Source of the DNA: Candidatus Blackburnbacteria bacterium RIFCSPHIGHO2_12_FULL_44_25
Lineage (GTDB): Bacteria > Patescibacteriota > Microgenomatia > UBA8517 > UBA10165
Length of the DNA stretch: 38,936 nt
Direction: 5' to 3'
Assembly: GCA_001816455.1 (NCBI GenBank)
Contig: MHCB01000003.1
Location: 1 to 38,936 of the forward strand
Shown: one piece after another, positions 1 to 38,936 of the stretch
Layout of the letters: each line of letters opens with the position of its first letter
Numbering within the stretch: position 1 is the stretch's first letter
Notes under the pieces: generated by a model
Seen by the model: only the letters and a program-made list of their open reading frames with translations
Databases searched by the model: none
Told to the model about the DNA's origin: nothing
Translations under genes and position numbers: made by a program

Positions 1-3000
1 GCCAACACTCTCCTTATCCAAAACCTTTCTCTATCCTCCCCACTAGTTGCTTCTCAAGTTTGGAACCAAGCAGAAAAAGCTTCCCAAGAAGTTTTGGATG
101 CAGCAGCTGATGTCCAAGGGGAGCCCCCAATACCGCAGGATTTATCTGTAAGTATTCAAAAGCTAAAAGAACAAGGTTTAATAACTCCGGAAGAAAGCGA
201 TAAAATCTATGGGCTTGGTACAAGAGCCGGCGTCAGAAGTGAACTTGATAAATTCACCGCTTCTGGCCAGTTTCCAGCAACCGAGCTGGCCAAACTTGAC
301 CAAGCAGTTGCTACAAACTACCCCGAAACATACAAACAAACAAGCACAATCCTTCAGTTTGCTGAAATCAGGATGTACGAAACATATCCGCAGCCAACCG
401 AAGAGTTACAAGAACAAATAAAAGCCTGGCAAGACCTGCCTGGCGATTCCCCACCACCCACCGAAATCCGCCCGTACTTATATCACACAAGAGCTCAAGA
501 ATTAGCAACCAAAATAGACTTTACTAGCTTCCCGTCAGAACAACAAACAGAAGTGGCAAGATTTTACCCACAAGCTGTAGCAGAAAATTCAACATTTACA
601 AGCCAACTTCAACAAGAGCCTACACCAACTCCAAGTCCACTACCAACTCCCTCATCAGAAGGAACGAGCGAAACCACACCAACTCCAAGTCCACTACCAA
701 CTCCCCCTCCACCAGAAGTTTCACCATACCTAACAGAGTACAACGGTCCGCTTCCCGGAGACCCAACCTACTTAGGAAAACTGCTCAGTGAAGGAGTAAG
801 TACTTTTTTTGCTTTCGATCCAGTAAGACGCGTGGAGCTTAAAATGCAATACGCCGACGAACGACTAAGAGAGGCAAATGCCCTAAGTAAAGATACAAAA
901 AAGGCAAACCTATACGAACAAACCCTTAAAAAATACCAGCAAACAATAGATTCAGTCTCCAATAGTATAAAAACCTCCTCATCAATCCCAGAAGACAGAA
1001 GACTTGAATTGGCGGAAAAATTAGAATCAGAAGCAGCTCGTCACGGCGTGGTTTTTGAAAAAGGCTTACTTCCCCCGGCAACCAACGACACCACCATCTT
1101 AAGCGATATGATACTAACTGCTCAAAATGCAACGGACATCGCAGCTGATGTTCAAGGTAGACTTCCACTTCCAGCAATACTAGCCAACCGCTTACAAGAT
1201 ATGAAAGCCCAAGGCCTTATTCTTCCCGAAGAAGTAGAGCAACTAACCCAAGCAAAAACAAGAGAAGAGGTAAGAGAAAGAATACGAAAACTTACAGAAA
1301 TTGGTGCTTTTCCGCCAGCAGACGCCAAAAAATTAGACGAAGCCCAACTATTAAATGCTCCTGGTGACTATAACCAATTGACAGAGGTTAGAAAAATAGA
1401 GGAGCTGCAAAACCTAAGATCAGTCCAAACTGATTTGGCCCAAACTCCCACCCTTAAAAATAACGCTGATGTTTTAAGTCAAAGAGAAAAAAGCTTGACT
1501 CAGAGTATTGATACCTCGTTAATTAAACCTGAAGATTTAACAGGCAGAGAAGATTTGAAGGGGGTTTTTGATAAACTGGCGGCCAGTGGTTCGGCCCGGC
1601 CAATTAACAGAGGTCAATTTGGAGCTCAACCGCCGTCGCCTACAGATGCTGTTTTAGCCACCTGTCCTGTGGGTGCTACATTTAAAACAAATGAAGGTTG
1701 TGTTTGGGCTGATTCGGGTAACAAAATTAATGATTATGACCAATATAAATGTTCCAGTGCGGGGCAGTACTATTCTTTTGCAGCTAAAAAGTGTGTGCCA
1801 AATCAACGTGGTGGGGGTTTTGGAGATGATGCTTCTCCTGTTTGTCCGGCAGGTTATAATTGGGTATGGCAGAGCCAAAGTTGTCAAATCTCTGACAACG
1901 AAGTAACCCCTTTACCTACTCCGGGTCCGGGGGATTCAGAGTCTTGTCCTCAAGAATCATCCTACCAAGCGCCAAATGGTTGTGTATGGGATAATAATGG
2001 CAAAAAAGTTACTGATTCCACAGATTACAAATGCGAGCGCAATCAGTACTATTCTTTTAGTCAGTTCAAATGTGTTCTCTATCCCACGGACGGATTTATT
2101 TCTCCCGACGACTTCGTGCCTTCTTGTAAAGATCCTAATGCTTATTGGAGTTGGTCGGATGGTAAATGTACTATGCCCAGACCCATTGAGGGGGGTATTA
2201 AGGAAATAAATATTCCGCAACCTACTTTTGTCCCCCCCGGCAATCCACTCTATTTTGTTAAACAGTGGGGTGAGGGTTTGCAAAAAACATTTGCTTTTAC
2301 TCCTCAAGCCAGAGAGCAAGTTAGTTTATCTCAAGCCAAGGAAAGACTGGCTGAAGCAGCCTATGCTTTGAAAAAAGATGATAAAGCAGGAGTAAAAGCT
2401 GCCATTACTTCTTATATTTCGATGATGCAAAGCATAGTGGCTGATGTACCTCGGGAGGGTCTTTCCGAGGGGGCCAAGCAGGAGATTGCCAAACGCTTAA
2501 GTGATGGATCGGTTGAGCAAAACCTGATGTTGCAGAAGCTGTCGGCTTGGGCCAAAGAAGAAGATGATGATTTGATTCAAGCTGCTATTTCTATGCCGGT
2601 TTTAGGTGTTGACAGGGCGTCTGATGTTTTGGGTGAGCCGGTTATTCCTGATGATGTTAGGGCCAAAATTGAGGCCTTGCCGGCAGAGATGATTTCCGAG
2701 GAGAATAAGAAAAAACTGCTGGAAGCAGATTCCCGGGTGGCAGTCAGGGCAGAATTGACTAATCTTTCAAATGTTGGAGGTTTGGGAAGAGATGATGTGG
2801 TATTTTTGAATGATGATTTTGATAAAGTTGACAGCGGAGCTCAAATTGAGCTGGAAGAACTTTCCAAACTGGCAGAAATTGCCGACATTACCAATCAGAA
2901 GGATGATATTAATCAAAAGGTAGAAAAAAATGAGGATATTGTTACAAAACTGGGCGAGTTCCAAAAAAACTTTGAGCCGGGTCAAGAAATTCCCGCGGAA

Positions 3001-4644
3001 ATCCGCCCTTATGTGAGATTAACCAGGATTGATGAAATAACTCAAACTATCCGTCCCGATATTGTGAGACTGGAAGATTTCCAGAATCGCAAAGACGTAC
3101 AGCTTGCCGTGGCGACACTTCAGGAAGAATTCAGACCTACCAGTCAATCTATCCAGCAGGTGCGAGATTTTAAAAGAAGAAATCCTAATGCCGCCCTGCC
3201 TTTTGATCTGGCCAGGATTGAAGCGTTATCATTTAGTTTGGGTGTAAGACAAGAAGCAGGAGCATGTTATCTGCCTACTCCGCCTTTCCCAGCTAATACT
3301 CCTTGTCCTGCTCCGGGTGCGTCCATACCAATCGCCTCATACTATGGTGGTTATTCCAATGGGCCTGCTAATTTTACCTCGCCCACTCCCGCTGTTGATA
3401 AAGACGGAAAACCATATACCTATGGTCAGGGACCACAAGCCCAAAGTGCCGGGGTTTGCCCTGACGGCTATCATTGGATGTACGACAGCGGTGGTTGGTG
3501 TATGAGCAATGGTGGAAATTATAGTCCATCTTATAACTATACCCCAACAGGTACAGGTTCTGGTTATACTCCTTACAGCCCTTATTATACTGCTCCGGGA
3601 GCTCCTCCTGCTACTTACGGTTATCCCACAGGAGGTAATTATTCTTCGTCTCCTTACTCATATGGCGCGCCCAGTTATTATGGTCCGGCTCCTACCAATT
3701 ACACTACTAATCCGCCATCAGGCACTGTACCGGGTTCAGGGCCCGCGCCTATCTCTCCGGGTCAATGTCCATCCGGTTTCCACTGGATGTCTGACTCCGG
3801 CGGTTGGTGTATGTCAAATGGTAATACTTATGTGCCAAGCGGGACTTCTGGTGGCATTCCTTATTCTCCCAACTTAACTCAATCAAGCTGTGGCCCCGGG
3901 TACTATTGGGACGGCCAGGGTTGCATCCGCACAAGTCCTACCGATACTCCCAGCTCATACCAGTACGGCTGCACTCCAGGTTACTATTGGGATAACGGTA
4001 AGTGCGTTGCAGGCAACTATGAGGGTGGAAATTGGTCAGATACCGCTGCCCGCTCCAGAAGCTATTGCCAACCCCCTTCGGGCGGTTGTGGATATAGTTC
4101 TTACTGGGATTATGGTAGTTGTTCTTGCAGAGGTGCTAGTACTTACAGCGGGGGCAGCACCACAACCCCAGGTTCCTATTCCTCAGGGTATAATACTTCC
4201 ACTGGCTCCTGCACTCAACAAACCTGTAGAAGTAGTGAATGGTTTGATTGGGGAACATGCTCCTGCAGGCCCACCGGCAATACCTATACACCCGTTCCCG
4301 GAACAACTGGCACCTCTGGGTCATCTTCAGGGTCATGTCCTTCTGGATCTCACTGGATGAGTGATAACGGAGGATATTGCATGTCAGATGGCGGTGGCAG
4401 CTCCTCGTCAAGCACCTCAGGCGGCTCCTGTCCTTCAGGCTACCATTGGATGTCAGATTCGGGGGGCTGGTGTATGTCAGATGGCGGAGGGGGAAGCACT
4501 TCCACCTACACACCACCAAGCTCTACAAGTACTCCATCCTCGCCTGCTCCATCCTCTGAACCCGCACCAACAACTGCTCCATCCTCTGAACCCGCACCAA
4601 CAACTGCTCCATCCTCTGAACCTGCACCAACAACTGCTCCATGA
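1..4644 (+). CDS. Giant modular, Cys-rich and Pro/Ser/Thr-rich putative surface protein with repeated DUF5667-like modules; 5' end lies outside the window
   Basis: Frame 1 is open from position 1 (ANTLLIQNLSLSSPLVASQVWNQAEKASQEVLDAAADVQG...), so the listed TTG start at 94 is an artefact of the window edge. Repeated modules: 'AADVQGEPPIP', 'AADVQGRLPLP', 'ASDVLGEPVIP'; and 'DPTYLGKLLSEGVSTFFAFDPVRRVELKMQYADERLREANAL' versus 'NPLYFVKQWGEGLQKTFAFTPQAREQVSLSQAKERLAEAAYAL'. Repeated 'CPSGYHWMSDSGGWCMSDGG' motifs. Confidence 0.85.
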   Translation, partial: ANTLLIQNLSLSSPLVASQVWNQAEKASQEVLDAAADVQGEPPIPQDLSVSIQKLKEQGLITPEESDKIYGLGTRAGVRSELDKFTASGQFPATELAKLDQAVATNYPETYKQTSTILQFAEIRMYETYPQPTEELQEQIKAWQDLPGDSPPPTEIRPYLYHTRAQELATKIDFTSFPSEQQTEVARFYPQAVAENSTFTSQLQQEPTPTPSPLPTPSSEGTSETTPTPSPLPTPPPPEVSPYLTEYNGPLPGDPTYLGKLLSEGVSTFFAFDPVRRVELKMQYADERLREANALSKDTKKANLYEQTLKKYQQTIDSVSNSIKTSSSIPEDRRLELAEKLESEAARHGVVFEKGLLPPATNDTTILSDMILTAQNATDIAADVQGRLPLPAILANRLQDMKAQGLILPEEVEQLTQAKTREEVRERIRKLTEIGAFPPADAKKLDEAQLLNAPGDYNQLTEVRKIEELQNLRSVQTDLAQTPTLKNNADVLSQREKSLTQSIDTSLIKPEDLTGREDLKGVFDKLAASGSARPINRGQFGAQPPSPTDAVLATCPVGATFKTNEGCVWADSGNKINDYDQYKCSSAGQYYSFAAKKCVPNQRGGGFGDDASPVCPAGYNWVWQSQSCQISDNEVTPLPTPGPGDSESCPQESSYQAPNGCVWDNNGKKVTDSTDYKCERNQYYSFSQFKCVLYPTDGFISPDDFVPSCKDPNAYWSWSDGKCTMPRPIEGGIKEINIPQPTFVPPGNPLYFVKQWGEGLQKTFAFTPQAREQVSLSQAKERLAEAAYALKKDDKAGVKAAITSYISMMQSIVADVPREGLSEGAKQEIAKRLSDGSVEQNLMLQKLSAWAKEEDDDLIQAAISMPVLGVDRASDVLGEPVIPDDVRAKIEALPAEMISEENKKKLLEADSRVAVRAELTNLSNVGGLGRDDVVFLNDDFDKVDSGAQIELEELSKLAEIADITNQKDDINQKVEKNEDIVTKLGEFQKNFEPGQEIPAEIRPYVRLTRIDEITQTIRPDIVRLEDFQNRKDVQLAVATLQEEFRPTSQSIQQVRDFKRRNPNAALPFDLARIEALSFSLGVRQEAGACYLPTPPFPANTPCPAPGASIPIASYYGGYSNGPANFTSPTPAVDKDGKPYTYGQGPQAQSAGVCPDGYHWMYDSGGWCMSNGGNYSPSYNYTPTGTGSGYTPYSPYYTAPGAPPATYGYPTGGNYSSSPYSYGAPSYYGPAPTNYTTNPPSGTVPGSGPAPISPGQCPSGFHWMSDSGGWCMSNGNTYVPSGTSGGIPYSPNLTQSSCGPGYYWDGQGCIRTSPTDTPSSYQYGCTPGYYWDNGKCVAGNYEGGNWSDTAARSRSYCQPPSGGCGYSSYWDYGSCSCRGASTYSGGSTTTPGSYSSGYNTSTGSCTQQTCRSSEWFDWGTCSCRPTGNTYTPVPGTTGTSGSSSGSCPSGSHWMSDNGGYCMSDGGGSSSSSTSGGSCPSGYHWMSDSGGWCMSDGGGGSTSTYTPPSSTSTPSSPAPSSEPAPTTAPSSEPAPTTAPSSEPAPTTAP
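622..705 (+). repeat. 30-nt direct repeat acaccaactccaagtccactaccaactccc, two copies (622-651, 676-705)
   Basis: Identical 30-mer read twice; encodes TPTPSPLPTP. Confidence 0.9.
4551..4640 (+). repeat. Three tandem 30-bp units (atcctctgaacccgcaccaacaactgctcc) encoding SSEPAPTTAP
   Basis: Units at 4551-4580, 4581-4610 and 4611-4640; the third has one C-to-T change. The array ends directly at the next gene's ATG. Confidence 0.95.
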
Positions 4645-5021
4645 CCAGTGTAAAGAAAAAGAGGAAGGTTCTATTACAGATATGTGCAGTTTCCCTTTTA
4701 GTACTCGCCTTAGTACTCGCCAGTATACTTTTTCTAAAAACCCAAAAAACAAAACACGCCATCTCCTACGACGGAGAGGCGTTCGCCCCAGAATTTATAG
4801 TCATCCACCTCGGTGACTCGGTAAAGATCAAAAACAGCTCACAAAAGCCAGCAGAAATAGCAGTAGGAAGGCACGAGAACCATAAAACACTAAGCGGATT
4901 CCAAGAAAGAATTATCAAACCAAAAGAAGAATACGCATTCACCCCCCTGGAAAAAGGAGTGTTTGATCTCCACAACCACCTCAACCCCAAAAACCAAGGG
5001 TACCTCATCATCGACAAATAG
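4641..5021 (+). CDS. Membrane-anchored cupredoxin-like protein
   Basis: N-terminal TM helix, then 'FAPEFIVIHLGDSVKIKN...GRHENHKTL...GVFDLHNHLNPKNQGYLIID', a cupredoxin-like pattern with HxxH and HxHLNP. ATGA overlap with the upstream gene. Confidence 0.65.
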   Translation: MTSVKKKRKVLLQICAVSLLVLALVLASILFLKTQKTKHAISYDGEAFAPEFIVIHLGDSVKIKNSSQKPAEIAVGRHENHKTLSGFQERIIKPKEEYAFTPLEKGVFDLHNHLNPKNQGYLIIDK

Positions 5022-5100
5022 CACACTAGCATGTCCTCGAGCTTACCTAAAAACGACGAAGATTTTCTTAAAGTCACAAAATATCTGATATAGTTTCTTT

Positions 5101-5865
5101 ATGAGACTCTCATCAAGAATCTTCCTAAGTATCCTTTTTATCCCTATCCTTGGAATCTTCTTGGTTCTCACTTCCGTCAAATTCCAGCTTCTAAACTACA
5201 ACTTTGTGACTCAGAGTTTTAAAAAACACGACTCCTATTCAAAAGTCCCCATCCTTCTTAACTCAAGCATAGCCGAAGGAGAAGACGACCTCGATAAAGA
5301 AGAAAAGCAAGGTCTCGAAGAAGTAGTAAAAATAATAACTCCCGAATTCGCCGAAAGTATCGTCGAGAGAAATTTAAAAGAAATAGCAAACTTCGTTGAC
5401 GGAAAATCAGACGACATAGTCCTTTACTTTCCCCTTCAAAAACCTGAAACGTTCTCACTATCAAACCTTGGTGGAGATCGTGTAAAAAGTCAGATGAAAC
5501 AAGCCAGAAACACAAGCAGTTACCTTCTACTGGTCTGGGCGATAATCCTTTTTCTTCTAATCAGTCTACTTTTTATGCACTACAAGCTAGGCGGTAACAA
5601 AAAGCTAAAAGGCACAGGGATACTTCTAATTATCTGTGGAACCATCTTTACCATCCTTGCAACACTAGCCATGTTCTTCCTAAGACACACGGCCGAAGAC
5701 CTCATAAAACCAGGCAAGGAGCCCGCCCAAAACCTTCTGGGAATTCTTGCCTCCTCTGTCTTACCAGAAATCACCCAAACATGGCTAACAGTAGCAGTAG
5801 CACTGCTAACAACAGGGGTTGTGCTATCTCTGTTCTCCAACTTCAGCCCACACAAAAATTCTTGA
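5101..5865 (+). CDS. Hypothetical multi-pass membrane protein
   Basis: ORF of 254 aa with N-terminal TM and three further hydrophobic segments. Confidence 0.6.
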   Translation: MRLSSRIFLSILFIPILGIFLVLTSVKFQLLNYNFVTQSFKKHDSYSKVPILLNSSIAEGEDDLDKEEKQGLEEVVKIITPEFAESIVERNLKEIANFVDGKSDDIVLYFPLQKPETFSLSNLGGDRVKSQMKQARNTSSYLLLVWAIILFLLISLLFMHYKLGGNKKLKGTGILLIICGTIFTILATLAMFFLRHTAEDLIKPGKEPAQNLLGILASSVLPEITQTWLTVAVALLTTGVVLSLFSNFSPHKNS

Positions 5866-5953
5866 ACTAAGCCTTCGCCCCCCGCAAACATAGCAATTTC
5901 CGTCTGTGTTACATCCAGTTTTTTGGTATACTAATTGCAGAACTCACAGAAAG

Positions 5954-6166
5954 ATGCTCGATCTCTCTCAAATGCTCCCGATAGACAAGAACTTAACCTT
6001 CCTGTTAGTTTTACTTGCAACTTGGGAGCTAGTTTGGAAAGGTATGGCCCTCTGGAAAGCCAGTAAAAACAATCAAAAGAATTGGTTTGTTGCTCTTCTT
6101 CTAATAAACTCGATCGGCATTCTACCAATCCTCTACCTGAAACTCTTCCAAAAAAAGCACCGTTAA
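5954..6166 (+). CDS. DUF5652-like small membrane protein
   Basis: 'KNLTFLLVLLATWELVWKGMALWKASKNNQKNWFVALLLINSIGILPILYLKLF' fits DUF5652. ATG at 5954 preferred over the ORF-track start at 5906. Confidence 0.75.
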   Translation: MLDLSQMLPIDKNLTFLLVLLATWELVWKGMALWKASKNNQKNWFVALLLINSIGILPILYLKLFQKKHR

Positions 6167-6234
6167 ACTCCGCTAAATTACCCAAAATTTTTCCCACCAA
6201 AAACACACAAAAGGCCCCTCCGACAGACCAATGG

Positions 6235-7191
6235 TCAGCATTGCAACAAACCAATTTCAACTTTCTGATCTGTCTGGAGACCAATTTGTTTGGCCAAACC
6301 CAAAGACAAGTCTGCTATTCGATCGTGCATTTTAAACCCTCCACGATCAGTCACCCTACCCATGGCTTCTAGCCCAGTAACCAAATTACGAACATTAACC
6401 CAAACGTTCAACGGGGTGTCCATGAACGCAAGGGTGGGCGCGTTTTCATTAAAAGGTTCTCCATTTGCCATTATCTGACCCGGACTACAACCCAAGCACC
6501 CAGCGTTAGAGTAATAACTAGCCTTTCCAACCCAAGTGGGGCCAGGCAAACAAACCTTCTGCTCCGACTCACTCCATGTACTTGAACAGGGTATGGTGAG
6601 AACAGACCCGAAATCCCATCCCACTTGAACAGCCAATTGCCCCGCAAGAGATCTCTCAATCCGTCCATCAAATTTCTGAACCACATAATTTTCAAACGCC
6701 CAGGCTTCCATGCCCTCATACTCCGTATAAGCCAAAACCTCCCCAGAAATAAGAGCCCTGTGATCTTCGAGATACTTTTGGATATCAGAAGGCAAATCGT
6801 CAACAAAGGCTTGAGGGAAAGGCAAGGCAACACCATAAACCAACGGGTCATCAATACCCAAATCCACCCACTTCTCGTGAAACTCGCGAACCAAAGGAGC
6901 CATTACAAACTCCCCAGTAGACAAGTTCTTATCCAAAGCAACTGTCTGATACAAAACTCGCATACGATTCTCCTCCACTAGATATGGCTCCGTCAAACGA
7001 TACTCTTCGGCAGTCAACCCAAACCGACTAGCAGCACCAGCAAACTCCCGCCCTGGCCGGACATTATCCTCAGGATAATCTTGAGCCCTTACAGTTTCAG
7101 GCAGCAAAGAACTGCCAGCAAGAAGAGCTCCTGCAGCCGCACCGGCCTCAACTAAAAACACTCTTCTAGTTTGACTAGACAATCTTTCCAT
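6235..7191 (-). CDS. Tat-signal exported protein with C-terminal RlpA-like double-psi beta-barrel domain
   Basis: N-term 'SQTRRVFLVEAGAAAGALLAGS...VRAQ' is Tat-like. C-term 'GKASYYSNAGCLGCSPGQIMANGEPFNENAPTLAFMDTPLNVWVNVRNLVTGLEAMGRVTDRGGFKMHDRIADLSLGLAKQIGL' matches the RlpA/DPBB pattern (ASYY...ANGE...VRVtN...DRG...DLS..AA..lG). Confidence 0.8.
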   Translation of the reverse strand: MERLSSQTRRVFLVEAGAAAGALLAGSSLLPETVRAQDYPEDNVRPGREFAGAASRFGLTAEEYRLTEPYLVEENRMRVLYQTVALDKNLSTGEFVMAPLVREFHEKWVDLGIDDPLVYGVALPFPQAFVDDLPSDIQKYLEDHRALISGEVLAYTEYEGMEAWAFENYVVQKFDGRIERSLAGQLAVQVGWDFGSVLTIPCSSTWSESEQKVCLPGPTWVGKASYYSNAGCLGCSPGQIMANGEPFNENAPTLAFMDTPLNVWVNVRNLVTGLEAMGRVTDRGGFKMHDRIADLSLGLAKQIGLQTDQKVEIGLLQC

Positions 7192-7281
7192 AATAAAACC
7201 CCTGCACACGCAAAAAGGCGCACGCAAACAAAAATAAAGTATTGAAGGGAAAACTAAATTAATGAAGAATCCCCTCCCTAG

Positions 7282-7419
7282 CCCCGCTGAGCGGGGGGAT
7301 GCTTTGCTGACATTTGGTCAACACTGTTTGGTTACAGCTACAACACCGCGTACAGAAACTGTACGTGGACATGTCATTTGCTCAAAGGAGTTCGAGCGCT
7401 TATCCCGCTATCGGCGGGA
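7282..7419. repeat. Intergenic multi-hairpin island (three perfect or near-perfect hairpins)
   Basis: CCCCGC-TGA-GCGGGG (7282-7296); CCGCGTACAG-AAA-CTGTACGTGG (7346-7368, one G-T wobble); TCCCGC-TATCG-GCGGGA (7403-7419). Confidence 0.85.
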
Positions 7420-7494
7420 CAGTTCTAGCACCACTTGTTGGTAGTATACCAAAAACCTATTGAAAATAAAGAGAAATTCCCCCATACTTTCCAA

Positions 7495-7896
7495 GTGAAA
7501 CGTTTCTTGCTCCTCTTTCCTCTACTTCTAGTCTTTGCAGGCTATGCATTAATGCCGAGGCAGATAAACGCAGAAACGTCTAAAAAATCAAAAAGCCCCA
7601 CATTTTCTGCATCCCGCCCTAAAAACAAACTGTCAGTCCAAGCTTCGTTTGCAAACCTTTCGAAGGTTAAATCAATCTCCTACGAACTAACCTACGGTTC
7701 TGCAAAAGGTCCCCAAGGCGCAGGTGGCACCATAAAAGTAGGCCCAACCAACAAAACCCTTTCTCGAAAAATACTCCTGGGAACCTGCTCAGGCAAGGTT
7801 TGCACCTACCACAAAGACGTCAAAAACATAAAACTCTCTGTAGCTTTTAAACTTAAATCAGGCGGCGTAGTCTCCTACGAAAGAACCATAAAATAA
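7495..7896 (+). CDS. Secreted hypothetical protein with N-terminal signal/TM segment
   Basis: GTG at 7495 gives VKRFLLLFPLLLVFAGYALMPRQINAE..., a signal-like N-terminus; the remainder is a predicted soluble beta-rich domain. Confidence 0.55.
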   Translation: MKRFLLLFPLLLVFAGYALMPRQINAETSKKSKSPTFSASRPKNKLSVQASFANLSKVKSISYELTYGSAKGPQGAGGTIKVGPTNKTLSRKILLGTCSGKVCTYHKDVKNIKLSVAFKLKSGGVVSYERTIK

Positions 7897-7898
7897 TC

Positions 7899-8537
7899 AT
7901 GGAATTCATAAAAACCCTTGAAACACTACTTACCTCCTACGCCGATAAAGTCCCCTTAGAGTTGTTTATCTTCTTCGGATCAGCCATCGAAGAAATAATC
8001 GCCCCCATCCCGTCCTTTGCCGTAGTTACAGTCGCCGGCGCCACTGCAGCGCTCCAACGCCAGCCCCTAATAACACTGTTCGTGCTAGCAGGTTTCGGTG
8101 CAATAGGAAAGGTAATTGGTGCTTACTTTCTCTACATCCTATCAGACAAAGCGGAAGATCTTGTCGTTAAAAGATTCGGAAAATTCTTGCGCGTTTCCCA
8201 TAAAGAAATAGAAAACATCGGCCGCCACTTCGGCTTCGGAAGAAGAGACCTCTTCATTCTCACTCTACTTCGCGCCCTTCCTATCGTTTCAAGCACTCTC
8301 GTCTCAGTAGTTAGCGGCGCAATAAAACTTAACATGCGCACTTACCTCATTGGTACCCTAATAGGAACTTACTTCAGGGATCTAACCTTCCTATATTTCG
8401 GATACGCCGGCGTGGGAACCTTCGAATCAATAACCTCCGGACTTGAAGACTTGGAATCAAAAATCCAGGCTCTCGCCGTAATTGCCATCCTTGGAATCCT
8501 AATCTGGCTGTTCTTCAAGAGAAAAAAACACCAGTAG
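7899..8537 (+). CDS. VTT-domain (DedA/SNARE-associated family) membrane protein
   Basis: 'FIFFGSAIEEIIAPIPSFAVVTVAGA...AIGKVIGAYFLYILSDKAEDLVVKRFGKFL...FGFGRRDLFILTLLRALPIVSSTLVSVVSGAIKLN' typical of the VTT/DedA fold. Confidence 0.85.
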   Translation: MEFIKTLETLLTSYADKVPLELFIFFGSAIEEIIAPIPSFAVVTVAGATAALQRQPLITLFVLAGFGAIGKVIGAYFLYILSDKAEDLVVKRFGKFLRVSHKEIENIGRHFGFGRRDLFILTLLRALPIVSSTLVSVVSGAIKLNMRTYLIGTLIGTYFRDLTFLYFGYAGVGTFESITSGLEDLESKIQALAVIAILGILIWLFFKRKKHQ

Positions 8538-8557
8538 GGAACCATTTTTGCAAACCA

Positions 8558-10030
8558 CTACTTTCTAGAAGGATACTTAGCCAAAATCTCTGCCAAAGAA
8601 GCGCCAAGAGCATCAAAAACAACCTGTTTTTGAGATTTGTCCTCATAATCTACCAAAGAGAGGGCATACTTCGAAGAAACCTGTGTGTTAATCCCCTTCG
8701 CCCCATCATTCGTGTAAGAAGTCAAATACCAGCTGTACGAATAAGGCGCCTGGCGAACATACGCCCCATAGACACCATCTTGAGAAAACAACTCAGCAAG
8801 GTCAACTCGCGAAGGAGCAAAACGACCTGTTGCTAAAGTGTTCAAGACTTCTCGAGAAGACAGATATTTCAAGAACTCCCAAGACAAAACTTTCGCTTTA
8901 CTTGTGCTAGAAACAGCCTGAACCCTGTATGAAGCCCACGTTATCGGAGTAGGATCAACGGTGGTAGTAGCAAGCTGAGGAACGGGAACCACCTTGAAAG
9001 TTAGATCCGGATTCATTTCCTTTATCTCTCGAGCTCGCCACGCCGGACCAAAGTAAAACAAAGTTCTACCTTCCGCGAATGCCTGAGTCGAGGTAGGTAA
9101 CGTCTCATCCCAAGAACCACCACTCTGGGAAAAACTCAAGAAAAAAGAGAAAGCGTTCACAGCCTCCTCCCCTTGTGGATAAGATAAGTCTGCCCGATTT
9201 TGAGTAAGCATCAAGCCCAATACATCCTGCCACTGGTCGACATTGTTGGTCTCACCCAAAGCCACCCCAGCTCGCGTTACTCTCTTATTCAAATCCCGAC
9301 TAGTTAAATCAAAGGCAAGTTGTCTGAATTTATTCCACTCGTCAGGAGGTACAACTTCCAAAGAGAGAAGCTCGGATTCATTGTAAAAAAGACCTAAGCC
9401 ATCAATCTCCAAAGGAATCCCGACAAAACTTTCTCCCCGAGAAAGATCCCTCACAGCCACAGGATAAAAAGTACCCGCATAAGTAGTCTTATCCAAAACT
9501 TCCGGGGGCAAAATATCCAAATATTTTTCCAACACCATCGCCCACGTATTGTGTATCTCGAAAACGTCCGGCCCTTCTCCTCGCGCTAAAGCTGCCACAA
9601 GCCTGTCCTGATAATCTTCCTTGGCCTGTTTAATATACCTGACATGAGTCCCAGACTTTGCTTCATAGTCCTTCAGAACCTGAGCAAGATCAGCCTCGTC
9701 AAACTGTGTACTCCACCAAACAATTTCTTTTATTTTAGTTGGCGTAGAAGCCCGATCAAGCCAAAATGTTTTAGCTGCCCAAACCCCAAGAGAAATAACC
9801 ACAAGTGCAACCAAAACACCAATTAATGTGCGAGAAGAAAATCTCGAAAGCAAGTTTTTGAATCGTGAAGGCGGCACACCATCAGAGGAAACAGCCGCCA
9901 TTTGCGGCGAAGAATTGGCAGGCTCTGACACAACCGATGAAACACCAACCTCTTGAGGAGTTGGTACCATAGATTGAGGTGGCTGAGGCTGTTTTGGTAC
10001 TGAATCCATAAGGGTTTCCCCAACCTCCAT
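8558..10030 (-). CDS. Membrane-anchored extracellular solute-binding protein (ABC sugar-binding type 1 family)
   Basis: Pro/Ser-rich N-terminus, TM helix 'LIGVLVALVVISLGVWAAKTFWL', then 'IVWWSTQFDEADLAQVLKDYEAKSGTHVRYIKQAKEDYQDRLVAALARGEGPDVFEIHNTWA'. Start may be 10030 or 10009. Confidence 0.85.
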   Translation of the reverse strand: MEVGETLMDSVPKQPQPPQSMVPTPQEVGVSSVVSEPANSSPQMAAVSSDGVPPSRFKNLLSRFSSRTLIGVLVALVVISLGVWAAKTFWLDRASTPTKIKEIVWWSTQFDEADLAQVLKDYEAKSGTHVRYIKQAKEDYQDRLVAALARGEGPDVFEIHNTWAMVLEKYLDILPPEVLDKTTYAGTFYPVAVRDLSRGESFVGIPLEIDGLGLFYNESELLSLEVVPPDEWNKFRQLAFDLTSRDLNKRVTRAGVALGETNNVDQWQDVLGLMLTQNRADLSYPQGEEAVNAFSFFLSFSQSGGSWDETLPTSTQAFAEGRTLFYFGPAWRAREIKEMNPDLTFKVVPVPQLATTTVDPTPITWASYRVQAVSSTSKAKVLSWEFLKYLSSREVLNTLATGRFAPSRVDLAELFSQDGVYGAYVRQAPYSYSWYLTSYTNDGAKGINTQVSSKYALSLVDYEDKSQKQVVFDALGASLAEILAKYPSRK

Positions 10031-10038
10031 GGTATCAT

Positions 10039-11760
10039 ATGCTGATGAAAATCTGGAAACCCACCCTCATCTGGTCTCTACTCTTTTGGGCCACCATCCC
10101 AATAGCCTACCAGACAATCTTTTGGAATCGTTTCTACCCCAACGTGCAAGTAGCAGGTATAAGCCTTGGTGGCAAAACCCAAGTCCAAGCTCTAGAGCTT
10201 TTAAAAAAGGTCGAGGGTCCCAAAGTAACCCTGATTTCTGAAAACCCTAAAGTAGAAATCCCTCTCGAAAAATTAAAAATCCACTACGACACCGAAAAAA
10301 CCATACAAGAAGCTTTTACGGTAGGACGCACAGGCAACCTCAAAACAAAAAGCCTCCAAAAGTTAAAAGCCCTATCCGAAAAAATCAACATTCCCCTATC
10401 CTTCACAACTGAAGGAGACATTGGTCGGTATATCGCACAAGCCGAAGAGTCAATAAACATTCCCCCAACAGAACCAACCATCTCGGTAGAAAACAACGAA
10501 GCCATAGTCAACAAAGGAAAAGATGGCGCTGAGACAGACAAAGAACTGCTTATAAAAAGCATTAACAAAAACATCGCTTTTGTGAAATCTGAACCTATTG
10601 TGATACCTATAAAAATAACCAAGGCAGAACTGTCAGACCAAGAAGCAGAATTAATTAGAGAGCGTGCACAAAAACTTATAAAAAAAGCCATCAAGGTGAC
10701 ATTTGAATATCAAGCTCTTTCCTACAACACAAACGATCTCATCGCGTTACTTGCACCAGAGGGCTTCAAAGAAGAAAGGGTGGGTGTGGTAGTAGCAGAT
10801 ATTGCTAAATCCGTAAACCGCCCACCTCAAGACGCAAGACTGGTATTCGAAGAAGGCAAAGTAAGAGAATTTACCCCAGGAAAGGATGGTGTAGAAACAA
10901 TACAAAACGAATTAAAAACAGCCTTCAAGGCAGGAATAGAAAACCTAATCGTCACAGACGAACAATCACAAAAGATAGAGGTCCCGGCAAAAAGAACCAA
11001 ACCCCAAGTCGCAACAGGTGACGTTAACACCTTAGGAATTAAAGAGTTGATCGGCCGAGGAACCTCGCGCTTTGCCGGCTCAATCGCTTCCAGAATCCAC
11101 AACATAGAGCTAGCAGCAAGTCGAATAAACGGGCTGCTAATAAAGCCAGGGGAAAATTTTTCGTTCAATGACGCTCTTGGAGATGTATCTGCCTACACTG
11201 GCTACCAACAAGCCTATGTTATACAAGGAGGTAAAACCGTCTTAGGAGATGGCGGAGGCGTATGTCAAGTCTCAAGTACCCTCTTTCGGGCAGGATTAAA
11301 CGCAGGACTCCCCCTCTTAGAAAGAAGAGCCCATTCGTATAGGGTAGGTTACTATGAGCAAGATTCAAAACCAGGACTAGACGCCACAGTCTACTCGGGA
11401 ACAGCAGACCTAAAGATTAAAAACGACACATTGGGGCATATCTTAATCCAATCAATTTTTAATAGAAAAACCGCTACCCTAGTGTTCGAACTCTATGGCA
11501 CCTCAGACGGCCGCGTTGCAACAATAACCACCCCTCGAATCTGGGACGTCGTACCCGCCCCTCCCCCACTTTATCAAGAAGACCCCTCCATTGCTCCCGG
11601 CACAAAAAAACAAATAGACTACGCCGCCTCCGGAGCAAAAGCCGCTTTCGATTACAAGGTCACAAAAAACGGCGAGGTCCTACAAAATAGAACATTCTAC
11701 TCAAACTACCGACCTTGGCAAGCAATCTACCTTGTTGCCCCCGGCACCCCAACTCAATGA
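10039..11760 (+). CDS. VanW family protein with YoaR-like/peptidoglycan-binding N-terminal repeats
   Basis: 'RINGLLIKPGENFSFNDALGDVSAYTGYQQAYVIQGGKTVLGDGGGVCQVSSTLFRAGLNAGLPLLERRAHSYRVGYYEQ' is the VanW signature. Alternative ATG at 10045. Confidence 0.9.
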   Translation: MLMKIWKPTLIWSLLFWATIPIAYQTIFWNRFYPNVQVAGISLGGKTQVQALELLKKVEGPKVTLISENPKVEIPLEKLKIHYDTEKTIQEAFTVGRTGNLKTKSLQKLKALSEKINIPLSFTTEGDIGRYIAQAEESINIPPTEPTISVENNEAIVNKGKDGAETDKELLIKSINKNIAFVKSEPIVIPIKITKAELSDQEAELIRERAQKLIKKAIKVTFEYQALSYNTNDLIALLAPEGFKEERVGVVVADIAKSVNRPPQDARLVFEEGKVREFTPGKDGVETIQNELKTAFKAGIENLIVTDEQSQKIEVPAKRTKPQVATGDVNTLGIKELIGRGTSRFAGSIASRIHNIELAASRINGLLIKPGENFSFNDALGDVSAYTGYQQAYVIQGGKTVLGDGGGVCQVSSTLFRAGLNAGLPLLERRAHSYRVGYYEQDSKPGLDATVYSGTADLKIKNDTLGHILIQSIFNRKTATLVFELYGTSDGRVATITTPRIWDVVPAPPPLYQEDPSIAPGTKKQIDYAASGAKAAFDYKVTKNGEVLQNRTFYSNYRPWQAIYLVAPGTPTQ

Positions 11761-12701
11761 TTACCCCATTTAATATCACAAACAACAATCTAGTTAAGAT
11801 CTTGAACGATCAGTATGGTCTATCTACGGTAAATCTGACATTCCTACCCAAAGGGGAAGCCTCGTGGTGCTACATTGTAGAAGCAAAAAATGGTAAATTT
11901 TTTCTCAAAATCCACAAAGCAAAAAACCTCTCGCCTAATCGTTTTCAGTTACTCCACGACCTCCACACAAAGGCCAGCATACAAAATATCATCTATCCTA
12001 CCCCAACATCAGATGGAAAGTTGGAAACAAAAATAGACGACTACCCCACCGTACTATTTAACTTCACAGAAGGTAAAACTGCACTAGATACCAAATTTAA
12101 CAACATGCAGTACGAAGCTCTTGGCAAACTCCTCGCTCAAATTCACCAAAGCAAAATCGATTATCCACAAAAGGAAGACTTCTCTATTCCTTCAAAAGGA
12201 GCTCTTCTAAAAACAATCACCCTACTCAACCAATCACCACCAGAAAGCGCAGTGAAAGAAGCGTGGGATCTACTAGTCTCAGCCAAAGAAGAGATAGAAA
12301 ACAAACTAGCCGAAGCAGAAAGATTAAGTTCAGAACTAAAAAATGCCAACATTAACTTCGTTGTCTGTCACGGAGAACCAAGCCCTGGAAATATTATGGC
12401 CAACAAAGAGGGTGACGTCTACCTAATTGATTGGGACGAACCAATCCTTGCGCCGAAAGAAAAAGACTTAATGTTTTTCGGAAAAACCATGGAAGCATTT
12501 ATGCGTGGCTATCGCATATACTCCGCTGACACAACCATCAACACAGATGTTGTGTCGTTCTACAAGCACCTTTGGAACATAAACGAGGTTGTAGATTTTG
12601 GAGAAAGACTTTTGCTGAACAATGCCTCAGATGATGAAAATACACACAACCTTAAACAATTCAAGCACTTTCTAGACTATTCAGGACTAAGAAAATCATG
12701 A
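11757..12701 (+). CDS. Phosphotransferase/APH-like kinase family protein
   Basis: 'NFVVCHGEPSPGNIMANKEGDVYLIDWDEPILAPKEKDLMFF' is an APH catalytic loop. ATG at 11757 overlaps the VanW stop (ATGA). Confidence 0.85.
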   Translation: MITPFNITNNNLVKILNDQYGLSTVNLTFLPKGEASWCYIVEAKNGKFFLKIHKAKNLSPNRFQLLHDLHTKASIQNIIYPTPTSDGKLETKIDDYPTVLFNFTEGKTALDTKFNNMQYEALGKLLAQIHQSKIDYPQKEDFSIPSKGALLKTITLLNQSPPESAVKEAWDLLVSAKEEIENKLAEAERLSSELKNANINFVVCHGEPSPGNIMANKEGDVYLIDWDEPILAPKEKDLMFFGKTMEAFMRGYRIYSADTTINTDVVSFYKHLWNINEVVDFGERLLLNNASDDENTHNLKQFKHFLDYSGLRKS

Positions 12702-13744
12702 TAATACTCGGTATCGAAACATCATGCGATGAAACCTCAGCAGCTATCATCAAAAACGGAAAAAAGATTCTCTCAAACGTTACAGCCACCTCCGCCGACA
12801 TGCATGCAAAAACTGGTGGCATCATTCCCGAACAGGCAGCAAGAGAACAAATAAAAAGTATTATTCCGGTAATTGAAACAGCGATTCACGATTCACAATT
12901 AACAATTAACGAGATTGATGCAATCGCAGTAACCTACGGACCAGGCCTAATAGGATCACTGCTTGTAGGAGTGGAAACAGCAAAAACATTATCTTTCGTC
13001 TGGAACAAACCACTAGTACCAGTAAACCATCTAGTAGGTCATATCTATGCCAATTGGCTAGAAACGCCTGATAGAGCCGTACAAGAGCCCACACTACCCG
13101 CAATAGCCCTGGTCGTATCAGGCGGACACACAGACTTAGTCCTACTTAAAAACCACGGCAAACTCGTCTGGTTAGGCGGAACAAGGGACGATGCTGCAGG
13201 AGAAGCTTTCGATAAAACCGCCCGACTTCTTAAACTTCCTCGTCCAGACGGCCCATCCCTTGCTTCTGCCGCAGCAATGTTCAACCCTTCTGAAAAAAAA
13301 CTGAACATCAAGCTACCAAGACCAATGCTTGATCAAAACAATTACGATTTCTCTTTCAGTGGTCTAAAAGCCGCCGTATTGCGAGAATATGAGCTACTCG
13401 AGAACAAGAATGAGATTAACGACAATTCAGTAAACGAGCTTGCTTATGAAGTCCAAGAAGCAATAACAGATTGCCTTGTTGAAAAAACAATGAGGGCACT
13501 TAAAGAACATCGCATGACGACACTGCTTGTGGCGGGCGGAGTAGCTGCAAATTCCCGCCTCCGCGAAAAGTTTAATTTGCAAATTGCAAATTGCAAATTG
13601 CAAATTAATTTACACATTCCCCCACCAAAGCTATGTACCGATAACCCAACATTCATAGCCGCAGCCGCAGAATTCAACCACAAACCGGTTCCCTGGCAAG
13701 AAATAGCGGCCAACCCAAGCCTAACAATTGACAGCACAGTCTAG
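12698..13744 (+). CDS. tsaD: tRNA N6-adenosine threonylcarbamoyltransferase TsaD
   Basis: 'ILGIETSCDETSAAII', 'GPGLIGSLLVGVETAKTLSFV', 'VNHLVGHIYANW', 'LVVSGGHTDLVL'. ATGA overlap with the upstream gene. Confidence 0.97.
   Translation: MIILGIETSCDETSAAIIKNGKKILSNVTATSADMHAKTGGIIPEQAAREQIKSIIPVIETAIHDSQLTINEIDAIAVTYGPGLIGSLLVGVETAKTLSFVWNKPLVPVNHLVGHIYANWLETPDRAVQEPTLPAIALVVSGGHTDLVLLKNHGKLVWLGGTRDDAAGEAFDKTARLLKLPRPDGPSLASAAAMFNPSEKKLNIKLPRPMLDQNNYDFSFSGLKAAVLREYELLENKNEINDNSVNELAYEVQEAITDCLVEKTMRALKEHRMTTLLVAGGVAANSRLREKFNLQIANCKLQINLHIPPPKLCTDNPTFIAAAAEFNHKPVPWQEIAANPSLTIDSTV
13574..13606. repeat. 7-bp tandem repeat (aaattgc)n inside tsaD
   Basis: aatttgc / aaattgc x3 / aaatt; encodes the NLQIANCKLQI insertion. 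Confidence 0.95.
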
Positions 13745-13769
13745 GCAGTTCCATGTATAATTAGCCTCA

Positions 13770-15956
13770 ATGGAAAAAGACCAGCAAACAAAGGAGCAAG
13801 AAATATACAAGTTTTGGGAAAAGGAAGGCCTATTCAGTGCCGATCCGGATTCCAATAAACCCCCATACTCTCTCCTCATGCCTCCGCCCAACTTAACCGG
13901 GGATCTTCATTTAGGCCACGCCATGCAGCACGCTATCTTAGACGCTGTCACTCGCACAAAGCGTATGCAAAGATTTGATGTATTGCTCCTACCCGGCGTA
14001 GATCATGCGGGTATCCAATTCGAGGGTACATTAACTAAACTCCTAGAAAAAGAAGGATTATCAAAACACAAACTGGGTCGGGAAAAATGGTTAGAACGAG
14101 CATGGCAATTTAAAAAAGACGTCTATAAATCTTTCCACAATACCTGGACTGTAATGGGAATCTCAGCCGATTGGTCCCGTGAGGTGTTCACATTTGAACC
14201 AAGAATTCAAAAAGCGGTTTTTGAAGAGTTCAAAACCTTTTGGGAACAAGATCTTCTATATAAAGGCGCATATATTGTCTCCTGGTGTCCAAAATGTGGG
14301 ACAGCAATCGAAGATGTCGAAATGGAGTACGAAGAAAGAAGAGAAACGCTTTACTTTGTAAGATATCAAATCGAGCAAAGCCAAGCTAAAAGCGATTTTG
14401 TTAACTACCAAATACAAGACGGCGATGAATTCATAACCATTGCAACCACTCGTCCTGAAACGATCTTCGCAGACACAGGTATCGCAATCTACAAGAACCA
14501 TCCAAAGTTTTCCAAATTCGCAGGCAAAAACGCCATAAACCCTCTTAATGGAAACGTTATTCCTATATTTGAGGATAAGCGTGTTGATAAAGAATTCGGG
14601 ACAGGGGCTCTTAAAATAACCCCAGGGCACGATCCACTAGACTACGAGATTGGCAAAGACCACGCCCTCCCAATACTGCACGTAATAGATAAAACAGGTC
14701 GTATGACAGAACTTGCTAAAGATCTTGCAGGACTAAAAATTGATGAGGCAGAAAAGGAAGCAGCCAAAAAACTGGAAAGGTCAGGAAGTCTTATTAAGAC
14801 AGAAGAGCTTATACACTCAGTTCCAATCTGTGAACGCTGTAAAACCACAGTTGAGCCACTCGTTTCTGAAGAGTGGTTTCTAAAAATGGAACCATTGGCT
14901 AAAAAGGCTTTGGGGAGAATTGATGAGATCAACTTTTATCCTACAAACTACAAAAAAATACTTACCGACTGGTTGGAAAAAATCCACGACTGGTGTATTT
15001 CTAGATCTCAATGGTGGGGACACAGAATTCCTGTTTGGTATTGTTCAAAATGCAATCCTGGACATGCAGTAGGAAAAAGTAAAGACATGGTTGTGTCCTT
15101 TGAAGAACCGGGCAAAAACTTGCCTGCCGGCAAACAGGATTGTCAGACGTGCGGCGAGAAACACTGGGAACAAGACGAACAAGTCTTTGATACCTGGTTT
15201 TCATCCGGTATGTGGCCAATTACGACTCTTGGATGGCCGGAAAAAACCAAAGAGATCAAACGCTACTTTCCATGGGATTTTGAACTCACGTCGCCCGAAA
15301 TTAAGTATCTCTGGATAGCTCGAATGATTATGTTGTCTCTACGTTTTAAAGACAATGTCCCTTTCAAAAACATGTTCTTCCATGGAATGCTTCGCCCGCT
15401 AACTGGCGCAAAGTTTTCCAAATCCCTTGGAAATGCTGTCTACCCTGACGAACTAATAAAAGCCTGGGGAACAGACGCCACACGAATGACTCTCTATACC
15501 TATTCTGCCCCAGGTCGCGACTCGCGCACCTCAAAACAATTAATGGACGAGCGTGCAAAAAACTTTAGAAACTTTAGTAACAAACTAAGAAACATCGCTA
15601 AGTTCACAATCGAACTGAAACCAGAAGATTCCGCTACTGAAATGAGTAACCACGAAGACGACAAGTGGATACTTGAAGAATTAAATAAAACAATCGAACA
15701 GGCTACAAAGAACATCGAAAAATTCGAACTCCACCTGGCAACAGAAGAACTTTATGACTTCATTTGGCACAAATTTGCAGACATCTATATCGAAAAATCA
15801 AAATCCCGAAGAGAAGAAGCCCAACCAACTTTAGAATATGTTTTAGAGACCTCTCTTAAACTCCTCCACCCCTTCATGCCCTTCACAACAGAAGAACTCT
15901 GGCAAAAAACACACCCCGGAAAATCCATAATGGCCGAAGCGTGGCCAACCACATAA
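13770..15956 (+). CDS. valS: Valyl-tRNA synthetase
   Basis: 'PPPNLTGDLHLGHAMQHAILDAVTR', 'LPGVDHAGIQ', 'WCPKCGTAIEDVEMEYEE', 'TTRPETIFADTGIAI', 'GAKFSKSLGNAV'. Confidence 0.96.
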   Translation: MEKDQQTKEQEIYKFWEKEGLFSADPDSNKPPYSLLMPPPNLTGDLHLGHAMQHAILDAVTRTKRMQRFDVLLLPGVDHAGIQFEGTLTKLLEKEGLSKHKLGREKWLERAWQFKKDVYKSFHNTWTVMGISADWSREVFTFEPRIQKAVFEEFKTFWEQDLLYKGAYIVSWCPKCGTAIEDVEMEYEERRETLYFVRYQIEQSQAKSDFVNYQIQDGDEFITIATTRPETIFADTGIAIYKNHPKFSKFAGKNAINPLNGNVIPIFEDKRVDKEFGTGALKITPGHDPLDYEIGKDHALPILHVIDKTGRMTELAKDLAGLKIDEAEKEAAKKLERSGSLIKTEELIHSVPICERCKTTVEPLVSEEWFLKMEPLAKKALGRIDEINFYPTNYKKILTDWLEKIHDWCISRSQWWGHRIPVWYCSKCNPGHAVGKSKDMVVSFEEPGKNLPAGKQDCQTCGEKHWEQDEQVFDTWFSSGMWPITTLGWPEKTKEIKRYFPWDFELTSPEIKYLWIARMIMLSLRFKDNVPFKNMFFHGMLRPLTGAKFSKSLGNAVYPDELIKAWGTDATRMTLYTYSAPGRDSRTSKQLMDERAKNFRNFSNKLRNIAKFTIELKPEDSATEMSNHEDDKWILEELNKTIEQATKNIEKFELHLATEELYDFIWHKFADIYIEKSKSRREEAQPTLEYVLETSLKLLHPFMPFTTEELWQKTHPGKSIMAEAWPTT
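15125..15144 (+). repeat. Copy 1 of an interspersed ~20-nt palindrome-like insert TGCCGGCAAACAGGATTGTC (in valS)
   Basis: Matches the yidD copy at 22877-22896 (minus strand) at 16 of 20 positions; encodes part of LPAGKQDCQ. Confidence 0.7.
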
Positions 15957-15962
15957 AAAGCA

Positions 15963-16700
15963 TTATTCCTCTTCAGATTTTTCTTCAACACCCTCTTTAG
16001 TCTCTTCTCCACCTTCAGCTGGAGTCTCGCCTTCAACCTTCTCACCCTCGCCCACTTCACCTTCCGCAGCCGGAGCTTCTTCAATTACCTCTTCCTTCGC
16101 AGGAGCTGCAATTGAAACAACAATTCTCTCTGGATCTTCCTCCTTAACTTCAACCTTTGAACGATCCACTTTAAGATCTCCAACCTTTACCGCATCATCA
16201 ACCGCAGCAAGACCAGATATGTCAACTTCAATCTTCTCTGGAAGCTCAGCCGGAAGCGCTTCAACCTCAACCTCATGCATTTGCTGGACCAATACCCCTT
16301 CCTCCGCCTGGACTGCTGGAGATTCCCCTATTATCTCAATAGGAACAGTAGCAACAACCTTTTCGGAAAGATTAACTTCCAAAAAGTCAGCATGAAGCGG
16401 GATCCCATATACAGGATCCCAGTGAATCTCGTGAATCAAAACAGGATGCAGCTTACCCTCAAGCTCCAAAGAAACTAAACCAGTTTCACCAGCTCCAGAA
16501 AAAACCTTATTAAACTCATCCAAACGCAGTTGAACAGAAATAGAATCTATGTGCTTTCCCGTAATGTTTGCAGGCAAAATCCCCTTCCTTCGAAGCTGCT
16601 TAACCTTCCTCCCCAAAACAACCCTATTTTCCGCCGCAAGGGAATAACTAGAGCCCGGAATAAGAGGACCTGTGGATTTTTGCTTTACTGTTTTTGCCAT
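15963..16700 (-). CDS. rplY: 50S ribosomal protein L25/general stress protein Ctc
   Basis: 'LGRKVKQLRRKGILPANITGKHIDSISVQL...HPVLIHEIHWDPVYGIPLHADFLEVNLSEKVVATVPIEIIGESPAVQAEEGVLVQQMHEVEVEALPAELPEKIEVDISGL'; acidic tail. Confidence 0.95.
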   Translation of the reverse strand: MAKTVKQKSTGPLIPGSSYSLAAENRVVLGRKVKQLRRKGILPANITGKHIDSISVQLRLDEFNKVFSGAGETGLVSLELEGKLHPVLIHEIHWDPVYGIPLHADFLEVNLSEKVVATVPIEIIGESPAVQAEEGVLVQQMHEVEVEALPAELPEKIEVDISGLAAVDDAVKVGDLKVDRSKVEVKEEDPERIVVSIAAPAKEEVIEEAPAAEGEVGEGEKVEGETPAEGGEETKEGVEEKSEEE

Positions 16701-19597
16701 TTACTGTTAAACTCCAAATCGTGGACGAGTCTCGTATTGTAACTAATGCTTGATTTGCTTGTCAATGAAGGTGCTGGATAAACAAAACCCAAAAGAGATC
16801 CCGGCTTGGCTATATTAACCCAAAGGGAGTCTCCAAAAGTTCCCGGTTGCTTTTGCCATAAAAGTTTATATTCAGTCTGATCTTGATAAGGAATGCTCCA
16901 ACTCAAAACTATTTGCCCCTGGCTACCTGGTGCGAGCTCAACAAACCCACCAAGAAAACTTTTCCCTTTTTCTTGGCCTCTGTCAAGAGAAATCTCCTCC
17001 TGCTTGCCACTTGCCTGGTCAACAAACATTGCAGTTACCTGATCCGCTTTCAAGGGTGTATATAACCTAAAGTAGTTCTTATAACTCAAAGAGGTGGTCC
17101 TTAACCCATATCCAATAGTCAGCTTGTGTAATACCTGTGTTTGGTCGAAGTCTACATCCAAAGAAAAGGTACGATCAAGAAAGTAGTTAGCCTGACTTTT
17201 TCCTAAGTTAGCCTCCGAAAAATATATGTAGTCGGCAACACATGCCTGGTCGACAGAACAATCGACTCCAGCAAACCCGCCACTCCAACCAGCCCCAGAT
17301 AAAACCGAAAGTGCGCTTGGCTGACGAAAATATATTGAAAGGTGTTTCTGCGCCAAAGCCTCCAAACTAACCAGGCCCATATTCGACACAGTAGAAACAC
17401 CACCCTCCCCCACCTTTTCAAACAAAGCCTGCGCTATACGTAAAACCCCAGCTCGCGAATCCGCTGGCCCAGAAACCACTTTCTTATAAAACCCTTCGGA
17501 AGTTACTCTACCCAAACCTGGTACATCAACCCCCCCAAAAACACCAAGCATCTGCTTGAGATATTCGAAATCTAATGCAATCACCCCATCCACTTTCTGG
17601 TCAAGCTCCTTCTCGATAAACCAACTAGCCCTTTGGGCTGCAGTAGGAAAATCCGGACTCCACAAAGCATCCTTCAGAAACCACGTCGAATCTCCCAGAT
17701 ACTTTCTGATAGGTTCCGGCGGATTAACTTGGCCAAAAAGCTGAGAGTCTGCAACACTTGCCTCGTTAAACTCCACCCCTCGCAAATTTCCTCTCTCAAA
17801 AGTTAGAAGCCCATATCCAACAACAACTCCCCCCGCCGGCCTTAGTTCTGTATTATCCTGAATAAGAAGAAGGTATTTTCTAGGGCTCCTTTCCCCTAAA
17901 ATATCTGGGGCCTCCCCCACTAACCCCGCCAAAGAAAAGGCGCTCGAGCTCCACCTTTTAAGTTCTCCCATCAAATTACCCGGTAAATACTTCTCCAAAA
18001 AAGTCCGATCAGCCTCGCTCAGGGTAGAAAGCTCAGCATCCAGAAACGCCAACTGCTGTCCCATTAAGGCCAAATTATTACCCAATACGAGCGATTGCGC
18101 AGTCAACGCAACGGGAGATTCACCAAACATTCCAGAAATCAACCTGTGAAACTGAACAACCGCCACCCGATGCTGCCTGGAAATCTGCGCCAAGCCCCCC
18201 AAGACTACGCTCCGCCTAACATATTTAGAAGACGAATCAGAAAAAAATGGTACAAACCTCCACAACCCAAAACCGCCTTGTGCCTGATTAAACCAAAAAG
18301 AAGACGCCGACAGCCAAACTTCCGCCTTCGGGTCTCCCCTTTTTGCATAAGAGTACGCCAACTTTAGGTCCCCCAATCCCAATACTAACTCCAACAAAGG
18401 CCAAAGCAAAAACCAACCAAAAAAAGCAAGAAGGAGAAACAAAGCCAAACTATTGTATCTCCAAAACCTCATCCCCCACCCCCCAAAGTCCAAAGGAGTT
18501 TTTTTAAAAACATCCTTCGGCCAGAATTCTCGACGAACGGGCACTTTCTGATCAAAAACAACAGGACGAGCGTCAGTGCCAACACCTTCCTCCCTCAAAG
18601 CTGAGCCCCCCTTCTGGCTGCTAAGCCACAGAACAGTCGAAGCAATGCCTTCAACCAAAGTTGTATGTGGTTCCCAAGAAATAAGTTCCCTACCCGCCCG
18701 TAAAACTTCCCTTGGTATCTGGTCACGAGGAAGGCTATCTTGGCCTACGTAATGCATAGCAACACCAGGAGCAACAGCCCGAAAAGCCTCAGCAACTTGT
18801 CCAAATGACGTGTACTCGCCGGCAAGAGATATAATGGCATTCCTGGTACCACCAGAAAGAACACTCCGAACAATCCCCCACACAACGTCGTCAACATACA
18901 CAGGATAAAGAAAGGCCTCGCCGAAAACTCTCAAAGGACGGCTGTAAATAAATGACTTAAAAAGCTCAGCCAAAGGGCTTCCGGAGGACAAAGGCATACG
19001 AGGACCATAAACATCCCCCAAACGAACAATACGAACATCCAAGCCCTTTTTTGTACCATACTCGGCTACCAAAGCCTCAGCAAAACGCTTAGCCTCGTGA
19101 TGAGAATACCAACCTTCAAGAGCCCTCGCCTCCCCAAAATAGTTAGAAACAGTCTGGGAAGAGATATTCGCCGAAAAGATATCTATTGTGGACACAAGGG
19201 TAAAACGGGACCGGGTCGCAAGAGCTAAACTTAGAAGATTTTGAGTACCCAAAGAGTTGGTCTGTAGAGTTTCAATAGACAGGTCCTCGCCGTTCATATA
19301 GGCATCAATACCAGCCAAATGGACAACATAATCTAAGCGAGCGATTCCATCGAATCGGGCTTTATCGATGTCTGCCTCGACCAAAAAAAAGTTAGGATTA
19401 CCACGAAGGTGGGAGACGTTGTCACGAAGTCCGGTTTGCCAGTTATCGACACAAATGACACGAACCTTGCGGGCTAAAAACTCCTCACACAATCTAGACC
19501 CAACAAAACCAGCACCCCCCCCAACCAGCACAACAGGGAACACACCAGAAAAAAAAGAAGGCGGGGGAGAGGTCATACCAACTTCATGGTAGGTCAA
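16685..19597 (-). CDS. NAD-dependent epimerase/dehydratase fused to a DUF4012 domain protein
   Basis: N-term Rossmann/SDR 'VVLVGGGAGFVGSRLCEEFLARKVRVICVDNWQTG...DYVVHLAG', central TM, C-term 'LLLIQDNTELRPAGGVVVGYGLLTFERGNLRGVEF' typical of DUF4012. Confidence 0.85.
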   Translation of the reverse strand: MTYHEVGMTSPPPSFFSGVFPVVLVGGGAGFVGSRLCEEFLARKVRVICVDNWQTGLRDNVSHLRGNPNFFLVEADIDKARFDGIARLDYVVHLAGIDAYMNGEDLSIETLQTNSLGTQNLLSLALATRSRFTLVSTIDIFSANISSQTVSNYFGEARALEGWYSHHEAKRFAEALVAEYGTKKGLDVRIVRLGDVYGPRMPLSSGSPLAELFKSFIYSRPLRVFGEAFLYPVYVDDVVWGIVRSVLSGGTRNAIISLAGEYTSFGQVAEAFRAVAPGVAMHYVGQDSLPRDQIPREVLRAGRELISWEPHTTLVEGIASTVLWLSSQKGGSALREEGVGTDARPVVFDQKVPVRREFWPKDVFKKTPLDFGGWGMRFWRYNSLALFLLLAFFGWFLLWPLLELVLGLGDLKLAYSYAKRGDPKAEVWLSASSFWFNQAQGGFGLWRFVPFFSDSSSKYVRRSVVLGGLAQISRQHRVAVVQFHRLISGMFGESPVALTAQSLVLGNNLALMGQQLAFLDAELSTLSEADRTFLEKYLPGNLMGELKRWSSSAFSLAGLVGEAPDILGERSPRKYLLLIQDNTELRPAGGVVVGYGLLTFERGNLRGVEFNEASVADSQLFGQVNPPEPIRKYLGDSTWFLKDALWSPDFPTAAQRASWFIEKELDQKVDGVIALDFEYLKQMLGVFGGVDVPGLGRVTSEGFYKKVVSGPADSRAGVLRIAQALFEKVGEGGVSTVSNMGLVSLEALAQKHLSIYFRQPSALSVLSGAGWSGGFAGVDCSVDQACVADYIYFSEANLGKSQANYFLDRTFSLDVDFDQTQVLHKLTIGYGLRTTSLSYKNYFRLYTPLKADQVTAMFVDQASGKQEEISLDRGQEKGKSFLGGFVELAPGSQGQIVLSWSIPYQDQTEYKLLWQKQPGTFGDSLWVNIAKPGSLLGFVYPAPSLTSKSSISYNTRLVHDLEFNSKWQKQ

Positions 19598-19698
19598 TTA
19601 CCGCGCCTTTTCAACAAAGATAGCGGTAAAAATAAAAGCCAGATGTGCTACTGCGATGTGAAATTAGACAAATTTGACGCTTGGAATTTCCTCAGCAC

Positions 19699-20127
19699 TC
19701 ACTCCAAAGGCCACCGCTTGTCCAACGCGAGATTAACCAAACAATCAGCTTCCTTGTTCTGCTCCCTACGTACATGTTGATAGTGAATGGCCCCAAGAAA
19801 CTTTTTCTCAAGTTGACGGATCGCAAAAACAATCTGCGCTAACCCCAGGTTCTTAACTTTATAAACCCCTGTCAACTGGCGAACAACAAGTTCCGAATCC
19901 AGTAAAAAAAGAACGCGCGCCGGTTGGTTATAGTTCTCAACCAACCATTCTAAAGCCATAAAAACAGCCGTGTATTCAGCAACATTATTTGTCGCGTTCC
20001 CAATTGCTTTTGCGTCTTGATGTAAAACTCCTCCGCCCAAATCAGCAACAACAAAAGCGCTTGCCGCAGGTCCAGGATTACCACGCGCACCCCCATCACA
20101 GTTTACTTTAATCAAATAATCACTCAT
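19699..20127 (-). CDS. RNase HI-like / reverse-transcriptase-like protein
   Basis: 'VNCDGGARGNPGPAASAFVV', 'NNVAEYTAVFMALEWL', 'LLDSELVVRQLTGVYKVKN', 'HVRREQNKEADCLVNLALD' supply the RNase H acidic residues. Confidence 0.9.
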   Translation of the reverse strand: MSDYLIKVNCDGGARGNPGPAASAFVVADLGGGVLHQDAKAIGNATNNVAEYTAVFMALEWLVENYNQPARVLFLLDSELVVRQLTGVYKVKNLGLAQIVFAIRQLEKKFLGAIHYQHVRREQNKEADCLVNLALDKRWPLE

Positions 20128-21379
20128 TTTTCTCCGTAAAATACGCTCTGCCAATAGTAAACCACAAGGCAACAGAAGATAATACCAAAACCAACGCCTC
20201 AGTAGCGATCGTCATATACGAAGAAGCGATAAGCGAATACCTTGGTATAAAAGAAAAATTTCCCAACAAGTTAACAAGTAACGCAACACAAGCAATCAAA
20301 AGGGAGGCACGCTGCTTACCAATAGCGATTAGTGTGTATCCTGTTAAGTGGTTAAGGTATGAAAAAAGCAAAGCAACAGAGAGGATTTGAAGAGAAGTAA
20401 CAGACCCAACAAATTTACCCTGAAAGATTCCGGGCAAAAAAGGAGCAAGAAAAAACACACCCAGAGAAAGACCAACAGCCAAAACACTCAAAAAACCAAA
20501 GGCTTTAAAAAAGTAACTCCCAAAAGCTCCTTTTAAACCGTCCTTAACATAAACAGCCGACAGAATGGGGAAGACCACATTCATAATATAAGAAGCCCCC
20601 AAGCCAAGGGTTTCGTAAATCTTATATGCCAAACCATAATTCCCAACAGCCGCACCCGGATAAAAATGCTGCAATACCAAAATATCCAGACGGTTATAAA
20701 CAGAAAAAACAACCAACAAAGCCCCGGTAGGCGCAGCCTCGCGAAGCATCTTTAAGGCCGTTTGTAAACTCCAAGCAAAAGGCCCTAAGAACCTTCGAGC
20801 CCAGACAAATCCCAAAACCAAACCCAAGAAAGTCGAGAATACCCAGGAAGCCATAACCGGGGTTAAACCAAAGCCGCTTACAACAAAAAAAACGGCCAAA
20901 CCAAAAAAAACCAGGGTGGAGAAGACCTCGACCAATGCAGAAAAATCGAATCGCAAGATTGTTTGAAAGACTATGCCAAAGGAAGTCTTCAAAGAAAGGA
21001 GGGGTAAGATAAACGAAGCAACTGTTGTTGGGACAACCAAACCAGCCCAAGCCGAATTTAAACGAACCATAATGTTTACCAAAATAAAGGCAAGGATAGA
21101 AAGTAAAAAACGAACAGTAAAAGCAGTAGAAAACACTAAATTTCGATTTGCCTTTGAAGAACTCATCGAAGCCTCTCGAACCGAAATAAACGTAGTACCC
21201 CAATCAGCAACGGTTCCAAAAAAAAGGATTATAGTCATCACCAAAACATATACTCCATAACCACTTTCCCCGAGCTTGTTCCCCAAGAAGTATGTAAGAA
21301 AAACAGAGCAGAAAATACTAACAACCTTAGCAGAAGTTTGAAGAACAGTATTCCTAAAAATCAATCGAAAGAAGGACAT
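20120..21379 (-). CDS. Oligosaccharide flippase family (Wzx/MATE-like) membrane protein
   Basis: Multi-pass protein with 'RNTVLQTSAKVVSIFCSVFLTYFLGNKLGESGYGVYVLVMTIILFFGTVADWG' N-terminus typical of polysaccharide flippases. Confidence 0.85.
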   Translation of the reverse strand: MSFFRLIFRNTVLQTSAKVVSIFCSVFLTYFLGNKLGESGYGVYVLVMTIILFFGTVADWGTTFISVREASMSSSKANRNLVFSTAFTVRFLLSILAFILVNIMVRLNSAWAGLVVPTTVASFILPLLSLKTSFGIVFQTILRFDFSALVEVFSTLVFFGLAVFFVVSGFGLTPVMASWVFSTFLGLVLGFVWARRFLGPFAWSLQTALKMLREAAPTGALLVVFSVYNRLDILVLQHFYPGAAVGNYGLAYKIYETLGLGASYIMNVVFPILSAVYVKDGLKGAFGSYFFKAFGFLSVLAVGLSLGVFFLAPFLPGIFQGKFVGSVTSLQILSVALLFSYLNHLTGYTLIAIGKQRASLLIACVALLVNLLGNFSFIPRYSLIASSYMTIATEALVLVLSSVALWFTIGRAYFTEKNE

Positions 21380-21414
21380 GGGTGGTTAGACACTCCTCAC
21401 CATCATCATACCAC

Positions 21415-21918
21415 TCACAACCGGGGTTTAAGAACAAGGTGGCGCTCACGACCCTCACCCTCTGATTCACTAACAACTCCGGGGTCTTCAGAAAACATCA
21501 TGTGAACGACCCGCCGCTCAGAAGGGGAGAGGTCATACAAATGCTGGGGTATGCTAGTTGCACGAACTTTCCCAGCGGCACTCGAAGCCAGCGATCGGAC
21601 AACTTCCTCCCGCTTGTCGCGCCAATCACCAACGTTCACAACAACACGAGCGGCCAAGCTGGTCTGTTGATAAACAACCTGTCTTAAGACTGTCTGAAAA
21701 GATGCTAATGTCTCCCCCCGATGTCCTATCAAGATCGCAGCCTGATCAGTATCAACTTGAACAGTGTAAAGCTCGTTCTCCATGTCCTGGGTAACCTCAA
21801 CAGACCCCTGAATTCCCACCAACTCAAGAATCCTTTCCGCCTCCGACCTAATAAGCTCACTTACCGTTCTCACGGAAGCTTTCATCACCTTTTTCTTTAC
21901 TGCCTTTTTTATTACCAT
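21415..21918 (-). CDS. jag: Jag/KhpB-like RNA-binding protein (KH + R3H)
   Basis: KH 'ILIGHRGETLASFQTVLRQVV' and R3H 'LSPSERRVVHMMFSEDPGVVSESEGEGRERHLVLKP'; adjacent to yidC. Confidence 0.9.
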   Translation of the reverse strand: MVIKKAVKKKVMKASVRTVSELIRSEAERILELVGIQGSVEVTQDMENELYTVQVDTDQAAILIGHRGETLASFQTVLRQVVYQQTSLAARVVVNVGDWRDKREEVVRSLASSAAGKVRATSIPQHLYDLSPSERRVVHMMFSEDPGVVSESEGEGRERHLVLKPRL

Positions 21919-21931
21919 GGAGGCTATTCTA

Positions 21932-21952
21932 CCACCCCGCTGAGCGGGGTGG
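21932..21952. repeat. Perfect 9-bp-stem hairpin CCACCCCGC-TGA-GCGGGGTGG between yidC and jag
   Basis: Shares the identical 15-nt core CCCCGCTGAGCGGGG with 7282-7296. Confidence 0.9.
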
Positions 21953-21973
21953 CAAGTTCCGCACGACCAACTT

Positions 21974-22762
21974 TCACGAAGAAAGCTTCAGACGACGCAC
22001 ATAAGGAGCCAAACCACCCCAACCTGAAACAAAATACTGCTGAACCCCCTGAAACAAGGAAAGGGCACCCCAAAACAAAACTATACTCAAAGGAAAACTC
22101 AAACCAACAACAAGTGTAATTAAGGGAAACATATAAATCATTTGCTTCTGCATCGACACCGCCATATCGTCAGACACTTCCGTTGTCGCTTTAGCAACCT
22201 TCTCAAGTTTCTTTACCTCAGGTAGCATCATTTTTGATGAAAGAAACTGCAACAATGCAACAAAAACTAAAAACAAACCAGGCAAGGGAAAAGGAACCAC
22301 AGAAACAGCAATAACATCAGGACGGGTTAAATCCTGTCCCAAGAAGTACTTGTTAACTTCGCCAGAAATTCTAAGAGAAGGGTACAAAATTTGGTTCAAG
22401 CTCGCCGTCACGTCACTTGTCCTAAAAACCGTAGAAAATCCGTTAAACAAAGCAATAAGTATCACAAAGTTTATTATTTGAGGTAAACACCCAGAGGCAG
22501 GATTAATACCCTTTTCCTTATAAAAATCCGTCTGGGCCTGCAACTGCTTCTGCTTGTCGTCCTTATATTTTTTCTTAATCCGCTCAAGTTCCGGATTGTG
22601 ATCCTTTATCTTCTGCATCATCTTCATTGAGGGGAGAGTCAGAGGGGTAAGTACAAGTTTCATAAACACAGTAAAGGCAATAATCGCCAAACCCAAATTG
22701 GAGAACAAGAGGTGGTAAAAAACAATTATTAAGTTAAGTAGTGGTTGATAAATTATTTGCAT
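21974..22762 (-). CDS. yidC: YidC/Oxa1 family membrane protein insertase
   Basis: 'LGLAIIAFTVFMKLVLTPLTLPSMKMMQKIKDHNPELERIKKKYKDDKQKQLQAQTDFYKEKGINPASGCLPQIINFVILIALF'. Confidence 0.95.
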   Translation of the reverse strand: MQIIYQPLLNLIIVFYHLLFSNLGLAIIAFTVFMKLVLTPLTLPSMKMMQKIKDHNPELERIKKKYKDDKQKQLQAQTDFYKEKGINPASGCLPQIINFVILIALFNGFSTVFRTSDVTASLNQILYPSLRISGEVNKYFLGQDLTRPDVIAVSVVPFPLPGLFLVFVALLQFLSSKMMLPEVKKLEKVAKATTEVSDDMAVSMQKQMIYMFPLITLVVGLSFPLSIVLFWGALSLFQGVQQYFVSGWGGLAPYVRRLKLSS

Positions 22763-22766
22763 GAGT

Positions 22767-22973
22767 CTACCAAGGATTACATTTTAATATACGCTTACCC
22801 CCAAAAAGCAACCCGCGCAACACGCCCTCCTTCTTTATCTTCTCAATTGTGTACTCGGAACAACTCGGGTTTTGCGGACAACCCTGCCCGCCGGCAAGAG
22901 AAAGAAAACCCCCAGGCGAAGAGAAAAAAAATTGATAAAACTCAACCAATTTAATAACTATGAATCTAAGCAT
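22767..22973 (-). CDS. yidD: Membrane protein insertion efficiency factor YidD
   Basis: 'IKLVEFYQFFFSSPGG...GCPQNPSCSEYTIEKIKKEGVLRGLLFGGKRILKCNPW'; rnpA-yidD-yidC order. Confidence 0.9.
   Translation of the reverse strand: MLRFIVIKLVEFYQFFFSSPGGFLSLAGGQGCPQNPSCSEYTIEKIKKEGVLRGLLFGGKRILKCNPW
22877..22896 (-). repeat. Copy 2 of the interspersed ~20-nt insert TGCCGGCGGGCAGGGTTGTC (in yidD)
   Basis: Reverse complement of GACAACCCTGCCCGCCGGCA; 16/20 identity to 15125-15144; encodes LAGGQGC. Confidence 0.7.
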
Positions 22974-22978
22974 AGCGT

Positions 22979-23308
22979 CTAGAAAGAAACCTTTCCAAAG
23001 ATATTTTCCAAATCAGTCAGCATCTCCCCCTTAGTTTTACCCAAAACAGAAGATTTAGCTACCACCACCATTCGCAGCGGATAAGGGAGAGTTGGTAGCC
23101 TACTCCTGAAAAACTCCCTCACAACTCTTTTTATCCGGTTCCGCTCTGTAGCTTTTTTAGAAATCTTATTAGAAACAACCAAACCCAACTGTGATGTCTC
23201 CGACAAAAGCCAAGAAAGCCGAAACAAATCACCTTGTATCTGTTTCCCAACTTTGAAGAGTAACTTAAAATCAGAGTCACGAACCAGACGGTTTTGTCTC
23301 GGAAGCAT
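22979..23308 (-). CDS. rnpA: Ribonuclease P protein component
   Basis: 'LPRQNRLVRDSDFKLLFKVGKQ...LGLVVSNKISKKATERNRIKRVVREFFR' is the RnpA signature. Confidence 0.95.
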   Translation of the reverse strand: MLPRQNRLVRDSDFKLLFKVGKQIQGDLFRLSWLLSETSQLGLVVSNKISKKATERNRIKRVVREFFRSRLPTLPYPLRMVVVAKSSVLGKTKGEMLTDLENIFGKVSF

Positions 23309-23311
23309 TGA

Positions 23312-23452
23312 TTATTTGAGTTGGCGCTTTCTCCCTTTCAAACTTCTACGCTTTAGGACTTTCTTTCCTGAAGCTGTTTTACCACGAGTACGATAACCCA
23401 CCTTACGTCGTCGGCGTGTTTTACTCGGCTGATATGTTCTCTTTGTCGACAC
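23312..23452 (-). CDS. rpmH: 50S ribosomal protein L34 (46 aa, GTG start; missing from ORF track)
   Basis: Minus-strand translation: [53 protein letters not shown]...[19 protein letters not shown] is L34. Confidence 0.97.
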
Positions 23453-23543
23453 ACTTCAGATTCTACCGTTCTTTTCCGACATCTGCAACTTACACCCCAT
23501 GACTTCCAACCAACTGCTTCGGCTATTTTAAGGGTTGCTCAAT

Positions 23544-23552
23544 TGTGGATAA
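23544..23552 (-). promoter_or_regulatory. Perfect DnaA box (TGTGGATAA = TTATCCACA) upstream of dnaA
   Basis: Exact 9/9 match to the canonical DnaA box. Confidence 0.8.
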
Positions 23553-23559
23553 CTCCGTA

Positions 23560-23565
23560 TATATT
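23560..23565 (+). promoter_or_regulatory. Candidate -10 element (TATATT) for dnaA; possible -35 TTGCTC at 23535-23540
   Basis: Ends 6 nt before the preferred dnaA ATG at 23572; 19-nt spacer to TTGCTC. Confidence 0.4.
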
Positions 23566-23571
23566 GGCAGT

Positions 23572-24942
23572 ATGGACACCAAAAGACTTTGGAAAGATGT
23601 TTTAGGGAATATAAAAATTTCGATCTCGGCTGCAAACTATCAAACATGGTTTTCTCAAACTTTCATAACCTCAATTAAAGAAGTTGGGGAAGGAAGACAA
23701 ATTATAGAAATTGGGTGCTCATCTGCCTTTATTGCAGACGGGATTGAAAAAAGATATGTAGGGCTCCTACAAGACACCTTAAATCAAATAACAGGCCTTA
23801 AAAATGACATCATTTTTGTCGTAAAACAAAACCCCCAAATCCAAGAAAAGCTAGATCAGCCGCTCTTCACACTAGAAAAAAAGGGTGGAGAAGAAATAGT
23901 CACTTCCGCATTAAAAAAAGGAAGAATAAGACAAGGTTTTACGTTTGACAACTTTGCAGTATCAGGAACAAACCAAATGGCGCATGCCGCGGCCGAGGCA
24001 GTTGCCAGAAACCCAGGCAACGCCTATAACCCACTCTTTCTCTACGGCGGGGTAGGGGTAGGAAAAACCCACCTTATGCTCGCAGTAGCCCAAAGAGTTT
24101 TAGAAAAAGACCCGGACGTTTCGGTTCTATATTGTATGGGAGAAGAGTTCACAACCGAAATAGTCGATGCGATAAGGAATAAAACCACTATACTCTTCAA
24201 AAACAGATACCGTCGCTTAAAACTCCTAATGGTAGACGACATCCAATTTATAGCCGGAAAGACCGCAGTCCAAGAGGAATTCTTCCATACCTTCAACACC
24301 CTCCAAAGAGAAGGCGGGCAAGTAATCCTAACCTCAGACAGACCTCCCAGTGAAATAGAAAGGCTCGAGGAACGCCTTAAAAGCCGATTTGAGGCTGGCT
24401 TAACCATAGACATTTCACCTCCAGATTTTGAACTACGTGCAGCAATTACTTTAATCAAAGCAAAGGAGCGGGGAATAGAGCTAGAAATGGACGTTGCACA
24501 AACAATAGCAGTGAACATTGACAGTCCACGCCGAATAGAAGGGTTCTTAACAAGACTCTTCACGGAAGCCAAGCTTGGTGAAAAAACAATAGATATAGAT
24601 CTTGTAACTAAACTTCTAGGCATCACAAACGGCGAAGCACGGGCATTCAAAAAACCCTTATCCGCCCAACAAGTGATCAACGCCGTCTCAGATTATTACT
24701 CTTTAGGGAAAAGGAGTCTTCTCGGGGCAAGTAGAACCCAAACAATAGCCTTGCCACGCCAAATCCTAATGTACATATTAAGAATCGACCTCGGCCTGCC
24801 TTTGCAAGAAGTAGGAAGGCTTGTCGGAGGAAGAGATCATACAACCGTAATGCACGCTGTGGAAAAGATATCTAAAAACTTAGGTCAAAACAGTGGATTA
24901 CAAGAAGATATTCTGGGGATTAAAAAAGGCATATCCCCATAA
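23572..24942 (+). CDS. dnaA: Chromosomal replication initiator protein DnaA
   Basis: 'NPLFLYGGVGVGKTHLMLAVAQ', 'KLLMVDDIQFIAGKTAVQEEFFHTFNTL', 'EIERLEERLKSRFEAGLTIDISPPDFELRAAI', 'VGRLVGGRDHTTVMHAVEKI'. ORF track start is GTG 23545; ATG 23572 (MDTKRLWKDVL) preferred. Confidence 0.98.
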   Translation: MDTKRLWKDVLGNIKISISAANYQTWFSQTFITSIKEVGEGRQIIEIGCSSAFIADGIEKRYVGLLQDTLNQITGLKNDIIFVVKQNPQIQEKLDQPLFTLEKKGGEEIVTSALKKGRIRQGFTFDNFAVSGTNQMAHAAAEAVARNPGNAYNPLFLYGGVGVGKTHLMLAVAQRVLEKDPDVSVLYCMGEEFTTEIVDAIRNKTTILFKNRYRRLKLLMVDDIQFIAGKTAVQEEFFHTFNTLQREGGQVILTSDRPPSEIERLEERLKSRFEAGLTIDISPPDFELRAAITLIKAKERGIELEMDVAQTIAVNIDSPRRIEGFLTRLFTEAKLGEKTIDIDLVTKLLGITNGEARAFKKPLSAQQVINAVSDYYSLGKRSLLGASRTQTIALPRQILMYILRIDLGLPLQEVGRLVGGRDHTTVMHAVEKISKNLGQNSGLQEDILGIKKGISP

Positions 24943-25121
24943 AGAAAAATAGAAACGGTAGTTTTGCACAAACCCTCAACCAAAGTGGATAACTTATCAA
25001 CAAAAGAGTCAAACCTGTTATCCACCACTTTCTGGGTTTCTTTTACACATCCCCACACTCTCTACAACAACAACAATTTGGTATATAAGGAACCGAAAGT
25101 ATTGACTTCCCCCCCTGTTCC
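24943..25121. other. Candidate oriC (dnaA-dnaN intergenic) with degenerate DnaA boxes
   Basis: AGTGGATAA (24984-24992), TTATCAACA (24994-25002), TTATCCACC (25018-25026), each 8/9 to TTATCCACA on one strand, in the classical oriC location. Confidence 0.65.
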
Positions 25122-25131
25122 ATGGTGTATT
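25102..25131 (+). promoter_or_regulatory. Candidate dnaN promoter TTGACT-n18-TGTATT
   Basis: -35-like 25102-25107 and -10-like 25126-25131; 5 nt before ATG at 25137. Confidence 0.4.
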
Positions 25132-25136
25132 GTCCT

Positions 25137-26255
25137 ATGAAACTCTCTGTTCTCCAAGAAGACCTACTAAAAAGTGTTGCGCTCGCCTCCAAATTTACCT
25201 CCAGTAAAGCCCAACTCCCCATACTTGGAAACATACTCCTCCGAGCAAAGGAAGGAAAACTCCAATTAGCAGCAACCAATCTGGAAACCGGAATATCAAC
25301 TAAACTCCCTGCAAAAATTGAAAAGGAAGGAGAAATTACTGTCCCAGCAAAAATTATACTTGAACTCATAAGCCATTTCCGCCCCGGTCAAGTTTTATTA
25401 GAAGAAGAAAAGGGACAGCTAAAAGTTTCCTCTCAAAACGCCAAAGCCAGCGTTTCGGGGCTGTCTACTAAAGAATTTCCCAATGTCCCAAATAGTCTTA
25501 ATAAAAAGTCTTTTTCCTTAAAAAAAGAAACAATTTCAGTTTTGTCAAAAGAAGTTTGTTTTGCGGCAGCCTCAATGGATACAAGACCTGTTTTAAGCGG
25601 AGTATACATTAAAATTGGGAATAATCCCGTCGCCGTAGCAACAGACGGTTTTAGACTGTCTTACAAAGACTTAAAAAGCGAGAATAGTGTCGTTTTGAAG
25701 GACAAAGAAAGAACAAGTTTTCTTCTACCAGCAACAATTATCCAAGAGTTAGGAAAATCTCTAAATCCCCAAAGCGAAGACATTAATGTTGAATTAAACG
25801 ACAAAGAAGGTCAAATTATATTTGAATCCGAGGAAGCAGTTTTAACAGCAAGACTCATAGAGGGCCAGTTTCCAGATTATCAAAAAGTACTTCCGAAGGG
25901 GTGGTCCGTAAAAACAGAAATATCAAAAGACGAACTATTGCAAGGAGTCAAAGCAGCCAGTGTGTTTGCCAAAGAGGCAGGAAGTGTCATCAAACTAAGT
26001 TTCAAAAAAGACGGCCTAAGTATTTCAAGTGAAAGTAATCTTTATGGAAGCGAAGAAATATCAATAGATTCGCGTGTAGAAGGAGAAGAACTAACAATTG
26101 CTTTCAATTACAAATTCGTTCTAGATTTTCTAAACTCGATAACTGGAGACAGTGTTTTAATCCAAACTCAAAGCGCGACCTCACCAACACTTTTCCAAAA
26201 TACAAAAGACGACTCCTACAAACACATAATAATGCCCGTTCGCCTACAAAGTTAA
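25137..26255 (+). CDS. dnaN: DNA polymerase III beta clamp
   Basis: 'MKLSVLQEDLLKSVALASKFTSSKAQLPILGNILLRAKEGKLQLAATNLETGISTKLPAKIEKEGEITVPAKIILELI' and C-term 'HIIMPVRL'. Confidence 0.97.
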   Translation: MKLSVLQEDLLKSVALASKFTSSKAQLPILGNILLRAKEGKLQLAATNLETGISTKLPAKIEKEGEITVPAKIILELISHFRPGQVLLEEEKGQLKVSSQNAKASVSGLSTKEFPNVPNSLNKKSFSLKKETISVLSKEVCFAAASMDTRPVLSGVYIKIGNNPVAVATDGFRLSYKDLKSENSVVLKDKERTSFLLPATIIQELGKSLNPQSEDINVELNDKEGQIIFESEEAVLTARLIEGQFPDYQKVLPKGWSVKTEISKDELLQGVKAASVFAKEAGSVIKLSFKKDGLSISSESNLYGSEEISIDSRVEGEELTIAFNYKFVLDFLNSITGDSVLIQTQSATSPTLFQNTKDDSYKHIIMPVRLQS

Positions 26256-26263
26256 AATCAGCC

Positions 26264-27247
26264 TTATTTCTTAACATACCTTGACTTAACCGCCGGTATG
26301 TAAATATAAACAGGGACTTCCCCAGCTTCCGTTCTCGCTTTCCCGTCAAGAGTGTAAACAGGCAAAAGCGCAGTTGGGTTCTCAGGAGAATATAAAAGTC
26401 CCAGCTCAATAAGCTCAATACTTATCTGGCTAGGCACCAAAAGAAGCGGCGTTTCTGACGCTTCACCAAGGCTTAACATTTTACCTTCTACAACAAATGC
26501 ATTTTTTATTTCCTCTAAATTTTTCAACGGATAGGGAACCTGCATTACGGGTGTCGTAAAACCACTCCTATAAATCAAACCATAAATTTTTCCATCCTTA
26601 CCCAAATAAGCTGAAACAAGAGGTGTTTTAGGGTTAGTATCAACAATTTTTATCTTGTCGAAAGTGGGGTCTGCCGAAACTTCCAGTAAACTATCGTTAA
26701 ATACAGACACCGTTTTTTCAAAAGCAAAGTCAACGCCCGAAACATCCAAATCATTTAAGGTTAAAACGTTTTTAACAAAGTCAATACCAGTCTGCTCAGA
26801 AGGAAGATCGCCTTCGGTAGGTGGAGAAGCAAGGGACGGATCCTGACCAAGACTTATGTCCAAAGGAGAAAGCCTTATAGATAAACTTTGTGAGCCCGAC
26901 AACCACAAGTAATAATCTCCAAAAGTAGCGTCTTGAGATATGTTAGAAGGCTCTTCAGGAAACCCAAACGTTTTTGCCAGTACCTTTGCTTGTAAAGGGG
27001 TCATGGCCCGCGGAGAGGTCTTATACACGGCCATCTGAGTAGGGAGCACAGTAGAAACAAATGTTACTTGAGTAGAAGTTAAAACACTCTGCCCAGGCAA
27101 CTTCGGATAAGATATAACTGGTAAGTCGGGTAAATCCTCCTTTCTCTCTCTTGATCTCCCTTGAATCCACAGAAACAACAAAAGCACAGCAGAAGCAGTA
27201 ATCAAGAATAAAAACCAGTTTTTTTTAACAAAACCCATCATAATCAA
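26264..27247 (-). CDS. Hypothetical membrane-anchored protein
   Basis: ORF of 327 aa with N-terminal TM 'NWFLFLITASAVLLLFLWIQ'; no family recognised. Confidence 0.7.
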   Translation of the reverse strand: MIMMGFVKKNWFLFLITASAVLLLFLWIQGRSRERKEDLPDLPVISYPKLPGQSVLTSTQVTFVSTVLPTQMAVYKTSPRAMTPLQAKVLAKTFGFPEEPSNISQDATFGDYYLWLSGSQSLSIRLSPLDISLGQDPSLASPPTEGDLPSEQTGIDFVKNVLTLNDLDVSGVDFAFEKTVSVFNDSLLEVSADPTFDKIKIVDTNPKTPLVSAYLGKDGKIYGLIYRSGFTTPVMQVPYPLKNLEEIKNAFVVEGKMLSLGEASETPLLLVPSQISIELIELGLLYSPENPTALLPVYTLDGKARTEAGEVPVYIYIPAVKSRYVKK

Positions 27248-29346
27248 CGTTTACATGTAGCCGGCGGCCAAATGCTTCCTACATCAGGCGAACACAAAAG
27301 GTAAGGAGCTATCTTACCTCCTCGAACCTCATAATGTAAATGGTTTGGATCACCATCTTGACGAGGAACGCCTTCTGCCCCGACTATACCCACAACATAC
27401 CCCTTGCTTACCTTTTTTGTTTCACCAGCTCCTAAAGCTACAGTCCTCATGTGGGCATACAAAGTTGAAATCTTTTTACCCCTGCAAACAGTCTCTATGG
27501 TGACCCATTGACCATAGCCTGGATACATATCAGGTTGTCTGGTGGCAATACCTCCATGTGTCGCCATAACTCCCTGCCCGGTAATAAGTTTTCCGTCAGC
27601 ATGTCCAATATCAATAGCCTCAAAACCAGCATGGCTAAATGATCCCCCAGGGCCTTGTGTAATCCTACCAAATGCCGTAGGCCATTCAGAAGGACACTCC
27701 TCTGGAGGATTACCAACAATTACACTGAAACTGTTTGAAGAAGTTTGAGTGTTGGTTTGACTTGCCACCTCAGCATGCGCCACAACAGATATAGTTACAC
27801 TGCTATCTTTCAACGAATCGTCCAACTCCACCTCGACCTCTTTTGTTTTATCGGTAGTCCAACTAAGATCGCCACCCTTAATACTCTTAGACCCATCTTT
27901 GTTAGTTGCCGTAACAGTCGTCGTTGCCGATAAAGATTTAAACGGCTCTTTTTCCTCCTTTATTGTTATAATAAATTTAACCTTCACAGGTAAATCCTCG
28001 TTCTTCATGTTTACCCGGCTAGCCTTTATATCTATCTGAACATACTGTGACCCTTGAGGAGTCGGAGGACCACTACCTTGTTGCCCTGCCACAAGCGCCG
28101 CGTGTTGGTTGCCTATAGAGCTTAATCCTGGTATGACAGCAAAGCCACTACCCAATATGATCAACAAAAGAACAGCAACCAAAACGCCACCACCTATAGC
28201 TGCCCCGGTAGGATTCAAGAGTGCCAAACGCGCACCAAAAACCGCCATCTGTCTTCCTAGCCACGAACCGGCTCCGCGCATAGCCCCAGCAGCCAGTCCT
28301 CGTCCTCCAATTGAGCCTTGGGAAACGGCGGTCTTCAATGCCGATCCGGCAGTTTGTCTTATTGTTGAACCCAACGGTAAACCAGGAGTAGGAACAGGAG
28401 CGCTTGGCGTCCCGACACGAATAAAATTACGAGCAGAGTTCAGGTCTATTTGTAAAAAAGACGGGCGATCATAAGCCGGCCGAGCATCTTCCTCCTGAAA
28501 ACGGCTTGGTGGTATTAAAACATACGAACCGACCCCGCGAGGCAACTGCCCTGTGGCTTGAACTTCAACCTCTCGGCTTACATCCGGCAAACCTTGTTGT
28601 AGAAGTTTCATCTCCTCTGTTTGAGCAAGCTGAGGTTCTTCCCTGGCAAATTGCCCTAGTGCTTGCTGCAATTTTTCTTGTGTAGACCTGGGTAGTGGTA
28701 TGAGACCAAACGTCAAAGGAGAAAAAATTTCCTTAAATTGGTCCAAAATCAACTCCTGCCAACTTTTTGGCTTGAGAGCAAGCCGAAGCATTGAGGCAGC
28801 ATGTTTTTCTCTCAGTCGTTCTGCAAGTCTTGAGTCTTCCGAACCCTCTTGAGTAGTAGGAGAACTAACAATAGGAGCAACTCGCCTTGTTGGTCCCATC
28901 CGAACAAACTGAAGCCCAGGGTCCAACGCTTCCTCGTCCGGCCCGGGAGTTTGCCCCTCCGAAGCCTGCGGTGTATGTTTCTGAAGAGACTGCCAGGCCG
29001 CAAGTTGAGATTTCTGAGACAAAGCTTCCTGAACCGGGCTTTGATAAGTTGGTTGTGCCGGTTGAGTCTGTGGAGATTGTGGAGATTGAGGTTCAGTTGC
29101 CCTTTCCTCGCCAGATCTTATTCGACCCGGCCGTGTCGTTAAAGTAGATGCATCATAAACAGTCCCGGGAGTAACTTCTTTGCCTACTGGTGGCGGAGGG
29201 AAAGGGGGAGTCTCTTGAGTTTTAGTAGGGATCGTTGGGCGCGGTCCGTGCTTACGAAAAAAATTCCGAGCGACAGTTTCTCGTGCATCAGAAACAGCAT
29301 TCCCTATTAAATCAAACAAACCACGCGATTTCTGAGCCATGCCCAA
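27244..29346 (-). CDS. M23-type metallopeptidase domain protein with TM anchor, T4SS-associated
   Basis: C-term 'FSHAGFEAIDIGHADGKLITGQGVMATHGGIATRQ...YGQWVTIET...STLYAHM...GYVVGIVGAEG...NHLHYEVRGG' (LytM/M23 pattern with HLHYE); TM 'GGGVLVAVLLLIILGSGFAVIPGL'. Confidence 0.85.
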   Translation of the reverse strand: MGMAQKSRGLFDLIGNAVSDARETVARNFFRKHGPRPTIPTKTQETPPFPPPPVGKEVTPGTVYDASTLTTRPGRIRSGEERATEPQSPQSPQTQPAQPTYQSPVQEALSQKSQLAAWQSLQKHTPQASEGQTPGPDEEALDPGLQFVRMGPTRRVAPIVSSPTTQEGSEDSRLAERLREKHAASMLRLALKPKSWQELILDQFKEIFSPLTFGLIPLPRSTQEKLQQALGQFAREEPQLAQTEEMKLLQQGLPDVSREVEVQATGQLPRGVGSYVLIPPSRFQEEDARPAYDRPSFLQIDLNSARNFIRVGTPSAPVPTPGLPLGSTIRQTAGSALKTAVSQGSIGGRGLAAGAMRGAGSWLGRQMAVFGARLALLNPTGAAIGGGVLVAVLLLIILGSGFAVIPGLSSIGNQHAALVAGQQGSGPPTPQGSQYVQIDIKASRVNMKNEDLPVKVKFIITIKEEKEPFKSLSATTTVTATNKDGSKSIKGGDLSWTTDKTKEVEVELDDSLKDSSVTISVVAHAEVASQTNTQTSSNSFSVIVGNPPEECPSEWPTAFGRITQGPGGSFSHAGFEAIDIGHADGKLITGQGVMATHGGIATRQPDMYPGYGQWVTIETVCRGKKISTLYAHMRTVALGAGETKKVSKGYVVGIVGAEGVPRQDGDPNHLHYEVRGGKIAPYLLCSPDVGSIWPPATCKR

Positions 29347-29397
29347 TTGTATCGCATTTTAATCAATGTTACTGATTTATAGCAGCATTCAAGAAAA

Positions 29398-29677
29398 CTC
29401 CAGACTTTCAGTCTGGAGATGAATTGAACGCTGATATGTCATCCTCCTTTAGAGGAGACCCCGCTCTTCAGAGCGGGGAGGATGTCATACAAATTCCAAA
29501 CCCGCATTGAACTGAATAGTTTTTTTGCATAGTTTTCCTTACTTGGCAAAAAACTCTTCCAATTGTGCAAACAATTGAGAGTGACTGTTGCGTAGTTTCC
29601 TACCGCAAAGCGGCAAGGTCTTACGAAGTAAGTTCTTATCGAAGCATACAGCAAGGTTCTCCGATTCCCAATCGGAG
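29398..29677. repeat. Intergenic hairpin array (at least six stems), possible IS200/IS605-type relic
   Basis: CTCCAGACT-TTC-AGTCTGGAG (29398-29418); CCCCGCTC-TTCA-GAGCGGGG (29459-29478) within outer arms CATCCTCC/GGAGGATG (29440-29484); ACTCT..AATTGT-GCAA-ACAATT..AGAGT (29553-29582); CCGC-AAA-GCGG (29603-29613); CTTAC-GAA-GTAAG (29620-29632); CTCCGATT-CCC-AATCGGAG (29659-29677). Confidence 0.85.
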
Positions 29678-29681
29678 GTTC

Positions 29682-31646
29682 TTACTCTTCTTCTACTTGG
29701 TAAATCGGCCCTGCTGGCTGCGAAGGCGGTTGTGGGGGAGTAGGTGGTATTACGGGAACTAGCACCACAGGAGCAGTCTGTTGTGTTGGCATTGCCTGTG
29801 TTGGGTTGCCCTGAGTCCCGAGTCCCGAGTCCCGAGTCTTTCTTTCCACCTCCCTCTCTTCAACAGTCTCCGAAGGCTTCGTGCTTACTAGTTTATATTC
29901 TTCTTCCGACGCAACAACCCGAATTGCAACATGATTGGATCCCGCAAAAAAGATCCCTTCTCCAATATCTGACGCCAAAAGTAACTGCTTCTCTCCTTGA
30001 GAAAGCTTAAAAACCTCTCCAACAGTGTCGATTGCAGTAGGGGACTGTTTCATGAGAAGCCTTAAAGCAGAATTTGTAACAATAGCTTTTCCAATGTCCA
30101 AAGATAAAAAGTCTTGAACGTCCTGGGTAATAGTGGTCAATCCCAAGTAGTACTTTCGCGAACGTTTTGCAACGGAATACAAAAACGCCGCCGTATCAGG
30201 GTACCGCATCATATGCCAAGCCTCGTCAACTATTAATATCCTTTTCTTCAAAGTTTCCTTTACCCTAGTCCATATAAAATCCAAGATCACAAACATCGCA
30301 ATTGGGCGAAGTGCCTCTTCTAAATCTCGAACCGAAAAGACAGTAAAAGGGTTAGTTAAATTAATGTTTGTGTGCTGATCAAAAATTCCAGCAAATGACC
30401 CCTTTACAAATTTCTCTAATCTATCCGCCAAAGATCTGCTAACCTGATCCTCCATACCAATTAAAGTCTTATAAAGATCCTCCATCAAAGGCGGCGGCTT
30501 GGTTTGAGTAGTAGGGTCAGGTGTTATCCCCTTAGCCTTGTAGGTTGCAATTAGAGCCCTGTCCAAAACCGCCTGCTCCGAAGGATTAAGCGTCCCCATT
30601 ATTACCCCAAACAAAGAATGTAAAGACAAAATCTTAAGACTAAGTTGATTCTCCTCGTCCTGCCGAACGGTTGACAAGTCAAAAGGGTTAATCTTAGCCT
30701 GAGAACCAAAAGAAAAAGATATAAATTCTCCCCCTACAGCCCCTGCTAGTTTTTGATACTCCTGCTCAGGATCAATAATAAAAACCTCAGCCCCAAACAT
30801 TAACGAACGCAAAGCCTCAAGTTTTACAGCAAACGATTTTCCCGCGCCCGAAGTAGCAAAAATAACCGAGTTGTAATTCTCCAAACTAAATCTATCAAAA
30901 ACTACCAAAGAATCATTATCTTCGTTTATCCCATACAAAACCCCTCGGTCAGAAGAAAGTTCAGCCGACGAAAAGGGAAAAGTTGTAGCCAAAGAAGTAC
31001 TATCCATGTTTCGGGTTATAGATAGCCGATCTTCCCCCAAAGGTAGAGTCGTTAAGAATCCATCCTCCATCCTCAAACTTGTTTTTTTTGCAACAATAAG
31101 GATAGATCCCAAAGTAGACTCAACCTGCGCCGTTATATTGTTTAACTCTTCCAAATTCGAAGCAGGAATCGTTATGTAAAAGGAAAACTGAAAAAACCGT
31201 TCAGCCCCCTTTACTAGTTGCTCTTGAAGACCCCTGGCATCCTCAAGTTTTGCTTCTGTCGAAGGGTTAAGTATCTTTCCGCGCTGAATATCCGTTGCAA
31301 TCTCAGCCTCCATCTCAGTAATTTTGCGTCGAAGGTCATCCAAGACCCCTTTTCCCTGGACAGGATAAATAAAGAAAGAAAGATCTAAAGAATGGTCAAA
31401 GTTTATAACCGGATCGAGCCAGCCAGGATAGACAAACCGGGGATACCCGGAAATAAACAAGGTTCTAAAATACCTTTCGTTTATTATCATATAATCAAAA
31501 TCAATCTCAATTTTCTTTGGAGCAATAATGTCCTGGATCGACTTACTTGTAGTCGGTTTTTTTTCAAGATTTGTGGGGACAGACCCAGTAGTCGGGTGGT
31601 TAACACCAGATTTCTTAAACATTGATAGCGGATTTGGTAATTGCAT
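29682..31646 (-). CDS. virB4: VirB4-type T4SS ATPase
   Basis: Walker A 'ATSGAGKSFAVKLEALRSLMFGAEVFIIDPEQEYQKLA', Walker B 'KRILIVDEAWHMMRYPDTAAFLYSVAKRSRKYYLGLTTITQDVQDFL'. Confidence 0.93.
   Translation of the reverse strand: MQLPNPLSMFKKSGVNHPTTGSVPTNLEKKPTTSKSIQDIIAPKKIEIDFDYMIINERYFRTLFISGYPRFVYPGWLDPVINFDHSLDLSFFIYPVQGKGVLDDLRRKITEMEAEIATDIQRGKILNPSTEAKLEDARGLQEQLVKGAERFFQFSFYITIPASNLEELNNITAQVESTLGSILIVAKKTSLRMEDGFLTTLPLGEDRLSITRNMDSTSLATTFPFSSAELSSDRGVLYGINEDNDSLVVFDRFSLENYNSVIFATSGAGKSFAVKLEALRSLMFGAEVFIIDPEQEYQKLAGAVGGEFISFSFGSQAKINPFDLSTVRQDEENQLSLKILSLHSLFGVIMGTLNPSEQAVLDRALIATYKAKGITPDPTTQTKPPPLMEDLYKTLIGMEDQVSRSLADRLEKFVKGSFAGIFDQHTNINLTNPFTVFSVRDLEEALRPIAMFVILDFIWTRVKETLKKRILIVDEAWHMMRYPDTAAFLYSVAKRSRKYYLGLTTITQDVQDFLSLDIGKAIVTNSALRLLMKQSPTAIDTVGEVFKLSQGEKQLLLASDIGEGIFFAGSNHVAIRVVASEEEYKLVSTKPSETVEEREVERKTRDSGLGTQGNPTQAMPTQQTAPVVLVPVIPPTPPQPPSQPAGPIYQVEEE
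29813..29838. repeat. 7-bp tandem repeat (gagtccc)n inside the virB4 3' end
   Basis: gagtccc x3 followed by gagtc; encodes RDSGLGTQ on the minus strand. Confidence 0.95.
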
Positions 31647-31661
31647 TATTGGTTCGACATC

Positions 31662-32318
31662 TTACGCTGTCGGTTGTGTTTGTGGAACATCGCCAACGTT
31701 TTCCGGATTATAGATTTTGAAAAGCAAAGTAGCGAGCTCCTCTGTAGTCAACTGCTCCACTCGAATTCCCAAACGCCCCACCTGGCGTGACAAGTGATCT
31801 CGTTTTGGGTAAAGTACCGTTTTTGCTTTTTTGATTACATACTCTTTCGAAAAAGGAAGCCGCTTCGTCTTCTTTGAAGTTACCGTCGAGATAAAATTAC
31901 TCGGAGTGACCCCAAGTTCAAAAGGAGAGAAGGGGATTATCATATAAAACTCTTTTTCCAAAACATTTCTCTTCTTCACAGTCTGCGAAATAAAGGTTCT
32001 ATAAGAAAGCATAAGGCTTTTTAACTTTTGATTAGTTTGCACTTTCTCCTGTTCGTCCAGATAATTCAAATATCGAGTGATGTCCTTCTTTTGAGAACGA
32101 ACCAAGATCTGAATTGGAAATGACAAAGAGTTAATCAAAGCCGCATACGCCAGAGTAACAGCTTCTTGTTCATTCTCGGAAAGCAAAGAAAAGTTTAATG
32201 CCGTAGAACGAAGTACCAACGCCGCTCCGCCATCTTTAGTCAGAACAATATCCTCAACAATATCCGAAACTATTATGTGGTGCTGCGCATAAGCAGAAAT
32301 TGGTAAGATTTTAGTCAT
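31662..32318 (-). CDS. TraC-like / VirB4 N-terminal-like T4SS accessory protein
   Basis: 'VLRSTALNFSLLSENEQEAVTLAYAALINSLSFPIQILVRSQKKDITRYLNYL' resembles TraC-like proteins next to PrgI and VirB4 in CPR/Gram-positive T4SS loci. Confidence 0.65.
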   Translation of the reverse strand: MTKILPISAYAQHHIIVSDIVEDIVLTKDGGAALVLRSTALNFSLLSENEQEAVTLAYAALINSLSFPIQILVRSQKKDITRYLNYLDEQEKVQTNQKLKSLMLSYRTFISQTVKKRNVLEKEFYMIIPFSPFELGVTPSNFISTVTSKKTKRLPFSKEYVIKKAKTVLYPKRDHLSRQVGRLGIRVEQLTTEELATLLFKIYNPENVGDVPQTQPTA

Positions 32319-32322
32319 AGAG

Positions 32323-33300
32323 TCAACCCTTCGCTTTGATCAATATCGGTGGAATGATCTCTCCTATTGCCTGCAGTTTAACCGCCTCAAACACCAAACC
32401 ATCCTTTTCTGTTTCAATCTCATACTCTCCATTTTTAAGCGACGTAACCGTTAAGAAATGTCCGACCTTGTTTGTTCTCAACGCGCGGACTGGGCTCCCA
32501 CCGACCTCCCGAATCTCCAAAATAGCTCCCTCTACAATCCGTCCGTCCTGAGTTAAAACCTGTCCGGTAATTGTGTTTGGGATAGTAGGAGGATTCGGCG
32601 GTGAAGCCTCAAGATTAAATATAGCCTGGGCCGCGTTGTTTTGCGCCGAAGGGTTCACCATTACAGGGGCAACATTTTGCGGAGTATAGGTAACATTTGG
32701 CGGGGGAGTGGTAGGTACCGAAGTAGGCGTCGGTTCAACCTTGACAGGCTGTGACGGGGGAACCGCAACAGGAGAAGAGTTTTCAGTAAAAGCCTGTTGT
32801 TGTATGGGGGCCGTGCGAATTTGGGTAGTTTGCGCAAAAAGATCAAGAACCCATGAGAAAAATTTTTTCTCATGTTGCTCAAAAGGCTCAACTATGGAAG
32901 GCTTTGGAATAGAGGACAAGTATTCTTGAGCCTTTTCTTCGCCTTGAGTTGAAACAATACCGTCTCCCACGGTAACTGTCGAACTTTGCTGGTAAACATC
33001 CTCAGACCCCCCATCCTGCCAGGCATAAACAGTAGGGGAGTATATCGCCTTTACAAAAGAAAAAATCCAATGAGAAAGTGGACGCTCTTCAATCGGCAAA
33101 AATGCCAATGCCGCGCCTCCTAATGCTGCCAGAGTAACCAAAGGCCAACGAACAAAGGCGGGAATAGGAGTCACAAAAAACAAAAAAGCCACACCAACCC
33201 CTCCTGCCAACTGCAGGAATTGTTTTAAAGTCATATCGCCTACAAGGCGAAACTCATAACTGGAAATCTCTTGTGGGACAGGGTGCTGTTGTAGAGGCAT
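32323..33300 (-). CDS. PrgI family protein fused to a C-terminal carboxypeptidase-regulatory-like beta-sandwich domain
   Basis: PrgI 'FRLVGDMTLKQFLQLAGGVGVAFLFFVTPIPAFVRWPLVTLAALGGAALAFLPIEERPLSHWIFSFVKAIYSPTVYAW'; C-term 'ITGQVLTQDGRIVEGAILEIREVGGSPVRALRTNKVGHFLTVTSLKNGEYEIETEKDGLVFEAVKL'. Confidence 0.85.
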   Translation of the reverse strand: MPLQQHPVPQEISSYEFRLVGDMTLKQFLQLAGGVGVAFLFFVTPIPAFVRWPLVTLAALGGAALAFLPIEERPLSHWIFSFVKAIYSPTVYAWQDGGSEDVYQQSSTVTVGDGIVSTQGEEKAQEYLSSIPKPSIVEPFEQHEKKFFSWVLDLFAQTTQIRTAPIQQQAFTENSSPVAVPPSQPVKVEPTPTSVPTTPPPNVTYTPQNVAPVMVNPSAQNNAAQAIFNLEASPPNPPTIPNTITGQVLTQDGRIVEGAILEIREVGGSPVRALRTNKVGHFLTVTSLKNGEYEIETEKDGLVFEAVKLQAIGEIIPPILIKAKG

Positions 33301-33386
33301 TCTTTTTTAACGTCACCCTTAACTTACCATATGAAAATAGCTTTGCAACAAACCTGTTTTCACAAAAACGAAAAAGGGAGAAAACC

Positions 33387-34934
33387 CTACGCTGATTTTT
33401 TGATTCTATCAATAAGCCATGACCCAAAAAAACTAAGGGCATCCCTATCCATTCGGTTTCTTACCAAAGGCGCCTCCGATTGAGTTTCTGGTATAATCCT
33501 CCTTCTTAAAGCCTCCAGTTCCACTCGATTTCGCCCGTATTTTTCCTTTAAATACCCAACAACAACATCATCCTGTCCCACCAAATACTGCCTAAGATCC
33601 ACAGCACCCAAACCTGTGTTTTTTGGGGACCTAGCAAGGTTTTGAACCAGGCTACCAACCTCAACCAAAAGTCGACCTTTTTCATAAGCAGGATTAATTG
33701 CCACAGTGACAAGTCTACCAATAACCCCTAAAAGAACTCGATCTCGTCCGGACAATTCCGGGGCCTGTGGAGCCGAGGGTTGCTGGCCACCAAACAAAGC
33801 ATTAAAAACATTACCCCAACCACCCGTAGGTTGAGGAGGCGTTACGCGAGCGGGTACCGTTTGCCAAGCTTTTTTCCAATAGGCATCAGCAGCCGTCCTC
33901 CACCCGGCCATCTTCTCCTCCAGTTCAGTATCATCACCATTCTCTGAAACCGCCGCCGCCGCCGCCGCCGCCGCCCTGGCCGCCGCCTGCTCTCTTCTGC
34001 GCAGTATCTCAGGAGCAGGCCCTTTGGGTGTCGGAGCGGAAACGTGTGGTGGGGTTGGGGGTCGGACTGGTTCCGCAGCCTGTGCTTGCTGAGGTTCTCC
34101 CTGCGCCCCCGTCGAAGCCTCGGATCTTCGCCTGGCCTGATCGGCCGCCCACTTCTGCACAGCCTCCTCTTGGGCAACCTTCAATTCCTCCTGCCGCCTT
34201 TCCTCCTCGTCTTCAAAAAATTTCTTTCTGGCCGCCTCCCAATCCTCGGCGGGTGGAGCGACCTGCGCCCCAGCTTTAGGCATCTCTTTACCAGCCCTCT
34301 CAAACGCTTCTCTTAAAGCCTTTCCAAGGTTACCCTCTCCACCAAGCGGCTCTCCGACATTCGCCTGTCGCTCCGTTGCTTCCCCAAGATTACCCACCTC
34401 GCCCTTGGCATCCACCTGCTGCTCCGCCACATCCTCCACAGTAGCCAAAGTTGAAATTGGTGCAGTTATTTCTGCATCTTCTGTAGCGGTTGCAGCAGGT
34501 AAGGTCTCAGAAATCGCATTTGGTTCCGGCGCCACATTGGCTGGGTTTTGAGCCACAAGTCTCGTAGTTCGTCTTGCACCTTCTCGGAAATTTGTAAGCC
34601 CAATTAATTTATCTTTGTCCAACTTCTCGTTTGGACCAAGGCCAAACATATACTCTAGCCACTTGGTAACGCGATAATCGGATGGCAAAGCAGAAACATC
34701 CTTCGCTAAACGATCACAAAAAAGCTCTTGATAAGCAACCATTGACCGTTCTTTACCTTTTTCCCAATCATTAAGTTGTTCATTAAAGTAAGCACTCCAA
34801 ATATCTGGGTTAACAAGGGAACCGGGGAAATCCAAGTCTCTTATGTCTAAAGAACGCGCAACCTGGCCGATAAGCTGCAACCGCAAGTTCATTCTTTCTT
34901 CTTGATGTCTCAAGGGTTGTTGTATCTCTACCAT
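33387..34934 (-). CDS. Hypothetical Ala/Glu-rich, T4SS-locus protein
   Basis: 515-aa ORF; low-complexity centre with poly-Ala (GCC repeat, about 33951-33980). Confidence 0.7.
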   Translation of the reverse strand: MVEIQQPLRHQEERMNLRLQLIGQVARSLDIRDLDFPGSLVNPDIWSAYFNEQLNDWEKGKERSMVAYQELFCDRLAKDVSALPSDYRVTKWLEYMFGLGPNEKLDKDKLIGLTNFREGARRTTRLVAQNPANVAPEPNAISETLPAATATEDAEITAPISTLATVEDVAEQQVDAKGEVGNLGEATERQANVGEPLGGEGNLGKALREAFERAGKEMPKAGAQVAPPAEDWEAARKKFFEDEEERRQEELKVAQEEAVQKWAADQARRRSEASTGAQGEPQQAQAAEPVRPPTPPHVSAPTPKGPAPEILRRREQAAARAAAAAAAAVSENGDDTELEEKMAGWRTAADAYWKKAWQTVPARVTPPQPTGGWGNVFNALFGGQQPSAPQAPELSGRDRVLLGVIGRLVTVAINPAYEKGRLLVEVGSLVQNLARSPKNTGLGAVDLRQYLVGQDDVVVGYLKEKYGRNRVELEALRRRIIPETQSEAPLVRNRMDRDALSFFGSWLIDRIKKSA

Positions 34935-34997
34935 GTAATTTATTGTAACACCGAATTGTTCCCTAGCCGCACCATTATGTGGTAAACTCTACCAACT

Positions 34998-36917
34998 ATG
35001 CCAGAACGCGATGACCCAGGCCCTCCAGGTATGCCTGGACCGGAAGGACTACCTGGTGCCCCTCTAGGATCCGAACTGTCTGACGAATTAAGAAGGAGAT
35101 TGCCTACCCCTGAAGCTTTACCGCGGGTAGAAGACCCACTAGAAGTAAGATTATCCACCCGAGCGAGAGAAAGAGCATGGCTCCGAAGACCAGACGCATT
35201 TAGTCATCAGATGGCCATGACTTATGTGTATACACCCCTGGCCGAACAGGCCGAAAAATGGCAACAACACCTCGATCTTCCACCAGAAATCCAAGCCAGG
35301 AGGGAAGCAACCGGTGCATTCGAGACAAGACTTAGGACTGCGGAAGAGAAACAAGCATACGCAGAGGCCCTGTCTGAAAGTGCCGAAGAAATACTAGCGA
35401 TTGCCCGACTTTTGGAAAGCTGGGGGCAGCACGAAAAATTCAGCGGAACCATAGAGGGAATAACGGAACTGTTTACCGCCCCTTGGGCAGTTTTTCCCCG
35501 TGCCGGGGAATACGGAACAATTGGTCGCATGCCTGAAACTCTTCCCGGCAAGGAGAGAATGGGCAAAATGGTGGACAGGGCATTGCGAACGTGGGTTGAT
35601 ATGGCTGAAGGAAGAGTCACCGACCCCTCTCCTCGTTCTCAACTCAGAGAAAACGACAAAATGCCCAACCCATTTGGCTCATCCATATATAGTGACATGC
35701 AAGAGAAACAAATCGAATATGTTGCAAACCAAGTTGGAGACCGGGACGCTGCGATACTCGCCCTTAGACTTGCCGAACATTGGAATATAAATCTTCGCTA
35801 TGGAGTAAGTGGAGGTAGCGTTAACCCGGACAGCTTCATGGCCAAAATGCTTCGTGAAGTGGGTCGTGTGGAAGGAAACAATTTTCTCCTAGACGAACAA
35901 ATAGAATTGGCCCAACGTAGAGGAGAAGTCCAAACCGTAAGAAATGGTAGCGGAGACGAGACCAAAAGATTAGCCACAATCGCCCTCAATGTAAGCGACT
36001 CCACAAGCGATATGGTGAAAGCCATGTATATAAGCCTAAGACAGTTATCAGAATCCTCAAAAGACAACCCTTTTGCTGTAGCAGCTCCAGCGACTCTTGG
36101 CTGTTTTCCCACGATGGTGGGAACGGCACTTGACGTTTTTCAAGCCGAAGGGAGAAGGGGAGACAAAGTTACCTTCTGGGAGTTGTGGAGAAATCAAGGA
36201 ATCGAGCTGGGGAATCTTCCATGGAGCCAAGCAGAATGGGAATTCAGACGCCGGGACGGAGAGTTCAAAGGCTGGTACGAAGGTGTAGGCCGAGGCGCAA
36301 GGCACATACCCTACGCCCTACAACTTTGGTATTCTGCCGGAAAGGTATACGACGCCATAATGGACACAGATTTCAAAAAAGCCGGAGAGAAAATTGTTAA
36401 CCCTCAAGAGCTTCTCAGACTCAATAAGCCGTTTACAAATGGGCTCAGAGCAATGCTTGACGGAGTGGCTCTGAGTAGGGGGGTTAAACTTAAAGGGGAA
36501 ACACTAACAAAGCTAGTTCAACTCACAAAAGTAAATTGGCTAGCCGGTATAGCAGTTGCAAACACCTCTTACCAAAGTACTAGAATGGATGATCCAGTCG
36601 AATTTCTCAAATTTCCCAAGATCGACATCGGTTCCCTCAACCAAAGAGTAAACAGAGGTACAACAGATACAATATACACAAAATCCATCCTGGAAGCTGC
36701 CAGACAAGTAGGTTTTTTGAGTTCTGTCGAGTCAATGAAACAAAGAGGAGTCAGAATTGGAGGTAAACCACTTTACGACGCAGAACGCGAACTGTTTGAA
36801 GGGATACTAAATAACAAAAGAAGGATTGGATTCAAACCAAGCGCCTCGGGCTGGTTTGACTCAAGTGAGATAAACGACCTCAACAAAGCAGCACTATTTG
36901 CGCCGTTTAAGGCATAG
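34998..36917 (+). CDS. Hypothetical 639-aa protein with short collagen-like Gly-X-Y N-terminus
   Basis: Long ORF; N-term 'DPGPPGMPGPEGLPGAPLG'; no other domain recognised. Confidence 0.75.
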   Translation: MPERDDPGPPGMPGPEGLPGAPLGSELSDELRRRLPTPEALPRVEDPLEVRLSTRARERAWLRRPDAFSHQMAMTYVYTPLAEQAEKWQQHLDLPPEIQARREATGAFETRLRTAEEKQAYAEALSESAEEILAIARLLESWGQHEKFSGTIEGITELFTAPWAVFPRAGEYGTIGRMPETLPGKERMGKMVDRALRTWVDMAEGRVTDPSPRSQLRENDKMPNPFGSSIYSDMQEKQIEYVANQVGDRDAAILALRLAEHWNINLRYGVSGGSVNPDSFMAKMLREVGRVEGNNFLLDEQIELAQRRGEVQTVRNGSGDETKRLATIALNVSDSTSDMVKAMYISLRQLSESSKDNPFAVAAPATLGCFPTMVGTALDVFQAEGRRGDKVTFWELWRNQGIELGNLPWSQAEWEFRRRDGEFKGWYEGVGRGARHIPYALQLWYSAGKVYDAIMDTDFKKAGEKIVNPQELLRLNKPFTNGLRAMLDGVALSRGVKLKGETLTKLVQLTKVNWLAGIAVANTSYQSTRMDDPVEFLKFPKIDIGSLNQRVNRGTTDTIYTKSILEAARQVGFLSSVESMKQRGVRIGGKPLYDAERELFEGILNNKRRIGFKPSASGWFDSSEINDLNKAALFAPFKA

Positions 36918-36932
36918 CTCAAGATATCGGAC

Positions 36933-36963
36933 AAAAGGACCAGCTCTACCTTGGGCCTTTTTT
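36933..36963 (+). terminator. Possible intrinsic terminator after the 639-aa gene
   Basis: AAAAGGACC (36933-36941) / GGGCCTTTT (36953-36961) imperfect stem, 11-nt loop, T-run. Confidence 0.45.
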
Positions 36964-37093
36964 ATCTCAATAGCTTCAAGTATCTTTGCAGCAAACAGAA
37001 ACCGCACAACACCCACAGCTTCTCTCAAAACCAGTCCACCAAAACCTAGACTCGAACCACCGGAACGCTCTTTAGTCATCAGTAAAAGTAAAG

Positions 37094-38536
37094 CTAAGCA
37101 ATCCAACGCCGCTGTTGAGCATATTTTTGCACCCTCTGCCATGTAGGTTGAGGTACACCAAGTCCGCCCGTAGCACTGCCGGCATAATCACTAATCTTCT
37201 GCCCGGCAAAATATCCAGCTCCCGACCTTCCCGCTTCTCCTAACAACGCAGCTGGCCCAAGTGTCTCACCGATAGCAAAACCAAGTCCGCGAATACCAAA
37301 CATTGTCCGGATCGCCTGTGGAACCTGCGGCGCAATTAACATAAAACCAAACCCAATCAATAAGGGCACAGCATTAACACCAAGTATATTCCCAGCAATC
37401 ATAGGTGGAACCCACAACTTATCTCCTGCTTCACCAGCAATCCCAACCATAACCTGCGCCAAAAGCAGAACAAAGGCAACCCCCGGAAAGATCAGGATAT
37501 TAGCCATTATATTCTTAAACCATGACCCAAACCCAGGCATCCCGGGTATTGTTCCAAAAGCTATCTGAAGGGGAGCAAGTACAATAAGTATTATGATCAT
37601 AATATAGGCACGCATTAACTCTATAAACAATCTAAAGAGCAGTAACAAGATGATCACCAACATGATTAGCAAAGGCAAACCCGCACCAAGAGCCGTAACC
37701 CAACCGAGAGGGCTAATCATGAAAGAAAGGCCAGCAGTGACAAGACCAGCAACACCCAAAGCCGCCCCGCTCGCCAAGTTAAAACCTCCCCCTAGTGTCG
37801 CAAAAACCTTACCAATAACCTGTGCAAACCCTCCATTAAGAAATTCGTCTTGTATTTGTTTAGCAGATAAAAAGTTAGGAACCTCACCAAAAATCACTCC
37901 CAAAAGAGCAATCATGACATACATTAAATCAATCAAAAGCCCCGCAATTGCATACGAAAAAGAAAGTAGCAGTAACCCAACAATTATTCTTGGAATCGCA
38001 GATTGAATAGTCAAAGTAGTTCGGGGATCAAGTTTCATCCTAAACATTACTGCCAAACCTATTGCTATAAAAACCATAGCAAAAAAAGCATACGCAAAGT
38101 TCCGAAAAGCCTTCCAGACTGGAAGTATAGGGGAGAGTGCATCATACCCTGTTCCGGTTTGGGCATACACCGGCCCAACGACGTTAAACCTCTTCATAAC
38201 ATCGGCAACATAGACAACTCCCGATGCAGGAGGATTACGGTAAAGCCCCGCAATCATGCTGCTTGTTGCCCCAATCGCTCCAACCTTCAACCCCTCCGGA
38301 CACTTTGCATCATCACACCCTCCAACAATCTGCCCGGCAATAGTATTTTGCCATTGCTCCGTGTTGTTGTACACAAACTTATTAAGGTTCTGCCCGTCAG
38401 CACTAACCCCATCATAAAAATCCAAAAGCCCCGCCCCTCGCGCAACGGGAGCAATAACCAAAAAACAAAACACAAAAAAAGCAAGGACTTTTCGATAGCG
38501 AATTATAGAAGCGAGCAAGCTTCCTAAAAATTTCAT
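37094..38536 (-). CDS. VirB6/TrbL-like multi-pass membrane protein (T4SS)
   Basis: N-terminal signal/TM followed by several long hydrophobic segments ('IPRIIVGLLLLSFSYAIAGLLIDLMYVMIALLGVIFGEVP', 'LPLLIMLVIILLLLFRLFIELMRAYIMIIILIVLAPLQIAFG'). ATG at 38536 (MKFLGSLL) preferred over 38611. Confidence 0.75.
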   Translation of the reverse strand: MKFLGSLLASIIRYRKVLAFFVFCFLVIAPVARGAGLLDFYDGVSADGQNLNKFVYNNTEQWQNTIAGQIVGGCDDAKCPEGLKVGAIGATSSMIAGLYRNPPASGVVYVADVMKRFNVVGPVYAQTGTGYDALSPILPVWKAFRNFAYAFFAMVFIAIGLAVMFRMKLDPRTTLTIQSAIPRIIVGLLLLSFSYAIAGLLIDLMYVMIALLGVIFGEVPNFLSAKQIQDEFLNGGFAQVIGKVFATLGGGFNLASGAALGVAGLVTAGLSFMISPLGWVTALGAGLPLLIMLVIILLLLFRLFIELMRAYIMIIILIVLAPLQIAFGTIPGMPGFGSWFKNIMANILIFPGVAFVLLLAQVMVGIAGEAGDKLWVPPMIAGNILGVNAVPLLIGFGFMLIAPQVPQAIRTMFGIRGLGFAIGETLGPAALLGEAGRSGAGYFAGQKISDYAGSATGGLGVPQPTWQRVQKYAQQRRWIA

Positions 38537-38661
38537 TAAAACCAGCTTTCCTTTCTGTGCACTATGCACTATTTTCCATGTACTACCTCTGAGCCTACCA
38601 TTTAAAGCCATAGTTTTGCAAATACTTTATGCCGTATACTAGAAATTAGCGGCATTGACAT

Positions 38662-38682
38662 TTGTAATACATTGTAAGACAA
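38662..38682. promoter_or_regulatory. Imperfect palindrome TTGTAATACA-T-TGTAAGACAA just upstream of the BrnT-like gene
   Basis: 8 of 10 arm positions are complementary; ends 1 nt before the ATG at 38684. Confidence 0.4.
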
Positions 38683-38683
38683 T

Positions 38684-38936
38684 ATGACAAGAATTAAAAT
38701 CAAAAGGTTAATCTGGGACGACTGGAATAAAGAGCATATTACAAAACATGGCGTAACAGAAAACGAGGCTGAGATGGTTGGGAACAGCTTCATTTATCAC
38801 CAAAGAAGCTACAATCAACGCTATCTGGTTGTTGGGAGAGTTGGACCACGAATAGTTTCCTTAGTGCTTGCGCGAGAAGGAAGTGGTCAATATTATGTAG
38901 TTAGCGCACGAGATGCGGACAAAAAAGAAAGGAGAA
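38684..38936 (+). CDS. BrnT-like toxin family protein, partial at right edge; missing from ORF track
   Basis: MTRIKIKRLIWDDWNKEHITKHGVTENEAEMVGNSFIYHQRSYNQRYLVVGRVGPRIVSLVLAREGSGQYYVVSARDADKKERR..., with no stop before the window end; 'W(D)..K...HGV...EAE...YLVVGR...YYVVSARDA...ER' fits the BrnT-like pattern. Confidence 0.7.
   Translation, partial: MTRIKIKRLIWDDWNKEHITKHGVTENEAEMVGNSFIYHQRSYNQRYLVVGRVGPRIVSLVLAREGSGQYYVVSARDADKKERR

Follow-up and report, generated by a model that had tools for sequence, protein, structure and literature searches.

A probable PATE-like mini-transposon built from IS200/IS605-type ends in small bacterial genomes, with copies at -10 boxes and start codons

The window analyzed here is a stretch of 38,936 nucleotides, contig C3 in the assembly of Candidatus Blackburnbacteria bacterium RIFCSPHIGHO2_12_FULL_44_25 (841 kb in 39 contigs, 95.7% complete); genomes of its relatives are mostly 0.5-1.5 Mb in size, and these sizes suggest Patescibacteria (CPR). 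A hairpin-rich gap in this window is bounded by genes for an M23 peptidase and a VirB4/TraG-type ATPase (Table 1), both of which lie on the same strand (minus); a same-strand arrangement had been stated in the original prediction. All motifs that it quoted were present: the minus-strand motif TTCAATTCATC-hairpin-TTTTCTTGAA, the nested GGAG and CCCCGC hairpins, TGTCAT at 29437 and 29483, and GCAAGGT at 29613 and 29651, 38 nt apart. The fold of positions 29377-29489 on the plus strand had an energy of -52.4 kcal/mol, compared to -27.2 +/- 3.4 for shuffled sequences (z = -7.4); a similar value was obtained for the minus strand (z = -7.6), and the fold of 29505-29700 was weaker (z = -3.0). Two terminator-like sites were seen against 0.5 expected, one of them being the minus-strand hairpin 29418-29398. 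No sigma-70 type promoter was found in 29250-29750, and a distant blastn search of a plasmid collection yielded no match.

When the hairpin region was compared with its own genome, it separated into two blocks, A and B, each of which was found elsewhere apart from the other. The stretch is two independent dispersed repeats in one intergenic gap. Thus, the hairpins that had been predicted are real, but they do not form a single six-hairpin array, and the GCAAGGT pair, which had been assigned to the same element as the nested hairpins, belongs to element B. Element B is a lineage-restricted repeat, with eight matches in this genome, two in G001 and few elsewhere. Its copies differ by small GCAAGGT-type hairpin units, which are tandem in contig C11; the copy in the window contains one extra unit of this type. 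Beside an element A copy on C11 of G000 (L003, 1630-1740), three tandem 39-nt units GCAAGGTTCTCATGAGATGAGGTTCTTACTGCAACA were observed, and GCAAGGTTC-hairpin-GGTTCTTA units were also seen within an apparent coding frame in L024. Element A was examined in relation to palindrome-associated transposable elements (PATEs), known from Haloquadratum walsbyi (PMC3119063).

Table 1. Genes and repeat features in and around the hairpin-rich gap (positions in the window)
Feature	Position	Strand	Basis or remark
M23 peptidase gene	27244..29340	-	ATG at 29340; own TACAAT at 29346-29351, 5 nt before ATG
Target pentamer TTATA beside left end (minus strand: TATAA)	29377..29381	+	Constant T[T/C]ATA at border across copies
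Element A, probable PATE-like mini-element, LE + RE, gene-free, 107 nt	29382..29488	+	Sharp borders, 67 copies
Left-end (LE) domain: outer stem, symmetric internal loop, hairpin	29383..29433	+	Pairing; homology to left ends of tnpA-tnpB and tnpB elements
Guide-like GAAAA 5' of LE hairpin	29393..29397	+	A29394 covaries with target T29378 and flank T29420
LE hairpin, terminator-like stem then TTTTCTTGAA, directed at M23 gene	29398..29418	-	Terminator-like site
Right-end (RE) domain, TGTCAT at both feet, end ...GGGGAGGATGTCAT	29435..29489	+	Terminal hairpin and tail equal those after tnpB in phage contigs
RE terminal hairpin CCCCGCTC-loop-GAGCGGGG	29459..29478	+	
Element B, second unrelated dispersed repeat, three hairpins, end GGTTCTTA	29516..29684	+	Self-genome and relative matches
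VirB4/TraG-type ATPase gene	29682..31646	-	Stop codon TAA supplied from inside element B edge

Five copies of element A were identified in the own genome and more in G002, G003 and G005 of the same family; a covariance model of the element detected it in 40 of the 286 class genomes searched, and at least 13 matches were obtained in the richest genome. Sixty-seven copies were set side by side for border analysis. The commonest form, read on the minus strand, is WATGACATYCTCC-hairpins-GGAGGATGACATATCAG-NN-TTCAATTCATCC-hairpin-GGTTTTCTTGAA-NN-CTGN-TATAA. Flanks beyond the borders were unrelated between aligned copies, and no flank repeat indicative of target duplication was present on both sides of these copies. 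The element contains no gene and, at its length, is too short for a transposase. Its LE domain comprises 17 pairs, 12 of which showed two-sided changes, and 93.1% of cells were paired, compared to 24-47% in slid controls. The fold with homologues is thus in accord with the original prediction, which had named a lack of related copies, together with a lack of a transcript or covariation, as the outcome that would speak against it; copies occur in this genome and in relatives, and covariation is seen. Copies in G018 were up to 98% identical, and its spread in that genome is therefore recent. The prediction of a transposase-free, palindrome-associated derivative of the IS200/IS605 type therefore stands, but that of a mere relic does not.

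Some copies and related structures deviated from the common form. An extra segment of about 50 nt was present in the hairpin of the left-end domain in L120 (2001-2161), and about 14 nt were added to the stem of this domain in L134 (2001-2126). In addition, five loci from class and phylum relatives (L296, L299, L306, L309 and L311) contained a left-end-like hairpin, AGAAAAC..GATGAATG, and behind it another hairpin whose end lies near GAAGTTTATA; these mini-elements probably represent further PATE-like families.

As in IS200/IS605 elements, element A is inserted 3' of a fixed short target, T[T/C]ATA, and carries a guide beside a hairpin. Three positions varied together: the second base of the target (29378 in the window), the guide base that follows CAAG and, in the hairpin 3' flank, again the second base. 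The combination T/A/T was found in 43 copies and C/G/G in 10, with no mixed combination; the border was TGTAA instead of TATAA in one of the 43 T/A/T copies. The C/G/G copies (target TCATA; TATGA on the minus strand) form one clade, implying one guide-target switch in the element A family. C/G/G was also present at the left ends of the tnpB element of G098 and of phage contig L227. The structure of IS608 shows target T-3 paired with guide A+16, a base triplet being completed by T+43 of the hairpin 3' flank (PMC5934647). To judge from the aligned copies, the three-position covariation of element A is a match to this guide-target triplet in kind and geometry. IS608 and ISDra2 likewise have the guide 5' of the hairpin foot and bases of guide, target and 3' flank that vary together (PMC5934647); however, element A contains neither tnpA nor tnpB, and its target is TTATA or TCATA rather than TTAC or TTGAT.

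Homologues of the LE domain were detected ahead of genes in several autonomous or partial elements: ahead of tnpA-tnpB in G640, where tnpA is complete (135 aa, PF01797, E 6e-45), ahead of tnpB in G098 and phage contig L180, ahead of a partial OrfB gene in G517 and ahead of a TnpB-like ORF with no Pfam match in phage contig L227. The RE domain ends in a CCCCGC hairpin followed by GCGGGGAGGATGTCA. In a scan of viral contigs, the RE hairpin GGGGAGGATGTCA was found after tnpB-like frames, called by motifs and not by Pfam, in nine phage contigs (L329, L332, L333, L334, L338, L345, L348, L352 and L358), the frames ending from 130 nt before to 14 nt beyond the RE tail. With LE being the left end of complete elements and RE the 3' end of tnpB, element A corresponds to both ends without the genes, and it is best described, on these homologies, as an IS200/IS605-type LE and RE joined, with tnpA and tnpB gone. 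The original prediction was correct in calling the minus-strand motif IS605-like; this motif is, however, the left end of the element when the latter is read on the plus strand. The omega-RNA-like part corresponds to the CCCCGC hairpin with its end GGGGAGGATGTCA, again in plus-strand orientation.

The matching LE and the matching RE occur on different autonomous elements, and no single element with both was found at relatives' loci or in viral contigs. The tnpB loci of G025 and most tnpB loci of the class were without element A ends. A first viral scan with a loose motif gave mostly chance matches: a fold was obtained for seven of the roughly 80 loci, and two proved to be true left ends. Perfect palindromes TTGACATCCTCCCCGCC...GGCGGGGAGGATGTCAA stood alone in two phage contigs (L331, 5472-5509, and L334, 10955-10992), directly after the ends of open frames and with no tnpB at the site.

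Congeners G018 and G017 could be compared at two loci. At the tRNA-Cys locus, element A is present in G018 and absent in G017, so that its insertions differ between species; the flanks have diverged and the junction is not base-exact. At the def locus, G018 reads GGTTTTCTTGGGTTCTGC followed by TATAATAGCTAGTATGGTTC, and G017 reads CGCCACAATAATTGA followed by TATAATTACTTCATGGTAC. Compared with G017, element A in G018 abuts the native -10 box of def, in agreement with the lack of target duplication.

Native -10-like hexamers cluster 5-9 nt before ATG (30 in 246 upstream regions of the studied loci), a spacing that would suit leaderless mRNAs, and 13 of these 30 are accompanied by an extended -10 TG. 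Among 41 TATAA copies of element A, 10 had an ATG (ORF of at least 45 aa) 2-12 nt past TATAA, compared to 32 of 942 other TATAA sites (p = 3e-6). When only intergenic sites and a stricter ORF rule were used, the enrichment was modest (9 of 41 copies vs 14 of 178 sites, p = 0.02), and 31 of the 41 copies do not adjoin a gene start. TATAAT-ended copies were found close upstream of rpmH, rpmE, def, a class A penicillin-binding protein gene and dnaG, the ATG of the last lying 17 nt after the box. In such positions, TTATA copies can lie directly against the native -10 box of a housekeeping gene and provide the TG of an extended -10. Two further copies, L091 2001-2112 (tRNA-Arg) and L121 2001-2105 (tRNA-Thr), have TATAAT just upstream of a tRNA gene, placed as if it were the -10 box of the tRNA promoter. 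Conservation of a terminal TATAAT for promoter use was considered and rejected, the sixth base being T in 20 and A in 25 of 52 copies.

The TATGA-ended copies (target TCATA) showed a stricter arrangement: each of the 10 ends in a start codon ATG, the ORFs concerned being 229-667 aa long and including gatB, pheS, mreB, yceG and genes for an ATP-dependent DNA ligase and a glycosyltransferase. Only 38 of 156 non-disruptive TATGA sites are start codons, giving p = 7e-7 for 10 of 10. Neither an SD motif nor a good -10 box was seen at genes with the element one base before ATG. The -10 adjacency of TTATA copies and the start-codon endings of TCATA copies are new.

In the window itself, TATAA is located 36 nt ahead of the M23 start codon, and this copy therefore captures neither a -10 box nor a start codon; it is probably near-neutral at its site. 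Its LE hairpin resembles a terminator when read on the minus strand and may thus incidentally affect the M23 gene; the copy perhaps limits read-through from virB4.

Element A shares several features with PATEs and with an IS605 ends-only element of Halanaerobium (PMC7290912), including near-terminal IS605-type palindromes, absence of inverted terminal repeats, target duplication and genes, and many dispersed copies, some of them strain-specific. It differs from both in its length of only 107 nt, its small-genome bacterial hosts and its target (TTATA/TCATA). Two guide-target classes, and copies located at -10 boxes or start codons, are not described in PMC3119063 and PMC7290912. Free-standing IS605 stem loops on Borrelia plasmids are similar in being dispersed, gene-linked end hairpins without transposase (PMC2775950); however, these are single hairpins at 3' ends of lipoprotein genes, whereas element A has both ends joined and is frequently located at 5' borders of genes. 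In addition, the Rfam family HgcC (RF00062), an archaeal ncRNA family of unresolved function (PMC5732400), gave a full-model match to 29397-29496 (E 3e-6; 33.7 bits, below the gathering score of 50), in which hairpin, GAUGA, hairpin, CCCCGC hairpin and GGGGAGGA-GUCA tail follow one another as they do in element A. This likeness suggests that HgcC may derive from IS605-type ends. Rfam matches to mir-653, CRISPR-DR54 and others fell short of the respective cut-offs and were disregarded.

This genome of 0.84 Mb contains six genes for Y1 transposases whose length is RAYT-like (open frames of about 150-244 aa; L009-L014), and each gene is flanked by a palindrome pair of its own. They raise the alternative that element A is a REP/BIME-type repeat spread by resident RAYT (TnpA-REP) transposases, and REPs are likewise short dispersed hairpins linked to Y1 transposases (PMC8266576). 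However, element A has no GTAG motif; no transposase with its ends was detected in the host genomes examined, neither at the 25 Y1 loci inspected nor among the Y1 genes of this genome and nine relatives; four copy-bearing genomes (G024, which is one contig, G038, G009 and G002) contain no Y1 gene; and its ends are common to tnpA-tnpB and tnpB elements instead. With no ends in common, the RAYT genes were rejected as its mobilizer, and we regard this explanation as very unlikely. Thus, the search for copies in the own genome, proposed with the original prediction, did reveal copies, but neither a Y1 locus with element A ends nor TnpB.

The absence of TnpB also bears on the suggestion that element A is a TnpB-less omega-RNA domesticated as a guide RNA. 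Although RE equals the 3' ends of tnpB, where omega-RNA scaffolds lie, and the sub-threshold HgcC similarity points in the same direction, no PF07282 match was found in this genome (95.7% complete), TnpB occurs in a single genome among 59 from the order, the RE scaffold is retained over no more than about 50 nt, and the would-be guides in the flanks differ at every copy. A working omega-RNA is unlikely where no TnpB was found; this part of the original prediction was not borne out, and the chance that it is correct seems extremely small. It might also be proposed that element A is a cis-regulatory RNA, a cassette of terminator and promoter or leader kept for regulation, with mobility being secondary. 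Its terminator-like hairpin, the start-codon positions of all TATGA copies and the TATAA copies at -10 boxes of housekeeping genes are in favor of such a role; on the other hand, most of the TATAA copies (the 31 noted above) lie away from gene starts, the downstream genes share no function, copies are gained or lost between congeners, and the borders and guide-target covariation are of the transposon type. We consider this possibility improbable. In contrast to these alternatives, element A is very likely a PATE-like non-autonomous transposon, in which the LE and RE of a tnpB-bearing IS200/IS605-type element were joined and the genes lost.

For this PATE-like transposon, we infer mobilization by a Y1 transposase, a promoter function and a reason why such sites are kept. 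By analogy with IS608, a single strand of element A would fold, and a Y1 HUH transposase acting in trans would bind its hairpins. The guide 5' of the left hairpin would pair with the target TTATA (TCATA in one clade), and the element would then insert 3' of this pentamer, leaving no target duplication. The opposite strand of TTATA reads TATAA, which forms the core of a -10 box; insertion at such a site would keep the host -10 box and place the conserved CTGN in front of it (TGNTATAAT), forming an extended -10 that would stand behind a terminator-like hairpin. Such insertions may be tolerable because the host -10 is kept and an extended -10 is formed. A more tentative idea is that element A serves as a portable gene-start adaptor in genomes rich in leaderless mRNAs: its guide would pair with the -10 complement and an extended -10 would be restored by its end, making insertion upstream of essential genes harmless, and in one clade the guide may have shifted by one base pair to start codons (TCATA being the complement of TATGA), making every examined copy an exact 5' border of a gene.

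With the guide-target switch, guide and target of an IS200/IS605-type element have changed jointly in nature, something that for IS608 has been described as an engineering result. Through its likeness to HgcC, element A provides a testable idea of how this archaeal RNA family arose. It also revives the question raised by Haloquadratum, where movement of PATEs was observed although intact tnpA was scarce (PMC3119063), of how mobility is achieved when the genome contains no matching transposase. Finally, element A suggests how mini-transposons may persist in compact genomes: they would choose targets at which the disruption is repaired by their own end.
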